Positions 1 to 64,000 of a stretch of 64,000 nt of DNA are shown here, piece after piece. This DNA comes from Lactobacillus sp. CBA3606 (GTDB lineage Bacteria > Bacillota > Bacilli > Lactobacillales > Lactobacillaceae): assembly GCF_002970935.1 (NCBI RefSeq), contig NZ_CP027194.1:434001-498000 (forward strand), written 5' to 3'. The position numbers were made by a program, and so were the translations under genes. The stretch's first letter is position 1; each line of letters starts with the position of its first letter. The notes below the pieces were generated by a model. The model saw only the letters and a program-made list of their open reading frames with translations. It searched no databases and was not told the origin of the DNA.

Positions 1-1
1 G

Positions 2-271
2 GCCAGCGGTTCGAGTGTCCCGCGCTTGTTATTGCACGTTAAGCTGGGTGAGCCGTTAGCTGATGTGATGTACGATTATCCTGATACAACGCATCTTAAA
101 ACGATTTTTGTGCAAGCCAATACATTTCCTTATAATCAGTTACAAATATATGATGATACGGAAATTACCGGTGAACCAGGGCATGCAACTGGGACGGTAA
201 TTGCCCATGGGGAGACGTTAAAGGCAGCATTAGTGGCCTTAAACGCTGGTAATGAGAGTACTGATTTCTAG
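2..271 (+). CDS. 3' end of an unrecognised protein (5' end outside window)
   Basis: An open frame enters from the left edge with no stop and ends at TAG (269-271), giving about 89 C-terminal residues. A TTG at 26 could be read as a start but has no convincing ribosome-binding site, so I take this as the tail of a longer gene. The residues are mixed alpha/beta-like and soluble (ending AGNESTDF), with no transmembrane stretch and no motif I can name. A hairpin with a T-run follows within about 90 nt, so it probably ends its transcription unit. The function is unknown. Confidence 0.6.
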   Translation, partial: ASGSSVPRLLLHVKLGEPLADVMYDYPDTTHLKTIFVQANTFPYNQLQIYDDTEITGEPGHATGTVIAHGETLKAALVALNAGNESTDF

Positions 272-316
272 TTAAAAGTGCGGTAGCCGATACGATCAGC
301 GGCACTATAATGAGGT

Positions 317-364
317 TTAAAAGTCATTCCGTAACTAATCAAATTTAGCCGGGATGACTTTTTG
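317..364 (+). terminator. Intrinsic terminator after the left-edge gene
   Basis: An imperfect stem (AAAAGTCATTCCG pairing with CGGGATGACTTTT) is followed by a short T-run. It separates the left-edge gene from the SGNH hydrolase gene. Confidence 0.65.
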
Positions 365-499
365 TTTGGCGAATTAGCTGTGATAAATTAAAATTATGTC
401 AACTAAAGTTGAATCAATACCAATCAACTTTCAAATAGTTGCATTCGAGGTACAGGGTGCTTAAACTGAATTTATTATGAGGAGAGGTCGGAGATATAG

Positions 500-1570
500 A
501 TGGTTAAAGTTACAGCTTGGCGGCAAATGGTCGCAAATTTTCCTAATATTGAAGCGATTAATCAAAGCCATAAGCAAGTGGTTCAGATTAAACAATCATT
601 AGGGACTCACAAGCTACGGTTGGAAATTGCGAATGACTTTGGGGCGACAGCTTTAGTTATCTCACAATTAGAAATTAGGTTAAATGATCAGGTTGATGCT
701 TTGCTGGGGCGGGTTAATGGTCAGACTAGTTTTTCGGTACCGGCTCATCAGCGCTGCTGGACGGATTGGCTAACACTGCCAGTGCAGGCAGGAGATTGGT
801 TAAGAATAGTCACCGTCTCACCCACAACTAGCCCACATACTTTAATGCAAACGTTAGATCAATCACGGATTAAGCTAAAATCAGTAGCGACACAACGGTT
901 CTTTGGTGTTGATGCGATTGAAGTTGAACGTAGGCAACCGGCCCGGCAACTCTTGTTTTTTGGCGATTCATTAACTAATCAAGGTTATTATTCAGCGGCA
1001 CTGACGCAAGCGTTTGAAAAGCGATTTCCAGACCAATGGGGCGTCATTAATGGTGGGATTTCCGGCAATCGACTCCTACGCCCGGGACATTCCACTTCGG
1101 TGTGGGGTCCTAGCTTTGGTGCGGCGGGGTTAGATCGCTTAGCACACTTATTAGTTGCGCAGCCAGTGGATCAATTAATCTTTATGGCGGGACTGAATGA
1201 TTTGTTACATCCGGGGACCGGTTCACCGATATCGGAACTGCCAACTGCCGCTGAATTGATTGCTGGGTTATTGCAGGTTGAACAATTAGCAGCAAAGACT
1301 CAAACGAAGCTCATTCGGTTAACCGTGACCCCCTTTAAAACCAGCGTGATTGATGGTCAAGCTGGTTGGACAGTTGCAAAGGAGACGCGGCGACAAGCAG
1401 TCAATCACTATTTAGGTCAATTTGATACTACAATTGATGTGGCAAGTTATGTGGCGGCACCAGCGGATCCGGCTAGGTTAGCACCGGAATTTGATTGCGG
1501 CGACCATATTCATTTTTCAGCGACAGGTGGCCAGCTGGTTGCTGACTATATTGCCAGTCAATTGTGGTGA
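500..1570 (+). CDS. SGNH/GDSL-family hydrolase
   Basis: This 356-residue protein has the SGNH signature blocks: GDSL at 155-158 (nucleophile Ser157), GISGN at 186-190 (oxyanion Gly), GLND at 231-234 (Asn233), and DHIH at 335-338 (catalytic Asp335/His338). The 150 residues before the GDSL block resemble the beta-rich accessory domain of SGNH hydrolases related to carbohydrate esterases. There is no signal peptide, so it is probably cytoplasmic. Start: ATG at 500 with GAGGAGAGG about 15 nt upstream. The substrate (an acetylated sugar or other ester) cannot be told from the sequence. It is monocistronic, with a convergent gene downstream. Confidence 0.85.
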   Translation: MVKVTAWRQMVANFPNIEAINQSHKQVVQIKQSLGTHKLRLEIANDFGATALVISQLEIRLNDQVDALLGRVNGQTSFSVPAHQRCWTDWLTLPVQAGDWLRIVTVSPTTSPHTLMQTLDQSRIKLKSVATQRFFGVDAIEVERRQPARQLLFFGDSLTNQGYYSAALTQAFEKRFPDQWGVINGGISGNRLLRPGHSTSVWGPSFGAAGLDRLAHLLVAQPVDQLIFMAGLNDLLHPGTGSPISELPTAAELIAGLLQVEQLAAKTQTKLIRLTVTPFKTSVIDGQAGWTVAKETRRQAVNHYLGQFDTTIDVASYVAAPADPARLAPEFDCGDHIHFSATGGQLVADYIASQLW

Positions 1571-1632
1571 AACAAGTGAACTTTATCATAAAAGGATATT
1601 GCTACTAACAACTAATTTAATGTATTATACAA

Positions 1633-2037
1633 CTAATTGCCTTTGGGACGCCAAAAGGTGGTCATCGTTTGTTTAGTGTCAAGATTGTACTGAATGGCCT
1701 GTTGTAGTAGCGAATAATTAACCGGGTGACCATACGCCACTTGCCAAAGCATGGTCGTGACACGGTCATCGCTAGCACTAATTTGGGGTGCAAAGTGGTC
1801 AAGCGTGGTCTTTTCTAGGGCAATGTTAAAGTGCGGCTTGGCAACACTGAAGCCAACAATAAACGTGTCATGCTGAGTAAACATGGGTTGCTTCCAAGCG
1901 TAACGGGGGGCAAGTTCGGGAAAGGTTGTGCTTACCCAGTTTAGGACGGTTATGACTTGTTTCCGATGAGTTGTATCGGTGATGGCGGTCGTGAAGGGTT
2001 CAAAGACTGCTAATTTTGGCATTAATAGGGTTGACAT
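1633..2037 (-). CDS. DUF1801 / YdhG-like protein (iron-chaperone family)
   Basis: This small soluble protein of 134 residues matches the YdhG/DUF1801 fold. Typical patterns are visible: a helical N-terminal segment, the WKQPMF block and FSVAKPHFNIALE. Some Bacillus members (YdhG/Fra) are described as frataxin-like iron chaperones, but many are just called DUF1801, so the role here is uncertain. I start it at ATG 2037, preceded by AGGTGAGG, rather than at an in-frame ATG 33 nt further upstream that lacks such a site. It converges on the SGNH hydrolase gene with a gap of about 60 nt. Confidence 0.7.
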   Translation of the reverse strand: MSTLLMPKLAVFEPFTTAITDTTHRKQVITVLNWVSTTFPELAPRYAWKQPMFTQHDTFIVGFSVAKPHFNIALEKTTLDHFAPQISASDDRVTTMLWQVAYGHPVNYSLLQQAIQYNLDTKQTMTTFWRPKGN

Positions 2038-2146
2038 GGATTTTACCTCACCTTGTTTTAAGTTAGGCAAAGTGTAGCGAATTTAGCTAGTGGCGTCAAT
2101 CAAAGTCGCTTTATCTAGCCGAAACGATAACCTGAATTCAAATCAA

Positions 2147-2192
2147 AATAGCACGACCGTAACTTTGCTAAAAAAGTTACGGTCGTGCTATT
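2147..2192. terminator. Perfect 19-bp hairpin, probable terminator
   Basis: The arms AATAGCACGACCGTAACTT and its exact complement enclose an 8-nt loop, with T-rich sequence on both sides. On the minus strand it lies downstream of the YfhO gene and the small ORF at 2305-2433, and it isolates the DUF1801 gene from them. Confidence 0.75.
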
Positions 2193-2249
2193 AAGTCATG
2201 TTATCGTTGATCTACTGATTGGTCTGGTGAAGCAGATTTTTGAAATTGG

Positions 2250-2297
2250 CAAAATGAAATTTGTAAGCCCACTACGATTCACGCCTTTCATTTTGCA
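2250..2297. repeat. 11-bp inverted repeat with 26-nt loop
   Basis: GCAAAATGAAA at 2250 is repeated inverted as TTTCATTTTGC ending near 2297. The flanks lack a solid T-run on the minus strand, so it is a weak terminator candidate or a stabilising hairpin at the end of the YfhO/small-ORF transcript. Confidence 0.4.
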
Positions 2298-2304
2298 CAA
2301 TTAT

Positions 2305-2433
2305 TTAGTTTTTTTTGAAAAATAGTTGCCATTGCCAAGTTGTTGTTAAATCAGTGGTATAGCACACTAGCGGTATCGTCACTTTTAGCTTAGTTATCGG
2401 TGACTGTTGCAGATATAGTTGCTGTTTTGGCAT
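2305..2433 (-). CDS. Possible 42-residue small ORF, unknown
   Basis: On the minus strand an ATG at 2433 is preceded by GAAAGGA with about 10 nt spacing and opens 42 codons ending at TAA (2305-2307). The product starts MPKQQLYLQQ and ends FFKKN; it is polar with a short hydrophobic middle and has no recognisable motif. It lies 114 nt downstream of the YfhO gene with the same orientation and is followed by an inverted repeat (2250-2297). The good ribosome-binding site is the only positive evidence, and conservation would be needed to accept it. Confidence 0.35.
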   Translation of the reverse strand: MPKQQLYLQQSPITKLKVTIPLVCYTTDLTTTWQWQLFFKKN

Positions 2434-2547
2434 TTGTGTCAGGTCCTTTCATCATTGAATACCCTTAGTTTAGCCAAAATCGACTTATACAACTACTGCA
2501 TTTTGATAAGTGTTAAATAAGCTTTTCTTAGAAATAGGTGGTCACCG

Positions 2548-5121
2548 TTAATGCACGCGGTAGTGTTTAAATTGTTGCTGGTCGAGTTGTCGTTGTTTTG
2601 ACCGATAGTGCTGAACTCCTGTCCACAAACCAAAGGTCAGGAAACCTAGCAGTGAGAGCACACTACTAAATTTTAATGCCGGGACATGGTACTGTAACTG
2701 AATCTTATTTTGACCCGCCTTAACGGGTAGAGCCGTTAAGCCGCCGATGATTTTTTTCGTATTAACTGGTTGGTCATTAACCGTGGCTTGCCAAGCGGTA
2801 TCGTACGGAATCGCAACGTATAACCAATGCTTGTTGCTTCGGTTATTAACGTGGCCAGTGACAGTGGTGGTCAATCCATGCGCATGGTACTTTGGAATAA
2901 AGGCGCTGGATTTAAGCGTGTCATAAGCAGCTTTGAAAGTGGTCCTATCCAGACTGGCAAGCTGTTGGCTAGTCGTTAAATGCCGATTATTAGTTTCAAA
3001 TTGCAAGGTGACCGTTTGACCACGGCGATAAGTCCCTAATGGCCATAACAAGCTTTGATAATCGGCATTGACGCTGGGTGTGATTGGCTGGCCATTAACT
3101 TTAAAGGTTGAATAGCGCGTCCCTTGATGTGGATCGCTATAATACAGTGGTCCACTGGCATTGATTTTTAGTTGCAGTCGATGTTGATAGTGATGACCAC
3201 TTGCAGTTACTGAATTTTGCTTGAAAGAAGTTGCCATGTAGTATGGCGAAATGCTAGCCTGAATATTTTGTAGAATCTGTTCTTGATTAGCTAGCGCATG
3301 ATTAGGCGTCAACGTCACTTGGGTAAGTTGCGCTGGAATGACAAAGCCCATTCCTAGATAGTTAGGGTTGAGTTCAGTTTGTGCGCGACCATTATGTCGT
3401 AAGAAGACATTGTATTTAATGCCTAACAGCATGGCACTGACGGGCGTTAATCCTTCTGAATTAATCCGACGAGCATTGCGACTATAGAGACCTAAATTCT
3501 GCAAAGTTAGGCGAGATTGTTCATTTAAAGTCGAACTATAGTAATTGATCCCATGGAAGTTAAATAGTAACGGGTCATTATAATTATTATATTTCTCGCG
3601 ATAGGCATGATTAATGAGCGTATTTGTATTATTAACCCGATAAAGTTGTCCATCCGGATCACTGACTTTTTGCATCTGTTTTGCTTCCGTGGTGTAGGCG
3701 GTCTGATAGATCGCCTGACTACCAAATGAAGTTGTTTGCATACTTAATAATAGATTGCCGCCTAACTCAGTTAGCACGATGCCAGTGATTAAGAGCGCTT
3801 GGCGGCGTTTGACAAGAAAGATGGCGGCCGTTGTCAACCACACATAGCCTAGACTTAACGCCAAAGTTGAACTAGCAAGCGGCTGTTTAAGCCCATAATT
3901 AGTTAACCAGCCAATGATAAGGCCAGCGGTTAAAAGACTTGGGAGTCGCCATTGCCAGCGGTGCGGAATTTGACGAGGCCCAGCTAACCAAGCTTCATAA
4001 GCTAGCATAATTAAGACAAAGCTGAAGAAGAAGGCATTCCGGAATGGAAAACCAGCTGGTTGCTGAAACAGGTGCCAAATGGTATTAAATAGTTGAATGA
4101 GCATACTTAATAATAGTGCCAGCAATAAAAAGCCAGCTGCTCGGCGCCGACGTTTCGTAATTTTAGGATGAACAAAATAAGTCATCACCAATAAGATGAC
4201 GAAAGTCGTGCAAAAAATAGTTGGCGCATGTGCTAGGCGTTGGGCATAGTTATTAGCGCCTAACCCTAGCTGGCTAAAAACTTCGAGCCCAAATTGCGGT
4301 AAAGGTAAAAAATTTGTGCTAGTTTGCGTGGTCTTCGCAGTTTGAAGCATCCCCAGGGCAGTTGGAATTAATAAAAACAACGCACTGACGACGCTCAGTA
4401 ACCCGGTCATTAGTAATTGTAATAGCCGGTATCGGCGTTGATAGACCGTTTGCCAAAAGCTGGTCGTCTTAGTTAAAGCTAATTGATAGACGAGATAGAA
4501 GCCTACAAAGAGACAAGTCATGTAGCCCAAGTAGAAGTCCGTGACGATACTGACCCATAGCCACCAAAAGAAACGAGCGGCATGGCCGGTGGCAAGCAAC
4601 TGATCGAGACCTTTGAGAATTAAAGGCAACCAAATCAGAGCATCTAGCCACATCAGGTCAAAATAATTCAAGGCCACGAAACCACATAAGCTAAAGGCTA
4701 ACCCAAATAAGGCGGCGGACCGTCGATTGGTTCGATAATGTGTTTGTAAAAAATGGGTGGTCGTGATCGCAATTGCGCTGATTTTGACCATGATGATTAT
4801 CGTGATACCAGTCGGTAACTGCGCCGCTGGAAATGCCAAAATAATCAAATTAAATGGGCTCATTAAATAATAAGCAATCGTAGGGACCATGCTACCACCC
4901 AAAGATTGCGAAAAGGAATATAATTGGAAATTATGATTAAGTAAGGCATGACGATAGGTCGTGAAAAATGAGAGATACTGGGTGCCCATATCACTAATCA
5001 ATAAATTGTGATCACCAAATGGTGTAATTTGTTGTTGCCATAAGATGGTACTGACAATTATTAGGGCAAGTATCCCCGCAGTTAGCGGGACTGTCCATAC
5101 ACGTGGTACATTTTTTTGCAT
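2548..5121 (-). CDS. YfhO-family multi-pass membrane protein (teichoic-acid glycosylation type)
   Basis: This 857-residue protein has an N-terminal membrane helix, a short extracytoplasmic loop with the motif SDMGTQYLSFF, about a dozen more hydrophobic helices to about residue 460, a large soluble domain, and one C-terminal helix before a basic tail. This is the layout of YfhO proteins. In Bacillus and Listeria these act with a CsbB/GtrB-type transferase and a flippase to move a sugar from undecaprenyl phosphate onto lipoteichoic acid outside the cell. A CsbB-like gene is divergently placed 321 nt away, which supports that role by inference. Start: ATG at 5121 follows TTGAGGTGG; an in-frame GTG at 5130 would overlap that site. 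Confidence 0.85.
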   Translation of the reverse strand: MQKNVPRVWTVPLTAGILALIIVSTILWQQQITPFGDHNLLISDMGTQYLSFFTTYRHALLNHNFQLYSFSQSLGGSMVPTIAYYLMSPFNLIILAFPAAQLPTGITIIIMVKISAIAITTTHFLQTHYRTNRRSAALFGLAFSLCGFVALNYFDLMWLDALIWLPLILKGLDQLLATGHAARFFWWLWVSIVTDFYLGYMTCLFVGFYLVYQLALTKTTSFWQTVYQRRYRLLQLLMTGLLSVVSALFLLIPTALGMLQTAKTTQTSTNFLPLPQFGLEVFSQLGLGANNYAQRLAHAPTIFCTTFVILLVMTYFVHPKITKRRRRAAGFLLLALLLSMLIQLFNTIWHLFQQPAGFPFRNAFFFSFVLIMLAYEAWLAGPRQIPHRWQWRLPSLLTAGLIIGWLTNYGLKQPLASSTLALSLGYVWLTTAAIFLVKRRQALLITGIVLTELGGNLLLSMQTTSFGSQAIYQTAYTTEAKQMQKVSDPDGQLYRVNNTNTLINHAYREKYNNYNDPLLFNFHGINYYSSTLNEQSRLTLQNLGLYSRNARRINSEGLTPVSAMLLGIKYNVFLRHNGRAQTELNPNYLGMGFVIPAQLTQVTLTPNHALANQEQILQNIQASISPYYMATSFKQNSVTASGHHYQHRLQLKINASGPLYYSDPHQGTRYSTFKVNGQPITPSVNADYQSLLWPLGTYRRGQTVTLQFETNNRHLTTSQQLASLDRTTFKAAYDTLKSSAFIPKYHAHGLTTTVTGHVNNRSNKHWLYVAIPYDTAWQATVNDQPVNTKKIIGGLTALPVKAGQNKIQLQYHVPALKFSSVLSLLGFLTFGLWTGVQHYRSKQRQLDQQQFKHYRVH

Positions 5122-5305
5122 CTGAACCACCTCAATAAGTTTAGGTTGTTAAAAATAGATTGGGGAGGACAACGGACTAGTCATAAGTCGTTCAGTGCGT
5201 AAATTAGCGTTTCAATTACCATAATTTAGTCAGCGCTAGAAAGCAACCATTTGGATTGTTTAGTTAAGTCGATTATTTAGCCGGTTAATTATAATTCAGT
5301 TTACT

Positions 5306-5334
5306 TCGTATTAAGTTAACGATATCGGTATAAT
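5306..5334 (+). promoter_or_regulatory. Candidate promoter for the CsbB-like operon
   Basis: A consensus TATAAT lies at 5329-5334 in the divergent 321-nt gap. The -35 region (around 5305-5311, TTCGTA) is poor. It would leave a leader of about 100 nt before the ATG at 5443. The rest of the gap shows nothing else I can name. Confidence 0.45.
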
Positions 5335-5442
5335 ATTAAGCATAGGACCAGACTAGTGTCTGAGTTAGTTAGTATTTGGGGTATTAACTAGCTAGTATGT
5401 CAAAATTTTAGAGTTAGATTTGTCTATTTAAGGGGGAGTTCC

Positions 5443-6444
5443 ATGATGAAGCAGCCACGGTTAACCATTGTGGTACCATGCTATAATGAAGAAGCCGTTT
5501 TACCAAAGTCGTCTGCCGTATTGGGGGAAATTGTAACCCAATTGATTCAAGCGCAACAAATCAACCAAGATAGTCAAGTGCTCTTTGTTGATGATGGTAG
5601 TGCGGATAAAACGTGGCAATTAATTCGCCAGTTTGAGGCGCAAAACAAAGTTTTTAGTGGTTTAAAATTTAGTCGCAACTTTGGTCATCAGAATGCGTTA
5701 ATGGCGGGGATGAAAGTCGCCGGTAAGTTTTCGGATGCGGTGGTGACGATTGATGCGGATTTGCAAGATGATCCAAAGCTAATTCCCGAAATGGTCGCCC
5801 GTTTTAAGGCGGGCAATGAAGTGGTTTTAGGGGTCCGCAACGATCGAACCAGTGATTCACACTTTAAACGTTGGACGGCAGAAACGTTCTACCGGTTGAT
5901 GCGGCATATCGGCGTTCAATTAGTGCCAGATCATGCGGATTTTCGCTTGCTTAGCCAGCGAGCGGTAGCAACTTTAATGCGGTATCATGAAACGAATTTA
6001 TTTTTACGCGGTATTGTGCCACAACTCGGCCTGAAAACAAGTAAGCTGTACTATCAGCGTAAACCCCGTCTGGCCGGTGAATCAAAATATCCGTTTAAAA
6101 AGATGATGGCATTTGCCATTGATGGGATTACGTCATTTTCGGTAGCACCAATTAAAGCAATTATGACGCTCGGTTTGTTCGTCATTGGGATTAGCCTATT
6201 GATGTTAATCTACGCGACTGTGCGCTTTTTTACGGGAGATGTGATTGATGGCTGGACCTCGTTAATGATGAGTTTGTGGTTCCTAGGAGGGATTCAATTG
6301 ATTGGCATCAGTATTATTGGAGAATACATCGGTAAGATTTTTGCCGAAGTTAAACACCGTCCACGTTATATTATCGAAACGGATGATTATAGTGCGGCTC
6401 AGCAGCCCGCCTTATTTACGAAGCACCAGCAGTACAATGACTAA
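5443..6444 (+). CDS. CsbB/GtrB-like GT2 transferase (undecaprenyl-phosphate sugar transferase)
   Basis: This 333-residue protein has a GT-A/GT2 domain (VVPCYNEE at 10-17, VDDGSADKTW at 49-58, DADLQDD at 104-110) followed by two membrane helices at about 228-257 and 268-295 and a short cytoplasmic tail. That is the architecture of DPM1-like GtrB/CsbB enzymes, which load a sugar from a nucleotide sugar onto undecaprenyl phosphate. It is divergent from the YfhO gene and overlaps the next GT-C-like gene by 8 nt. This fits a three-part surface glycosylation route; the sugar is unknown. Start: ATG at 5443 after AAGGGGGAG; a second ATG follows immediately. Confidence 0.87.
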   Translation: MMKQPRLTIVVPCYNEEAVLPKSSAVLGEIVTQLIQAQQINQDSQVLFVDDGSADKTWQLIRQFEAQNKVFSGLKFSRNFGHQNALMAGMKVAGKFSDAVVTIDADLQDDPKLIPEMVARFKAGNEVVLGVRNDRTSDSHFKRWTAETFYRLMRHIGVQLVPDHADFRLLSQRAVATLMRYHETNLFLRGIVPQLGLKTSKLYYQRKPRLAGESKYPFKKMMAFAIDGITSFSVAPIKAIMTLGLFVIGISLLMLIYATVRFFTGDVIDGWTSLMMSLWFLGGIQLIGISIIGEYIGKIFAEVKHRPRYIIETDDYSAAQQPALFTKHQQYND

Positions 6445-8479
6445 GCGGTTACTGGTTGGCTTGAATTGGTTAGCTGCTGGGATTTTGTGTTGGGCCGTTG
6501 GGTTTGCAATCATCTTACCAATTCGTTTTTTTGCTGATCAAGACTGGGTGTCGCCAGTTGTCAATGTGTTACTCGTTTTAGGCTTAATCTTGATTTTAAA
6601 TGGGTTAAAAGCTTGGATTAGCCAGTGGTCGGCGCGCACTTATCGCTATTGGTTGTGGGGATTGGGCGGATTAATTGTTGTTGTTCAAGTCTGGGTAGCG
6701 GTGCACTTTGTCGATGCAGGGCGAGCCGATGCCTTTTTTGTCCGTAATCAAGCTTTAGCACTAGCTCAAGGTAAGCTTAACTGGGCGGTGTATTTTAAAG
6801 TCTATCCGAACAATGTTAATTTTACGCTGTTGGAAGCTGGCTTATTAAAAGGGCTGCTAGCGGCCGGCTTAAAAACGCCATGGGTCTTGTTAAATGGGTT
6901 ACGTTTTATCTGGTTAGATACAGGATTGATTGCCGGATTAAGCCTCTTATGGCAGTGGCAACGTTGGCGACCAGGGGCGTTCGGCCTGTTACTGACTTGG
7001 TTAGTTAGCGTGCCGGTGTATGCCTATGCCTTGTTTGCTTATACGGATGCCTTAGTTATGCCGCTAATAATTGATGTTTTAGCGCTCAGTTGGTGGTGGT
7101 GTACTAAAACGGGTTGGTCGCGTTGGCTAGCAGGCGGTATGACATGGCTGCTGATTGGGTTAGGCGTCGTGATGAAAAGTAACATGATTGTGTTATGGTT
7201 AGCGGCGGCAATCACCTTACTAGTTGCTGGCGCACAGCGGCATTTACCCTGGCAACTCGTGCTCAAGTGGCTAGTTGGCAGTGTTGTTGTTTTAGGTTTA
7301 ATGTCAGCGGGACTCACTAAGGTAGCAACACAAGCGGGTTATCAAAAAAATGTGAATGCTGCGGTACCTGTGACTAGCTGGATTGCGATGAGTTTGAACC
7401 CGAAGACTAATGGTCAATATAATAATGCTGACTTCACGCGTGTTCGCCGTATCCCGACACAGGCAGGCAAGCAAAAAATGACGCAGCAGATGATTAAGTC
7501 CCGCTTAAAAACGTTACGCCCAACTGGAATCGCAGTCCATGTGATTAGAAAACTGCGGGTGTTTTTAGCAACTGGGGATTTTGACAGCTTTAAGCTCACA
7601 ACCCAATGGTTACGGGAACCTAATTGGTATCGGCAACGACAACGTACGGTTCAATTCTGGTTAGTAATGGCAACACAGACTTGGTATTTAATTTTACTAA
7701 TGGGGAGTATCAGTATCTTAGTCACACGTGGTCAGCACCGGTTAATGGTCGGTTTCTTAGCGTTAACAATATTAGGGTTAACGAGTTTTCACGTATTGCT
7801 GTGGGAAGTTGAGCCTCGGTATGCCTTGCCTTTATTGCCAGTAGTCATGTTACTAGGCTGTCTTGGTTGGACCCGTCGTCCAGCTCGCCAACTGACCTTG
7901 CACCGGCGGCAACTTTATAGTGGCTTGGCTATTTTAGGTGCTGGCTTTAGTTTGTGGAGTATTCGGCAGACCAGCCGTAGCACATTAATAACGGGTTATA
8001 GTGCTGCTCGTCAAGGGAATGGCGCATACTTCACACCAAATCGACGAACGCTGCAACCAGGACAAATGTTACGTGTTAAATTACCGGTGTCGGTGGCAAG
8101 TAATCAAGTGCGATTGCTGCCTAAATCCGCGCATGGGTTAGTGACGGTTAAGTTACAGGCTGGATCACAGCGACTGCAGCGTACTGGTCAGCCGAAGCAG
8201 GTTGCTAAATTAAGTTATCCGACCACGGCAGCAGCAACTTTAACCGTGACCATTATTAATCGTGGCAAGTTACCGGTTCAATATGGTTCAGTGCGCACTC
8301 AATATAGTCAACAAACCGGGCGCATTTTGCGGCAACGACAAAATAGCTTGCAATATTCAGTTGCCATGACGCATGCGCCAACTAGTTTAACTGGCACTAA
8401 AACAATCGTCGGGGTCGTTGGCACCGTGTTAGTGCTTGTTTTGAGTAGTTTATGGTGGCGACCACGTCAAGTTAATTAA
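6437..8479 (+). CDS. Polytopic GT-C-like glycosyltransferase
   Basis: This protein of about 680 residues has 10-13 hydrophobic helices over the first 480 residues, then a soluble C-terminal domain and a final membrane helix. The first extracytoplasmic loop carries GRADAFFVRNQALALAQG, an acidic GT-C-style motif where lipid-linked-sugar enzymes (GT39/PMT-like) place their catalytic Asp. I choose ATG at 6437 because its overlap with the upstream stop indicates translational coupling; the longer reading runs inside the GT2 gene. Its partner is presumably the undecaprenyl-phosphate sugar made by the upstream enzyme. The acceptor is unknown. Confidence 0.75.
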   Translation: MTKRLLVGLNWLAAGILCWAVGFAIILPIRFFADQDWVSPVVNVLLVLGLILILNGLKAWISQWSARTYRYWLWGLGGLIVVVQVWVAVHFVDAGRADAFFVRNQALALAQGKLNWAVYFKVYPNNVNFTLLEAGLLKGLLAAGLKTPWVLLNGLRFIWLDTGLIAGLSLLWQWQRWRPGAFGLLLTWLVSVPVYAYALFAYTDALVMPLIIDVLALSWWWCTKTGWSRWLAGGMTWLLIGLGVVMKSNMIVLWLAAAITLLVAGAQRHLPWQLVLKWLVGSVVVLGLMSAGLTKVATQAGYQKNVNAAVPVTSWIAMSLNPKTNGQYNNADFTRVRRIPTQAGKQKMTQQMIKSRLKTLRPTGIAVHVIRKLRVFLATGDFDSFKLTTQWLREPNWYRQRQRTVQFWLVMATQTWYLILLMGSISILVTRGQHRLMVGFLALTILGLTSFHVLLWEVEPRYALPLLPVVMLLGCLGWTRRPARQLTLHRRQLYSGLAILGAGFSLWSIRQTSRSTLITGYSAARQGNGAYFTPNRRTLQPGQMLRVKLPVSVASNQVRLLPKSAHGLVTVKLQAGSQRLQRTGQPKQVAKLSYPTTAAATLTVTIINRGKLPVQYGSVRTQYSQQTGRILRQRQNSLQYSVAMTHAPTSLTGTKTIVGVVGTVLVLVLSSLWWRPRQVN

Positions 8480-8484
8480 TGAGG

Positions 8485-8527
8485 GCTTAAGCTAATCTGG
8501 TTGGGGTGATTAGCTTAAGCTTTTTTT
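8485..8527 (+). terminator. Strong intrinsic terminator of the GT2/GT-C operon
   Basis: A perfect 13-bp stem (GCTTAAGCTAATC and its complement) is followed by seven T. Confidence 0.92.
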
Positions 8528-8572
8528 GTAGTTCCAACTTTGGCGCGGGTCATTCGAGTTCAAAGGATCAAC

Positions 8573-8602
8573 TTGATAAGCATCTGCGTTGTTTGCTATA
8601 AT
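8573..8602 (+). promoter_or_regulatory. Promoter of the 8844 gene, with long leader
   Basis: TTGATA (8573-8578), an 18-nt spacer and TATAAT (8597-8602), with an extended TGC just before the -10, form a near-consensus sigma-A promoter. The resulting leader is about 235 nt. A weaker TTTGGA-18-TATAAA pair lies at 8667-8696. Confidence 0.65.
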
Positions 8603-8746
8603 CACAATTAATTTAGTGAACAATAGTTGGTGGCTAGTCGCTAAATTAATGGCTTAATTACGCTACTTTGGATATGCTAAAATTGAGTAGTATAAAATAT
8701 GAAAAGCGCCTATAATTAGAACGGTGGTTTTCAGTTAAATGCCAAT

Positions 8747-8781
8747 GCTAATCAGTTATTGATAACTTTTGAGGGATTAGC
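8747..8781 (+). repeat. Nested hairpin in the leader of the 8844 gene
   Basis: GCTAATC (8747-8753) pairs with GATTAGC (8775-8781) and encloses AGTTAT-TG-ATAACT (8754-8767). It is followed by TTTACTATT rather than a full T-run, so it may be an attenuator, an RNA-stability element or an operator. Confidence 0.4.
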
Positions 8782-8843
8782 TTTACTATTGACATCGGAT
8801 AAATATTTTTTTAGCTGCATCATTTGGGGAGGAAACGTTACTT

Positions 8844-10595
8844 ATGTCTAAGAATAAAAGGGCGATTATTATTATTGGCCTTGCCGTGCTTTTATTGATG
8901 AGTCCATTGATTTTCAATCAACAGGCTTTATTAGGTGTTGATGGCTATTTTCAATATAGTCGAATTTATGAAGCTGCCATGCAATTAAAGAACCATAATA
9001 TTAGTTTTATTAATATTTATTCATTTCAACAAGCTGGACGAATTGTTAATAGTCTATATAGTCCACTGATCACTTATCTTGCCGGTGCCGTGTTATTGTT
9101 AGTGGGTACCTGGTATCGTTTTCAATTAGTAAGTGTTTTTCTAGTTTACTTCATTAGTGGCTATGTGACCTATCATGCTGCACGTCGTTTTCAGTTATCA
9201 CAACGGCTATCGTTGGCATTAGGACTCATTTTTCTAAGTTCCAATGCGGTATATGGGTTTATTTTTGGGGTCACTTGGCGGTCAATTGCGTTTGGGCTAC
9301 TGCCGATCTTTATCGGACCAATGTTGGATCTTTATAAGGGGGACTGGCGCTTACCTGCGATGCTTAAACTTGGCATCTATATTGGCATTTTAGCCCAATT
9401 TCAAGTTTTAACGGTCGCATTGTTACTCCCATTCTTACTCCCGTTTTTCGTGCGTGGTTTGTGGCATTCTAGCCTTAAACTAAAAGCCCTATTAAATTTA
9501 GTAGCGGCAGTGTTATTAGTACTTTTACTTAGTTTAAATGCGTTATTACCATTGTTAGAGGTCTATCGTGGTAATACGTTAATTCCACCGGTTGCGATGG
9601 ACATGATGAGCAATACCAGTTTGATTTTGCAGCCAATTTATAATGGCGTTGATTCCAATAGTGATATTGTCATAACGGTGATCGTCTATGCAATGGTGAT
9701 GGGGTTAATTATGTTCTGGTCACGATTACATGGATTTACCAAGTTATTGGCCGTTGTGGCCTTGTGCTATACAATTGCGGGCACGAGTTTAATTCCTTGG
9801 GATTTAATTCAAAAAAACATGCCATATTTGCAATCATTTTTACAAATGCCTCGTCGTATCTCACTAGTTGGGACGCCATTTCTAATTGTTGCGGCGGCGC
9901 TCATCTATCATGATGCTGCTCGTAGCACTGAAAGTGTCAAATTTCAGAAGGGACTGGTCTTTGCAAGTCTATTTCTAGGGCTCTTATCATTGTTGCTTTG
10001 CACCCAAAAAGTTGTTAAAAATGTGCATCGGACGCTACAACCAACAACGTCTTTGGCCAGTGGCTTACAAACTGCGGACAATAATGTGCATTCTAAATTA
10101 ACGCATTTTATGCAATTGCAACCGGCTTTTCATACCCATGATTTAAGCAAACTAATCCGAGAAGCTGATCGGACGACGCCAGACTATATTCCGATTACGC
10201 ACAAAGTTGAAACTCATGCGAATGTTTACGGCGCTTATTTAAAGAAATTCTCAGCGCAAAAGCATAAGTTTAGCTATCGAGTTATGAGAGCTGGTGTTCA
10301 GTTGACATGGACTGCCAAGCGGGCTAAAACGCGCTCGGTACCCGTCGTGGCTTATCGGCGATCAACGTTAACTTTAAATGGGAAACCATTAACACATCAG
10401 CAGATGACACATAATTGGGTTGGGGATATTTCCATTAAACAGCACCGAGGGCGTAATGTCTTGACCGTTCGATATACCCCTAGTCGAATTACCACACTGG
10501 GTACGAACGTAACGCTGGGGGTGTGGTTGGTTGTTATCTTGGTGCTAATCCAGCAGGGCTTTAATCGGTTGCGACATCGCCGCTTGGTTGGATAA
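8844..10595 (+). CDS. Polytopic membrane protein, GT-C/YfhO-like
   Basis: This 583-residue protein has an N-terminal helix, then GVDGYFQYSRI (Asp about residue 34) in the first outside loop, and about 11 further helices to residue 390. A soluble C-terminal region of about 150 residues and a last helix follow. The acidic first-loop motif and topology resemble GT-C enzymes and YfhO relatives that use lipid-linked sugars; the sequence alone does not give a substrate. It has its own promoter and terminator and sits directly after the GT2/GT-C operon, which suggests a role in surface polysaccharide or teichoic-acid decoration. Start: ATG 8844 with GGGGAGG upstream. Confidence 0.7.
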   Translation: MSKNKRAIIIIGLAVLLLMSPLIFNQQALLGVDGYFQYSRIYEAAMQLKNHNISFINIYSFQQAGRIVNSLYSPLITYLAGAVLLLVGTWYRFQLVSVFLVYFISGYVTYHAARRFQLSQRLSLALGLIFLSSNAVYGFIFGVTWRSIAFGLLPIFIGPMLDLYKGDWRLPAMLKLGIYIGILAQFQVLTVALLLPFLLPFFVRGLWHSSLKLKALLNLVAAVLLVLLLSLNALLPLLEVYRGNTLIPPVAMDMMSNTSLILQPIYNGVDSNSDIVITVIVYAMVMGLIMFWSRLHGFTKLLAVVALCYTIAGTSLIPWDLIQKNMPYLQSFLQMPRRISLVGTPFLIVAAALIYHDAARSTESVKFQKGLVFASLFLGLLSLLLCTQKVVKNVHRTLQPTTSLASGLQTADNNVHSKLTHFMQLQPAFHTHDLSKLIREADRTTPDYIPITHKVETHANVYGAYLKKFSAQKHKFSYRVMRAGVQLTWTAKRAKTRSVPVVAYRRSTLTLNGKPLTHQQMTHNWVGDISIKQHRGRNVLTVRYTPSRITTLGTNVTLGVWLVVILVLIQQGFNRLRHRRLVG

Positions 10596-10672
10596 ACGAG
10601 TCATGAACAGCTGATTACTATCAGCTTAAATATTTAACTAAATGATAGTTGCCAGTTAAAAAAATGGACCTT

Positions 10673-10733
10673 AAATAAAGTGCGACGAAAAACGACTGTT
10701 AAGTTTTTCGTCGCACTTTATTTTGAAAGCTAT
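10673..10733 (+). terminator. Long intrinsic terminator after the 8844 gene
   Basis: A perfect 20-bp stem (AAATAAAGTGCGACGAAAAA with its complement) carries a T-rich 3' arm. It separates this gene from the MurNAc operon. Confidence 0.88.
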
Positions 10734-10762
10734 TTTGTGAATAATAGTTTCAAAAATAAAAG

Positions 10763-10796
10763 AATGTATTAAAAAATATTGTAATTTAAATACATT
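10763..10796. promoter_or_regulatory. Candidate operator (inverted repeat) for the MurR-type regulator
   Basis: AATGTATT (10763-10770) and AATACATT (10789-10796) form an 8-bp inverted repeat whose interior contains the -35 box. RpiR/MurR repressors bind dyads near the promoters of the operons they sit in, so this is the natural candidate here. Confidence 0.4.
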
Positions 10797-10807
10797 GATG
10801 GTATATT
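10779..10807 (+). promoter_or_regulatory. Promoter of the MurNAc-6-P salvage operon
   Basis: TTGTAA (10779-10784) and TATATT (10802-10807) are separated by 17 nt. Transcription would start near 10814, so the cre site at 10821-10834 falls just downstream, a position where CcpA blocks elongation or initiation. Confidence 0.65.
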
Positions 10808-10820
10808 AATGACAAGCAAA

Positions 10821-10834
10821 TGAAAACGATTTCA
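10821..10834 (+). promoter_or_regulatory. Catabolite-responsive element (cre)
   Basis: TGAAAACGATTTCA matches the Firmicutes CcpA consensus at all fixed positions of the 14-bp core and lies just after the predicted transcription start of the mupG operon. It implies glucose repression of cell-wall sugar recycling. Confidence 0.75.
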
Positions 10835-10852
10835 ACAAAAGGAGCGAGACTC

Positions 10853-11908
10853 ATGCTTGGTTTTTCGGTTTATTTGAATCAGTCATTAGATACGCACCAG
10901 TTTAATCAAATGGCCAGCTTGCAACAAGCCGGCTTTACCGGTGTCTTCACCTCGTTACATATTCCTGAAGAGGATGCGACGCAATATTTAGCACGGCTCA
11001 AGGCTTTGGGTGCGGCCTGCCAGCGGTTAGGTCTAACGTTGACCGCTGATGTGTCGGCGGCGGGGATGCAACGGATGGGACTGGCTATTGAGAATCCCAA
11101 CGACATGCTGGCATTAGGCGTCACTACTTTAAGAATTGATGATGGTGTTGAAATGGCAACTATTGCAGCCCTGTCACAGCAACTCCCGATTGCGCTGAAT
11201 GCAAGTACAATTACGACAGCCAATATTTTAGCGTTAAAAGCGGCCGATGCCAATTTTGATCATTTGGAAGCTTGGCACAACTATTATCCACGCCCTGAAA
11301 CGGGATTAGATGAGGCCTGGCTGAAGGCGAAGAATCAATGGTTACAAGCACAAGGCTTTACAACTATGGCATTTGTTGCCGGTGATGCTGAGCGACGTGG
11401 TCCTATTAAGGCGGGGTTACCGACGTTAGAATGTGATCGTACTCGTCAGCCATTAGCCGCAGCCTTAAATTTGTTACGGCATGATCATGTCGATCGTGTC
11501 TATATTGGGGACCCAGCACTGAGTTGTCGAGTTCGCCACCAATTCGAACAGTATTTTAAAAATGATATTTTACAATTAACCGGTCGAACGACTGTCCCAG
11601 CGGTGTATGATCAGCTTTGGCATAATCGGATTGATGTGGCGCGTGATGTGGTGCGGCTCGTTGAAGGTCGTCAACGGTTGACTGCGATTACGCCTGTATC
11701 GCCAGTTAGTCGACCGATTGGCGCCATTACCATTGATAATGAAGCTTATGGTCGTTATGTTGGCGAATTACAACTGGTTAAACGCGGGTTAGCACCAGAT
11801 CAACGAGTGAATGTTGTGGGTCAAATCAGTGCTGCAGACGTGGCATTATTACCATTAATTGGTGGTAATCAGGCCGTGAAGATAATTAAGGAGGAACCTA
11901 ACCAATGA
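10853..11908 (+). CDS. mupG: 6-phospho-N-acetylmuramidase (DUF871 family)
   Basis: This 351-residue protein of the DUF871/MupG family has the conserved start [10 protein letters not shown] and the blocks [15 protein letters not shown] and [11 protein letters not shown] of a TIM-barrel. In Staphylococcus aureus MupG cleaves MurNAc-6-P-GlcNAc inside the cell after PTS uptake, releasing MurNAc-6-P for MurQ. The next genes are exactly murQ, the EIIBC transporter and a MurR-type regulator, which makes the assignment firm. An in-frame ATG at 10820 overlaps the cre site and lacks a ribosome-binding site; ATG 10853 follows AAAGGAGCG, so I use that. It overlaps murQ by 4 nt (ATGA). Confidence 0.9.
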
Positions 11909-12792
11909 ATTTAAGTCACTTAACTACTGAAACACGTAATCAAAAAACGATGGCGCTCGATACCATGCCGGTTGCGGATGTTTTAACTTTAATGAATCAG
12001 GAAGATCAAAAGGTACCGGCAGCGATTACAAAAGTTTTACCCCAAGTTGAAACCGCTGTCAAAAATATTATTAAAAGTTTTCAAGCTGGTGGTCGCTTAT
12101 TTTATATTGGCGCTGGTACTAGTGGGCGTTTAGGCGTATTAGATGCTGCGGAGTGTGTACCAACCTTTGGGACTGAACCCGAGATGGTCCAAGGCCTAAT
12201 CGCTGGTGGTATGACTGCCATGACCGTCGCAGTCGAAGGTGCAGAGGATTCTAAAGCATTTGGCAAACAAGATCTTGTCACTGCGCATTTAACCGCTAAT
12301 GATACGGTTGTAGGGATTGCCGCGAGTGGTCGGACACCTTATGTGATTGGTGGTTTAGATTATGCCAAGACGGTGGGGGCCGCAACAGTGAGCTTGGCCT
12401 GTAATTCTGGGGCGCTTATTAGTGAGCATGCGGATACCGCCATTGAAGTGGATGCTGGTCCTGAAATTTTGACAGGGTCAACCCGTTTGAAGTCAGGAAC
12501 GGCCCAAAAATTAGTCTTGAATATGTTGTCGACGGTTTCAATGATTGGTATTGGTAAGGTTTATCAAAACTTAATGGTCGATGTTAAACCCACCAATGAA
12601 AAATTGGTTGAACGTGCTAAGCGCATCATCATGCAAGCCACAGATTGTTCAAGTACAACAGCAACGACGGCGTTTACCGCAGCAGATCAAGATGTAAAAT
12701 TAGCAATCGTGATGGTCTTGACGGATTTGGATCATGATGAGGCGGCTAAACGATTACGGGCTGGTCAAGGTTTCGTTAGGAAAGCAATTTAA
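11905..12792 (+). CDS. murQ: N-acetylmuramic acid 6-phosphate etherase
   Basis: This 295-residue protein with a SIS fold contains the MurQ signature [16 protein letters not shown] (about 70-85) and the [15 protein letters not shown] block. It cleaves the lactyl ether of MurNAc-6-P to give GlcNAc-6-P and D-lactate in the cytoplasm. The start overlaps the mupG stop (ATGA), which indicates translational coupling. Length and composition are usual for the family. Confidence 0.96.
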
Positions 12793-12810
12793 TTAAGGAG
12801 GATTAGGCAG

Positions 12811-14304
12811 ATGGCTGAAGATAAATATGTACGCATCGGGCAGGAAATCTATGATAATGTCGGTGGACCTCAAAATATTGCCAAGTTAATTCATTGTATG
12901 ACACGGGTTCGAATGACAATTCGGGATGAATCATTAGTTGATATGGATGGCTTGAAGGCGATTAAAGGCGTCATGGGAGTTGTTCAAGAAGATACGCTAC
13001 AGGTGATTGTCGGTCCCGGGACGGTTGATAAGGTCGCACAAGCGATGGTAGACGCCGTTGGAGTAAAGTTAGGTGATCCCTTCCCAGCACCGGAAACTTT
13101 TACGACGAAAACCACGCCGGCTACAAGCCAGATGACAGATAAAGAACTGGTTGAAGCGAAAGCGAAAAAAGTGCATGCCGCTCAAAAAGCGAAGATTAAA
13201 CAAACGCCGATGCGGAAGATATTAAGTGCGATCTCAAGTATTTTTATTCCATTAATTCCAGTCTTTGTTGGTGCTGGTTTGATCTCTGGGATTGCGGCTA
13301 TTTTATCTAACATGATGTTGGCCGGTGATATTGGTAAGAGTTGGACTGATTTCATCAATGTTTTAAAGGTCATCAACAGCGGTTTATTCACTTATTTAGT
13401 TATTTATGTTGGGATTAATAGTGCGACGGTGTTTGGCGCGACTGCTGGATTAGGTGGGGTAATCGGTGCCGTTACGATGTTAACTGGGATTATGCCACAA
13501 GCACCGATTCATAATATCTTCAATGGTCAGGCTTTATCGGCTGGTCAAGGTGGGATTATCGGTGTCATCTTTGCTGTATGGGTCTTATCAATTATTGAAA
13601 AATGGTTGCACAAGGTCATTCCAGATTCAATTGACATTATTATTACGCCAATGGTGTCGTTACTAGTCGTTGGGGTGTTTACCATTTTCTTGGTTATGCC
13701 AATTGCAGGTGTTATTTCAACGGGCTTAGTTGGTGGTGTGGAATGGGTCTTAAACGTTGGTGGGGCCTTCTCCGGCTTCATTTTAGGGCTATTCTTCTTA
13801 CCGATGGTGATGTTTGGGTTGCACCAAATTTTAACCCCAATCCATATTGAAATGATTAACAGTATGGGTAGCACACCACTTTTACCAATCTTAGCCATGG
13901 CTGGTGGCGGTCAAGTTGGGGCAGCGTTAGCGTTATGGATTCGTTGCCGTAATAATCAAGAATTAACAAATCTTATTAAAGGTGCCTTACCAGTCGGAAT
14001 TTTAGGAATTGGCGAACCGTTGATTTATGGGGTTACCTTACCATTAGGACGCCCATTCATTACTGCTTGTATCGGTGGTGGGATTGGCGGAGCCGTTGTC
14101 GGTGGCCTGGGTCATATTGGCGCGATTGCCATTGGACCTTCCGGCGTCGCCTTAATTCCATTGATTGCCAATGGGCATTGGTTGGGCTATGTTGCTGGAT
14201 TATTAGCTGCATATATCGGTGGATTTGTGGCGACTTACTTCTTCGGTATTCCCAAGGATGCCATGGCTGCTAAGGATAAAGATGGCAAGTTGCTAAATGC
14301 CTAG
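12811..14304 (+). CDS. murP: PTS EIIBC, MurNAc/MurNAc-GlcNAc type
   Basis: This 497-residue protein has an N-terminal EIIB domain with the phospho-acceptor Cys29 in [10 protein letters not shown], a charged linker around 110-130, and a ten-helix EIIC domain of the glucose/sucrose superfamily with the GIGEPLIYG block near 395. It has no EIIA domain of its own; a separate EIIA gene closes the operon. Location between murQ and the MurR-type regulator gives the substrate (MurNAc or the MurNAc-GlcNAc disaccharide) by inference. Start: ATG 12811 with AAGGAGG upstream. Confidence 0.88.
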
Positions 14305-14334
14305 TTAACGGTAAAATGAGATGGGAGGGATATA

Positions 14335-15180
14335 ATGACTAATATTTTATTTACCATTCATAGTCGGTTAGCCGATTTTTCTAAAGCGGATCAAAAAATT
14401 GGGCGTTATATTCTAAAACATGCGCATGCCGTGATTACGATGAGTACCGCTGAATTGGCAACCGCTGCTGGAGTTAGCACAGCGACAGTCGTGCGCTTTG
14501 GTAAGGCGATTATCCCAGATGGCGGTTACCCAGCTTTAAAATTAAAATTATCTGCTGAAACGAATGTTGATCAAAAATTGTATGCTGAAATCAATCCGCA
14601 AGATAGTTTGACGGCGGTTAAGTCCAAGCTAGCATTACGGGTATCACATACTATTGAAGAAACTAATGTGGTGTTAGAAAATGCCGCATTAAAAAAAGCC
14701 AGTCAATTATTGGCACAAGCACAAAATATTTATGTTTTTGGCATTGGCGCCTCTGATGTGGTGGCGTCTGATTTCCAACAGAAGTTTATGCGGGTCGGTA
14801 AATCGGTGATGCATGCGGCCGATGGTCACTTGGTGGCAGTCGGCTTGACAACACAGAAAGCCCATGCGGTCTTGGTGTTAGTATCAAATTCAGGTGAAAA
14901 AGCCGAAGGGCAACAATTAGCGGAACTAGCCAAAACCGTTGCGGTCCCGATTATTGTTTTAACACGCAATGCCAAAAGCCCACTGGGCCAATTGGCAGAC
15001 GTTGTTTTACTGAATGATGATAGTGAGGAAAATCAAACGGCGCGGAGTGCGGCGACAACATCGTTATTAGCGCAACTTTATGTAGTGGATTTGCTGTATT
15101 ATACGTACATTAAAGCTGATTATCAAACGCATATCCAACAACTAATTGAGTCACGAGACGCTATTCAAGAACATTTTTAA
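14335..15180 (+). CDS. murR: RpiR/MurR-family transcriptional regulator
   Basis: This 281-residue protein has an N-terminal helix-turn-helix (STAELATAAGVSTATVVRFGKAI at about 38-60) and a C-terminal SIS domain (YVFGIGASDVVASDF, VLVLVSNSGEK), the RpiR layout. E. coli MurR is a repressor released by MurNAc-6-P; the SIS domain here sits in the same pathway context, so the same ligand is likely. The candidate target is the inverted repeat at 10763-10796. It is co-transcribed with murP (30 nt gap). Confidence 0.88.
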   Translation: MTNILFTIHSRLADFSKADQKIGRYILKHAHAVITMSTAELATAAGVSTATVVRFGKAIIPDGGYPALKLKLSAETNVDQKLYAEINPQDSLTAVKSKLALRVSHTIEETNVVLENAALKKASQLLAQAQNIYVFGIGASDVVASDFQQKFMRVGKSVMHAADGHLVAVGLTTQKAHAVLVLVSNSGEKAEGQQLAELAKTVAVPIIVLTRNAKSPLGQLADVVLLNDDSEENQTARSAATTSLLAQLYVVDLLYYTYIKADYQTHIQQLIESRDAIQEHF

Positions 15181-15196
15181 TAAGGAGAATCAGGTC

Positions 15197-15679
15197 ATGT
15201 TTGGACTTAAAAAGAAAAATAAATTGGTTCGTTTAGGGGCCATTGCCACAGGTCAATTAATGCCAATTACCGCGGTTACTGATCAAGTGTTTTCACAAAA
15301 GATGATGGGCGATGGCTTTGCCATTACGCCTAGTACCGGTCAAATTGTAGCGCCGGCTGCTGGTGAGATTAAAACAATTGCGGCTACGAAACATGCGATT
15401 ATGATGACTACGGCGACTGGCTTGGAATTAATGCTCCATTTAGGGTTAGATACGGTTGAATTAAACGGTGCGCCGTTTACGGTTCAAGTTAAAGTTGGCG
15501 ATCAAGTACAACTAGGAACGCCACTGGTGACGATGGATTTGGCAGCCATTCAAGCCGCCGGAAAAGCGACGACAGTGATGACCGTTGTGACTAATATGGA
15601 TCAAGTGACTAACCTCACTGCAGCCAATAATCAAGCGATTACGGCCGGCGAAGTTGCTGTTGAAGCGACTTTGGCCTAA
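15197..15679 (+). CDS. PTS glucose-family EIIA protein
   Basis: This 160-residue single-domain EIIA of the Crr family has both active-site histidines: KHAIMMTTATG (first His) and LMLHLGLDTVELNG (phosphorylated His). It carries phosphate from HPr to the EIIBC protein encoded two genes upstream, which lacks this domain, so the operon is self-sufficient for uptake. I start it at ATG 15197 after TAAGGAG; an earlier in-frame ATG lies inside murR. A terminator follows after 8 nt. Confidence 0.92.
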   Translation: MFGLKKKNKLVRLGAIATGQLMPITAVTDQVFSQKMMGDGFAITPSTGQIVAPAAGEIKTIAATKHAIMMTTATGLELMLHLGLDTVELNGAPFTVQVKVGDQVQLGTPLVTMDLAAIQAAGKATTVMTVVTNMDQVTNLTAANNQAITAGEVAVEATLA

Positions 15680-15686
15680 ACAATTA

Positions 15687-15728
15687 AGCTAGTTATCAAG
15701 GATTAAGCCCTGATAACTAGCTTTTTTT
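15687..15728 (+). terminator. Terminator of the MurNAc operon
   Basis: A perfect 12-bp stem (AGCTAGTTATCA and its complement) is followed by a T-run. Confidence 0.92.
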
Positions 15729-15934
15729 AATCAGCTACATTGACTAACATAGAAATTAGCTAACGAATTAGTTCAAACGGGAGACGCTTAGTAAACCTGA
15801 CTTTTGTATGATACAATTTTTTGGGGGAATCGTAATTATTAGCAATATTAGTAAAACAGGATTGTTGGGTATCACAATCGCCTTAGAGGCACTTTAAGAT
15901 TTATAGAAAAATATTGATAAAAATAGGGCGTACT

Positions 15935-15974
15935 AAAATAAACGAGCCACCAATAATGGTGATTCGTTTATTTT
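15935..15974 (-). terminator. Terminator of rqcH
   Basis: The arms AAAATAAACGA and TCGTTTATTTT, with an inner ACCA/TGGT pairing, precede a T-rich stretch on the minus strand. The 305-nt gap between the EIIA and rqcH genes holds only this, the upstream terminator and a promoter-like TATGATACAAT near 15806. Confidence 0.75.
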
Positions 15975-15984
15975 TGGTGATGCT

Positions 15985-17688
15985 TTATTTTTTTACAGCC
16001 AATGCTTCAACCAAGTCAGCGTCTGGTGAGACATATAATGTTTTTTGTCCCTCGTAAATAACGAGCCCAGGCTTAGCACCATTAGGTTTGCGGATGCGAT
16101 TGACTTGAACATAGTCGACTGGAACTGTAGCCGAGTCACGAGCTTTTGAGAAGTAGGCCGCTAGATTGGCTGCTTCAGTTAAGGTCTGTTCACTAGGCGT
16201 GTTTGAATGAATAATGACATGTGAGCCGGGAATCTTTTGCGTATGCAACCAATAATCACTCTTGCGGGCAGTTTTTAATGTCAATTGATCATTTTGCCGG
16301 TTATTTTTACCAACAGAGATTTCGGTGCCATCACTAGCCACGAATTTTTGAGGCTGGATGGGTTGGCGACGCCGGGCTTTCTTCTTAGTCTTACGAGCCT
16401 TTAAATAGCCCTGTTGCGTTAGTTCTTCACGAATTTCGGTAATGTCAGCCGGGGTCGCTAATTCAATTTGAGTTTGAACATTGTCCAAATAATCAATTTC
16501 AGCTTGAGTTAGTGTTAACTGTTCGCCAACATAAATTACGGCATTCTTTTGTTTCTGATAGCGCGAAAAATATTTCTGAGCATTACGTGAAGGCGATAAT
16601 TGATTAGATAAGGCAATCTTTAAAGGAACATTATCATGATAATAGTCTGGTAGACTGATTTCAGTCATGCCCCGTTTGACTTCGTGTAAATAAGTCGTTA
16701 AGATCTCACCTTTGAGTCGTAGTTCATCGGCCTGTTTAGTATTAACTAGTGTTTGTTGTAACTTTTTGAATTTGTTGCGGTTTTTCTTTAAATCATTTCG
16801 TACGACCCGAACTAAATTACCAGCCTGCTGCTGCACGCGTTCCCGTTGGGCGGCATCTTGATAATAAAAGTCTAACAGCGCACTCAATGAGTCAAACTGG
16901 CGCGTTTTCGAGCCGAAAAATGGGTAAGGCCCGGCAGCAAACATCGTCTTGCGGTTAGCAAGGGTCAATAAGGTGGCCTTTGGCTGATCGAATTGCGCCA
17001 AGAAAGCCTGATAGTGAGCCGAGACATCGCCGGTTTGATGTAAATCAGCCGCTAATTGAAGGGAACTATCACGGCCAAGTCCTTGATAATGTTGTTGCAG
17101 TTGCTGAGCTAAAACTTCTTGATTGGGGTATTGCTTAACCAATTCCAGAAAATCCTGATTCGCGATGAAAGGATTAACTTTATCTTGTTTAGGTGGCTCG
17201 ATATAAGTTGCCCCTGGTAGCAGTAGCCGGTAGCGATTTTGATCCGCCCCAACGTGTTTAATGACATCTAAAATTTTACCCGTTTGATTATCAACCAAAA
17301 TAACATTACTGTGACGAGCCATAATTTCAATGATTAAAGTGAGCTGTTCAGCATCACCTAACTCGTTACGGGTGGTAATTGTAAAGTGGACGACCCGGTC
17401 ATTAGCCACTTGTTTAATACCAGTTAAAATAGCACCTTGGAGATATTTGCGCATCATCATGGCAAAGTTAGTCGGGACCGCTGGGTTAACGTATGGAATT
17501 TGCGTCACTTGCACCCGTGGATAGGTAGGATCAGCCGATAACAATAACGGCCAATTTTTACCATTCGAACGAATCGTTAGAATTAACTCATTTTGATAAG
17601 GCTGGTGAATTTTAGTAATGCGGCCATTTAATAAATTTTCGTGTAATTCGGTGACCATGGCATGGGTAAATAATCCATCAAAAGACAT
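15985..17688 (-). CDS. rqcH: NFACT-family ribosome quality-control factor RqcH (FbpA-like)
   Basis: This 567-residue protein has the NFACT order: an N-terminal domain (SFDGLFTHAMVTELHENL, MMMRKYLQGA, EIMARHSNVILVD), coiled coil around 285-335 and 385-430, and the NFACT-R domain near 450-550 with SDYWLHTQKIPGSHVIIHS. In Bacillus RqcH recruits tRNA-Ala to stalled 50S subunits and adds alanine tails; older annotations call it fibronectin-binding protein. Start: ATG 17688 with GCGAGTG upstream; the ATG six codons earlier lacks a site. It stands alone, with its own terminator. Confidence 0.9.
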   Translation of the reverse strand: MSFDGLFTHAMVTELHENLLNGRITKIHQPYQNELILTIRSNGKNWPLLLSADPTYPRVQVTQIPYVNPAVPTNFAMMMRKYLQGAILTGIKQVANDRVVHFTITTRNELGDAEQLTLIIEIMARHSNVILVDNQTGKILDVIKHVGADQNRYRLLLPGATYIEPPKQDKVNPFIANQDFLELVKQYPNQEVLAQQLQQHYQGLGRDSSLQLAADLHQTGDVSAHYQAFLAQFDQPKATLLTLANRKTMFAAGPYPFFGSKTRQFDSLSALLDFYYQDAAQRERVQQQAGNLVRVVRNDLKKNRNKFKKLQQTLVNTKQADELRLKGEILTTYLHEVKRGMTEISLPDYYHDNVPLKIALSNQLSPSRNAQKYFSRYQKQKNAVIYVGEQLTLTQAEIDYLDNVQTQIELATPADITEIREELTQQGYLKARKTKKKARRRQPIQPQKFVASDGTEISVGKNNRQNDQLTLKTARKSDYWLHTQKIPGSHVIIHSNTPSEQTLTEAANLAAYFSKARDSATVPVDYVQVNRIRKPNGAKPGLVIYEGQKTLYVSPDADLVEALAVKK

Positions 17689-17847
17689 GTGATCACTCGC
17701 TTTCATATAGTAGTTTCAACTTGACTGGTGATTAACAGTCAACCTTTACTAGTATACCTTGGGAACTAACTTGGTGCAAAATAATTGGTCGGGTAACTCA
17801 ATGTTATATACAAAAACTGATTTACCAAGAGATTCTCGAAAAACTGC

Positions 17848-17876
17848 TTTCAGACAAAGGTTGCTTATTGTATAAT
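17848..17876 (+). promoter_or_regulatory. Promoter of the MarR gene
   Basis: A consensus TATAAT at 17871-17876 has a weak TTTCAG at 17848-17853 with a 17-nt spacer. The leader would be about 25 nt. Confidence 0.5.
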
Positions 17877-17908
17877 ACATATGACTTTATATTTTGGAGG
17901 TAACTAAC

Positions 17909-18331
17909 ATGAAATCGAGTTTAGCAGCCTTGGCAGCCACCGCCAAGCAACAGACCGCCGTCTTGAAAAAAATTACGAAAGCCCAGGGAATCACGGTGGC
18001 TGAGTGGCAATTACTCACTAAATTATTGGCTGGGTTTGATACACAAGAGAAGTTAGCGATTGAAATGCAACTAGATACATCGACGTTGAGTCGACAACTC
18101 GCTAGCTTGGTAAAAAAAGAAAAACTGAGTAAGCAAGCGGTTGGGCGGGATCGCCGGCAGTTGATCTATACGATGACGACCACGGGTCAACAGGCAGTCG
18201 ACGTGGTTGCAACTGATTATGCGACCTATGAAGCAGCTGTTTTTGATAAATGGCCGCAAGATGAGCAAAACTTATTACGAATTCTATTGAACCGGCTAAA
18301 TAAATCGGTTGAGCGGACTTTAGTCGACTAA
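17909..18331 (+). CDS. MarR-family transcriptional regulator
   Basis: This 140-residue winged-helix protein carries the MarR core ITVAEWQLLTKLLAG, then the recognition helix MQLDTSTLSRQLASLVKK and the wing AVGRDRRQLIYTMTTTGQQ. Start: ATG at 17909 after TTTGGAGG; the upstream in-frame codon at 17894 lies before the ribosome-binding site. The regulated gene is not clear; the DegV gene begins about 90 nt downstream and may be read from the same promoter. Ligand unknown. Confidence 0.87.
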   Translation: MKSSLAALAATAKQQTAVLKKITKAQGITVAEWQLLTKLLAGFDTQEKLAIEMQLDTSTLSRQLASLVKKEKLSKQAVGRDRRQLIYTMTTTGQQAVDVVATDYATYEAAVFDKWPQDEQNLLRILLNRLNKSVERTLVD

Positions 18332-18422
18332 GCCACTTTTTGTTGGCGACGACAAGGTGGAGTCGAACTTAGTTTTATGCTATGATGATGAATATTATTT
18401 AGATGAGAAGTAGGTGTATGTC

Positions 18423-19289
18423 ATGAAGATTGCTGTTGTTACTGACAGCACTAGCTATTTGACACCGCAAGAGGTTGCTGACAACGATATTCATGTTGTG
18501 CCGATTCCGGTTATTATAGATGGAAAAGTGTATCAAGAAGGCGTCGATATTACGACGGAGGAATTCTACGCTAATATGAAGTCCTTTAAGTCATTTCCAA
18601 GTACGTCACAACCAGCTGTTGGTGAAATGATTGAATTTTACAATCGTTTAGGCGATGCTGGCTATGATGCAGTGATTAGTATCCATTTGGCCAGTACTAT
18701 TTCAGGGTTTTATAATAGTCTTGAAAAGATGCGTGATGCGGTTGATCGGGTCAAGCTTTACCCTTATGATTCGCAAATCACAGTTCGACTAATGGGATAC
18801 TTAGCACTAGAAGCAGCTTGCATGGCTAAAGCTGGTCATACGGTGGCTGAGATTTTAGCGCGTTTGGATGATTTACGGGCTTCTATGGGCGAGTACTTTA
18901 TTGTAGATGATTTACAAAACCTCGTGCGTGGGGGCCGGTTATCTAATGCATCCGCTTTTATTGGCAGTGTTCTACGCATTAAGCCAATTTTAACTTTTAA
19001 TGAAAAGCATGAAATTGTGGCGTTTGAGAAAGTGCGGTCAACTAAAAAAGCAATCGCACGAGTTGAGCAACTATTTGCTGAAGCGCAAGCTAAGCTGAAT
19101 TACCCGTTGCGAGCAATTATTGTCCAAGGCAATAATCTAGAAGCGGCGCAAGCTTGGAAAGAAAAACTTCAGCAGCAATATCCGGACATGCCGATTGATA
19201 TTACGTATTTTGGACCGGTGATTGGGACACACTTAGGTGATAAATCATTGGCGTTAGCTTGGCTGAAAGATATTGATAAGGCGTATTAA
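18423..19289 (+). CDS. DegV-family fatty-acid-binding protein
   Basis: This 288-residue protein starts MKIAVVTDSTSYLTP and contains SFPSTSQPAVGE, ISIHLASTISGFYN and LVRGGRLSNASAFIG, all DegV hallmarks. FakB proteins of this family present exogenous fatty acids to the FakA kinase; no fakA is present here, so the specific role is inferred. Start: ATG 18423 with AGAAGTAGG 8 nt upstream, preferred over a GTG at 18414. It overlaps the next gene by one base. Confidence 0.9.
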   Translation: MKIAVVTDSTSYLTPQEVADNDIHVVPIPVIIDGKVYQEGVDITTEEFYANMKSFKSFPSTSQPAVGEMIEFYNRLGDAGYDAVISIHLASTISGFYNSLEKMRDAVDRVKLYPYDSQITVRLMGYLALEAACMAKAGHTVAEILARLDDLRASMGEYFIVDDLQNLVRGGRLSNASAFIGSVLRIKPILTFNEKHEIVAFEKVRSTKKAIARVEQLFAEAQAKLNYPLRAIIVQGNNLEAAQAWKEKLQQQYPDMPIDITYFGPVIGTHLGDKSLALAWLKDIDKAY

Positions 19290-19723
19290 TGATGACAATT
19301 ATTTTTTCAAAGGCACCTTATAATCGGGCCGCTGCAATGGCATTACGACAAGCTGTTTTTGTGGAGGAACGTGGTATCGCTGCGCAGGTTGAATTTGACG
19401 ACAAAGATGATGACCAGCGCTTATATGCGGTGGCTTACGCACAGCCGTCATTACCGGTGGCAACCTTACGCTTAGAACCACAAGCTAATCAAGTGATGCG
19501 ATTTGGGCGCGTTTGTACCCGGAAAAGTTATCGGGGACGTGGTCTGGGACAACAGCTATTAGCGGCTGCTGAAAAATGGGCTGTCGAACACGGGTATACG
19601 CAAGGTCTGATTCATGGTGAGTTGACCGCACAATCTTTTTATGAACGTTGTGGGTATACTGTCGCAGTCGGGACGTTCGCTGAAGATGGCGCACCGGTGG
19701 TTAGTTTGCATAAAGATCTTTAG
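19289..19723 (+). CDS. GNAT-family N-acetyltransferase
   Basis: This 144-residue protein has the acetyl-CoA motif VCTRKSYRGRGLGQQLL near 80-100 and the C-terminal AQSFYERCGYTVAVG block. It resembles the ElaA/YjcF-type group with ALRQAVFVEERGI near the N-terminus. The start codon shares a base with the DegV stop (TAATG), so the two are translationally coupled; a second ATG at 19292 is equally possible. Substrate unknown. A terminator follows immediately. Confidence 0.87.
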   Translation: MMTIIFSKAPYNRAAAMALRQAVFVEERGIAAQVEFDDKDDDQRLYAVAYAQPSLPVATLRLEPQANQVMRFGRVCTRKSYRGRGLGQQLLAAAEKWAVEHGYTQGLIHGELTAQSFYERCGYTVAVGTFAEDGAPVVSLHKDL

Positions 19724-19732
19724 CACTTATTC

Positions 19733-19767
19733 AGATGTTGAGATTAAATTCTCACATCTTTTTTATT
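19733..19767 (+). terminator. Terminator of the DegV-GNAT unit
   Basis: The arms AGATGTTGAGA and TCTCACATCT have one bulged base, and a T-run follows. Confidence 0.8.
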
Positions 19768-19844
19768 TTCCATGCCGTAATTAGGTTTGCTTGATAATCC
19801 TAAAATGTTATGATAAATACCTAAAAGGGAGTTGAAATATCGGA

Positions 19845-20585
19845 ATGAAAACTCGAGCTGAGCTCAAACAAGAAGTTAAGCAATTATTTAAAGGGCGTTG
19901 GAAGAATGCCATTTTACTTTGTATTGTGGTTAGTCTGCTTAGTATGTTTGGTGTTTTATCTAATTATTCAAGCCGGATTAATCATTCAGACAGTTTAAGT
20001 GACAACCACCAAATGGTAACTGCGCTATTTGATAAGATTACGATGCAAGAGCTGATAACGGCTTTAGTGGCCTTCTTAGTGGTCTTATTAATTGAATTAG
20101 TCTTTGCTTTCATTGTTCGTATTTTTGCGGTTGGGACGTCTTATTCAATGCTCGATTGGGTTCGCCAACCAGACCGTGAAATTCATGCAGTTAGTGATTC
20201 AACAGTTGGCTTTACCAAAAAATATGCTTGGCCAATTATCGCCTTACAAATTCTTCAAGGTGTTTTGACGTTATTGTGGGGGCTATTATTAATCGTACCT
20301 GGGATTATCAAGTCCTTCGCGTATTCACAGACCTTCTATGTGTATAAAGATATGTTGGCAGCAACGCCGGCCGGGCAGCCACGACCACGTTTTCGTGATG
20401 CGATTACCCGTAGTCGTCAGTTAATGCACGGACATAAGTTTGAATACTTTGTCTTACAATTGAGTTTTATCGGTTGGGCGATTCTTAGCATCATGACCTT
20501 TGGCATTGGCCAACTCTGGTTAACGCCATATCGTTATGGGGTTTTTGCTAATTATTACCAAAACCTAGTGGACTTAGCCGCTTAA
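19845..20585 (+). CDS. DUF975-family membrane protein
   Basis: This 246-residue protein begins MKTRAELKQEVKQLFKGRWKN, the diagnostic N-terminus of DUF975, followed by about five or six membrane helices (residues 23-40, 70-100, 125-160, 190-235). Such proteins are common in lactobacilli and other Firmicutes with no proven function. Start: ATG 19845 after AAAGGGAG with rather long spacing. It stands alone with a terminator behind it. Confidence 0.82.
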   Translation: MKTRAELKQEVKQLFKGRWKNAILLCIVVSLLSMFGVLSNYSSRINHSDSLSDNHQMVTALFDKITMQELITALVAFLVVLLIELVFAFIVRIFAVGTSYSMLDWVRQPDREIHAVSDSTVGFTKKYAWPIIALQILQGVLTLLWGLLLIVPGIIKSFAYSQTFYVYKDMLAATPAGQPRPRFRDAITRSRQLMHGHKFEYFVLQLSFIGWAILSIMTFGIGQLWLTPYRYGVFANYYQNLVDLAA

Positions 20586-20595
20586 TTTCAGTAGT

Positions 20596-20633
20596 AACTT
20601 GATTCTAGTTTAATAGGGTCAAGTTATTTTTTT
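20596..20633 (+). terminator. Terminator after the DUF975 gene
   Basis: AACTTGA pairs with TCAAGTT across a 16-nt loop, followed by a T-run. Confidence 0.7.
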
Positions 20634-20851
20634 GCAGTGTGGAAGTCCTGAACCGTTTGGATGTGCGGTGGACTCATGACTAATGGGGATTCAGAGGCTA
20701 AATATCAGCATCAGCCGGCGAATTAATATTTATTTCGTGATTTATTGCGGGAATTGGATTAATATTTAACTATGAGTGAGTAAAACCCGTCACGACAAGT
20801 GCCTAAAAATATGGTAAACTGGCGGAAGCAAGAAAGGAAGTGCGATAGTTA

Positions 20852-21604
20852 ATGCCTGAACAACAGCCGACGCGGATGTCACGTTTAAAGTCGCGACAGG
20901 AATCGACGAGTAGTAAGCGATCAAAGACTAACACGCCGCAACCACCTAAGACGCCAAAGTCACCAAAATCGCCGAAATCACCGAAAAAGAAGCGCCATCT
21001 CTCGTTATGGTTATTGGCTCTAATCGTGATTGCGCTTGGGGGAACGATTGTGTATTTTGTGAAAGCTTCGACTGATCAAGATCTAGTTGAAACCACCAGT
21101 TCCTCAAGTAGCAGTAGGTCGCGTAAAAGTTCATCGTCCTCAAAAAAGAAAAAGGCCAAAAAACAGTCTAGTAAGTCAAGTTCCAGTACGAGTGATGAGA
21201 GTGATCTAACGGATAATACTGGCAATGACAATACTGCTGACTATGGCAATAGTACCGACAATGATAGTAGTAGTTCGGTGCAAAGTCATACGACCAATGC
21301 GACGACAACTACGCAAGCAACTAGTAGTAGTCATGCCACTGCCAACAGTAGTCATCATAGCTCAACCGCACAAGCGTCATCGACCACTGCTGCTAGCAGT
21401 AGCAGTAGCGCAACAGCGGCTAGTTCGAGCAGTGCCGCTGCATCAAGCACAACTAGCAGTAGTAGTAGTGCCAGTACAAGTGGATCAACAAAATCCTTTA
21501 GTACCCGTGAAGATGCCATTAAATATGGTCAATCACACAGTGGTAACTACACTGTTGTAAATGGCGATACCAATGGGACGTATTATAAGGTTACGACTGA
21601 ATAA
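20852..21604 (+). CDS. Single-pass membrane protein with long Ser-rich extracellular region
   Basis: This 250-residue protein has a basic N-terminus with SPK/PPK repeats (residues 28-46), one membrane helix (about 50-70), then about 140 residues of Ser/Thr/Ala low complexity rich in Ser runs. It ends with a compact C-terminal segment of about 35 residues (STREDAIKYGQ...YYKVTTE). The topology predicts a cytoplasmic basic tail and an outward Ser-rich stalk, a likely O-glycosylation substrate by analogy with Ser-rich lactobacillus proteins. The short C-terminal module is not recognised. Start: ATG 20852 with GAAAGGAAG upstream. Function unknown. Confidence 0.72.
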   Translation: MPEQQPTRMSRLKSRQESTSSKRSKTNTPQPPKTPKSPKSPKSPKKKRHLSLWLLALIVIALGGTIVYFVKASTDQDLVETTSSSSSSRSRKSSSSSKKKKAKKQSSKSSSSTSDESDLTDNTGNDNTADYGNSTDNDSSSSVQSHTTNATTTTQATSSSHATANSSHHSSTAQASSTTAASSSSSATAASSSSAAASSTTSSSSSASTSGSTKSFSTREDAIKYGQSHSGNYTVVNGDTNGTYYKVTTE

Positions 21605-21696
21605 TTTAGGTAACCTTTAAGAATTTAACCGACCCTTTTCTTTTTGGATGAATCCCGGTATGATAGCCTTAAAGTAATAGAATCGGAGTGGTGGGA

Positions 21697-21984
21697 TTGA
21701 ATCAAAATGTTGAAGTGAAATATCCAGCTATTTTTCGCGATGAAGGGACCTATTGGGATGTTCGTTTCCCGGATGTGCCAGCAGCCCAGACTTTTGGCTC
21801 AAGTGTGCAAGTGGCAGCTGATAACGCAGCCAATGCGCTAGCGGTTGCTTTGTTTGGACAAGCCTTACCAGCAGCATCGGATCCGCAATATTGGCGGTTA
21901 GCCTCCACGGAATTTGTTGTTTGGATTACCATGGCTAACGTTGAATTTGGACCAGATTCGGCGTCATCACCATCGCTTAAATAG
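21697..21984 (+). CDS. HicB-like protein (orphan antitoxin-type domain)
   Basis: About 95 residues. The first 50 (VKYPAIFRDEGTYWDVRFPDV, then AADNAANALA) match the partial RNase H-like fold of HicB antitoxins. No HicA toxin ORF is seen on either side, and there is no clear DNA-binding C-terminus, so this is a stand-alone HicB-like protein. I choose the TTG at 21697 because GGAG lies 8 nt upstream; GTG codons at 21688 and 21691 overlap that site. It precedes the DUF4931 gene by 70 nt and could be co-transcribed. Confidence 0.65.
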   Translation: MNQNVEVKYPAIFRDEGTYWDVRFPDVPAAQTFGSSVQVAADNAANALAVALFGQALPAASDPQYWRLASTEFVVWITMANVEFGPDSASSPSLK

Positions 21985-22054
21985 AATTGGTCACTAAAGT
22001 AGGACGGTTTGCTAAGGGCAGACCGTTCTTTCTTGTTGAAAGGATGAATTAGCA

Positions 22055-22822
22055 TTGCAAGCACACCCATTGATTTTTGATACTAATATTGCAAAAGATA
22101 AACCTGAAAATATTCGGCATCCGCATAACGATTGTCCGTTTTGTGATCCAACACAGTTGACTGATGTGTTAGCGCAAACGGCAGATCGTATCTGGCTCAT
22201 GAATAAGTTTCCAACATTACAAGCAACTTGGCAGACGATTGTGATTGAAACTGCTGATCATCAAGGGGACATTGCCACGTATTCGCCAGCGCAAAACCAA
22301 GCTGTTTTTGCATTTGCTTTGAAAAATTGGCAAGCAGCGATTGCGAGTCAACGGTTTGAATCCGTATTATTGTATAAAAATTTTGGTCCCCATTCAGGTG
22401 GGAGCTTGCGACATCCGCACATGCAGATTGTTGGGTTAAATGACGTTGATGGTTATGCCAATATCACGCCAGCTAACCTATCTGGCTATCCGGTATTAAC
22501 GGATGGGGATCTAAGTGTGACCGTTTCTGATCAACCCGTGATGGGGTTTGTTGAATTTAACGTCACCACCGCTTGGACCGCGCATGCACGCTTAGCGGAT
22601 GCTGTTCAAAAAGTGGTTCAATATGTTTTGAATGATTATTTTAATGGTCGCTGTGACAGTTATAATCTATTTTTCTATCCAGACGGTGACCGCGTGGTTT
22701 GCAAGATTGATCCATTATTTAATGTCTCACCTTATTATATCGGCTACCGGTTATCACAGGCAGATACGCCGAATCGCATGCGTGAGATTGCGGCTGCTGT
22801 TCGGCAACGGTTTCAAGCGTAA
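22055..22822 (+). CDS. DUF4931 protein, GalT/HIT-superfamily nucleotidyltransferase-like
   Basis: This 255-residue protein shows the GalT-like features HNDCPFCDP (zinc-type Cys pair near 25-31) and the active-site motif RHPHMQIVGL (His-Pro-His-Met-Gln near 120). Members are annotated DUF4931 and are distant relatives of galactose-1-phosphate uridylyltransferase; the real substrate is unknown. Start: TTG at 22055 with GAAAGGATG about 9 nt upstream; no in-frame ATG gives a complete N-terminus. A terminator shared with the convergent neighbour follows. Confidence 0.75.
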   Translation: MQAHPLIFDTNIAKDKPENIRHPHNDCPFCDPTQLTDVLAQTADRIWLMNKFPTLQATWQTIVIETADHQGDIATYSPAQNQAVFAFALKNWQAAIASQRFESVLLYKNFGPHSGGSLRHPHMQIVGLNDVDGYANITPANLSGYPVLTDGDLSVTVSDQPVMGFVEFNVTTAWTAHARLADAVQKVVQYVLNDYFNGRCDSYNLFFYPDGDRVVCKIDPLFNVSPYYIGYRLSQADTPNRMREIAAAVRQRFQA

Positions 22823-22831
22823 CGGAAAGTA

Positions 22832-22876
22832 AAAAATCCTGGTAAGCTGACTGACAGTCATTTTACCAGGATTTTT
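22832..22876. terminator. Bidirectional terminator
   Basis: AAAAATCCTGGTAA and its complement form a 14-bp stem between two convergent genes, with A/T runs on both sides. Confidence 0.88.
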
Positions 22877-22884
22877 AAGTTGTT

Positions 22885-23196
22885 TTAAGCTTGTAACGTT
22901 GCTAGATCAGCTTTGATTGCGGTGATTAATGCCTCGCGCTGATCAATGTCATCGTCGCATTCAAAGAAAGCCCCAAGTTCTTGTTTTAAGATATCGTCAC
23001 CAGTATCCATGTAGCGTTCATCATAGCTGGTTAGGGTATAGTCGCCAGTTTCTAAGCGGGCCACAACACAGCCGTTGGCAGCCTTATGACTGTCATCGGT
23101 AAATTCAACGGCATAAATAACACAGTCGGTCCGTTTATTCGTTTGATAGATTTGAATACTTTTAGCGATATTACTTGCAATTGCTGCCAATTTCAT
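22885..23196 (-). CDS. Small acidic soluble protein, unknown
   Basis: This 103-residue protein starts MKLAAIASNIAKSIQIYQ and has a central beta-rich part (DCVIYAVEF, GCVVARLETGDYTL) and an acidic helical C-terminus (FFECDDDIDQREALI). No known motif is visible. The ATG at 23196 is preceded by TTGAGGTG, a good ribosome-binding site, so it is very likely expressed. It is divergent from the 23345 gene. Confidence 0.6.
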   Translation of the reverse strand: MKLAAIASNIAKSIQIYQTNKRTDCVIYAVEFTDDSHKAANGCVVARLETGDYTLTSYDERYMDTGDDILKQELGAFFECDDDIDQREALITAIKADLATLQA

Positions 23197-23344
23197 GTTT
23201 ACACCTCAATTTAAATTATACCGATTATTAAGGTTAGATGCTAGCGTTGGCGATGAAAATTAGCAAGGAACTGGGGTTGATATGTTATCATAATAGGTAA
23301 GAAATCATTTAGTGATTCAAAGTTGATAAGTGGAGGAATGCAGC

Positions 23345-23677
23345 GTGCAAAATTTAATTCCAGGTGACATGCTTGAAGTGGGTCAAAAATTAAGGTGGGA
23401 ATTAGATACTGGGATGACGGCGGATGAACAGAGTGTCATCAATGATGCCGTATTAGCTGGCACTCAGTATTTCGTGGATGAAGCTTTGGAAGGCAGTTAT
23501 TGGACGGTCAAGTGGGATAGTCAACATCAAAATGTGGCTATTTATGGGTCTGATGGCACCATTGTCGGGACAATCAAACCGGTTGGCGCTAGCTTGGAAG
23601 CTGATTTTCGACAAGATTCACAACGATTGTTTATTCGGATTGAAAAAGAAGTTGCAGTGGTCGTGCGTAAAAATTAG
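23345..23677 (+). CDS. Small soluble protein, unknown
   Basis: This 110-residue protein starts MQNLIPGDMLEVGQKL; the middle is beta-strand-like (SYWTVKWDSQHQNVAIYGSD) and the end basic (VAVVVRKN). No family is recognised. I use the GTG at 23345 because GTGGAGG lies 9 nt upstream. It is followed after 24 nt by the DUF960 gene and the two look like an operon. Confidence 0.6.
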   Translation: MQNLIPGDMLEVGQKLRWELDTGMTADEQSVINDAVLAGTQYFVDEALEGSYWTVKWDSQHQNVAIYGSDGTIVGTIKPVGASLEADFRQDSQRLFIRIEKEVAVVVRKN

Positions 23678-23701
23678 TGACCAAGAAGTGAGGTGGCAAG
23701 A

Positions 23702-24010
23702 ATGTTTGATCAAGATGCAGAGCGATATGCCACGTTTGGCCTGGTCGCAAAATTGCCTAGTTCAGTGATTGATCAGATTTGGCAAATCATTGATGAGGAT
23801 TTAAAAGGTGTCGTGACCTTATCACAGGTGTTACAATTTGCGTTAATTGAACGCCATGGGACTGTCACCGTCGTTTTTGATGATCAGCATGATTCGATTT
23901 TAGAATTTGATTTACCGGATGATTATCAACGGGCTTTTCCAGAAACGATTGCAGTCTTGGATGATGGCCATTATCAAACGATGATGTTATTGGCGGAATT
24001 ATCAGCCTAA
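23702..24010 (+). CDS. DUF960-family protein
   Basis: This 102-residue protein matches the DUF960 pattern: RYATFGLVAKLP, then IDQIWQIIDEDLKGVVTLSQVLQF and an acidic beta region ending in PETIAVLDDG. The family is found in Firmicutes without a known role. Start: ATG 23702 after GTGAGGTGG; the ORF could be read nine bases earlier but that codon precedes the site. Its stop codon lies inside the arm of the terminator. Confidence 0.72.
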   Translation: MFDQDAERYATFGLVAKLPSSVIDQIWQIIDEDLKGVVTLSQVLQFALIERHGTVTVVFDDQHDSILEFDLPDDYQRAFPETIAVLDDGHYQTMMLLAELSA

Positions 24011-24070
24011 CTAAACAAACCAAGCAACAACTGAGCCGATGTGGCGAGCTGTTGCTTGGTTTGTTTAGTT
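24009..24070. terminator. Long bidirectional terminator
   Basis: A 21-bp perfect stem starting AACTAAACAAACC contains the DUF960 stop codon. It serves both convergent genes. Confidence 0.9.
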
Positions 24071-24081
24071 TGCAATACCTT

Positions 24082-24939
24082 TTATTTGTATTTGGTTTCT
24101 AAACGACTCATCCAGTAACCCAATCCTACGCCAATTAAGCAGGCGGCTAGACTGATTAAAAGTGTCGTGGTGGTCACGCCGGTATAAACAATACTTTCGG
24201 CGGCATGCGGATTAGGGATTAAAATTAGCATTGTGCTAGCTACGACAATCCCTAAAATAAAGTGGTACACCCGTGAATGAAAGCGATGAATCAAATAATC
24301 CATCCCTTTGGAGAAGAGTAACATGGCTAAGATGCCACCCAACGCAATTGGCAAATAGGTGCCTAACAGGTCAAAGCGCTTGAAACCAGTTAGCATTGGC
24401 GTAAAGAGGCCTAGAATTAGCAATAAGTTGGATGGGCTTAGGCCTGGGACCAATACGCCTAAAGCAATCAGGACCCCGGCGATAACGAAGCCACCAAAGT
24501 TGGCAGGTAAGGGTCCAAATAACTCACTCATAAAGTATAACAACCCGCTACTGATTAATAAAGTGCCGAAAAACCAGAGGTAGTCAATGCCATCGCGTGG
24601 TGTTTTAGCGCTAGCGGTCTGAGCTAATGCGGGTAAGGTGCCGATGATTGCGCCAGCAAAACCCCATAAGACAATCACCTGAGCGTGAGCTAATAAATAG
24701 GCTAAAGGCGCCGATAACAATGCAATTCCAACAATGCCACCCAGACCAACGGGGACAAAATACAAAAAGTCGCGTTTGAAATTTTGACGAAAATGAGCCA
24801 TAAAGCCTAGTAGACGTTCGTAAATACCAAGAATTGCGGCTAAAACACCACCAGAAACGCCGGGGAGGATAAAGCCTAAGGCAATGATGACCCCTTTGAA
24901 GAATCGTTTGATAAAGCTGTCAGTTTGTTTAGTTTGCAT
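24082..24939 (-). CDS. DUF368 membrane protein, PopT-type undecaprenyl-phosphate transporter
   Basis: This 285-residue protein has about eight membrane helices and two related GxxLPGxSxG-type motifs: LGFILPGVSGG near 17-27 and ALGVLVPGLSPSNLL near 158-172. These are diagnostic of DUF368. Family members (PopT) have been shown to return undecaprenyl phosphate to the inner leaflet; that function is inferred here from family membership. It would support the several C55-P-using systems in this window. Start: ATG 24939 after AAAGGAG. It is divergent from the permease gene. Confidence 0.85.
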   Translation of the reverse strand: MQTKQTDSFIKRFFKGVIIALGFILPGVSGGVLAAILGIYERLLGFMAHFRQNFKRDFLYFVPVGLGGIVGIALLSAPLAYLLAHAQVIVLWGFAGAIIGTLPALAQTASAKTPRDGIDYLWFFGTLLISSGLLYFMSELFGPLPANFGGFVIAGVLIALGVLVPGLSPSNLLLILGLFTPMLTGFKRFDLLGTYLPIALGGILAMLLFSKGMDYLIHRFHSRVYHFILGIVVASTMLILIPNPHAAESIVYTGVTTTTLLISLAACLIGVGLGYWMSRLETKYK

Positions 24940-25044
24940 GAAAAGCTCCTTTAGTTGAATTATTGGCTAATAATCTAAACATACCAAAAGTAGTCACGTA
25001 AAGCAATCCAGACCACATGAAAAGTGAGTAGAAAATGAATTGAG

Positions 25045-25073
25045 TTGCTCGAAAAAGCTTTTTAGCATAAAAT
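25045..25073 (+). promoter_or_regulatory. Candidate promoter of the permease gene
   Basis: TTGCTC (25045-25050), 17 nt, then TAAAAT (25068-25073). Confidence 0.45.
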
Positions 25074-25132
25074 GTATTAATATGAAAATATGCGATTTTT
25101 TATGAAAATGAGTAAAAGAAAGTTGAGACAAT

Positions 25133-26476
25133 ATGGAAAATCAACAACTCGCGCGTAAGCTGAAGCGACGCCATGTACAAATGATCGCCCTCGGTGGTGC
25201 GATTGGAACTGGGCTATTCTTAGGTTCTGGGGCAGCGATTAAGCAAGCGGGACCATCAATTTTATTAGCGTATGCCATTGGCGGGCTATTTTGTTACTTA
25301 ATGATGCGAGCCCTCGGTGAACTGCTTTTATCGAATACGAAGCTACATTCTTTCTTGGAATTTATTAATTTATATTTAGGTAAAAAATTTGAATTTGCGA
25401 TTGGCTGGACTTATTGGCTCTGCTGGATCAGTTTAGCCATGGCGGACTTAACGGCGAGCGGGATTTATATTCGTTATTGGTTTCCGGCTATTCCACAATG
25501 GGTGACGCCACTCATCATTATTCTCATTTTGTTAGTATTTAATTTACTCTCAGTGAGCGCTTTTGGGGAGTTAGAGTACTGGTTTTCGATGATTAAAGTC
25601 GTCGCCATTATTGCTTTAATTGTGACTGGCGCTATTTTGATTGGTTCAGCGGCGCACGTCGGCGGTCAAACGGTTTCCGTCACTAATTTGGTTAGTCACG
25701 GTGGCTTCTTTCCCAAAGGGGCTGGTGGCTTCTTAACGTCATTCTCGTTAGTTATCTTTGCTTTTACCGGGATTGAAATGGTTGGGATTACAGCTGGAGA
25801 AGCTGAGAATCCAGAGACCGAATTACCACGGGCGATTAACAGTTTACCGATTCGAATTTCTTTCTTCTATGTCGGTGCTCTGTTTGTGATTATGTCCATC
25901 TATCCATGGAATCAGATTGCGACTAATCAATCACCCTTTGTGCAAGTCTTTAGTGATGTTGGCATTAAGGCCGCGGCTAGCATCATCAACTTTGTCGTCT
26001 TGACAGCGGCGTTGTCAGCTTGCAATAGTGCCATCTTTAGTACGAGTCGCACGTTGTTCACCTTGGCACATGGTCAAAATGCGCCTAAGTGGATGGGCAA
26101 GGTGAATCGACAGAATGTCCCCGCACGGTCATTACTTTTTTCATCGTTGATTTTACTAGTGATTGTGGTCCTGAATTACGTGATGCCTAGCACGGTCTTT
26201 ACCTTGATTTCCAATGTAGCGACGACTAACTTTATTATTGTGTGGTGTGCCTTACTCATTTGTCACTATGTCTATAAAAAGACGGCGGATAGTAGTCAAA
26301 ATCCTTTTAAATTACCACTATTTCCCGCTTCGAATCTATTGACATTAGCGTTCTTTATTGGTGTAACGATCATCTTGTGTTTTGATGCCGTTAATCGCTG
26401 GGCTGTTATTGGTTCAATCGGCTGGTTCATCGGATTATTGTTGGTTGAAACAGCACTACGACATAAAACGAGTTAA
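25133..26476 (+). CDS. APC-superfamily amino-acid permease
   Basis: This 447-residue protein has twelve predicted helices, beginning with the conserved KRRHVQMIALGGAIGTGLFLGSG segment of the AAT family (GabP/ProY/LysP group). It also contains FAFTGIEMVGITAGEAENPE near 205-225. It is a proton-coupled amino-acid importer in the plasma membrane; the sequence does not give the substrate. Monocistronic, with a hairpin terminator. Start: ATG 25133 with AAAGTTGAG upstream. Confidence 0.92.
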   Translation: MENQQLARKLKRRHVQMIALGGAIGTGLFLGSGAAIKQAGPSILLAYAIGGLFCYLMMRALGELLLSNTKLHSFLEFINLYLGKKFEFAIGWTYWLCWISLAMADLTASGIYIRYWFPAIPQWVTPLIIILILLVFNLLSVSAFGELEYWFSMIKVVAIIALIVTGAILIGSAAHVGGQTVSVTNLVSHGGFFPKGAGGFLTSFSLVIFAFTGIEMVGITAGEAENPETELPRAINSLPIRISFFYVGALFVIMSIYPWNQIATNQSPFVQVFSDVGIKAAASIINFVVLTAALSACNSAIFSTSRTLFTLAHGQNAPKWMGKVNRQNVPARSLLFSSLILLVIVVLNYVMPSTVFTLISNVATTNFIIVWCALLICHYVYKKTADSSQNPFKLPLFPASNLLTLAFFIGVTIILCFDAVNRWAVIGSIGWFIGLLLVETALRHKTS

Positions 26477-26479
26477 CCT

Positions 26480-26515
26480 AAAAACGTCATTGGCAAAATT
26501 GCCGATGGCGTTTTT
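26480..26515 (+). terminator. Terminator of the permease gene
   Basis: AAAAACGTCAT and ATGGCGTTTTT pair with inner GGCA/TGCC, followed by T. It overlaps the stop codon of the convergent gene. Confidence 0.82.
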
Positions 26516-26864
26516 AGTTGGTTATAGTGGGCGGCTTTAGCTGTTGTTCAATTGAGGCGGTTACTTTTAAGATAACCGCCTGATCGGATATGGTTAATAA
26601 GTGATGTTGGGCAATAATTGCCGGAGTTAAAGCGTGGTAAACAGCGGCGGCGACTATCCAACAAGTTGTTGCGGTGTCATCCGCGGGCGCTTTAAGTAAG
26701 TCGTATCCGGCACTTTGATCAACGTAAACCTGAAAGCCAATTCCTAAACGCGCTTGCAGTCGATTACTGTAACGCTGGAATAAGGCTAAGTTAGCAGTCG
26801 CATCATTAGTTGGGCCAACCGTCCGGGTCCCAAGATGCAAATTAGGAACTAAGATTATTTTCAA
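26514..26864 (-). CDS. Small soluble protein, unknown
   Basis: This 116-residue protein starts (M)KIILVPNLHLGTRTVGP and has a mixed alpha/beta composition; the central QVYVDQSAGYDLL and a Thr/Ala-rich helix do not match a family I know. I start at the TTG at 26864, which has the strong site GGAGGTGGGG upstream; the longer frame to 26918 has none. It has no obvious partner; the permease-family operon starts elsewhere. Confidence 0.55.
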   Translation of the reverse strand: MKIILVPNLHLGTRTVGPTNDATANLALFQRYSNRLQARLGIGFQVYVDQSAGYDLLKAPADDTATTCWIVAAAVYHALTPAIIAQHHLLTISDQAVILKVTASIEQQLKPPTITN

Positions 26865-26965
26865 ATCCCCACCTCCAGTTAGCTCTATTTTAAGCCAAAT
26901 CAGCGTTTTGTGCATCAACTGGCCGATACAGAATAAAAGTTTAAAATGGCTAAGCTTGGTGAGCT

Positions 26966-26993
26966 CAAAAAACGCTTGGGTTGCCCCAAACGT
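26966..26993 (-). terminator. Terminator of the lactate-permease-family gene
   Basis: On the minus strand CGTTTGGG-GCAA-CCCAAGCG is followed by six T. Confidence 0.78.
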
Positions 26994-27002
26994 CAGTGGT
27001 TG

Positions 27003-28598
27003 TTAGATTAAATTGAGTAAGACGACGCCGGCCACACCGATTAAAGCGGCATAACCGAGTGCTGGTAGAATGGTCTGCCGTAAAATAACGCCTTCTTTAC
27101 CACTAAGCCCCGCTACAGAGCTGACAGCCACGATATTGTGGACACAAATCATATTACCGGCGGCGGCGCCAATTAATTGAGCCGCTAAAACAACTGGTTC
27201 ATTGAGATGCGCATTGGACGCAATGTCTGCTTGAATTTGGCTGAAGGTCAAGGTAGAGACTGTTGCACTACCGGTGACAAATGACCCTAATTCGCCTAAG
27301 AATGGCGCAATAATGATCCAGATACCAGCTAAATACTTGGCGACAAATTTAGCGATGTACATTGGCATACTAGGTAGGTCGGCGGTGTTTAGCCCAGAAT
27401 TGGTAAAGACTTGTACCATAATCAACGTCACAATCAAGGCAATCGCCGTTCCACCCATTGAACCGACCACTTTTTTAGTTGTGGGCCATAGAGGCCGTAA
27501 AGATTTGGCTTGGACCGCTAACCCAATGATCGCGGCTAACGTTAACATTGTTCCTGGCGAGTAAAGAAATTCCCAATCGGAACTGATACTTTGAAAGCCT
27601 AGAATCTGCTGCCAGGATAAATTGAGATAATGCGTTAAAAAGGCCTTTAAAGGCACTAAAATACGACTAGCCAATAGTAAGACGATAACTAAAATGTAGG
27701 GGAACCAAGCTTTAATTAACGACATTTCTGACGGTGCTGTTTGTGTCGTATCCGTTGGAACCGTGGCAACTTGCCAGGGGGTGACTTGAGTGCTTTTAGG
27801 CAATAACCAATGTTGACGGATGCTAATGATTGCGACAATCAAAGTTCCAAGCGGTGCTAAAATCGAGATGAATTCATAACCAATTAGCCAAGCACTCACC
27901 AGCGCAATACTACTATAAACTAAACCAATGAGTAGCGCCCATGGTAAAATGGTCAACCATTGCCGAAAACGATGTTGCTTGGGGCCGAATAACCAAATTA
28001 AGATGAAGACTAATAAAGCTGGCATGAGAGCCCCCACAAACAAATCTAGTTGCGTGACCCTTAAGCCAATTAAATTTAAGAGCTGTGTTTTTTCAGTAAC
28101 GTTACTAAGCCCCACAGTTAGCGGTGTCCCCACGGCGCCAAAAGCCGCGGCGGTCGAATCAGCAACTAGGGCTAAAACAACGGCGGCCATCGGTGAAAAG
28201 CCCAAGGCAATCATCAAAGGCGCGGTTACCATGGCCGGTGTCCCAAAGCCAGAAACCCCTTCGATTAGACCACCGAAAAGAAAGGCAACGAGGACAGTTT
28301 GTAACCGCATGTCAGCGGTCAAAGCTTGAAACCCCTGATTAATACGATTGATGGCGCCCGTGGCCCGTAGACTATTAAGCATCAATAAGGCACCAAATAA
28401 AATCCAGAGAATCGGTAAAGATTTGTGTAATGATTGTAAAATTGAAGCCCCAATCACCTTAGGCGTTAAATGCCAAAATAAGTAACCAGTGATAATCACA
28501 ATGATTGCACTGATACTCATACCGCGAGTGGCCGGCATATTTAAGACGCCAAGTAAGATCAGTGGCAAAATAATGGCAGCTAAAGCAATGAAAATCAT
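27003..28598 (-). CDS. L-lactate permease family transporter (LctP)
   Basis: This 531-residue protein has about 13 helices and the LctP signatures GGLIEGVSGFGTPAMVTAPL near 110-130 and GELGSFVTGSATVSTLTF near 435-450. The family imports or exchanges lactate and glycolate with protons. It is 21 nt downstream of a polytopic gene in the same direction, so the two form an operon with AAGGAG before the ATG at 28598. Substrate by family only. Confidence 0.88.
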   Translation of the reverse strand: MIFIALAAIILPLILLGVLNMPATRGMSISAIIVIITGYLFWHLTPKVIGASILQSLHKSLPILWILFGALLMLNSLRATGAINRINQGFQALTADMRLQTVLVAFLFGGLIEGVSGFGTPAMVTAPLMIALGFSPMAAVVLALVADSTAAAFGAVGTPLTVGLSNVTEKTQLLNLIGLRVTQLDLFVGALMPALLVFILIWLFGPKQHRFRQWLTILPWALLIGLVYSSIALVSAWLIGYEFISILAPLGTLIVAIISIRQHWLLPKSTQVTPWQVATVPTDTTQTAPSEMSLIKAWFPYILVIVLLLASRILVPLKAFLTHYLNLSWQQILGFQSISSDWEFLYSPGTMLTLAAIIGLAVQAKSLRPLWPTTKKVVGSMGGTAIALIVTLIMVQVFTNSGLNTADLPSMPMYIAKFVAKYLAGIWIIIAPFLGELGSFVTGSATVSTLTFSQIQADIASNAHLNEPVVLAAQLIGAAAGNMICVHNIVAVSSVAGLSGKEGVILRQTILPALGYAALIGVAGVVLLNLI

Positions 28599-28619
28599 AA
28601 TTTAGGTCTCCTTTTGATA

Positions 28620-29990
28620 CTAAGCGGATTGACGGTGAGCTTTAAAGATTTGCTGACCATAGATCGTAATTAGTGAGATAAGTAGCGACAAGCCAATCAA
28701 GGGCCAAGTCATTCCATGTAAATAAGTTAGCTTATCCGTTGCCGTAGTGGGATTGAAGAAGGCCATTAAGCTTAAATGGTGCCCAGCGCTGACCGTTACT
28801 AGTAGTCCGAAAAAGCATAATTGGCAAAGTAACCCACCGTAAGTTGAAAAACGATACTTATTAATGATAGCTAAATCCGGGTCGTTCGCATCGGCCGTGT
28901 AGACACTCGTATTAATTGCCGGGTTTTCAAAACCGACATAGAGGGCAATTAGTAGCAGGCCAATAGTGTATAAAACTGGGATGGTGGTCAACGCTAACAG
29001 ATGCCCAATAATTAGCCCAAGTTGTGCGTGTTTCTTCGCAACGGTGACGACCTGATGAGCCAAGCCGAGGTACAACGGTCGGCCACCTTCGAAGCCTAGC
29101 AAGTAGATGGCAAAAATAATGTACATGCCATGCTTGCCCAGGACGAAGTAACCAAAGAAACTGTTAAACAGTAAGACAAAGCTCACTAAAAATCCCCGAT
29201 TCACAATCCGCAATTTATTAGCCGGCATGGCTTTCCAATCAGCCGCCAATTCTAAGTTTAATAAAACAATCGCTAAAATTACCACGCCCAGGACGTAAGG
29301 TAATGCGATGGTTAGATTGATTTTCCGTAGTAAGGTCAATAAACCAATCGCTGCAAAGAAAATAATGAACCCAAGCACACGCCAAAGCTTGATTGGTTGT
29401 CGTTGTGAACTCGTCTGATGTTTATAGAAAGCCAATGAAAATTGATTCAGTAGGCGGCCGGCGGGGAGCGCCAAAACGAATAGCAGGGCTAAGATAACGA
29501 ATGCTAATCGGTAATGTAGGTCAAATAAGAAATCAGCGACGAATAATAACCCCAGGGCCAAAAAAATAACCCAATAAAGGCGTTTTAATTTGAAATTGGT
29601 ACTAGCGGTTAAATGTAATTTAATCGTTAGAAAGTAGGGCCAAATATTAGATGACGTATAACCAAGACAAATGCCACCAATAATCAGCCAAACCAAATTA
29701 CTAGTTACACTGTAGATAATGCTACCAACGACACCCAGCCAAAGACAAAGTAGTAAATAAGTGCTGGCTTTTAAATTAAGCCGCTTTGTCGAAAACACAC
29801 TTGCAGCGCGAGCAACGTAGAAAACAATAATGGCAACTAAGTAATTAATACTGTGGGTCTGTTGATACTTAAATAAAATTAGCACATAAGGGAGGACGAT
29901 TCCGATGTTAGCCAAAAAGTTTAGCGTTGCAATGGAAAAATCCAAAAACGTATTCCGTAATTTACTCAAAGATTTCACACACCATTTCAT
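28620..29990 (-). CDS. Polytopic membrane protein, MFS-like, unknown
   Basis: This 456-residue protein has about 12-14 hydrophobic helices and a cationic N-terminus, and a size and spacing like MFS carriers; no signature motif (such as the A-loop GxxxDRxGRR) is visible. It is the first gene of the operon with the lactate-permease-family gene, so a linked transport role is possible. The ATG at 29990 has no clear ribosome-binding site; a TATACT lies only about 20 nt upstream, so the message may be nearly leaderless, or translation may begin at a nearby GTG/TTG. Confidence 0.55.
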   Translation of the reverse strand: MKWCVKSLSKLRNTFLDFSIATLNFLANIGIVLPYVLILFKYQQTHSINYLVAIIVFYVARAASVFSTKRLNLKASTYLLLCLWLGVVGSIIYSVTSNLVWLIIGGICLGYTSSNIWPYFLTIKLHLTASTNFKLKRLYWVIFLALGLLFVADFLFDLHYRLAFVILALLFVLALPAGRLLNQFSLAFYKHQTSSQRQPIKLWRVLGFIIFFAAIGLLTLLRKINLTIALPYVLGVVILAIVLLNLELAADWKAMPANKLRIVNRGFLVSFVLLFNSFFGYFVLGKHGMYIIFAIYLLGFEGGRPLYLGLAHQVVTVAKKHAQLGLIIGHLLALTTIPVLYTIGLLLIALYVGFENPAINTSVYTADANDPDLAIINKYRFSTYGGLLCQLCFFGLLVTVSAGHHLSLMAFFNPTTATDKLTYLHGMTWPLIGLSLLISLITIYGQQIFKAHRQSA

Positions 29991-30142
29991 TAGCTTATAT
30001 GGCTAAGTATAGCAATTTATAGGGGTAAAAGCTTAAAAAACGACTAAAAAAGACAGCTAGTGGGGTAGTGGCTGGCCATTGTTAAGCTTGAACAGCTGGG
30101 AAAAACAGCGTATCTTAATTTGTATATGCGTTGTGCATACAT

Positions 30143-30165
30143 AAAAAAGAGTCGAAATCGCTCTG
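30143..30165 (-). terminator. Short hairpin with T-run, minus strand
   Basis: AGAGCG/CGACTCT followed by T6 on the minus strand, upstream of the MFS-like gene. It would stop transcripts arriving from the gene remnant at 30289-30390. Confidence 0.5.
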
Positions 30166-30183
30166 ACTTTTCTGTTTTTGGCC

Positions 30184-30284
30184 TTTAATCAGAACGCATG
30201 TTCCTGTATAATAAAGAATGACTCACTTTAAAACGCAGGAGTTATGTGAGCTCAAAGTTACGTAGTTGTAATGTGTTACTTTAA
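30184..30284 (+). pseudogene. Promoter, ribosome-binding site and 12-codon stub (possible deletion scar)
   Basis: TTTAAT (30184-30189), 17 nt and TATAAT (30207-30212) are followed by GCAGGAG and a GTG at 30246. That start opens only 12 codons before TAA (30282-30284). A complete expression signal in front of so short a frame suggests the 5' remnant of a lost gene rather than a working peptide, but either is possible. Confidence 0.35.
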
Positions 30285-30288
30285 CTAA

Positions 30289-30390
30289 TCACATGCAATC
30301 CAAAAACCTAGCCACCAGCTTATTCGCTTCCTTTGGCTGACGCAACCCCATCAAACCATTTTTCTCACAATTAACTACTAGGGCGAGGGA
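30289..30390 (-). pseudogene. Fragment resembling an alpha/beta-hydrolase C-terminus
   Basis: On the minus strand an open frame of about 35 codons, closed by TGA at 30289-30291, reads SLALVVNCEKNGLMGLRQP followed by KEANKLVARFLDCM. The NGLMG-x-x-x-P and FL ending resemble the last helix of alpha/beta hydrolases, where His usually stands in place of Leu. There is no start codon with a site and a stop lies just upstream, so this looks like gene debris. The rest of the 514-nt gap holds two terminators and the stub at 30184-30284. Confidence 0.35.
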
Positions 30391-30435
30391 CCTATAAGCA
30401 GACCACTTCCTATATTAATTAACCAAACTAGCATT

Positions 30436-30480
30436 AAAAACCCCCTGACAACCAGCTATAGTAGCCAGTTGTCAGGGGGT
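30436..30480 (-). terminator. Terminator of the esterase gene
   Basis: A perfect 12-bp G+C-rich stem (CCCCCTGACAAC and its complement) has further pairing inside and T5 on the minus strand. Confidence 0.92.
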
Positions 30481-30504
30481 ACTTTCGTTTTAAATTAAGA
30501 AGAT

Positions 30505-31473
30505 CTAGTGGTTACGTTGCATGACCCAGCTGGTTGATAGATCCATTGCAGCCCGGGTTGCATGTGTTTGATCAAGTGCATGGACCATGACGAAATCATG
30601 CACCATCGCGAAATCATGCACCATCGCTTGAAAGCGGACCTGAGTAACAGCTACGCCAGCGGCACGTAACTTGTTTGCATAGGCTTCGCCTTCGTCACGT
30701 AAGACGTCGGCTTCATCGGTTAAAATTAAGGCTTCTGGTAAATCAGCCAACTCAGTTAAACTAGCTCGTAATGGCGAAGCAGTAATTTCAGCACGTTCGG
30801 CTGGGTCCGTGGTATATTGGTCCCAGAACCATTGCATGCCAGCTTTGGTTAAGTAATGATCTTCCGCAAATTGATTGTACGATTCAGTTTCGAAATTGGC
30901 ATCCGTAACCGGGTAGTAGAGTAATTGTTGACTGATAGGTAAGCCTTGACGTTGTTTGGTCATTAAGGTCATGACAGTCGCCATGTTACCCCCGACTGAG
31001 TCACCAGCCACCGTCAACTTATCTAGTGACAAGTTATAACGAGTAGCTAATGCGGGTAATTGCTGTAAAATGGCGTAGTTTTGCTCGATGGCCGTTGGGT
31101 ATTGTGCCTCTGGTGAACGGGTATATTCTGGGAAAACGACAACTGAATTAGTCCGTACGGCTAGTTCCCGAACTAACTTATCATGTGTTTGCGCACTCCC
31201 AAAAACCCAGCCAGCCCCATGGATATAGAAAATAACGGGTAATGTCGTATGGTTCCCAGCCGGGCGAACTAAACGAACATTCAGGTTCCCCCAAGAACCT
31301 GCAGTCATTGCCAAATCTTCAATATCAACATTGTACTTATTAACAGGTGCGGTTTGAACTTGTTCCAGCAACTCACGACCCGCAGTGGGTGCGAGTTCAT
31401 AAATCCGAGGATGTGGGGCATTGGCCAAACTAAATGCTTGCGCAGCTGATTCCAACAAAACTTCCTTAGACAT
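30505..31473 (-). CDS. Alpha/beta hydrolase, HSL-type esterase
   Basis: This 322-residue protein of the hormone-sensitive-lipase group has an oxyanion motif HGAGW at 85-89 (usually HGGGW), the nucleophile elbow GDSVGG at 157-162 (Ser159), a likely Asp256 in TDEADVLRD, and the catalytic His in VHDF near 286-292. The His region is duplicated: MVHDFA, MVHDFV and MVHALD follow one another because of an exact 18-bp tandem repeat at 30591-30626. It is divergent from a MarR gene that probably controls it. No signal peptide. Substrate unknown; short-chain ester hydrolysis is typical. Confidence 0.87.
   Translation of the reverse strand: MSKEVLLESAAQAFSLANAPHPRIYELAPTAGRELLEQVQTAPVNKYNVDIEDLAMTAGSWGNLNVRLVRPAGNHTTLPVIFYIHGAGWVFGSAQTHDKLVRELAVRTNSVVVFPEYTRSPEAQYPTAIEQNYAILQQLPALATRYNLSLDKLTVAGDSVGGNMATVMTLMTKQRQGLPISQQLLYYPVTDANFETESYNQFAEDHYLTKAGMQWFWDQYTTDPAERAEITASPLRASLTELADLPEALILTDEADVLRDEGEAYANKLRAAGVAVTQVRFQAMVHDFAMVHDFVMVHALDQTHATRAAMDLSTSWVMQRNH
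30591..30626. repeat. Exact 18-bp tandem duplication inside the esterase gene
   Basis: The 18-bp unit CGAAATCATGCACCATCG occurs twice in direct succession (30591-30608 and 30609-30626) and inserts six residues (one extra MVHDF unit) in frame next to the catalytic His. Confidence 0.95.
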
Positions 31474-31494
31474 AATAATTCCCCCTTGTGTTTT

Positions 31495-31511
31495 ACACGA
31501 TTTAATCGTGT
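31495..31511. promoter_or_regulatory. Perfect dyad, candidate MarR operator
   Basis: ACACGAT-TTA-ATCGTGT is a perfect 7-bp inverted repeat between the esterase promoter and its start codon. It lies next to a divergent MarR gene, so it is a good operator candidate. Confidence 0.6.
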
Positions 31512-31530
31512 GTGTCCTAAGACAACTTCA

Positions 31531-31558
31531 ATTATAACTAACTAGTTTAGGTTGTCAA
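31531..31558 (-). promoter_or_regulatory. Consensus promoter of the esterase gene
   Basis: On the minus strand TTGACA (31558-31553), a 16-nt spacer and TATAAT (31536-31531). The spacer contains AACTAGTT. Confidence 0.78.
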
Positions 31559-31566
31559 CAATTAAA

Positions 31567-31595
31567 TTGCTTAAAATTAACAATCGCTCTATAAT
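31567..31595 (+). promoter_or_regulatory. Promoter of the MarR gene
   Basis: TTGCTT (31567-31572), 17 nt, TATAAT (31590-31595), with GGAGG before the ATG at 31626. It is almost back-to-back with the esterase promoter. Confidence 0.72.
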
Positions 31596-31625
31596 GGGGA
31601 TGCTATCGAAGGAGGCAACCGTACC

Positions 31626-32045
31626 ATGCGCAAACTAGAAGATCATTTTTGTTTTTTAATGTACGTCACATCCCGCGCTATTCAGCGGGCTTATCAACCA
31701 GAATTAGCAGTACAACCCCTCACTTATCCGCAATATCTGGTATTAGTGCTCTTGTATGAGCAACCTAACTTAACCGTCAAAACGATTGGTCGTTGGTTGG
31801 ATCTCAGTACCGGGACCGTGACGCCGTTGTTAAAACGACTGGCCGCTGAAGGCTTGATTACCCGTCAACGTAGTCAAACGGATGAACGCCAAGTCAGCAT
31901 TCAACTGACTCCAGCTGGGACTGCTAAACGGATGGCTATCAGTGATTTACCAGAAGTTCTAGTCGAAAAAGGGCAACTGAGTCCGGCAGAATGGACGCAA
32001 CTGACGCAATTGGTCCATAAACTCATGACTAATCTTAAAAATTAA
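31626..32045 (+). CDS. MarR-family transcriptional regulator
   Basis: This 139-residue winged-helix protein has the dimerisation helix DHFCFLMYVTSRAIQRAY, the DNA-binding segment IGRWLDLSTGTVTPLLKRLAAEG and the wing RQRSQTDERQVSIQLT. The single Cys12 near the N-terminus in LEDHFCFLMY is the position of the peroxide-sensing Cys in OhrR-type members, so redox sensing is possible but not proven. It is divergent from the esterase with a perfect dyad in between. Confidence 0.87.
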   Translation: MRKLEDHFCFLMYVTSRAIQRAYQPELAVQPLTYPQYLVLVLLYEQPNLTVKTIGRWLDLSTGTVTPLLKRLAAEGLITRQRSQTDERQVSIQLTPAGTAKRMAISDLPEVLVEKGQLSPAEWTQLTQLVHKLMTNLKN

Positions 32046-32052
32046 GCATATC

Positions 32053-32098
32053 TTAACCCCCATTAATCGCTAGGCTCACGCTAATTAATGGGGGTTAA
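32053..32098 (+). terminator. Terminator of the MarR gene
   Basis: TTAACCCCCATTAAT pairs exactly with its complement at 32084-32098. The T-run after it is weak. Confidence 0.78.
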
Positions 32099-32110
32099 CT
32101 TTAACCAGAC

Positions 32111-32132
32111 AACTGGTGTTATAACACTAGTT
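32111..32132. promoter_or_regulatory. 22-bp dyad upstream of tarI
   Basis: A central perfect palindrome GTGTTATAACAC is extended by AACTG on the left and TAGTT on the right (one mismatched pair). It is free-standing between the MarR terminator and tarI, which looks like an operator rather than a terminator. The remainder up to 32310 shows no clear promoter. Confidence 0.45.
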
Positions 32133-32310
32133 AAGCGTGATGCTAGTGGTTTAGGCGTGGTTCAGGGCAGTCATGAGCCGAGCAAAAAGCTGATATTCAA
32201 GGATTACCACCAGCTTGGTCACAGTTCCGTCACATAAAATTCATAAAAAAATCACATATTTTCTTTATGATTATCCTAATAATTTGAACCATGAATGGAG
32301 TAATGTTGAT

Positions 32311-33012
32311 ATGATTTATGCTCAGATTTTAGCCGGTGGCAAAGGTACCCGAATGGGTAATGTCCCGATGCCCAAACAATTTTTATCGTTGGCCGATAAG
32401 CCAATTTTAATCCACACAATTGAAAAGTTTGTTCTGGAAAGTCGCTTTGATGCCATTTTAGTTGTCTGCCCAGCGGACTGGTTGAGTCACACGCAAGATC
32501 TCGTTAGCAAGTATGTGCACGATGAACGCGTGCATGTGGTGACTGGTGGTTCAGAACGGAACGAAACCCTAATGAAAGGGATCAGCTACATCCGTGAAAA
32601 TTACGGCAGTCATGATGATGATGTCGTGGTCACCCATGATGCTGTCCGTCCATTTATTACGCAACGGATTATTAATGATAATATTGAAGCCGTTTTAAAG
32701 AATCCGGCCGTAGATACCGTTGTGCCAGCAATTGATACGATTGTCCAAGGCACTGAAAATCAAATTGAAGATATCCCAGTGCGGTCAACGATGTATCAAG
32801 GCCAGACGCCGCAAAGCTTTAACATTAAAACATTAGTTGATTCATATGAGGCCTTATCAGCGGCTCAAAAAGAAACCTTATCAGATTCATGTAAGATCTG
32901 TTTATTAGCCGGTCAACCCGTTACTATGGTACGTGGCGAAAACTTCAACTTCAAAATTACAACGCCTTACGATCTACGGGTCGCTACTGCGCTAGTGGAA
33001 ACGAGGTCTTAA
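32311..33012 (+). CDS. tarI: Ribitol-5-phosphate cytidylyltransferase
   Basis: This 233-residue IspD-like enzyme has the nucleotide-binding loop AQILAGGKGTRMG (4-16), then VVTHDAVRPFI near 107-117 and GQTPQSFN near 165. It makes CDP-ribitol from CTP for wall teichoic acid. It is followed by tarJ with 1 nt between the genes, which distinguishes it from the isoprenoid IspD. I start it at ATG 32311 with TGGAGTAATG upstream; the frame stays open 32 codons further but with no start that fits the family. Confidence 0.93.
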   Translation: MIYAQILAGGKGTRMGNVPMPKQFLSLADKPILIHTIEKFVLESRFDAILVVCPADWLSHTQDLVSKYVHDERVHVVTGGSERNETLMKGISYIRENYGSHDDDVVVTHDAVRPFITQRIINDNIEAVLKNPAVDTVVPAIDTIVQGTENQIEDIPVRSTMYQGQTPQSFNIKTLVDSYEALSAAQKETLSDSCKICLLAGQPVTMVRGENFNFKITTPYDLRVATALVETRS

Positions 33013-33013
33013 G

Positions 33014-34039
33014 ATGTTAAATCAAGTTTATCGGCTCGTAGCGGCACGCCAGTTTGAAGTTCAAACCGTCGCTGAAACGGTTACCGATCAAGACATCGTT
33101 GTCCGACCACGGTATTTATCCGTCTGTCACGCTGACCAACGGTATTTCTCTGGGCAACGCTCGCAAGCGGTGTTACGACAAAAATTACCGATGGCCTTAA
33201 TTCATGAAGGGGTTGGCGAAGTGGTTCATGATCCTAAGGGCGAATTTGCGCCTGGGACCTTGGTCACGATGATTCCTAATACCCCCGTTGAAACGGACCC
33301 CATTATTAAGGAAAATTACTTACCAACGTCGAAGTTCCGTTCCAGTGGCTTTGATGGCTTCATGCAAGAATACGTTTGTTTACAACGTGACCGGGTCCTG
33401 GCCTTGCCAACTGATTTTGATATGGAAATGTCAGCTTTTATCGAAATGATTTCAGTCGGCGTTCATGCGCTAACTCAATTAGAAGCGACGATGGATGCTG
33501 ATCAAAAAGTCATTGGTATTTGGGGTGATGGTAACTTAGGTTACATTACCGCAACGTTAGTTAAACAGCTCTTCCCAGAGAGCCAATTGGTTATCTTTGG
33601 TCGTCATCAGTCTAAGTTAGATTACTTCTCCTTTGCAGATAAGACTTACTTAGTCGATGATATCCCAGCTGACTTAAAAGTTAGTCAAGCACTCGAATGT
33701 ACCGGTGGTCGGGGTAGTGAAGCGGCGATTGGTCAAATCATTGAACACATCCGGCCAATGGGAACCGCTATTTTAATGGGGGTTTCTGAAGACCCCGTTG
33801 ATATCGATACTCGGTCAGTCTTAGCGGAAGGCTTAACCTTACGTGGGGTTAGTCGTAGTGGTCGCGTCGATTTTGAACGCGCTTTAGATATTTTAGCGAA
33901 GAGTCCCGTTACCCGGGAACGTTTACAGAATTTAGTCGGCTTAACGCGTAAGGTTAGCACCATCCAAGACATCATCGAATTCTTTGAAAGTGACCTCACG
34001 AATTATTGGGGTAAGGCGGTGATGGAGTGGGACGTCTGA
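33014..34039 (+). CDS. tarJ: Ribulose-5-phosphate reductase (TarJ)
   Basis: This 341-residue medium-chain dehydrogenase has the zinc-site Cys in LSVCHADQRYFSG (around 36-48), a Rossmann motif IGIWGDGNLGYITATLV near 172-188, and LECTGGRGSE. It reduces ribulose 5-phosphate to ribitol 5-phosphate using NADPH, feeding TarI. It lies one base after tarI and overlaps the next gene. Confidence 0.93.
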   Translation: MLNQVYRLVAARQFEVQTVAETVTDQDIVVRPRYLSVCHADQRYFSGQRSQAVLRQKLPMALIHEGVGEVVHDPKGEFAPGTLVTMIPNTPVETDPIIKENYLPTSKFRSSGFDGFMQEYVCLQRDRVLALPTDFDMEMSAFIEMISVGVHALTQLEATMDADQKVIGIWGDGNLGYITATLVKQLFPESQLVIFGRHQSKLDYFSFADKTYLVDDIPADLKVSQALECTGGRGSEAAIGQIIEHIRPMGTAILMGVSEDPVDIDTRSVLAEGLTLRGVSRSGRVDFERALDILAKSPVTRERLQNLVGLTRKVSTIQDIIEFFESDLTNYWGKAVMEWDV

Positions 34040-35139
34040 AAACTATTAAGCTAACGCTATTACGCGCTAGCTTTAATCTTTTTTATCAGACTTGTTACCA
34101 TCTAGGTGGACCACGGCCGCAGCGCGTGACCTTTGCCACGATGCGCAGCACCACGTTAAACGATAATTTAAAAGCCCTCCACCAAGAATTTTCAGCGGCT
34201 GATACGGATTATCAAGTAACGGTTTTCTGCTATCACTACGATCATTCGTTTAAAAGTAGATTAGGCTTTTTATGGGCTTCAATTCGGGCATTACATGCAT
34301 TGGCCAGGTCCGAGCTATTTATCGTCGACGATTACTTTTTCCCACTGTATGCCATCAACAAGCATGCGGACAATCAAGTCGTGCAATTGTGGCATGCCAT
34401 TGGGTCGTTGAAAAAGTTTGGCCTGAGTTTACCGCATGCTGATCAAAGTATTCTAAAGCCCCATACTAATTATGATTGGGTCTTTATTAACTCAGCGGTT
34501 GATAAACCAGCCTATGCGGATGCCTTTGATATTGATCCTGAACACATTCTAGCAACGGGTGAACCTATGATGGATCAACTGATGGCAATGCAACCAGAAA
34601 CTCATCCAGGGCCTAAGCGGCTATTGTATTCACCGACCTATCGTCCAGGCATCCATGGTGAGCAGCAGGTCTTAGCTTATGTGCAAGCATTTATTAAAGC
34701 CGCCGCGCAATTAACCGCGGATTGGGAAATTAACATCTCATTGCATCCGTACTTGAAGTTACCGGCATCATTGAACTTGCCAGCTAACGTGCATATTTTT
34801 CAAGATGCAACCCGGGTCAAAACTAGTATGCCAACGACTGATCTATTTATAACTGATTATTCTTCATTATCGTTGAACTTCAGTTATTTTGACCGGCCCA
34901 TCCTGTTGTTTACACCGGATTATGCGGCTTATATGGCGGTTTGTGGCTTCTACGTTGATTATTATGACTATCTAGGTGCACCACACTTTGCCCAAGCAGA
35001 CCAATTGATTGAATTTATCAATCAACAGTTGCCTCGTTTAGATTTAGCGTATGTGCACCAGCTAAAAGCGAAGACGTTTCCACACCAAGATGGTCAAAAT
35101 AGTCGCCGGGTCTACCAATTTCTAACCAAATTACTCTAA
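34027..35139 (+). CDS. tarK: CDP-polyol phosphotransferase, TarK/TarB type (wall teichoic acid priming)
   Basis: This 370-residue protein of the CDP-glycerol glycerophosphotransferase family (GT-B fold) contains VVQLWHAIGSLKKFGLS and ITDYSSLSLNFSYFDRPILLF, with the catalytic-type His and the DYSS motif. It is shorter than the polymerase that follows, as expected for a primase adding the first polyol phosphates. By position it is tarK of a tarIJKL set; glycerol versus ribitol cannot be told. GTG start at 34027 overlaps tarJ by 13 nt. Confidence 0.78.
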   Translation: MGRLKTIKLTLLRASFNLFYQTCYHLGGPRPQRVTFATMRSTTLNDNLKALHQEFSAADTDYQVTVFCYHYDHSFKSRLGFLWASIRALHALARSELFIVDDYFFPLYAINKHADNQVVQLWHAIGSLKKFGLSLPHADQSILKPHTNYDWVFINSAVDKPAYADAFDIDPEHILATGEPMMDQLMAMQPETHPGPKRLLYSPTYRPGIHGEQQVLAYVQAFIKAAAQLTADWEINISLHPYLKLPASLNLPANVHIFQDATRVKTSMPTTDLFITDYSSLSLNFSYFDRPILLFTPDYAAYMAVCGFYVDYYDYLGAPHFAQADQLIEFINQQLPRLDLAYVHQLKAKTFPHQDGQNSRRVYQFLTKLL

Positions 35140-35164
35140 TTATTAGCGGGGAGCGCATGTATTT

Positions 35165-37054
35165 ATGTTACAACGATTAAAACGAGTCGCTCGACGGGTG
35201 CTTTACGGTCGTCGACCAGCACCAACCGTGGGCACGGTCCCGACTGAAGCAGTCGATACCTCGTTGAAGTATCTAAACGAACCACGTTTAGATAACGATG
35301 CTGAATCACTCATCAAGCGGCAAGTGACACGTTTAGAATTTAACAGTTCTTACTTAGTCATTGAAGGCCAAGCCTATTTTGAAAAATATCCAGAGACGGA
35401 TGATGAACGGATTGTTAAGAGCTTGTTGCTGGTCAGTGATCAGCGTGACGAGCTTGAGATTCCGTTGGTTAATCAAACCATTGCGGATGGTCATTATCCC
35501 CAAGCCGGTTATCGAGGCGCCATTAATTTTTCAACTATTAATAATGGTAAACCCCTGCAACCAGGAACTTATGAAGTTAAATTACAACTTAAACAATATC
35601 TGAATAAAGGTTGGCTGATTCGCCGGACCACCATCGGTAAGATTGCTGATACCAATCAAGATTTAAATTATACAACGAAGATGACGAGCTATTCTGCTAA
35701 GAGCAACAAATCATATAGCTTAATTTTCCGGTATAACTTAGCTGCTCAGGCTTTAAATGTCACGTCTTATCAACTAAGTGAAATCAATCCATTGGAGAAT
35801 GAATTCACGAGTGATGAGGGCCTTGATACAGCTGCCATGCGGGCGTTAAAACGCCGCGCATTGAAAATCTGGTATCGGTGGTATTGCCTACAACCAATTC
35901 GAAAGAAACAGATTTCATTTGTTTCTGACAGTCGGGTTACCATTTCCGGTAACTTTGAATTTATTTATCAAGAATTAAAGCAACGTCAAACTGATTTCAA
36001 GATTTCCTTTTATTTGAAGCCTAGTATTAAAGCTAAAAAATCTTGGAAAGAAGTGCGCACGTTAGCTAAAGCCTTAGCAACTAGTCGCTATATCATTCTT
36101 GATGACTTCTATCCTTTGGTCTATCCTTTGGCTATTCGCGAGCATGCTGACTTAATTCAAGTTTGGCATGCAGTCGGTGCCTTTAAGACCTTTGGTTATA
36201 GTCGTTTAGGGATGCCCGGTGGGCCGAAGCTCCAATCACTTAATCATCGAAATTATACGAAAGCGTTAGTCTCATCGCATAATATTGCTGATAAGTATGC
36301 GGAAGGTTTCGGCATTGCCCCCGATAAAATTGCCCCACTTGGGATTCCACGAACGGATGTTTTCTTTGATCAGCCTAAGCAAGCCGAGATTCGAGCCCGC
36401 TTAGAGACAGAGCTACCGTTCATTAAGGGCAAGAAAGTCATCTTGTTTGCCCCAACGTTCCGTGGCAATGGGCAACAATCAGCGTATTATCCGTTTGAAA
36501 TGTTAAACTTCAAAGAGATCTATGAAGCTTTACATGAGGATTACGTCTTCTTGCTCAAGATTCATCCATTTGTACAAAATAAACCAACTTTGCCATATGA
36601 ATATTCAGATTTCTATTATGATGTTTCAGACTATCGTGAAATTAATGATCTGCTGTTAGTTGCTGATCAATTAATTACCGATTATTCCTCAGTTTGCTTT
36701 GAATACGCTTTGCTAAAACGGCCCATGGTGTTCTTTGCACCTGACTTGGCTGATTACATGCAATCACGTAGTTTCTACTTTAATTACTTTGATTTTATTC
36801 CAGGTAGTTTAGCTGAAAATACTGGTGATCTGATTAAACAACTTGAACATCCAGCTTTAAATAAAGCCAAATTAGATGGCTTCATTAATTTCTTCTTCGA
36901 TGACTTAGATGGGCATGCAACGGCACGTTTCGTTGATGCCTTACAAGATAACTTCGGGGAAGACGAAGCCTTGATTGATACTGGTGATGGTCCAGAAATG
37001 AGCGAGGATGGTAAAATTATCCCAACCTGGGGTAAGAAGACCCCTAAAGCTTAA
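35165..37054 (+). CDS. tarL: Poly(ribitol-phosphate) polymerase-type CDP-polyol phosphotransferase
   Basis: This 629-residue protein has an N-terminal beta-rich extension (about 1-230) followed by the CDP-glycerol phosphotransferase domain with DLIQVWHAVGAFKTFGYSR and LITDYSSVCFEYALLKRPMVFF. Size and extension are those of TarL/TagF polymerases, which build the teichoic chain at the inner membrane face. It closes the tarIJKL operon. The IS at 37108 begins only 53 nt after its stop. Start: ATG 35165 with GGGGAG upstream. Confidence 0.9.
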   Translation: MLQRLKRVARRVLYGRRPAPTVGTVPTEAVDTSLKYLNEPRLDNDAESLIKRQVTRLEFNSSYLVIEGQAYFEKYPETDDERIVKSLLLVSDQRDELEIPLVNQTIADGHYPQAGYRGAINFSTINNGKPLQPGTYEVKLQLKQYLNKGWLIRRTTIGKIADTNQDLNYTTKMTSYSAKSNKSYSLIFRYNLAAQALNVTSYQLSEINPLENEFTSDEGLDTAAMRALKRRALKIWYRWYCLQPIRKKQISFVSDSRVTISGNFEFIYQELKQRQTDFKISFYLKPSIKAKKSWKEVRTLAKALATSRYIILDDFYPLVYPLAIREHADLIQVWHAVGAFKTFGYSRLGMPGGPKLQSLNHRNYTKALVSSHNIADKYAEGFGIAPDKIAPLGIPRTDVFFDQPKQAEIRARLETELPFIKGKKVILFAPTFRGNGQQSAYYPFEMLNFKEIYEALHEDYVFLLKIHPFVQNKPTLPYEYSDFYYDVSDYREINDLLLVADQLITDYSSVCFEYALLKRPMVFFAPDLADYMQSRSFYFNYFDFIPGSLAENTGDLIKQLEHPALNKAKLDGFINFFFDDLDGHATARFVDALQDNFGEDEALIDTGDGPEMSEDGKIIPTWGKKTPKA

Positions 37055-37063
37055 ATTAATATG

Positions 37064-37103
37064 AACGCCCTGACCTGTCGATTGACAAAGCGGGGCGTTT
37101 TTT
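37064..37103 (+). terminator. Terminator of the tar operon, abutting the IS
   Basis: AACGCCC and GGGCGTT with inner GTC/GAC pairing are followed by six T. The target duplication of the IS (TTTTATGA) begins inside this T-run, so the insertion left the terminator intact. Confidence 0.8.
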
Positions 37104-37282
37104 ATGAGGTTCTAAAATATCTGTTGTTGGTAATTGAGTGAAAACTTGATTACTGGCAGCGGATATTTTTGTATGTATTTTATTTGTAGTATATTAAAAA
37201 AGTGCAGAAAAAGAGATATAGTCGGCAGACTTATATATCTATCCACTACCACATTTCAAGAGAAAGAAGCGACTATACCCCT

Positions 37283-38539
37283 ATGAGTAAGGATACTAAA
37301 TTTTTATTGGGAATTAAAGACCAAAACATCAAAAAAGTAACTATTATCAATAACATTCAAGAAAAAGGACCAATCGAGGTTCAAGCAGTTTTGGACTATC
37401 GTCCAAAAGCGTGTCCAAAGTGCGGCGTGCTCAACAGAAAAAGCATCATTCGTTATGGCTGGCGGCAAGTAAAAGTTAAGCTACTTAGGAGCAGTGAGCG
37501 AGACGTTTTACTGCATCTAAAGAAACGGAACTTTAAGTGTAAAGTGTGCAACAGCTATTTTTTAGCAGCAACCAGTTTAACGCAACGGAATCATACAATC
37601 TCTAATAATGTTCGTATCGCTTGCTTAGAGAAGCTGAGTGAACCGGTGACCATGACACACATTGCTCACGAATTGAATATTTCAAGTAGTACAGTTGTCT
37701 CAATGTTAAAGACCTACGAACGTGATTTATTGACCCATTATGATTGGTTGCCAAGTGTCATTTGTATGGATGAAATCAAGTCAACCAAAGATGCCAATGG
37801 TTCGATGAGTTTCGTCTTTATGGATGGAGAAACTCATCAATTTATAGATATCTTAGAATCGAGAACACTTGCTAGTCTTGAAAAATACTTTAACCGTTAT
37901 ACGAAAGCAGCCCGAATGGGTGTCAAAGTTATTGTAACGGATATGAATTATACGTACCCTGAGCTAGTGTCAGTATTTCCAGAGGCCATAATCGTTACTG
38001 ACCGGTTTCACATCGTGAAATCGGCGGTGGTAGGCTTTAATCAAACTCGTATTCGCGTCATGAAACAATTTGCTAAATCAAATATTAAATATAAAGCACT
38101 AAAGAGATATTGGAAACTACTCTTAAAACCTAACGAGAAACTTGATATCAAGAACTATAGGCACTATTCCTTTATTGCCGGACGCCATACCCAAAATCAA
38201 ATTGTTGAAGAGATGCTGGAATTTGATCCAGATTTAAAACGAGCCTATGACGCCTTGCATACACTCAGAAGCGCCGTCAAATATCGAGATTTACCCCGTT
38301 TAAGACAGGTTCTCGATGCTAGTAATCAATTTCCAGAGGAAATGGAGAAACATTTTTTGAAACTACGAGATAGCCAAGAGTCGATTGAGAACGCACTTAG
38401 ATATCAATATTCAAATGGTCCTTTGGAAGGGACAAATAACAAAATCAAAGTTTTAAAACATACCGCCTATGGTTTTGGAAATTTCAATAATTTCAGATTG
38501 CGTATACATTTAATGTTCGCATTAAAAAAAGGTGCTTAG
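37283..38539 (+). CDS. ISL3-family transposase
   Basis: This transposase of about 418 residues has an N-terminal zinc finger (CPKCGVLN..., CKVCNSYF), a helix-turn-helix near 115-140, and the DDE domain: Asp in VICMDEIKS, Asp in VIVTDMNY followed by DRFHIVK, and Glu in NGPLEGTNNKIKVLK. The C-terminal GFGNFNNFRLR is typical of the family. I use the ATG at 37283; an open frame extends upstream but without a site. The stop lies in a hairpin (38531-38559) that faces inward as a minus-strand terminator. Confidence 0.94.
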   Translation: MSKDTKFLLGIKDQNIKKVTIINNIQEKGPIEVQAVLDYRPKACPKCGVLNRKSIIRYGWRQVKVKLLRSSERDVLLHLKKRNFKCKVCNSYFLAATSLTQRNHTISNNVRIACLEKLSEPVTMTHIAHELNISSSTVVSMLKTYERDLLTHYDWLPSVICMDEIKSTKDANGSMSFVFMDGETHQFIDILESRTLASLEKYFNRYTKAARMGVKVIVTDMNYTYPELVSVFPEAIIVTDRFHIVKSAVVGFNQTRIRVMKQFAKSNIKYKALKRYWKLLLKPNEKLDIKNYRHYSFIAGRHTQNQIVEEMLEFDPDLKRAYDALHTLRSAVKYRDLPRLRQVLDASNQFPEEMEKHFLKLRDSQESIENALRYQYSNGPLEGTNNKIKVLKHTAYGFGNFNNFRLRIHLMFALKKGA

Positions 38540-38559
38540 CTGTTGCGCGGCTAAGCACC
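38531..38559 (-). terminator. Hairpin at the transposase stop, terminator on the minus strand
   Basis: GGTGCTTAGC and its complement flank a 9-nt loop; on the minus strand T7 follows. It would block antisense transcription entering the IS from the right. Confidence 0.7.
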
Positions 38560-38659
38560 AATAAAAAGATTACCAACAACAGTTGACAGAGAACCTTTTA
38601 TGAATCAATTGGCCGTTACAGGCCCAGCAATGGTGGGGTAGGGACGAAAATGTTTTGTA

Positions 38660-38687
38660 TTGACATTTACTATACAAATGATATACT
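38660..38687 (+). promoter_or_regulatory. Promoter of the RelB-like gene with dyad
   Basis: TTGACA (38660-38665), 16 nt, TATACT (38682-38687). TTGTAT (38655-38660) and ATACAA (38672-38677) form a dyad overlapping it, which fits autoregulation by the antitoxin. Confidence 0.68.
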
Positions 38688-38706
38688 TGTTGCTGAGGTG
38701 ATTGAG

Positions 38707-38964
38707 ATGGATAACAGTAAAAATATTGCAATTTCATTTCGAGTAAATGAGCAAGATAAACGACAAGCGGCCTTAATCTATGAGGCACTAGGCTTAAACT
38801 TGTCGACGGCTTTCAGTATGTTTTTAAAACGCACCATCGCTGTTGGTGGCGTCCCATTCGATGTCACCAATCCTGATTTACAATATACTGAAACCGCAGC
38901 GTTGAAACAACAATTAGCAGCAATCCGTAATGGTCAACTGCCCACAACTGATGATGAAGCTTAA
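38707..38964 (+). CDS. RelB/DinJ-family antitoxin, orphan
   Basis: This 85-residue protein has the ribbon-helix-helix N-terminus of DinJ/RelB (IAISFRVNEQDKRQAALIYEALGLNLSTAFSMFLKR), then GGVPFDVTNP, and a toxin-wrapping tail. No toxin gene of the RelE/YafQ type follows: a terminator lies 60 nt downstream and the next gene is a glycosyltransferase. It is therefore a solitary antitoxin, perhaps acting as a DNA-binding regulator or neutralising a toxin elsewhere. Start: ATG 38707 after GCTGAGGTG. Confidence 0.85.
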   Translation: MDNSKNIAISFRVNEQDKRQAALIYEALGLNLSTAFSMFLKRTIAVGGVPFDVTNPDLQYTETAALKQQLAAIRNGQLPTTDDEA

Positions 38965-39024
38965 AAACGAGTTATCCTGGCCGATGAACTAAATAGATAA
39001 TTCAAGTTTGAATGTCGGTATCAT

Positions 39025-39076
39025 AAAATCTATTGCTAATAACCAATATTTTGGTTATTAGCAATAGATTTTTTTG
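39025..39076 (+). terminator. Terminator after the RelB-like gene
   Basis: AAAATCTATTGCTAATAACC forms a long perfect stem with its complement, ending in a T-run. The rest of the gap to the GT2 gene shows a weak site TAGGAG near 39188 and nothing else. Confidence 0.9.
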
Positions 39077-39277
39077 TTCAACTTATAAAAGAAACTAATC
39101 ATCATGGCCGGTAAAGGCGATATCAAAAATCAATTTTTTTTAATACAGTAATTCATAAGTTCACTATGTTTTCCCACTCCAATTAGTAGGAGTCAGGCCT
39201 AAATGATGGTTATAATGACAATTGATCACCTATCTAATAGGCGTAAAATCAGTATCGGCTTGGGGGAGCATTTTATA

Positions 39278-40567
39278 ATGAAAATTATTATGGGGATTGG
39301 AATTACCATTTCAAGCTTATTTTATCTCTATTTTTTATTAGATATTATTTTAATGAATCACTATCGAGAACCTGTTCAGCCCACAACTAAAGGCGCTGCC
39401 AAATTCAACTTATATTTAGTGATTCCAGTTTTAAATGAGGATCAAATCATTGCGAAAACAGTTAGCCGGCTTTCTGCACAATTAGCAAAATTGCCGGCCA
39501 CCATCCACGCTCAAATCATCACGGTTGATGATAATTCAACTGATAATAGCTTAGCGACCTTAGCGGCTTCTAAATCACCATACTTACAAGTACTGCATCG
39601 TGCTGGTAATGATCAGCAGGGGAAAGGGGCCGTCATTAACACGGCAATCCAATATTTAGCGCACACCTTAGTTAAAGGGACCGCTCCTGAACAAAATATT
39701 ATTGGTATTTTAGATGCAGATGCGTTTATGAGCAGTGCTGATCTCATTCAAGTCGTTGCTCGCTTTGAACGGACAACTAAGTTAGCAATGCTCCAAACGG
39801 GCGTTAATATTTATAATCAAACTAATTGGCTGACCCGCATGCAAGATTTTGAGTTTATAGGGGTCAATAGTGCAACACAGCAGTTGCGTGAACGTCTAGG
39901 ACAAGGGATTGCGTCTGGTAACGGGCAATTTGTCCGACTACCGCTAGCGCTTAAAAATCCCTGGGGGAATAGTTTACTAGAAGACTTAGAGTTCACGTTA
40001 AGAACTTGGTTATTGGGCGGGCAAGTTGAGTTCACGCATACCATTGTCGTCCAGCAAGAGGCCGTTGCGCACCTACGCCCATTTTTCAAGCAACGGGTGC
40101 GTTGGTGCCAGGGGGCTTTACAATGTATGTACTATTTACCGGCTATTTGGCGATCTGCTTACGTTAATTGGTTTCAAAAAATCGATACAACTTTTTGGAT
40201 TTTAATGCCAATCACCGGTTGTTTGGTGCCACTGGCTAGTCTGATAACGTTAATTACGCTCATTAGTCGCAGTCTTCAGGATTGGACCGGGGGCTGGCAT
40301 CACTTGGCAATTATAACCATTTTATTGATTGCCTTATTAAGCTGTGCACTATTAGCCGTTATTTGTCAGCGAAATTATGCCGATATTCATCAAAAGCTCC
40401 CGTTTTGGCGAGCCATGCTGACTAGCATCGGATTTCAGGGCTATCTATTAATTATTGCAGTGACGCCATATGCCGCGATTTATCGGCAATTGGTCGGCAA
40501 AACCAGTTGGACTAAAACACGTCATGAAGCGACGCCAGTGTACTCACACTTGAAACGCTCATATTAA
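39278..40567 (+). CDS. GT2 glycosyltransferase, processive/membrane type
   Basis: This 429-residue protein has an N-terminal helix (about 3-25), a GT2 domain with YLVIPVLNEDQIIAKT, TVDDNSTDNS, GILDADAFMS, LLEDLEFTLR (ED acid/base) and QRVRWCQG (QxxRW), and three C-terminal helices. QxxRW is the hallmark of processive or cellulose-synthase-like enzymes. It is followed after 14 nt by a GT-C-like gene, a pair resembling the 5443/6437 pair in design though with a different GT2 subtype. I start at ATG 39278 after GGGGGAG; an ATG at 39203 with AGGAG is an alternative adding 25 residues. Confidence 0.85.
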   Translation: MKIIMGIGITISSLFYLYFLLDIILMNHYREPVQPTTKGAAKFNLYLVIPVLNEDQIIAKTVSRLSAQLAKLPATIHAQIITVDDNSTDNSLATLAASKSPYLQVLHRAGNDQQGKGAVINTAIQYLAHTLVKGTAPEQNIIGILDADAFMSSADLIQVVARFERTTKLAMLQTGVNIYNQTNWLTRMQDFEFIGVNSATQQLRERLGQGIASGNGQFVRLPLALKNPWGNSLLEDLEFTLRTWLLGGQVEFTHTIVVQQEAVAHLRPFFKQRVRWCQGALQCMYYLPAIWRSAYVNWFQKIDTTFWILMPITGCLVPLASLITLITLISRSLQDWTGGWHHLAIITILLIALLSCALLAVICQRNYADIHQKLPFWRAMLTSIGFQGYLLIIAVTPYAAIYRQLVGKTSWTKTRHEATPVYSHLKRSY

Positions 40568-40581
40568 TAGGAGGGGCAGCG

Positions 40582-42135
40582 ATGTTAAAACGAAGCTTTA
40601 TCAAGAGTGGTCAGGGGTTAACGCTGGTCCTTGCTGGCGGGTTAGTCGTTTGGCTACTAGTGGCCATGATTCAGAGCATGTTAACAGAACTACCAGCCAT
40701 TACTGGGGTAACAATCAGCTTAATCGCCGTTCTGAGTTTGGTGCTATTAATTGGTATTTGGGGGCTCGCACGTTTACTCGCACGACGCCAAACCAGTGGG
40801 GTGATTTTAACTTTTACATTTTTAACACTCATTAAATTACCAATCGTTGCTCTATTAAAAATTACCCCAACTTCAGATTTTTGGAGTTATCATGCTTTAG
40901 CGGCCTACAGTGCGCAGGGAATGACTTGGAAAACTATGGCGGCAACGGGGCGGTTGGGCACTTATGTTATTTTCCCACACGCACTGAACATTGCTAACTT
41001 TTTTAGTCTCGGCGCAGCCTTTGGTGGCACTAATTTTTTTATCAGCCAATTAATTAATATCAGCAGTACCTGGCTTGATATGTTACTCCTGTATTGGTTA
41101 GGATCACGCTGGTTTTCTCGTGAGGTTGGGATAACGGCCGGTTTGTTATTTTACGGCATTCCTGCCTATTGGTTATATAGCACTTTGCTAAATGGTGCTG
41201 AGCCTTTATTTTTAACGTTCGTTTTAGTGGCAATGTTAGCCTTAACAAAAGCATTATTCCCATTAAAAACGGCTACTCCCAGTGACCAGTGGTTAAACCT
41301 TGGACTCGCATGGTTGGCCACTTTAGCAGCCAATATGTTACGGCCAATTATGTTGGTTTTTATCCTAGCTTTAATCATCTTAAGTCTATGGCTCTGGATA
41401 CAAAATTTAACTTTAAAAAGACACTTACGCCAATTAATCATTTATATTGTGGCAACGATATTACTTATCGGCTGTTCACCAGTAGTTTATAACTGGCTTT
41501 ACGGGGTACAATTGGCGCCAACCAGGGTTAGTACGGCTTATAGTTTAGCCACCGGAACAGATTCACATAGTGCTGGCCAGTATGATCCGGCTATCATGCA
41601 CCAAGTGACCACTAAATTAAAAAATAAGACCGAGCCTAACCAAGCTTATCCTAAATTAGCCTCAACTTTGCAGACCGATACGCAGCAACACCTACAAGAA
41701 TTAACTAAACAAGGTCGCTGGGGCGCGTTTATCAATGTAAAAACACAAAATTTAATGAGTGCTGCTTACGGTTATAACTGGACGCTTTACAATTTAAATT
41801 TAAAGCAATCGCAGCAACAAATTAATCGCCATTGGTATCAATTACGTGGTCCAATCATATTATTATCATTTGACTACTTGGGCTTACTTTTAGTCGGCGC
41901 TTTAATCAGTATACTAATTGGTTTATGGACATTATTCAGCAGCAATAATTATCGTAGTGCCAATTGTTTCTTTTTTGAAACGTTGCTGCTGATTGGTTTG
42001 ACGATTAGCACCTTATGTTTAGAAGTTCAGGGTCGTTATCAGATTGTGTTATACATCCCAATCATCATGTTAATTGGGACCGGCTTAGCAGCCATTAAGG
42101 CTCATCAACCAGATAATAAAAAATCCAATAATTGA
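40582..42135 (+). CDS. GT-C-like polytopic glycosyltransferase (GT39-like)
   Basis: This 517-residue protein has 11-13 helices. The first large loop has KITPTSDFWSYHALAAYS, an Asp-containing GT-C motif at about residue 95-110, and GRLGTYVIFPHALN follows. This topology fits enzymes that take a sugar from a polyprenyl phosphate on the outer membrane face. Its partner is presumably the GT2 enzyme immediately upstream. There is no soluble C-terminal domain, unlike the YfhO-type proteins in this window. Start: ATG 40582 after AGGAGGGG. Confidence 0.77.
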   Translation: MLKRSFIKSGQGLTLVLAGGLVVWLLVAMIQSMLTELPAITGVTISLIAVLSLVLLIGIWGLARLLARRQTSGVILTFTFLTLIKLPIVALLKITPTSDFWSYHALAAYSAQGMTWKTMAATGRLGTYVIFPHALNIANFFSLGAAFGGTNFFISQLINISSTWLDMLLLYWLGSRWFSREVGITAGLLFYGIPAYWLYSTLLNGAEPLFLTFVLVAMLALTKALFPLKTATPSDQWLNLGLAWLATLAANMLRPIMLVFILALIILSLWLWIQNLTLKRHLRQLIIYIVATILLIGCSPVVYNWLYGVQLAPTRVSTAYSLATGTDSHSAGQYDPAIMHQVTTKLKNKTEPNQAYPKLASTLQTDTQQHLQELTKQGRWGAFINVKTQNLMSAAYGYNWTLYNLNLKQSQQQINRHWYQLRGPIILLSFDYLGLLLVGALISILIGLWTLFSSNNYRSANCFFFETLLLIGLTISTLCLEVQGRYQIVLYIPIIMLIGTGLAAIKAHQPDNKKSNN

Positions 42136-42143
42136 TTGCAATT

Positions 42144-42182
42144 AAAAAACTCAGCTCAAATTATTTGGGCTGAGTTTTTTAT
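42144..42182 (+). terminator. Terminator of the second GT2/GT-C operon
   Basis: AAAAAACTCAGC pairs with GCTGAGTTTTTT, with further CAAA/TTTG pairing inside. Confidence 0.92.
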
Positions 42183-42280
42183 TATCTGCACATTTTTAAA
42201 ACGAAAATACTGTAAATTGTTGTTTTTAGGGCTCATTGGTGGAACCATGCTGATAGTTTGAGAGGGGTGTTTTTAAACAT

Positions 42281-42325
42281 ATTCTAGTTTACATAATATA
42301 TATTATGCGAAGTAGAAGCTAGAAT
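42281..42325. repeat. 16-bp perfect palindrome nested in a 7-bp inverted repeat
   Basis: CATAATATATATTATG (42292-42307) is a perfect palindrome; ATTCTAG (42281-42287) and CTAGAAT (42319-42325) flank it. It lies in the 539-nt AT-rich gap (42136-42674). No ORF with start signals was seen in the gap; it otherwise holds a promoter-like TTCAGC-17-TATAAT at 42533-42561 and a repeat copy at 42629-42643. Confidence 0.7.
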
Positions 42326-42532
42326 TGAAATAGGTCCCCCACGGCTTATTTTTCATAATTAGATCCATTTTTGAATAGTTCCGATTACGCTGTTAGTTTT
42401 TTTGATTTTATTGCTATACCTGCTAGCAATAATCTGATTGCTGATAACTTGTTTTGGCTTAATTTATTTTTGCTTAACAATTGTGAGCTTGTTTTATAAA
42501 ACATCAATATCAGCGAAATGTATTTTAAGGTG

Positions 42533-42561
42533 TTCAGCTTGATAGTTATCCGTTTTATAAT
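42533..42561 (+). promoter_or_regulatory. Candidate promoter of the recombinase-like gene
   Basis: TTCAGC, 17 nt, TATAAT (42556-42561), about 110 nt before the ATG at 42675. Confidence 0.45.
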
Positions 42562-42628
42562 CGAACTAACGCTTAGAATCGACCTCTCAGCATGTGTTTA
42601 ATGGCTTGTTTTGTTTTTGATTTTGTGT

Positions 42629-42643
42629 TTTAGTTAAAGTAAC
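42629..42643 (+). repeat. Copy of dispersed motif TTTAGTTAAAGTAAC
   Basis: The same 15-bp word occurs at 52693-52707 on the plus strand, and its last 14 bases occur on the minus strand at 30275-30288. It is 30 nt upstream of the recombinase-like start codon. Confidence 0.6.
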
Positions 42644-42674
42644 GAATCACAACTAGAAAGGATTTCTGACCTCC

Positions 42675-43526
42675 ATGACAATCAATTTCCCCTATGAAAA
42701 AAGTTTTGTGGCGCACTTAACTGCTGCTGATAAGCAACCTAAAACTATCACGCAATATCAATTAACTTTAACTGATTTTTTTAACTATGAACAACACTTT
42801 AACGATACCTTTGCTGCCAGTAATTTACTAGTAGATTTAACTGAAAATGACATTAAACTTTATTTAGCCATGCTGAAAGACAATCGTCACTATCAGCAAT
42901 CGACTTTAAACAAAACACTTTCTAATTTAAATGGCTATTTTAGCTATTTATTTGAACATCGAATTATGCCAACTTTGCCGACCTTTGCAATCAAGGGCCA
43001 GCCACTAACTAACGAACAACTGCCAGCAGATTGGCCGACAACCTTACCAGAATTACTCAAAAATGATGACCTCCATGTCTACACACGTGCTTTCTTGCTA
43101 TTAACTTGCAAAGGTTACACCGTTAGCGAAATGTTGGCCGTTGATTTTTACCAAACACTTAAAAAGATCACTTTCACCACTTCAGAACAGGTGTTCTTAT
43201 CAACATTGACAACTTTTTTGAGTCCTTTACAAAGTCACTCCCAAACTAACGATATCTTCTTGAAAACACGCCAACGTGGTCAGGATCCACATCTTAGTTT
43301 AGCTGCCCTTCATAAATATTTAGCTGGCGATGGGCAACGCCTGGGCTTACCGTTAAAGCCTACCACCATGCGGCAGAGCTATATTTTATGGTACCTTCGT
43401 CAACATCGGTCACTTGATTCAGTCACCGTATTAAAAGTATTACGGCTAGATATTGAGAGTCTCGATTATTATCAAAATTTACTACGCAAACAGGATCTGA
43501 AACGATTACGCTCGGCTAATCAGTAG
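42675..43526 (+). CDS. Tyrosine-recombinase-like protein lacking catalytic residues
   Basis: This 283-residue protein has the layout of XerC/D-type recombinases: a SAM-like core-binding domain (1-100; TITQYQLTLTDFFNYEQ, LNGYFSYLFEHRI) and a catalytic-like domain. The first catalytic Arg (GxRxSE) is replaced in GYTVSE (147-152). HxxR reads TTMR (230-233), the second His box LGH reads LRLD (256-259), and only the second Arg and a Tyr pair (265-266) remain. Compare the intact xerC at 55688-56599, which has all of them. It probably binds DNA or protein without cutting. Start: ATG 42675 after GAAAGGA with 12 nt spacing. A YozE-like gene follows. Confidence 0.75.
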   Translation: MTINFPYEKSFVAHLTAADKQPKTITQYQLTLTDFFNYEQHFNDTFAASNLLVDLTENDIKLYLAMLKDNRHYQQSTLNKTLSNLNGYFSYLFEHRIMPTLPTFAIKGQPLTNEQLPADWPTTLPELLKNDDLHVYTRAFLLLTCKGYTVSEMLAVDFYQTLKKITFTTSEQVFLSTLTTFLSPLQSHSQTNDIFLKTRQRGQDPHLSLAALHKYLAGDGQRLGLPLKPTTMRQSYILWYLRQHRSLDSVTVLKVLRLDIESLDYYQNLLRKQDLKRLRSANQ

Positions 43527-43682
43527 CATTGCAATTCGTTTACAAGAAGTTACGATTCAATCACAAGCTTTACAGGTCATTTGCAGGTTCGTTAAGAACG
43601 CTTAAATCGCTGTACTTCAAAGTTTCTAACCTTTAAACTAAGCATTAATCAAGTAAGTTAAGTTTTGAAAGGATGGATTCAG

Positions 43683-43883
43683 ATGACTTTTTATCGCTGG
43701 CTAGAACCGTTTCTAAACCAACACGGCCCGTATTATTCGGCTGCCTGCTACGCCCATTCAGATTTTGATTTCCCATTAACTAGTGATGTCCATGAATTAT
43801 CCAATTACATCACTTACTTAAATATCCGTGATTCGGTAAAAAAATCATTTTATTCGGCTTTAAACGCCTATCAAACCGCCTAA
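43683..43883 (+). CDS. YozE-family SAM-like small protein
   Basis: This 66-residue protein matches the YozE SAM-like pattern: an aromatic N-terminus (TFYRWLEPFL), an FPLTSDVHELSNYITYL helix pair, and the C-terminal FYSALNAYQ. The family is found in Firmicutes and has no settled function. Start: ATG 43683 after GAAAGGATGG; the upstream in-frame ATG at 43665 overlaps that site. It follows the recombinase-like gene by 156 nt in the same direction, with no terminator in between that I can see. Confidence 0.72.
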   Translation: MTFYRWLEPFLNQHGPYYSAACYAHSDFDFPLTSDVHELSNYITYLNIRDSVKKSFYSALNAYQTA

Positions 43884-43885
43884 AA

Positions 43886-43929
43886 AATAGCGTCCTCATT
43901 GAAAATGAAAAATCAATGGGGACGCTATT
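43886..43929. terminator. Bidirectional terminator between the YozE-like gene and msrA
   Basis: AATAGCGTCCTCATTGA pairs with TCAATGGGGACGCTATT (one G-T pair). Confidence 0.85.
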
Positions 43930-43943
43930 ACGTTAATAACTAG

Positions 43944-44462
43944 TTAGTTAGTCCAATGCTGTTTAATAAACTTTTCGCGGCCACCCATTTCTTCAATTTG
44001 ATAACGGAATGGATTACGACGATAAAAGTCTTGGTGTTCAGGTTCCGCCGGATAAAATGGCTGCACATCCTCAATCTGGGTAACAATTGGGGCGTCAAAC
44101 TGTTCACTAGCGGCTAATCGTGCCTTGGATGCGGTCGCAATTTGACGTTGGTCAGTATCTTTCACAAAAATAACCGGTCGATAGCTATCGCCACGATCTT
44201 GAAATTGCCCGGCGGCATCGGTTGGATCCGTTTGATGCCAATAAATTTCAACTAGTTCCGCATAACTAATCACTTCAGGATCAAATGTGATTTCAACGGC
44301 TTCGGTATGGCCGGTCGTATGACTAGCGACTTGTTCATAAGTGGGATTAGCAACGGTGCCACCAGTATAACCTGAGACAACCTTTTTAATTCCTGGCAAG
44401 CTATCAAAAGGCTTCACCATACACCAAAAACAGCCACCGGCAAAAATTGCTGTTGTTTCCAT
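43944..44462 (-). CDS. msrA: Peptide methionine-S-sulfoxide reductase A
   Basis: This 172-residue protein has the catalytic motif GGCFWCM (Cys11) and SGYTGG, THTEAVEI-type residues in [15 protein letters not shown], and a QYRP-like SYRPVIF block. It reduces the S-form of oxidised methionine in proteins. It is 12 nt downstream of msrB and forms an operon with it. Resolving cysteines beyond Cys14 are not obvious, as in short MsrA forms. Confidence 0.96.
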
Positions 44463-44474
44463 CTGATACGCCCC

Positions 44475-44912
44475 CTATTTATTAAAAAATGTCAAATACT
44501 TCCCATAGCCAGCTTGTTGGAGGTCAGCAACGGGAATGAACTTTAACGCGGCTGAATTGATGCAATAACGTAACCCGCCTTTGTCTTGCGGACCATCATC
44601 AAAAACATGCCCCAAATGTGACTTCGCTTCATGACTTAATACTTCCGTCCGACGCATGCCGAATGAGTGATCCGTATGTTCAGCTAATTGGGTTGATGCA
44701 ATGGGCTTAGTGAATGATGGCCAACCACAGCCAGCGTCATATTTATCTAACGAACTGAATAACACTTCACCACTAACCACATCTACATAAATCCCAGCTT
44801 GATAAAAATCATCATATTCACCGCTGAAGGGACGTTCAGTAGCGGCTTCTTGGGTAACTGCATATTGTTTTGAAGTCAATCGTTGTCGTAAAGCGGCCTT
44901 ATCTTCACTCAT
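44475..44912 (-). CDS. msrB: Peptide methionine-R-sulfoxide reductase B
   Basis: This 145-residue protein has GCGWPSF (Cys62), [11 protein letters not shown] and the catalytic [11 protein letters not shown] (Cys117). The two CxxC zinc motifs of some MsrB proteins are absent, so this is the zinc-free form. It handles the R-form of methionine sulfoxide and is translated first in the msrB-msrA unit. Start: ATG 44912 with TTAGGAGG upstream. Confidence 0.96.
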
Positions 44913-44984
44913 ATTATCGATTCCTCCTAAGATGATATCTGAATTTTTAGCAATTGAGTTGTGTACAACCTAATTACCTTATTT

Positions 44985-45012
44985 ATCATACCGCAAAATT
45001 TCATAAGTACAA
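44985..45012 (-). promoter_or_regulatory. Promoter of msrB-msrA
   Basis: On the minus strand TTGTAC (45012-45007), 16 nt, TATGAT (44990-44985). A small dyad GTTGT-GT-ACAAC lies just downstream at 44958-44969. Confidence 0.58.
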
Positions 45013-45023
45013 CTATTAGGCTC

Positions 45024-45055
45024 AAAAAAGGACTCGTTTTTTCAACGAGTCCTTT
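45024..45055 (-). terminator. Terminator of ppaC
   Basis: AAAGGACTCGTT and its complement followed by T6 on the minus strand. Confidence 0.9.
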
Positions 45056-45070
45056 CAGGAAACAACCTAT

Positions 45071-46000
45071 TTAGGCATTAAATGCATCAGTTAATGGTGG
45101 TACAACTTGTTTCTTACGTGAAACAACCCCTGGTAAGCTTAAGCGATTATTTTCGATTTTCTTACCAAAAGCTTTTTCAACTGGTTCCGTTGGGGCCCCA
45201 GCAATAATTAATTCAGAATTACTATCCAAAATGTTAGTTGCTAACATTAAGAATAAATCATAACCTTCAGCAGCATTTTCTGCTTTCGCAGCTGCTTCTA
45301 AGGCGACTTGACGATCAAGTACGTCAGCTAAATCAACGGTATTAATTTGAGCCACTCGCACCGTTGAACCATTCAATTCAAATGATTTGGCATCGGCATC
45401 AATTAATTCTTTTTCACTCTTGCTAGCTAAGTTAGTCCCTGCTTTAAGCATGTCCAACCCATAAGCTTCGTAATCAATTTTTGCAATATTTGCCAAGTCT
45501 TTAACAACAGCTACATCAGTTGGCGTTGTTGTTGGTGACTTCAACAATAACGTATCTGAAATGATTGCTGAAAGCATTAATCCGGCTAACTTAGCTGGAA
45601 TTTCAACATTGTTTTCTTTAAATAACTTGTATATAACAGTGCTACAGCAACCAAGTGGTTCAGCCCGGTAAAACAATGGTTGAGTCGTTTCAAAACCAGC
45701 AATCCGATGATGATCAACCACATGAGTCACTGTAACATCAGCAATATCGCTGACACTTTGTTGTGGTTCATTATGATCAACTAACATAACCTCACTAACT
45801 TCAGGTGCCGCTTTAGTGATGACCCGTAGTGCGGGTTCGTCAAAATAATCTAAAACAAATTTAGTTTCTTCATTAGGTTCGCCCAAAGCAACTGCTTCAG
45901 TATCCATCCCTAACTTGTTATCTAAATATGAAAGTGCCTTAGCAGCAACAATTGCGTCAGTATCCGGACTTTGATGACCGAAAATTAATTCTTTGCTCAT
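45071..46000 (-). CDS. ppaC: Manganese-dependent inorganic pyrophosphatase
   Basis: This 309-residue family II pyrophosphatase of the DHH superfamily has [15 protein letters not shown] (metal-binding His/Asp), [20 protein letters not shown] and the C-terminal [10 protein letters not shown] substrate motif. It hydrolyses PPi in the cytoplasm. It lies 21 nt after the LysR gene in the same direction with AAGGGAG as its site, so it may be partly read from the LysR promoter. Confidence 0.96.
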
Positions 46001-46021
46001 TAGTAAAAGACTCCCTTATAA

Positions 46022-46981
46022 CTATTTTTGATTAATTTTTTGTAACCGTGAGATATAGTCTTCGGCATGTAAGTAATTATCAAATTCATCCAAGAAATTC
46101 TTAATCCGCGGAATTTGATCCTTATCCTTACGAAAGACGAAGTTTAAATCAAATTTAATCGCGGGTTCAAATGAAACCGTGTGTAAATTATCAGCTGTTG
46201 GATTAGCTACCATAAACGAATTTGGCAATGCCGTATTCGTGCCTGTCGCAGCCACAAACCGATAAATTTGTTGTGGCGTCGTAAACCGTGCAATCGCCGT
46301 TGGCAAATCCGCCAATTGGTTCTTGTAAGATTCTTTGATAACTTGATCCAAATAATAATTTTCAGGATACATTACCCATGGTTCGCTGGTTGTATCTTTA
46401 AATTTAATTCGTTTCTTTTTGGCCTGCTTAGGATCACTAGTAATAAATAGCAAGTCATCTTGAATAATCCGTTTTGATTGGTATGGTTTCCAGTTCTTGA
46501 TACTTTCATCTGGCAAATACATAACCGCCAAGTCAATTCGGTTATTTTCTAAACGTTCCCAAATCTCTTTACGCGTTAACATGTGGAACGAAATAATCAC
46601 GTTCGGATTAGCATCATAATACTTAATCGCAAAATCCTCGAAAACATGATCTTCAATCGACGCCAAAATCCCGATATTGATGGACCCTTGGGTTGCGCTG
46701 GTCGTTTGTTGAATTTCATCAGTTGCCTTATTAAGGACATTATAAATGCTATGTGTCGCATTCAACATCGTATAGCCAGCATCTGACAGTCGCAGCTTTT
46801 TACCCACGGAATAGAACAATGGTGCGCCGACTGTGCGCTCTAATTTTTTAATTTGTTGCGTTAACGCGGGCTGAGTAATTCCCAAAATTTGCGCCGCTTG
46901 TGTATAATTCATTGTTTCAGCTAATTGCAAAAAATAAGTTAAAGTTTTAGATGAAAAAATACTTTCTTGCGTTGTTTTCAT
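46022..46981 (-). CDS. LysR-family transcriptional regulator
   Basis: This 319-residue protein has the LysR helix-turn-helix (FLQLAETMNYTQAAQILGITQPALTQQIKKLE, about 17-48) and a periplasmic-binding-type effector domain with INIGILASIEDHVFEDFA near 95. It is immediately upstream of ppaC, which may be coincidental. Ligand and targets are unknown. Start: ATG 46981 with GAAAGGATC upstream; TATAAT at 47037-47032 (minus strand) is the likely -10. Confidence 0.9.
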   Translation of the reverse strand: MKTTQESIFSSKTLTYFLQLAETMNYTQAAQILGITQPALTQQIKKLERTVGAPLFYSVGKKLRLSDAGYTMLNATHSIYNVLNKATDEIQQTTSATQGSINIGILASIEDHVFEDFAIKYYDANPNVIISFHMLTRKEIWERLENNRIDLAVMYLPDESIKNWKPYQSKRIIQDDLLFITSDPKQAKKKRIKFKDTTSEPWVMYPENYYLDQVIKESYKNQLADLPTAIARFTTPQQIYRFVAATGTNTALPNSFMVANPTADNLHTVSFEPAIKFDLNFVFRKDKDQIPRIKNFLDEFDNYLHAEDYISRLQKINQK

Positions 46982-47155
46982 GAATTTTACCTGATCCTTT
47001 CGTCTTATCGTAACCTTATAATAGCTATAATATTATACAAGTTTAGAATTGAAAGCAAGCGATTGTTATCAGTAAATAAACCTTAACTAATTATTAATTG
47101 TATCTTAGTCTTGTTTTCATGGTAAGCCAATGTTCGAACGCATGCAAGCGTTATT

Positions 47156-49606
47156 TTAAACCGTTAATGGCACTGGATGAACCTGAATGGACACTGGAGT
47201 TCCTTCCTTGTCAGTATCAATAACAAAGGAGCCGTTTGAATAACGGGCACTCACAGGATGTTCATCACTCAAAATAGAATGACGCTTATAATGGTCCGTT
47301 AAGACTTCTAAAGCGATCCCCGTTTGTTGGGCATCGATTAAAACGTAATCTGCAATCTCATGCGGCTTACTCTTCAATTCACGTAAGACTTGAACGCCCC
47401 GTCGAGCACGACTGGTCACAGGAATATCAGCTACTTTCATTTTCTTAAAGGACCCACGTTGCGTAATCATGGCAACCAAATCCGTCGTCGCCGCAATTGT
47501 TGCACGCACGATTAAATCATCTCGTAAATCCATTGACTTAACACCCACGGCCTTAGCACCGATGGTTGGCACTTCGCTCAAGTCATAGCGCAACCCATAC
47601 CCATGCTGCGTCATTAAGACTAAGGTGCCCGTTGGTGCGCTTGGTAAATACTGAACCGATACGACTGCTGACGTGGCGGCCTTTAGCTTCATGAATTGAC
47701 TCGCACGAGTTTTATAAGTTCGCCCAGGCAAGTAATCTGCAAAGGCCGTTTGTTTGATATAGCCATCATTAGTCGCAATTAGAAACTTCCCGGTTTGTTG
47801 TAGGTCAGTAAAATTAAAGACCCACGTAATCCGTTCATCAGCTGCTAAACCAATGGTTTGCGAAATATGTTCACCAGTATCTTTCCACTTGGCATCAGCG
47901 ATTTCATAGACCGGCCGATAAATTAAGTGTCCTAAATTCGTGAACATCATCAAATGATCCAACGTATTATTCTTTTCCAAATAAATTGGGAAATCGGCTT
48001 CTTTCAAACCATTATCCTCGGCATCAGATGCCGTGTAAGACCGTAAGCTAGTTCGCTTGATATAGCCATCATGACTAATCATCACGACAACATCTTCTTG
48101 TGGAATCACAACTTCCGTTTCAATCTTCAATTCTTGAATTTCAGTTTGAATTTCAGTTAAACGCTGACTAGGATACGCTTTTTGAATCGCCTTTAACTCA
48201 CGCCGCAAAACTTTATCAAGCTCTTTAGGTTCCTCTAAAATAGCATGATAGCGTTCAATTGCGGCAGCCAGTTCAGCCGCTTCTTTTTCCAATTGTGTAA
48301 CGTCAGTATTAGTTAACCGATAAAGTTGCATCGTTACAATAGCTTCAGCTTGCGCTTCGCTAAAATCAAATTGTTGCACTAAGTTGGTTTTAGCATCTTT
48401 TTTATCTTTACTGCCTCGAATAGTAGCAATCACTTGATCCAAAATTGACATGGCTTTAATTAAACCTTGCACAATATGTTGCCGATCAGCCGCTTTAGTT
48501 AGATTAAACTGCGTCCGTCGAGTAATCACATCACGTTGATGTTCCAAATACGCCGTCAAAATGGTTTTTAAGCCCACATGTTCTGGCCGCTGGTGATAAA
48601 TTGCCACCATATTAAAGTTATACGTAATTTGCAAATCAGTATTTTTAAACAGGTACGTTAAAATTCCAGCCGCATTCACATCACGTTTTAGTTCAATGAC
48701 GATCGATAGGCCTTTACGATCACTCTCATCACGAACTTCGGCAATGCCTTCGATTTTCTTCATAATCCGAATTTCATCCATCTTCTTAACCAATTGGGCC
48801 TTGTTGACTTCATATGGGATTTCAGAAACTTCGATTTGAGCTTTATTCCCCTTCAAGGGAACAATCTTAGTCCGTGAACGAACGGCGATACGGCCACGAC
48901 CAGTTTCATAAGCCTTCTTAATACCATTTAGTCCTTGAATAATCCCACCGGTTGGAAAATCTGGGCCCTTTACGAAATCCATTAAATCGGCCAAATTCGC
49001 TTTAGGATGATTCATTAGAAATAGGATTGCATCAATGACTTCTCCTAAATTATGCGGTGGAATCTCGGTCGCATAGCCGGCTGAAATCCCCGTCGCACCA
49101 TTAACGAGTAAATTAGGAAACCGCGCTGGCAAAACCGTTGGTTCATATTCAGTATCGTCAAAGTTTAAGACCATATCGACCGTTTTGCGATCAATATCTT
49201 GTAACATTTCACCTGCAATTTTGCTTAAACGAGCTTCTGTATAACGCATCGCCGCTGCGGGATCACCATCCATGGACCCGTTATTTCCATGCATTTCGAT
49301 TAGCGGTTCGCGTAACTTCCAATCTTGACTAAGTCGAACCATCGCTTCATAGATTGAAGAATCCCCATGTGGATGAAAATTCCCCATGACGTTTCCAACT
49401 GACTTGGCCGACTTTCGGAAGCTTTTATCAAAGGTATTACCATCCTGATTCATCGCATATAAAATCCGACGTTGCACTGGCTTTAAGCCATCTCGAATAT
49501 CTGGTAATGCCCGTTCTTGAATAATATACTTAGAATAACGGCCAAAGCGGTCGCCCATGACGTCTTCAAGCGTCAATTCTTGAATTTTTGATTGATTAGT
49601 TGTCAA
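47156..49606 (-). CDS. parC: DNA topoisomerase IV subunit A
   Basis: This 816-residue GyrA/ParC protein has the quinolone-resistance region HPHGDSSIYEAMVRLSQDWK and active-site Tyr in AMRYTEARLS, then the long coiled coil and a beta-pinwheel C-terminal domain. Residues at the QRDR positions are Ser and Glu, the usual sensitive type. It starts at TTG (49606) with AAGGAGG, 12 nt after parE. It lacks a full gyrase box, consistent with ParC. Confidence 0.96.
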   Translation of the reverse strand: MTTNQSKIQELTLEDVMGDRFGRYSKYIIQERALPDIRDGLKPVQRRILYAMNQDGNTFDKSFRKSAKSVGNVMGNFHPHGDSSIYEAMVRLSQDWKLREPLIEMHGNNGSMDGDPAAAMRYTEARLSKIAGEMLQDIDRKTVDMVLNFDDTEYEPTVLPARFPNLLVNGATGISAGYATEIPPHNLGEVIDAILFLMNHPKANLADLMDFVKGPDFPTGGIIQGLNGIKKAYETGRGRIAVRSRTKIVPLKGNKAQIEVSEIPYEVNKAQLVKKMDEIRIMKKIEGIAEVRDESDRKGLSIVIELKRDVNAAGILTYLFKNTDLQITYNFNMVAIYHQRPEHVGLKTILTAYLEHQRDVITRRTQFNLTKAADRQHIVQGLIKAMSILDQVIATIRGSKDKKDAKTNLVQQFDFSEAQAEAIVTMQLYRLTNTDVTQLEKEAAELAAAIERYHAILEEPKELDKVLRRELKAIQKAYPSQRLTEIQTEIQELKIETEVVIPQEDVVVMISHDGYIKRTSLRSYTASDAEDNGLKEADFPIYLEKNNTLDHLMMFTNLGHLIYRPVYEIADAKWKDTGEHISQTIGLAADERITWVFNFTDLQQTGKFLIATNDGYIKQTAFADYLPGRTYKTRASQFMKLKAATSAVVSVQYLPSAPTGTLVLMTQHGYGLRYDLSEVPTIGAKAVGVKSMDLRDDLIVRATIAATTDLVAMITQRGSFKKMKVADIPVTSRARRGVQVLRELKSKPHEIADYVLIDAQQTGIALEVLTDHYKRHSILSDEHPVSARYSNGSFVIDTDKEGTPVSIQVHPVPLTV

Positions 49607-49618
49607 TTTGCGACCTCC

Positions 49619-51625
49619 TTATTTTTTCAATTGCTGGGCCAGCTCTTCATCGGCCTGTTCATGAGCCGAAGTCACGGCTTGGTTATCTAGCAAAGAACCA
49701 TCTTCATCGAGACTGAATTGAACGTTGTTTTCAATCCACTTCCGCCGCGGTTCAACCTTATCACCCATCAGTGTCGTGACTCTTTTTTCAGCTAAAGCAG
49801 CATCGTCAATCCGAACACGAACTAAAGTTCGCATATCAGGATCCATAGTCGTTTCCCATAATTGTTCCGCATTCATTTCGCCAAGCCCTTTGTAACGTTG
49901 CAGCGCATAGCCCTTGCCGAAAGTCTTGGTTCGTAAAGCCAATTCTTCATCAGTCCACGCATATTCCGTCCGTAGCTTTTTTCCTTGTTTCTTCTGTAGC
50001 CGATATAATGGTGGCAAAGCAATATAAATCTTACCGGCATCAATCATTGGGCGCATGTATTTATAGAAAAAGGTCAATAATAAAATCTGAATATGCGCAC
50101 CATCAGTATCCGCATCAGTCATAATAATGACTTTGTCATAATTACTGGCTGCAACATCAAATTCTGGTCCAACTCCCGCCCCAATTGTATAGATCATGGT
50201 GTTGATTTCTTCATTCTTAACAATATCTTGTAATTTGGCTTTTTCGGTGTTTAAAACCTTACCACGTAAAGGTAAGATCGCTTGGAACTTACGATCACGA
50301 CCTTGTTTTGCAGAACCACCGGCGGAATCCCCTTCAACTAAGAAAAGCTCATTTCGCTTGGCATTCTTCGATTGGGCCGGCGTTAGCTTACCAGACAGTA
50401 AGCGTTCTTGCTTGTGCCGGCGCTTCCCATTACGACTCTCATCACGGGCCTTGCGAGCTGCTTCACGTGCCTGCCGAGCCTTGGTCGATTTGCGGATTAA
50501 CATCTGCGCAAATTCACCATTTTCCATTAAGAAAAATTGTAATTGCTCACTAATCACGCTATCGACAATGGTCCGTGCTTCTGGCGTCCCAAGTTTTTCC
50601 TTGGTCTGGCCTTCAAATTGCAACAAATTTTCGGGAATGCGTAGCGAAATCACTGCAGATAGCCCTTCGCGCACATCGGCACCTTCTAGGTTTTTATCTT
50701 TTTCCTTTAAAAGACCGACCTTCCGTGCATATTCATTAAAAGCTTTGGTCCAGGCACTCCGAAAACCGGCTTCATGAGTCCCACCATCAGGCGTCCGTAC
50801 GTTATTGACGAACGATAATAAGTTTTCAGAGTAGCCATCGTTATATTGTGCGGCTACTTCAACCTCAACGCCATCCTTAGTGCCATCAAAGTCCATGACA
50901 TCACCCAAGGTATCTTTGTCTTCATTGAGATAAGTCACGAATTCTTTGATGCCCGCTTCATAATGAAAAACAATTTCTTGCGCTTGATTTTCGCGTTCAT
51001 CGGTCAACGTAATCTTGACACCTTTTAATAAAAAGGCAGATTCACGTAAGCGTTCCGATAAAGTTTGAAAATTATAAACTGTTGTTGTAAAAATACTAGA
51101 ATCTGGTTTAAACGTTAACGTCGTTCCAGTTGGTTTATTGGTTTTGCCTTTTTTCTCGAGGGTGCCCACTGGGTGCCCGCCATTTTTAAATTTTTCTTGA
51201 TAGCGATAACCATCACGAACGATGGTGACCGTCAATTCGGTCGATAGTGCATTCACAACACTAGCACCGACGCCATGCAAGCCGCCTGAGGTCTTATAGC
51301 CCCCTTGACCGAACTTACCGCCGGCATGGAGCACCGTCAGAATAACTTCTGGCGTGGGAACACCTGAAGCATGCATCCCAACGGGCATCCCACGACCATG
51401 ATCCACGACCGTGATGCTATTGTCAGCATGAATGATGACATTGATTTCTTTCCCAAAACCTGCTAAAGCTTCATCAACCGCGTTATCAACTATTTCATAA
51501 ACCAAATGGTGTAAACCACGGCCGTCGGTTGACCCAATATACATCCCTGGTCGTTTCCGAACAGCTTCTAATCCTTCAAGCACTTGAATTGAAGAATCAT
51601 CATATGTTTGCATTTTTTTTGCCAT
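49619..51625 (-). CDS. parE: DNA topoisomerase IV subunit B
   Basis: This 668-residue GHKL ATPase has YEIVDNAVDEALAGF, VDHGRGMPVG and GGLHGVGASVVNALS, the TOPRIM motif LVEGDSAGGSAKQGRD with DADTDGAHI, and the C-terminal RYKGLGEMN. It forms topoisomerase IV with the downstream ParC and decatenates daughter chromosomes. Start: ATG 51625 (AAAGGAG upstream); the nearby ATGATG is out of frame. Confidence 0.97.
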   Translation of the reverse strand: MAKKMQTYDDSSIQVLEGLEAVRKRPGMYIGSTDGRGLHHLVYEIVDNAVDEALAGFGKEINVIIHADNSITVVDHGRGMPVGMHASGVPTPEVILTVLHAGGKFGQGGYKTSGGLHGVGASVVNALSTELTVTIVRDGYRYQEKFKNGGHPVGTLEKKGKTNKPTGTTLTFKPDSSIFTTTVYNFQTLSERLRESAFLLKGVKITLTDERENQAQEIVFHYEAGIKEFVTYLNEDKDTLGDVMDFDGTKDGVEVEVAAQYNDGYSENLLSFVNNVRTPDGGTHEAGFRSAWTKAFNEYARKVGLLKEKDKNLEGADVREGLSAVISLRIPENLLQFEGQTKEKLGTPEARTIVDSVISEQLQFFLMENGEFAQMLIRKSTKARQAREAARKARDESRNGKRRHKQERLLSGKLTPAQSKNAKRNELFLVEGDSAGGSAKQGRDRKFQAILPLRGKVLNTEKAKLQDIVKNEEINTMIYTIGAGVGPEFDVAASNYDKVIIMTDADTDGAHIQILLLTFFYKYMRPMIDAGKIYIALPPLYRLQKKQGKKLRTEYAWTDEELALRTKTFGKGYALQRYKGLGEMNAEQLWETTMDPDMRTLVRVRIDDAALAEKRVTTLMGDKVEPRRKWIENNVQFSLDEDGSLLDNQAVTSAHEQADEELAQQLKK

Positions 51626-51730
51626 TCATCATTTGCTCCTTTGGTTTTCTGTTCATAATTGTTTCATTAACCCTTTACTGTCGCCGATTATCCGGTCCTA
51701 GCAATGCTAAATCGAAACTATGCAGATTAA

Positions 51731-51736
51731 ATTATA
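51731..51736 (-). promoter_or_regulatory. Extended -10 of parE
   Basis: On the minus strand TGC-TATAAT, an extended -10 with a poor -35, about 105 nt upstream of the start codon. The remainder of the 372-nt divergent region contains the LexA-like box at 51865-51878 and no ORF with start signals. Confidence 0.55.
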
Positions 51737-51864
51737 GCACAGCAATTGTAATTATTTACTTATTTTGCGATATTAAATGATTGTGAGGCGAATTTTAAGC
51801 CACACTTCGTTTAAAATTTAAGTAAATCCTATAATTAAAACATCAGAATACAGATTTAAATATA

Positions 51865-51878
51865 CGAATGTATGTTCG
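51865..51878. promoter_or_regulatory. LexA (SOS)-box-like site between parE and plsY
   Basis: CGAATGTATGTTCG differs at one position from the Firmicutes LexA consensus CGAAC-N4-GTTCG. In Bacillus subtilis parE-parC is a LexA target, which makes the position notable, although it lies about 130 nt upstream of the visible -10. Confidence 0.42.
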
Positions 51879-51997
51879 CTTAATTGTAATCAATCGCCCC
51901 ACCGTTTGTCAACTGAAAATTTTTTAATCAAAACTGACCCGATTGCCCTTAAAGCATGCTAAAATATTGGTTGACTCTATTACAGGAGGACTCAATT

Positions 51998-52612
51998 GTG
52001 GAAATTATACTCATGCTGATTGTCGCCTATTTGCTAGGTGCAATTCCTTCGGGTGTCATCATTGGCAAGCTTTTCTTTCATACGGATATTCGCCAAGCGG
52101 GTAGCGGAAATATTGGTACGACCAACACTTATCGGGTACTAGGCCCAACCGCTGGCACCATCGTAATGGCTATGGACATCTTAAAAGGAACCCTAGCGGC
52201 TGCACAACCAGCGCTCTTTCATTTACCCGTTAATGCGCTATTGATTGGTTTAGGGGCCATCGTCGGCCATACTTTCTCAATCTTTATTGGTTTTAAAGGT
52301 GGCAAAGCGGTCGCCACTAGTGCGGGCATTCTATTAGCCTATAACTGGCATTTCTTCTTAATTGCCAGTGCCATTATGTTCACATTAGTCTATCTAACCA
52401 GTATGGTTAGCGTTGCGAGCATGACCTCACTAACCTTAGTTAGCCTAATTGCAATCTTCTATTATCAAGATTGGATTTTATCCGTCATTGCAGTCATATT
52501 AACCATCTTTATTTTCTATCGGCACCGAACTAATATTAAACGTATTTTAGCTGGGACCGAATCGTTAGTGCATTTTGGGCTTGGCTGGCGCCACTATCAA
52601 CGTAAGCAGTAA
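51998..52612 (+). CDS. plsY: Acyl-phosphate glycerol-3-phosphate acyltransferase
   Basis: This 204-residue PlsY protein has five or more membrane helices and the three conserved motifs: IPSGVIIGKLF near the first loop, GSGNIGTTNTYRVLG near 36-50 and FKGGKAVATSAG near 100-112. It makes lysophosphatidic acid at the membrane. I use GTG 51998 with ACAGGAGG upstream; the open frame to 51956 does not carry a site. It is divergent from parE. Confidence 0.94.
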   Translation: MEIILMLIVAYLLGAIPSGVIIGKLFFHTDIRQAGSGNIGTTNTYRVLGPTAGTIVMAMDILKGTLAAAQPALFHLPVNALLIGLGAIVGHTFSIFIGFKGGKAVATSAGILLAYNWHFFLIASAIMFTLVYLTSMVSVASMTSLTLVSLIAIFYYQDWILSVIAVILTIFIFYRHRTNIKRILAGTESLVHFGLGWRHYQRKQ

Positions 52613-52615
52613 CCT

Positions 52616-52648
52616 AAAAAGGCTGAAACGCAATGTTTCAGCCTTTTT
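52616..52648 (+). terminator. Terminator of plsY
   Basis: AAAAAGGCTGAAAC and its complement form a 14-bp stem with a T-run. Confidence 0.93.
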
Positions 52649-52692
52649 GCTGGGTTAAAAATTGGGTTATTGCGGGTGTTGATTTTGTTTGC

Positions 52693-52707
52693 TTTAGTTA
52701 AAGTAAC
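52693..52707 (+). repeat. Copy of dispersed motif TTTAGTTAAAGTAAC
   Basis: Second plus-strand copy, between two convergent terminators and so not at a promoter. Both plus-strand copies are preceded by TTGATTTTGT within 6 nt. Confidence 0.6.
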
Positions 52708-52737
52708 ATAATACTAATTGATTATTTTAACAAAAAC

Positions 52738-52773
52738 AAAAAAATAGCCGCCATCCGCAATGACGACGACTAT
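52738..52773 (-). terminator. Terminator of the epimerase-like gene
   Basis: On the minus strand ATAGTCGTC pairs with GGCGGCTAT through two G-T pairs and is followed by T7. Confidence 0.8.
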
Positions 52774-52784
52774 CAACGAGCCGA

Positions 52785-53663
52785 TTAGAAAAACTTAATC
52801 GCATAACTGGCATTAAATGTTTGATTAGCTGCTAACCGATTAATACCCATTTTATGACTTAATTGCCCATCATGATTGATATTATCCGCAATCCCCCACC
52901 AAGGTTCAAGACAAACAAACGGTGCCGCTTGTGGGTATGGTGACCACAGCCCCACGTATGGTGCCGCATCAATCGTCATTGCAACCCCATGGTCATCTAA
53001 GTCGGAGCTTAACAGTAATGTCGTTTCTTGCTTATTCAAGGCCAAAATAACCGCATCATCTTTAAACAGCTCCCGGGTTAAGGGTAACGGCTTAGACAGG
53101 TCCATCGTCGTCGCCTGATCAACATCATTATAAGGGGCTTGTAATGGGATGTGTTGATACTTTTGTTTAGGTGCCACTGTGACCTGATAATTAGCTAAAC
53201 TTCCCTCAGGCGTCGCTAACGGGGCGTTAAACGCTGGATGTCCACCGATTGAGAACAATAGTTCTTGATTAGCTGGATTATGCACGTCATAGCCGACCGT
53301 TAATTCATGATCCGTTAACGTGTAGTGTAAGCGTAACCGGAACGCAAAGGGATACATCGCACGGGTAGCCTGGCTATCGGTTAATTCTAGTACGGCTTGC
53401 GTTGGTGTCTGTGACACCACTCGGAACGTTTGATCCCGCGCAAACCCATGTTGCCCCATTTGATAACTTTGACCAGCAATTGTATACTGATCGTCTTTTA
53501 ATCGACCGACGATTGGAAATAGCACGGGCGCATGCCGACCCCAAAACTTCGGATCAGCCTGCCACATGTATTCAAGCCCATCATTGGCCTTTACACTGCT
53601 TAACTCTGCGCCCGCTTCATTAATTTGGACGGTGAGGTATTCATTTTTCAATTCAACTGTCAT
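52785..53663 (-). CDS. Aldose 1-epimerase family protein (LacX-like)
   Basis: This 292-residue beta-rich protein has the LacX-type features GAELSSVKANDGLEYMWQ, WGRHAPVLFPIVGRLKDD, MGQHGFARDQTF and the catalytic-type Glu in CLEPWWGIADN. It probably interconverts sugar anomers; the sugar is unknown. It is 23 nt downstream of hslU in the same direction and may be read through from that operon. Confidence 0.87.
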   Translation of the reverse strand: MTVELKNEYLTVQINEAGAELSSVKANDGLEYMWQADPKFWGRHAPVLFPIVGRLKDDQYTIAGQSYQMGQHGFARDQTFRVVSQTPTQAVLELTDSQATRAMYPFAFRLRLHYTLTDHELTVGYDVHNPANQELLFSIGGHPAFNAPLATPEGSLANYQVTVAPKQKYQHIPLQAPYNDVDQATTMDLSKPLPLTRELFKDDAVILALNKQETTLLLSSDLDDHGVAMTIDAAPYVGLWSPYPQAAPFVCLEPWWGIADNINHDGQLSHKMGINRLAANQTFNASYAIKFF

Positions 53664-53686
53664 TACCGTTGACTCCCTTGTTTTAA

Positions 53687-55114
53687 TTAGAGAATATACC
53701 GACTAAGATCCTTATCTTGGGCAATATTACCAATTCGTTCATTAACATAGCTTTCGGTAATCGTCACTTCACCCATTTCCATGTCAGGACCTTCGTAAAG
53801 CAATTCTTCTAATAGTTTCTCTAACACCGTATGCAACCGCCGGGCGCCAATATTTTCAGTTTCGTGATTGACATTATACGCAATTTCAGCAATTGCTTCG
53901 ATTGCTTCCATCGTAAACGTCACTTTAATATTATCCGTCCCAATCAAGGCAATATATTGCTTAATTAAGGCATTTTTAGGTTCCGTTAAGATTTTAACGA
54001 AGTCATCTTTTGATAAATCATCTAATTCAACTCGAATTGGGAACCGACCTTGTAATTCTGCAATCAAATCGCTAGGTTTGCTTTCCGCAAAAGCCCCAGA
54101 CGCAATAAAGAGAATGTGATCCGTATTAATCGGACCATACTTGGTCGTGATTTGAGAGCCTTCCACGATTGGTAGGATATCGCGTTGCACGCCTTCACGA
54201 GAAACCTCACCCGAGTTCTGTTGACCACCGGCAGTAATCTTGTCAATTTCATCCAAGAAAATGATCCCGGTATTTTCAGCCCGAACAATGGCATCATGAT
54301 AAATATCCGCATTATTCACTAATGTTTCAGATTCTTCACGAACTAGAATCTCCCGTGCTTCCGCCACAGTCATGGTCCGCTTAATCCGCTTCTTAGGGAT
54401 CATCTGGCCTAGGGTATCCCCCAGATCAATGCCCATTTGTCCTAGCATATTGCTATTGCCACTGGCGGCTTGTTGCGGGTCATCCATTTCAATCGTCACT
54501 TCAGAATTTTCGAGGACCCCTTTTTTCAATTGTTCAGCCACTGAAAGTCGTTGATTACGAACATCATCCGTCACGGTTTCCTCACTATTCGTCGCTGCAT
54601 CCGGGGTTTGTCCATTTTGCATCTGGCTTAACATGTTCATCATGTTTTGGAAATCATTGCCATTACGCTTGTTCGTCGTTTGCTTTTGCGCTGGGACAGG
54701 CACCAATAATTTGACTAACCGTTGATCAGCGGCTTGCACGGCCGAAGAACGAACGCGTGAATAAGCCTGCTTTTTTTCCATCTCAATGGCAATTTCAACC
54801 AAATCCCGCACCATTGATTCAACATCACGGCCGACATAGCCAACCTCGGTAAATTTCGTCGCTTCGATTTTAACAAAGGGCGCATTCACAATTTTAGCTA
54901 ACCGGCGCGCAATTTCAGTTTTACCGACCCCAGTTGGACCGATCATTAACATATTTTTAGGCGTAATTTCAGCTTGCATATCCGCTGAAAGTTCCATCCG
55001 GCGATACCGATTTCGTAAAGCAATCGCAACAGCTTTTTTGGCAGCGCCTTGACCAATAACATAATTATCTAAGGCCGCCACGATCTGTTTAGGTGTCTGA
55101 TTAATTTGTTCCAT
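53687..55114 (-). CDS. hslU: HslUV protease ATPase subunit
   Basis: This 475-residue AAA+ protein has Walker A GPTGVGKTE near 55-63, Walker B IIFLDEIDKI near 265, the I-domain between them, and the C-terminal sensor-2 segment GARRLHTVLEKLLEELL. It unfolds substrates for HslV. It is 14 nt after hslV with AAGGAGG. Length is usual. Confidence 0.96.
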   Translation of the reverse strand: MEQINQTPKQIVAALDNYVIGQGAAKKAVAIALRNRYRRMELSADMQAEITPKNMLMIGPTGVGKTEIARRLAKIVNAPFVKIEATKFTEVGYVGRDVESMVRDLVEIAIEMEKKQAYSRVRSSAVQAADQRLVKLLVPVPAQKQTTNKRNGNDFQNMMNMLSQMQNGQTPDAATNSEETVTDDVRNQRLSVAEQLKKGVLENSEVTIEMDDPQQAASGNSNMLGQMGIDLGDTLGQMIPKKRIKRTMTVAEAREILVREESETLVNNADIYHDAIVRAENTGIIFLDEIDKITAGGQQNSGEVSREGVQRDILPIVEGSQITTKYGPINTDHILFIASGAFAESKPSDLIAELQGRFPIRVELDDLSKDDFVKILTEPKNALIKQYIALIGTDNIKVTFTMEAIEAIAEIAYNVNHETENIGARRLHTVLEKLLEELLYEGPDMEMGEVTITESYVNERIGNIAQDKDLSRYIL

Positions 55115-55128
55115 AATAAGGTTCCTCC

Positions 55129-55671
55129 TTATAAGGCTTCTGAGATCACGTTATGATTCGTAAAGATATCAATATCACCAGCAATATTAATGGCCGCTTC
55201 CGCAATCGCTTGGGCACTCATATCCTGACTATGCAATTGCATCGCCCGCGCCGCAGCTAAAGCAAAATTACCGCCTGAACCAATGGCTAAGACATCATTG
55301 TCTGGGGTGATCACTTCACCGCTCCCAGAAACGAGCAACATGTCATCCTTATTCATCACAATCAACAAAGCTTCTAATTTCTGTAAAGCTTGGTCACTCC
55401 GCCAATCCTTGGCTAGTTCGACTGCCGCCCGTTGTAAATTCCCAGAAAACTCGTTTAGTTTCTTTTCAAACCGTTCTTCTAAGGTGAAGGCATCCGCAAC
55501 ACTACCAGCAAATCCGACGACGACTTCATCATTATAAATTCGCCGAACTTTCCGAGCGGTCCCTTTCATTACAACTTTTTCACCCATGGTGACTTGACCA
55601 TCACCGGCCATGGCATTATGGCCATTTTGACGGACGGCACAAATTGTCGTTGCTTCAAATCTTACTGTCAT
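55129..55671 (-). CDS. hslV: HslV (ClpQ) protease subunit
   Basis: This 180-residue proteasome-like beta subunit has [24 protein letters not shown] near the N-terminus and [14 protein letters not shown]. As in Bacillus ClpQ (CodW), the protein carries seven extra residues (MTVRFEA) before the TTI that forms the E. coli N-terminus. Here Thr2 stands where CodW has its active Ser2, so the nucleophile may be Thr2 or Thr8. It forms the peptidase core for HslU. Confidence 0.95.
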
Positions 55672-55687
55672 GATAAAACTCCCTCAA

Positions 55688-56599
55688 CTATTCCCGCGTT
55701 GCGCGTGGGAAGAAATTTCGATAATCTTGCTGTAAATGTTCCTTAGTGACGTGGGCATAAATCTGCGTGGTTGATAAACTCGTATGCCCCAATAATTCTT
55801 GGACCGTTCGTAAATCAGCCCCGTTGTTTAGCATTTGGGTCGCAAACGTATGGCGTAACATATGGGGATGGATATCTGCAGTCAAACTACTTTTTTTCAC
55901 AATTTGATTTAAGACGTATTCAATCCCACCACCCGTAATGGCACCACCATGGCGATTAATAAACACTGTCGTATGGGTCTGGTCATATTGTGCCATGACT
56001 GGCGTTCGACACTGCTCAAAATACTGTTGTAAGGCTTGAGCAGCGTACCGCCCAAATGGCACATAACGTTCCTTATCGCCTTTCCCACGAATCAGCATCA
56101 TCTTTAAGTCAAAGTCGACGTCGGCTAATTGTAAATTGACACACTCACTCAACCGAATACCAGTTCCATACAGGACCTCTAACAAGGCGGCGTTTCGTGA
56201 CCCCATCAAGGACTCATCCGCATAGACGGTCTTAAACAACACATCTAATTCTTTTTGGTAAAAGAAGCGTGGCAACCGCGCGGCATGTTTCTTTAATTGC
56301 ACGTAAATAAACGGATTCAATTTTGCCAAATCATTTTTAACAAGAAAATTATAAAAGGACCGTAAACTAGAGACTTTACGGGCAATTGAATTCCGCGTTA
56401 AATGGCGGTCATACAACGCACTTAAGTAAACGTTCACATCTAAATGGTCAACTGCCGTATAGGACTTAGCGCCACCGTTAGCTGTTAAGAAGGTGTCAAA
56501 CGCTTGAATATCTTCGCGATATGCCACCGCCGTTTCTGGCGAATACTGCCGTTCAACCCGTACATATTTTAAAAACAAATCCAAGTACTGTTGTTCCAT
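55688..56599 (-). CDS. xerC: Tyrosine recombinase XerC
   Basis: This 303-residue protein has all catalytic residues visible: Arg in GTGIRLSE, Lys in RGKGDKERYVPF, HMLRHTFAT (His, Arg), LLGHTSLSTTQIY (His, Tyr). It resolves chromosome dimers with XerD at dif. It lies downstream of trmFO, separated by a strong hairpin, and 16 nt upstream of hslV. The GGAGG site lies 9 nt before the ATG across a T7 tract. Confidence 0.96.
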   Translation of the reverse strand: MEQQYLDLFLKYVRVERQYSPETAVAYREDIQAFDTFLTANGGAKSYTAVDHLDVNVYLSALYDRHLTRNSIARKVSSLRSFYNFLVKNDLAKLNPFIYVQLKKHAARLPRFFYQKELDVLFKTVYADESLMGSRNAALLEVLYGTGIRLSECVNLQLADVDFDLKMMLIRGKGDKERYVPFGRYAAQALQQYFEQCRTPVMAQYDQTHTTVFINRHGGAITGGGIEYVLNQIVKKSSLTADIHPHMLRHTFATQMLNNGADLRTVQELLGHTSLSTTQIYAHVTKEHLQQDYRNFFPRATRE

Positions 56600-56611
56600 A
56601 CAAAAAAACCT

Positions 56612-56640
56612 CCATACGTTGCTACTTTAGCAAAGTATGG
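56612..56640 (-). promoter_or_regulatory. Hairpin plus T7 between trmFO and xerC
   Basis: CCATAC-TTGCT arms with one mismatch enclose a 5-nt loop; on the minus strand AGG and then T7 follow, directly before the xerC ATG. The 3' arm touches the GGAGG site, so it can act as a partial terminator or hide the site. Confidence 0.5.
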
Positions 56641-56668
56641 CGGAAAAAACAATTAAGATTCTCGGGAC

Positions 56669-57991
56669 TTAGTCAACTTTCAAAGCCGTTGCTTGAAAGT
56701 CGGTTAGTTCGGTCAAGGCCCGTTCTGATAAGGCCGTATTACGTTCGCGCTTATCATGAATCCGTTGCTTTAGCTTAGGAACAATGCCAAAATTCGCATT
56801 CATGGGTTGGAAATGTGCGGCACTGGTATGGGTAATATAGTGCGCCATAGCGCCCATCATGGTATGCTTTGGAAAGACTACTGGGTCTAAGCCTAATGCC
56901 AATCGGGCCGCATTAGTCCCAGCGACAATGCCACTAGCCGCACTCTCGATATAGCCCTCAACCCCGGTCATTTGGCCGGCAAAAAACAAGTCTGGGCGTT
57001 GTTTAGTCTGGTACGTTGGTTGTAGTAATTTAGGTGATTTCATAAAGGTGTTACGATGCATGACGCCATAACGCACAAATTCAACGTGTTCTAACCCAGG
57101 AATTAACCGGAAAACACGTTTTTGTTCGCCCCACTTTAAATGCGTTTGGAACCCGACAATATTAAAGAGTTCGCCAGAAGCATCATCTTGACGCAGTTGC
57201 ACGACCGCAAAAGGTTGTTTTCCCGTCTCAGGGTCTGCTAACCCGACCGGCTTCAATGGGCCAAATAACATCGTCTGTCGTCCCCGTTGAGCCATGACTT
57301 CAATTGGCATACAACCTTCAAAGACTTCAGAATTTTCAAAGTCATGGGCTTCAGCCATTTCAGCATGAATCAAGGCATCGTAAAAACGATCGAACTCGGC
57401 TTCCGTCATTGGGCAATTGAGGTAAGCGGCTTCACCACGATCATAACGCGATTTTAGATAGACCTTGTCCAGGTCAATGGAGTCTTTCGTTAAGATGGGG
57501 GCCGCCGCATCAAAGAAGTGTAAGTCATCTTCTTCATTAAAGCTTTGAATGGACTGCGCTAAAGTAGCCGCAGTTAATGGCCCGGTAGCAACCACCGTAA
57601 TGCCAGCTGGTAAGCTAGTGACCTCTTCGTTGATGACTTCAACATTGGGTAACTTGGTCAGCTTATCGGTAATCGCTTGTGAGAACGTGTCGCGGTCAAC
57701 AGCCAAGGCGCCTCCGGCAGGAACGGCATGGCCGGTTGCGGACTGCATTACGACTGAATCTAATTGCTGCATTTCGGCTTTTAACAGCCCCGCCGCATTA
57801 CTTAATTGCGTTGCCCGCAGTGAATTCGTACAAACGAGTTCTGCAAACTGAGCGGTATGGTGCGCTGGCGTCATCTTAGTCGGTCGCATTTCATAAATGC
57901 GCACATTGACGCCTAACTTTGCAATTTGCCAAGCGGCCTCGGAGCCTGCTAGCCCCGCACCGATGACGTTAACGGTTGGTATTGATGCCAT
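56669..57991 (-). CDS. trmFO: FAD/folate-dependent tRNA methyltransferase TrmFO
   Basis: This 440-residue flavoprotein starts with [19 protein letters not shown], with [21 protein letters not shown] and [20 protein letters not shown] further on, all typical of TrmFO (Gid). It methylates U54 of tRNA using methylenetetrahydrofolate. I start at ATG 57991 after AAGAGGAAAA; the longer frame lacks family support. In related genomes it usually follows topA directly; here a gluconate module lies between. Confidence 0.95.
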
Positions 57992-58119
57992 CCAATTTTC
58001 CTCTTTTCTTGGAAACGTACCCTTGATAGTACTAGCGTCATCATACCGGAGTTCCATTGATTATACAAACTTTAATTGGTTAAGTTGCCGTTTAAAGCTA
58101 ATTGATAAAATCGGCATTT

Positions 58120-58172
58120 TGTAAACCGTTTTCACGTTTATCTTTGATTTGCGTAAACTATTTTTATATACT
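58120..58172 (+). promoter_or_regulatory. Promoter region of the gluconate module
   Basis: TTGATT (58144-58149), 17 nt, TATACT (58167-58172). Just upstream TGTAAACCGTTTTCA (58120-58134) is cre-like but has one extra base and contains the small palindrome AAACCGTTT; the word GTAAAC recurs in the spacer at 58152. Repressor or CcpA control is likely. Confidence 0.55.
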
Positions 58173-58205
58173 GTCAGCGACTACTAAAACAAAGAGGGGC
58201 TTAAT

Positions 58206-59102
58206 ATGAAAATTGGCTTAATTGGCCTTGGTAAAATGGGGCTAAACTTAGCATTAAATATGCAAGCACACCAGGTGACGGTGTTTGGCACTGACCTTAC
58301 TGCTCCCCACCGCCAAGCCGCAGCTGATCAAGGAATTGCTACTACAACTGACTTAACCACACTGTTAGCGCAACTACCACAGCCCCGCATCATTTGGGTC
58401 ATGGTACCTGCTGGTCCGGCCACTACGACCGTCTTAGCACAACTAACCACCCAGCTAGCTCCCGGCGATATTGTTATCGATGGCGGCAATTCTTTTTATC
58501 GCGACAGCATTCAACATGGACAGGCCTTAGCCACCCATCAAATTGCCTTCTTTGATGTTGGGACTTCTGGTGGTCAAGCTGGGGCGCTTAACAATGGTAA
58601 TTTCATGATTGGGGGTGACCCCAACATCTTTCCGCAAATTGAACCGCTCTTTAAAGCAATTGCCGCCCCCGGTGGTTATCTGTATACTGGTCCAGTTGGG
58701 AGTGGGCATTACTTAAAGATGGTGCATAATGGTATCGAATACGGCATGATGGCTGCGATTGGTGAAGGCTTCGATGTTTTACAGCATAGTGACTTTGACT
58801 ATGATAATGCGGCCGTCGCTAATTTATGGAATCACGGGTCCATCATCCGTAGTTGGCTAATGGCGTTAACCGCCGAGGCTTTTACTGATGATAACCAATT
58901 GGCCCAACTAAAAGGCATCATGCATTCTTCTGGTGAAGGTCGTTGGACCTTAGATGCCGCTTTAGATCAACAAATTGCAACTCCCGTGATTGCAATGGCC
59001 CTGCTGATGCGCTACCGTTCTACCGAAACCGATACCTTTACCGGTAAAGTCGTGGCCGCGCTCCGGAATGAGTTTGGCGGTCACGCCGTTGACAAACAAT
59101 AA
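58206..59102 (+). CDS. 6-phosphogluconate dehydrogenase, short (GntZ/YqeC) type
   Basis: This 298-residue NAD(P)-dependent enzyme has GLIGLGKMGLNLALNM, DGGNSFYRDS, DVGTSGGQAGA, GSGHYLKMVHNGIEYG and HSSGEGRWT. The short length is typical of the gluconate-linked form rather than the 470-residue pentose-phosphate enzyme. It decarboxylates 6-phosphogluconate to ribulose 5-phosphate, the step after the kinase encoded next. Start: ATG 58206 after AGAGGGG. Confidence 0.93.
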   Translation: MKIGLIGLGKMGLNLALNMQAHQVTVFGTDLTAPHRQAAADQGIATTTDLTTLLAQLPQPRIIWVMVPAGPATTTVLAQLTTQLAPGDIVIDGGNSFYRDSIQHGQALATHQIAFFDVGTSGGQAGALNNGNFMIGGDPNIFPQIEPLFKAIAAPGGYLYTGPVGSGHYLKMVHNGIEYGMMAAIGEGFDVLQHSDFDYDNAAVANLWNHGSIIRSWLMALTAEAFTDDNQLAQLKGIMHSSGEGRWTLDAALDQQIATPVIAMALLMRYRSTETDTFTGKVVAALRNEFGGHAVDKQ

Positions 59103-59118
59103 CGAGGAGGACAAACAG

Positions 59119-60656
59119 ATGCACTATATTATTGGCACTGACTTAGGGACCACGAGCACCAAATCGGTCCTATATGACTTAGCGGGGCACGTCCAAGCGA
59201 CCGCTAATGTCACTTATCCGTTATACCATGATGTTCCTGACATGGCTGAAGAAGACCCGACTGAAATTTGGCAGGCGGTCCAAACCACAATTCGCCAAGT
59301 GACGGCTCAAATTGATGCCACTCAAGTACTAGGCATCGCCTTTTCAGCCGCCATGCATAGCTTGATTTTATTAGATGCCCAGCGCCAGCCGCTGACGCGG
59401 GTCATCACGTGGGCAGATAACCGAGCCGCCGCTGCGGCAACTGCGCTCAAGGCGCAACCCTTGGGCGCCACGTTATTTGCAGCAACTGGGACACCGATTC
59501 ATCCGATGAGTCCGCTTAATAAGCTGCACTGGTTAGCCACCAGCGTACCCGAAAAATTAGCACAAGCTAAACAAATTGTCGGGATTAAAGAATATATTAT
59601 TAACCAGCTGACGGGCACCCTTCAAATGGACTACTCAATGGCCAACGCCACTGGCTTGTTTAACTTGCATACCTTTGACTGGGAACCGCAAGCCTTGGCT
59701 TGGGCCCAAATCAACCCTAATCAACTCCCAACATTAGTCGATACAGATGCGGTGATTGACCAGCTGTCTCCTGCGAGTGCCCAAGCTTTGGGGTTACCAA
59801 CAACTACCAAAGTAATTATGGGGCTAGTGATGGTGCCTTATCCAACTTAGGCGTGGGCGCTGATCAGCCCGGAGTCGCCGCAATTACCATTGGCACATCT
59901 GGTGCCGTTCGCGTCATGACCAAAACCCCTTACTTAGATCCCGCCGGTCGATTATTTTGTTATTACGTCGCGCCTCACCGCTGGATTGTCGGTGGGCCGG
60001 TCAATAATGGTGGGCAAGTGCTGCGCTGGGTTCGCGATGAACTAGCTGCGCCTGAAAGTGCCGCAGCCAGTCAACAAGGCCAAGACCCTTACGACCGTAT
60101 CACTGCGGCAGCGGCTAAGGTTCCTGCCGGCGCCAACGGCTTATTATTTCAACCTTATTTAAGCGGTGAACGTGCCCCACTATGGAATGCGGATGCACGT
60201 GGCTCTATGGTTGGCTTAACCACCACTACCACGAAAGCCGAAATTACCCGTGCCGTGCTTGAAGGCATTGTCTTTAACTTAAATGCGGTTCTAAACTTAA
60301 CCAAGGCGGCGGTCCCCATCCATGAAATTCGGGCTACCGGTGGTTTTGCCCGCTCACGGCTTTGGCGCCAAATCTTAGCTGATATTTTAGGCCAACCCAT
60401 CACCATCCCGACTAGTTTCGAAAGTTCCTGCCTTGCCGCAGCGGTCATGGGACTAACGGCGTTGGGAAAATTACCCGACTTAACCGCTATTCATCAGATG
60501 ATTGGTCAAACGACCGTCTATGCGCCACAACCGGATAATCAGCGCCGGTATCAACAGCTCCAACCCTTATTTGATCAAATCACCGCTCAACTGGTGCCCT
60601 TGTATCATCAACTTGCGGCCGCTCAACGTCAACCGTTACCAGGAGGTCAAAACTAA
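59119..60656 (+). pseudogene. gntK: Gluconokinase (FGGY family), interrupted by a frameshift at about 59820
   Basis: Two adjacent frames together make one FGGY sugar kinase of about 512 residues. The first part (59119-59850) starts with GTDLGTTSTKSVLYD and AFSAAMHSLILLD. The second (59853-60656) has AITIGTSGAVR, GLLFQPYLSGERAPLWN and ATGGFARSRLW. Adding one G in the run at 59820-59823 restores a full product reading through GASDGALSNLG. The second frame has no ribosome-binding site, so a functional enzyme is unlikely unless the gap is a sequence error or corrected. Start: ATG 59119 with GAGGAGG. Substrate gluconate by context. Confidence 0.88.
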
Positions 60657-62011
60657 TGCCTTTTCTCATTTTAACGTTTGGGATTTTATTGTTGCTCGTC
60701 CTCATCGTTAAATTCAAGCTGAATACTTATGTGGCCTTAATTGTGACAGCAGTCGTAGTCGGCATCGGCTTAGGCATGCCCCTCAATAAAATTGCGACAA
60801 GTATTCAAACCGGGATTGGCAGTCAATTAGGCGAACTAGCTTTAGTCTTTGGCTTTGGGGCGATGCTAGGCCGATTAGTGGCGGATGCCGGTGGGGCTTA
60901 CACGATTTCGACCACCTTAATTGATTTCTTTGGCCGTAAACGACTACAAATTGCGATTGTCATCGCTTCCTTTATTATTGGAATTGCGCTCTTCTTTGAA
61001 GTCGGGATCGTACTTTTAATTCCAATCGTATTTGCAATTGCGATTGAAGCCCAGGTGCCCATTCTATTTCTGGGAATTCCAATGGGGGCGGCGTTGTCAG
61101 TCACTCATGGCTTTTTGCCACCACATCCGGCACCAACCGCCATTGCCACAACCTTGAATGCCAACGTGGGCCGGGTCTTATTGTTCGGCATTATTATTGC
61201 CATTCCAACCGTCTATATTGCGGGTCCACTATTTTCCCGTTTGGCTAAAAAGATGGTGCCAGCGGCGTTTAATGCGAAACCTAACCTGCCAGCAATGAGC
61301 AATGAACGCAAATTCAAAGTTTCTGAAGCCCCTAATTTCGGGTTAAGCGTGCTGACTGCGTTATTCCCAGTTATTTTAATGACTATCACAACAGTCTATG
61401 ATTTGGTGATTAATCACGGGGTTACTCCCAAGCATCCAACAACCCTAGACCAAATTGTGGCCTTAATTGGGGCACCTGGGATTGCCATGCTTATTTCGTT
61501 ACTCTTTGCCTTGTGGTCGATGGGCCTACATCAACATAAATCCAAACCGGCGATTGCGACCACCCTCGAAGATGCCACTAAATCCATTGCGATGCTTTTA
61601 TTGATTATTGGTGGCGGTGGCGCCTTCAAACAAATCTTAATTGATGGGGGCGTCGGTACGGCCGTAGCGCAACTCTTCAATGGCAGTCATATTTCACCAT
61701 TGCTATTAGGTTGGCTAGTCGCTGTCATTTTACGAATTGCCTTAGGCTCAGCGACCGTTGCTGCCTTAACCGCAGCTGGCTTAGTTGCGCCCCTCATGAC
61801 TCAAGCGGGCGTTGATCCAGCCCTAATGGTCATCGCCGTGGGCTCGGGTAGTGTCGCCGCTTCACACGTCAATGACGCTGGCTTTTGGATGTTCAAGGAA
61901 TATTTCAATTTGACCATCAAGGAAACCCTATTGACCTGGACCTTCCTAGAGACCCTGATTGCCGTTTGTGGGCTCGTCGGTGCCCTCGGTTTAAATTTAT
62001 TATTCCACTAA
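60656..62011 (+). CDS. gntP: Gluconate:H+ symporter, GntP family
   Basis: This 451-residue protein has about 12-14 helices and the GntP signature HGFLPPHPAPTAIA near 150-163. Further conserved blocks are FGFGAMLGRLVADAGGAY and GSVAASHVNDAGFWMFKEYF. It imports gluconate for the kinase encoded upstream. The ATG shares a base with the gntK stop (TAATG) and has CCAGGAGG upstream, so it can be translated despite the gntK frameshift. Confidence 0.92.
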   Translation: MPFLILTFGILLLLVLIVKFKLNTYVALIVTAVVVGIGLGMPLNKIATSIQTGIGSQLGELALVFGFGAMLGRLVADAGGAYTISTTLIDFFGRKRLQIAIVIASFIIGIALFFEVGIVLLIPIVFAIAIEAQVPILFLGIPMGAALSVTHGFLPPHPAPTAIATTLNANVGRVLLFGIIIAIPTVYIAGPLFSRLAKKMVPAAFNAKPNLPAMSNERKFKVSEAPNFGLSVLTALFPVILMTITTVYDLVINHGVTPKHPTTLDQIVALIGAPGIAMLISLLFALWSMGLHQHKSKPAIATTLEDATKSIAMLLLIIGGGGAFKQILIDGGVGTAVAQLFNGSHISPLLLGWLVAVILRIALGSATVAALTAAGLVAPLMTQAGVDPALMVIAVGSGSVAASHVNDAGFWMFKEYFNLTIKETLLTWTFLETLIAVCGLVGALGLNLLFH

Positions 62012-62068
62012 AAAAGTCAACCTTAACGGTCCAAGACAATTAGCCTTGGTCGTTAAGATTGACTTTTA
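62011..62068. terminator. Bidirectional terminator between gntP and topA
   Basis: AAAAGTCAACCTTAACG pairs with its near complement (one mismatch), with an inner CCAAG/CTTGG pairing. Confidence 0.87.
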
Positions 62069-62069
62069 A

Positions 62070-64000
62070 TTATTTTTGTTTATCTTCAGTATAGTCGCCA
62101 TTTGGACAAAGGACTTGTTTCCCGCCCTTGACCTTCTTTTCAACTAAGAAATGACCATCCTTTGGACAATCACGACCAATCGGTTTATCCCAAGAAACAA
62201 AGTCACATTCAGGGAAACGGGAGCAACCGTAGAAAATCCGATTCTTCTTGGATTTCCGTTCAATGACTTGGCCTTGTTTACATTGCGGACAAAGCACACC
62301 GATTTCTTTAACAATTGGCTTTGTATTGCGGCAATCAGGGAAACGGGAACAAGCATGGAACTTCCCGTAACGGCCCATTTTAACCACCATCGGCGCACCA
62401 CAGATGTCACAGTTGAACCCAGCCAATTCATCTTTAATCTGAATCTTTTCCATCCCAGCTTCCGCATCCGCCACTTCTTTCGAAAATGGTTGATAGAAAC
62501 TATCGACGACTTTGACCCAGTTTTCTTGGCCCTCTTCGGTGGCATCTAATTGCTCCTCCAACTTAGCCGTAAAGCCAACGTTCACGACATCCGGGAAATA
62601 CTCCTGAATAATATCGTTAACGATGGTCCCTAGCTCAGTCGGGACAAACCGCCGCGCTTCAATTTTAACGTAATACCGCCGTTGAATCGTATCCAACGTT
62701 GGGGCATACGTTGATGGTCGACCAACCCCATTTTCTTCCAACGCCTTAATTAGGTTAGCTTCAGAATAACGCGCCGGGGGCTGAGTAAAATGTTGTTGTG
62801 GATCAGTCTTATTTAACTTGAGCACATCGCCTTCACTCAAAGCAGGTAAGACGTTATTTTTTTCGGTCTTATCATAGATCTTCGTGAACCCGGCAAATTT
62901 GGTCTGCGACCCATTCGCTCGAAATTGAACGTCATTTTGATCAATCGTCACTGCCATCGTATCTAAAACTTCCGGTGTCATCTGACTCGCCACAAACCGT
63001 GACCAGACTAATTGATACAAGCGGAATTGATCTTTTGACAAATAATCTTTGATGCTGGCGGGCGTCCGAAAGACGGAAGACGGCCGAATCGCTTCATGGG
63101 CATCTTGCGCACCTTCCGGCAACTTGCCTTTGACGGGTTTAGTGGCCGCATATTCCGCCCCATATTCTTTATGCAAGAATTGAGACGCTTCATGCTTCGC
63201 AATTGATGAAATCCGTGTTGAATCGGTCCGCATATAGGTAATTAACCCCACGTTACCGTCTTTCCCCACATTAATTCCTTCATACAATTGTTGCGCCGCC
63301 ATCATTGTTTTCCGAGTTCGGAAATTTAGCTTACGGTTCGCATCTTGTTGCATTGTTGACGTGGTAAATGGCGGTGCCGGGAACCGTTTACGTTCCTTTT
63401 TAACGACTTTAACCACGTTAAACTCACCGTCACGGTCCAATTGGGCCAAAACTTTTTGAACCGCCGCATTATCGGCTAGGGCTTGTTTCTTTTGCTTGGT
63501 GCCATAAAAACTCGCCATAAACTTAGAACGACCTTTTTGAAATTCACTTTCAATCGTCCAATATTCCTGCGGCTTGAAGGCCTTAATCTCATTTTCCCGT
63601 TGAATAATCAAATCCAACGCAATTGATTGTACCCGTCCTGCTGATAACCCTTTTTTGACTTTTTTCCAGAGTAATGGACTAATTGAATAACCCACTAACC
63701 GGTCTAAAATCCGCCGCGCTTGTTGCGCATCCACCAGATCCATATCAATCGAACGTGGTTCTTTAAAGGCATTTTTTACTTTGTCTTTCGTAATTTCATT
63801 AAAAACAACCCGATTTTGGGCTTTAGGATCTAGTCCAAGTAAGTAAGATAAATGCCAAGCAATGGCTTCACCTTCACGGTCCGGGTCAGATGCCAGATAA
63901 ACAGCTTTGGCCTTTTTAGCCTCTTTCCGTAACCCTTTAATCACATCACCTTTACCACGAATCGAAATGTAATGCGGTTCGTAGTCATTCTCGACATCAA
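62070..64000 (-). CDS. topA: DNA topoisomerase I (5' end outside window)
   Basis: The frame runs uninterrupted to the right edge; at least 643 C-terminal residues are present. The TOPRIM acidic motif [18 protein letters not shown], the active-site Tyr in [14 protein letters not shown] and three C-terminal zinc-ribbon units (CDICGAPM..., CPQCKQGQ..., CPKDGHFL...CPNG; the last lacks two of four Cys) are clear. It relaxes negative supercoils. The upstream part with the N-terminus is missing from the window. Confidence 0.96.

Follow-up and report, generated by a model that had tools for sequence, protein, structure and literature searches.

The gene at positions 42675–43526 of the window (the whole 64,000-nucleotide stretch of Lactobacillus sp. 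CBA3606 DNA analysed here) codes for a homologue of the Xer recombinases that has lost most of its catalytic residues; the gene lies next to a dif-like site, and polar sequence elements occur upstream of the gene and flank dif to the left and right. We consider its product to be a DNA-binding protein that arose from a Xer recombinase and is specific to the terminus, most likely a one-way roadblock, and would give this reading a probability of about 55%. The chances seem about even that the Lactobacillaceae have here a third, independent fork trap, in which a dead Xer protein encoded near dif, and controlling its own gene, stops replication forks at polar sites. Gene and polar sites together look like an unrecognised replication-ending system of lactobacilli; in the titles and abstract openings covered by our literature search, neither the site nor a fork trap of lactobacilli is described.

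The gene and the fold of its product

The reading frame runs on the forward strand from an ATG at 42675 to a stop codon ending at 43526 and specifies 283 amino acids. Both its coordinates and its intact frame had been read correctly in the earlier note, made from the sequence letters, and the SAM-like domain and the genus orthologues of the product show that the gene is real. The only Pfam domains to pass the cut-offs in this protein are the N-terminal SAM-like domains of phage integrases (PF13495, E 3.3e-7; PF02899, E 7.9e-6), both of which are also found in 40 of the 40 aligned family members (E 0.1 or better). The catalytic domain PF00589 (Phage_integrase) was undetected in the window protein at E up to 1 and in all 40 aligned members at E up to 0.1, and the six PF00589 matches in the genome do not include the window protein. 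Judged by profile comparison, homology to XerD holds past the N-terminal domain: hhalign aligned the family profile (58 sequences) with the XerD profile (28 sequences) with a probability of 97.8% and E 8.5e-13.

The AlphaFold model of the protein (pLDDT 91.0, pTM 0.61) matches Xer/Int/Cre folds, including XerA, lambda Int and XerD, with large rmsd values and with Z scores that are middling for a helical model; for the structure of MrpR (8a0a), Z is 9.7, again middling for such a model, and rmsd is 14.7 over 247 residues. A sequence search against solved structures returned weak, unrelated matches only. The protein had been described as a two-domain, Xer-like one whose fold-defining hydrophobic pattern and length stay intact. 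The overlay does return Xer/Int/Cre structures, but the model contains no strand of three or more residues, and the fold is not wholly intact. When net charge and pI were compared with regard to DNA binding, the median pI was 8.8 in the family versus 9.5 in XerD.

The genome has two separate XerC/XerD-type genes besides the dead Xer gene; a Xer gene with its catalytic motifs present lies in the window at 55688–56599. A promoter-like site claimed for the dead Xer gene did not hold up, since a sigma-70 scan gave 5 sites versus 6.1 expected, which is no better than chance. Rfam models yielded nothing near gathering scores around the gene.

Loss of the active site and selection

The catalytic columns were read after 64 family sequences had been aligned together with 28 from XerD. 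The first Arg is replaced by T in the window protein and is R in 2 family members, versus 28 of 28 in XerD. In the catalytic Lys column all 64 family sequences show a gap, hence the part with the Lys has been deleted and not merely replaced. The His of HxxR is T in the window protein (H in 1/64 family members), and the His of LGH is R (H in 10/64). The second Arg is present in the window protein (R233) and in 22 of the 64, the Glu following the first Arg is retained in 53, and the Tyr column holds Tyr in 63, the window protein being one of them; among the 40 aligned members Tyr265 and Tyr266 are invariant. Thus, the losses listed in the earlier note stand for the first Arg and for both His residues; the Lys, taken there as replaced, is deleted, and the remaining second Arg, Glu and Tyr had been overlooked.

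Within the genus (Lactiplantibacillus, judged by named relatives), the gene has orthologues in 20 of the 20 other genomes searched, with 63–94% identity. A fully intact catalytic set, which in close relatives would speak for recent decay, was absent from all 64 family sequences examined. The second check proposed, a dN/dS test, gave omega of 0.024–0.088, hence not near 1, in the six sister pairs with dS <1, and only these pairs were used, as values beyond dS 1 are near saturation; in the 67 pairs with dS <2, likewise near saturation, the median was 0.52, with values up to at least 0.80. From the lost catalytic residues, the homology to XerD and the low omega we conclude that the window protein is an old, constrained and inactive Xer paralogue, and on the orthologue survey and omega we regard recent decay as excluded. 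The earlier proposal of a retained, catalytically dead paralogue that binds DNA fits these observations, with the binding as its predicted part.

Distribution of the family and gene neighbourhood

In a profile search of 397 genomes of the Lactobacillaceae and 246 genomes of the order, strong members were confined to the Lactobacillaceae and one outlier, G522; many other genera of the Lactobacillaceae carry homologues, mostly of 31–43% identity. The open frames in the fetched loci fall into two classes by score, family members at 112 bits or more and XerD at 37 bits or less, with none between. In what follows, genomes with a match of E 1e-20 or better are counted as having the gene, including G044, where the copy is broken (L059, 4576–4959) and no site match is found in the genome. 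The homologue in G522 (L062, 5994–7028) is without the paired tyrosines and without a site upstream, and its neighbours, judged by eye, resemble ParA and a replication initiator. Divergent homologues (L113, L114, L115) are carried by megaplasmids of Ligilactobacillus salivarius and by one plasmid each of Lactiplantibacillus and Lactobacillus, and are annotated as integrase or integrase SAM-like; within 8 kb on either side of these three, no annotated replication or partition gene adjoins them. A further record labelled as a Limosilactobacillus fermentum plasmid (L116, CP033373.1) carries rpsA, CMP kinase and HU genes and is therefore probably a piece of chromosome. A search of 50,697 phage records gave no match to the window protein.

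In the window, the gene is followed by a yozE-like gene (43683–43883, forward strand; PF06855, E 4.1e-12), and yozE comes after the gene in 20 of the 21 genus loci examined, the remaining locus ending too soon. Outside the genus the surroundings change: the gene stands between a TPR gene and either cca or dapB and cca (L028, L047), an arrangement that several further loci resemble by frame sizes; in genus g4 (L055, L056) the neighbour is a relative of the window gene at 45071–46000. Since yozE also carries its own conserved upstream region, the functional link with it suggested at the outset is weak, and we do not think that the yozE-like neighbour is part of the system.

Position of the gene relative to dif

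The dif-like site ACTTCGCATAATATATATTATGTAAACT (42286–42313, reverse strand), which we take to differ from B. subtilis dif by 3 mismatches, sits in the 540-bp gap upstream of the gene, 362 bp from it. It is the sole match to the dif pattern (up to 3 mismatches) in its genome, and it coincides with the peak of the cumulative GC skew, which climbs to about 42 kb of the window and then drops. The same arrangement was observed in the genus, where dif precedes the gene by 362–566 bp and is oriented alike in all 20 loci with upstream sequence (one of the 21 loci, cut upstream, was left out). The dif pattern was matched in 107 of the 121 family genomes. Among the 44 genomes with the gene, 24 have gene and dif on one contig; in all 24 the gene is transcribed away from dif, at a distance of 0.4–161 kb (outside the genus, 7–161 kb). 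In many genomes xerC or xerD lies within tens of kb of the gene.

Sites upstream of the gene and around dif

The alignment of genus upstream regions contains a TTAGTTAAAGTAAC-like sequence about 45 bp ahead of the ATG. In the window the corresponding promoter-region site (42607–42652, forward strand) has its core GTTAAAGTAAC at 42633–42643, 31 bp ahead of the ATG. The exact 13-mer TAGTTAAAGTAAC has three copies in the 2.56-Mb genome, all of them within the window (at 30275 on the minus strand and at 42631 and 52695 on the plus strand). When one mismatch is tolerated, it has 11 matches in this genome versus 26 for the reversed control and so is not enriched, while the 21 genus genomes contain 40 exact copies versus 13 of the reversed pattern. 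The signal resides in exact copies of the 13-mer together with their flanks. In the 21 non-promoter copies (two further exact 13-mers, in L130 and L154, were excluded as being without the TTAC half) TAC is found at fixed 3' positions in 21 of 21, and the 5' flank is mostly GT-rich, so the genus form of the site is a GT-rich flank, TTAGTTAAAGTAAC and NNNTTAC.

The model R1 was built from these 21 non-promoter genus sites. It finds three strong sites in the window: the left terminus site (30265–30314, reverse strand, 39.1 bits; TAGTTAAAGTAAC at 30275–30287) and the right one (52669–52718, forward strand, 37.6 bits; TAGTTAAAGTAAC at 52695–52707), both in the training set, and the promoter-region site (30.5 bits), which was not used in training. 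The right site occupies the gap between two convergent genes, presumably plsY and galM.

Other elements were seen nearby. A second conserved upstream element, CTTAGAATNNNNCTCTCAGCA (42572–42592, forward strand), was found in the genus alignment about 100 bp upstream of the gene; it is matched in full once in the genome, and with 2 mismatches on contig C4. Some terminus sites (L138, L117, L146, L151, L156 and others) have an extra box, approximately TAAGCTGGTGGCTGG, 20–40 bp 5' of the core. A likeness of the core to a dif arm (8 of 11 positions) was dropped, because 2029 of 20,000 shuffles were as good.

Orientation of the sites in the genus

In the R1 search 150 first-look candidates per genome, of hundreds to thousands, were scored. 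Among these candidates we observed 51 matches with E 1e-3 or better in the 21 genus genomes: 16 to the left of dif, all inverted, 10–43 kb from the gene; 17 to the right, all direct, 9–34 kb from the gene; 9 at the gene promoter; and 9 on other contigs, with none elsewhere on the contig of the gene. Thus, the polarity of the flanking sites is as predicted in 33 of 33 scorable cases at this threshold; many of these matches had trained R1, polarity being no input. The genus sites are asymmetric and polar, and number two to three per genome at E 1e-3. Relaxing the threshold to E 0.1 gave 71 matches among the candidates scored, the additional 20 being weaker promoter sites in eight more genomes, four sites before yozE, three distant ones on the same contig and five on other contigs. 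In four loci (L020, L023, L026, L027) a second copy of the site precedes yozE, and the promoter copy of the gene has one base changed.

Among the training sites, 12 of the 21 adjoin a relative of the window gene at 51956–52612, always on its strand, and six are upstream of a relative of the gene at 28620–29990. In six loci the left site precedes a gene that shares its strand, hence a transcriptional role is possible there. At the right sites, the GT-rich strand is the one with negative GC skew, and leading-strand bias would thus predict the opposite orientation.

Sites in other genera and co-occurrence with the gene

In most of the genera examined, the core GTTAAAGTAAC precedes the start codon by approximately 30–95 bp. 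Allowing 2 mismatches and 110 bp from the start, it was found in 31 of 37 loci, in 22 of them as an exact match; the seven loci excluded from this count (four of g4, the broken L059, the plasmid-type L060 and L062 of G522) all have no core within these limits, so that the full count is 31 of 44. Members of g38, which are 23–25% identical, are among the loci with the core, and their core is exact though the FLKxR and HKYL residues of other genera are replaced. A link between the loss of these residues and the loss of the site, as seen in g4 and G522, was dropped because g38 has the site without the residues.

In approximately 80 kb around dif, 10 genera with the gene have 9 exact non-promoter cores, 8 of them with the predicted polarity, versus 1 such core in 10 genera without the gene. 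A second model, R2, comprising 21 terminus and 31 promoter sites, was run on the 121 family genomes, with 50 first-look candidates per genome scored of hundreds to thousands. Among the candidates scored, any match was found in 38 of the 44 genomes with the gene versus 8 of the 77 without it. As promoter matches vanish together with the gene by definition, the count of non-promoter matches is fairer, and it is 33/44 versus 8/77 among the candidates scored; without the training genus, 29 of 40 genomes with the gene have such a match (Fisher p 1e-11, genomes of the same genus not being independent). Matches outside the genus are few (1–4 per genome) and their scores are modest (E 7e-8 to 0.01 per genome).

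A non-promoter match within 150 kb of dif is present in 22/44 versus 1/77 genomes. The near-dif matches in genomes with the gene have the predicted polarity in 30 of 30 cases, and in 24 of 24, from nine genera, without the training genus, whereas the lone match in a gene-less genome has the wrong one. Site matches occur in genomes with the gene from 15 genera, and polarity, scorable in 10, is always as predicted. Beyond 150 kb, two matches are right and one is wrong in genomes with the gene, versus one right and one wrong in gene-less genomes; 23 and 6 non-promoter matches, respectively, have no dif on the contig and hence are unscorable. One exact 13-mer in a gene-less genome (G050, C41:283444) is situated 232 bp from dif with the wrong polarity.

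Gene and sites may also be followed within genera. In g21 two genomes (G165, G191) have both and two (G040, G076) neither. In g27 one genome (G171) has both and another (G046) neither, and the gene-less G082 and G196 each have one weak match, which is 188 kb from dif in one case and on a different contig in the other. Gene loss coincides with the absence of a match in g6 (G064) and in g25 (G044, with the broken gene), but the matches of their relatives are at promoters or on contigs without dif, so both contrasts say little; in g25 the inspected promoter (L050) is without the core, and all matches are on dif-less contigs. In g4 (G023, G062, G152, G178) the gene is near dif, there is no R2 match among the candidates scored, and the promoters (L055, L056, L072, L073) have no core; G192 also has the gene and no R2 match among the candidates scored.

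Eight intergenic non-promoter sites of other genera were inspected, two of which carry one mismatch; in every case the first gene met in the site's direction lies on the opposing strand. Four further cores inspected lie inside long reading frames: two have the correct polarity, one the wrong polarity, and one is in a gene-less genome.

Proposed mechanism and comparison with known systems

We propose the following scheme. The protein, having lost catalysis, would bind the polar sites, and the site in the upstream region of its gene should allow it to regulate its own expression. The other sites flank dif on opposite strands; forks heading to dif would pass them, and forks that have passed dif and are about to leave would halt at the GT-rich face of the next site. 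By the logic of Tus and RTP, a fork leaving the terminus would meet this face first and stop, and with outward forks halted at the next site, replication would end near dif. Against the scheme speak the small number of sites per genome, the exceptions g4, g25 and G192, the exact core in g38 despite its replaced residues, and the position of the left genus site, often ahead of a same-strand gene.

Two unrelated fork traps, Tus/Ter and RTP/Ter, are described in PMC6549158, according to which tus and rtp occur in four clades only, RTP is reported only in a subgroup of the Bacillales, and the ter sites ring the terminus and stop forks only if these travel away from dif. RTP is characterised as a dimer-forming terminator protein, both terminator genes as autoregulated and carrying a ter site in the promoter, and the purpose of fork traps as still debated (PMC10331603). 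Like the system considered here, Tus/Ter of E. coli has a site in the promoter of the terminator gene and non-palindromic polar sites oriented to dif, as described in PMC10331603 and PMC6549158; unlike it, Tus/Ter has other sites, the window protein is without a Pfam match to Tus, and arrest is established there and predicted here. RTP/Ter of B. subtilis is described with the same architecture, in what is also a Firmicute, but the protein here is derived from Xer and has no Pfam match to RTP. The features of a fork trap that we observe are thus oppositely oriented polar sites flanking dif (33/33 in the genus and 24/24 outside) and a terminus-proximal gene whose promoter region contains a site (in the window and in 31 of the 44 other-genus loci, g4 excepted), whereas Pfam homology to Tus or RTP is lacking. 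Polar terminus sites are known in kind, and the protein, as judged by Pfam, is unrelated to Tus and RTP.

There is also precedent for a dead Xer-type fold as a DNA-bound regulator: MrpR (YopR), the master repressor of SPbeta, is described as a dead tyrosine-recombinase fold that binds a repeated element (PMC10516654). The fold of phi3T SroF (9rd5), known to us by the title of its entry alone, is matched as well. Both MrpR and SroF are phage-encoded, whereas the window gene is chromosomal, as are its orthologues in the 20 other genus genomes searched, and its sites flank dif with a definite polarity. XerC/XerD and XerS are homologous to the window protein, which differs in having lost most catalytic residues; XerS is described as genetically linked to its dif-like motif (PMC2731167). 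As the genus sites are asymmetric, polar and two to three per genome at E 1e-3, they differ from those of MatP/matS. The matS sites are palindromic and distributed across a large terminus domain. Among Xer paralogues, the streptococcal XerD-like protein is not known to act at dif, and its gene lies beside scpA.

Alternative explanations

The earlier note had offered three guesses at the role of the protein, concerning dif recombination, the organisation of the nucleoid or the YozE-like gene; of these, the link with the terminus and dif is strongly supported by the adjoining dif and the polar flanking sites. Such a link could also mean that the protein, bound to these polar sites, serves to organise the terminus or, as an accessory or MatP-like factor, helps XerCD to resolve dimers at dif, without stopping forks. 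The adjacency of dif in 20 of the 20 genus loci with upstream sequence, the homology to XerD and the frequent presence of xerC or xerD within tens of kb would suit this reading. Accessory or macrodomain sites, however, have no evident need for strictly opposite polarity at positions mostly 9–60 kb out on both sides, and outside the genus the gene itself is 7–161 kb from dif; we hold this role to be possible but rather unlikely, and regulation of dif recombination itself remains a rival rather than the best reading. If, on the other hand, the protein were an MrpR-like repressor, i.e. a dead tyrosine recombinase with a small regulon of its own gene and a few others, its location at the terminus would be incidental. 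MrpR, which is described as such a repressor acting on a repeated element (PMC10516654) and matches the model (8a0a, Z 9.7), provides the precedent, and the site in the gene's own upstream region, the second site before yozE in four genomes and the frequent position of the left genus site upstream of a same-strand gene point the same way. The right genus site, in contrast, lies between convergent genes, the 8 intergenic non-promoter sites inspected elsewhere all face a gene on the opposite strand, and the switch of polarity at dif would be left unexplained, all of which makes such a repressor improbable.

The assignment of the sites to the dead Xer protein is itself our reading, and another protein might bind them, the dead Xer gene being merely one of its targets; g4, with the gene but without the sites, and the eight gene-less genomes with a match would then find an explanation. 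Yet non-promoter sites track the gene (33/44 versus 8/77; near dif, 22/44 versus 1/77), they follow it within g21 and, less cleanly, within g27, and terminator genes whose promoters carry such a site are already described (PMC10331603), so we consider a different binder quite improbable. A decaying, functionless relic of a recombinase is barely conceivable: the lost catalytic residues and the one broken copy (G044) would agree with it, but the omega of the six close pairs, the retention of the gene in 20 of the 20 other genus genomes searched and the conserved upstream site would not.

Implications

The preferred reading, a dead Xer protein acting as a polar roadblock at the terminus, offers a testable role for a gene whose plasmid homologues are labelled integrase. 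If it is true, a third fork trap would have arisen, this time from a recombinase fold, which would speak for a convergent need for polar termination, and lactobacilli would provide a tractable, food-grade system for testing such termination. Even if the role of the protein were the organisation of the terminus, a dif-linked protein and its DNA site would have been defined.
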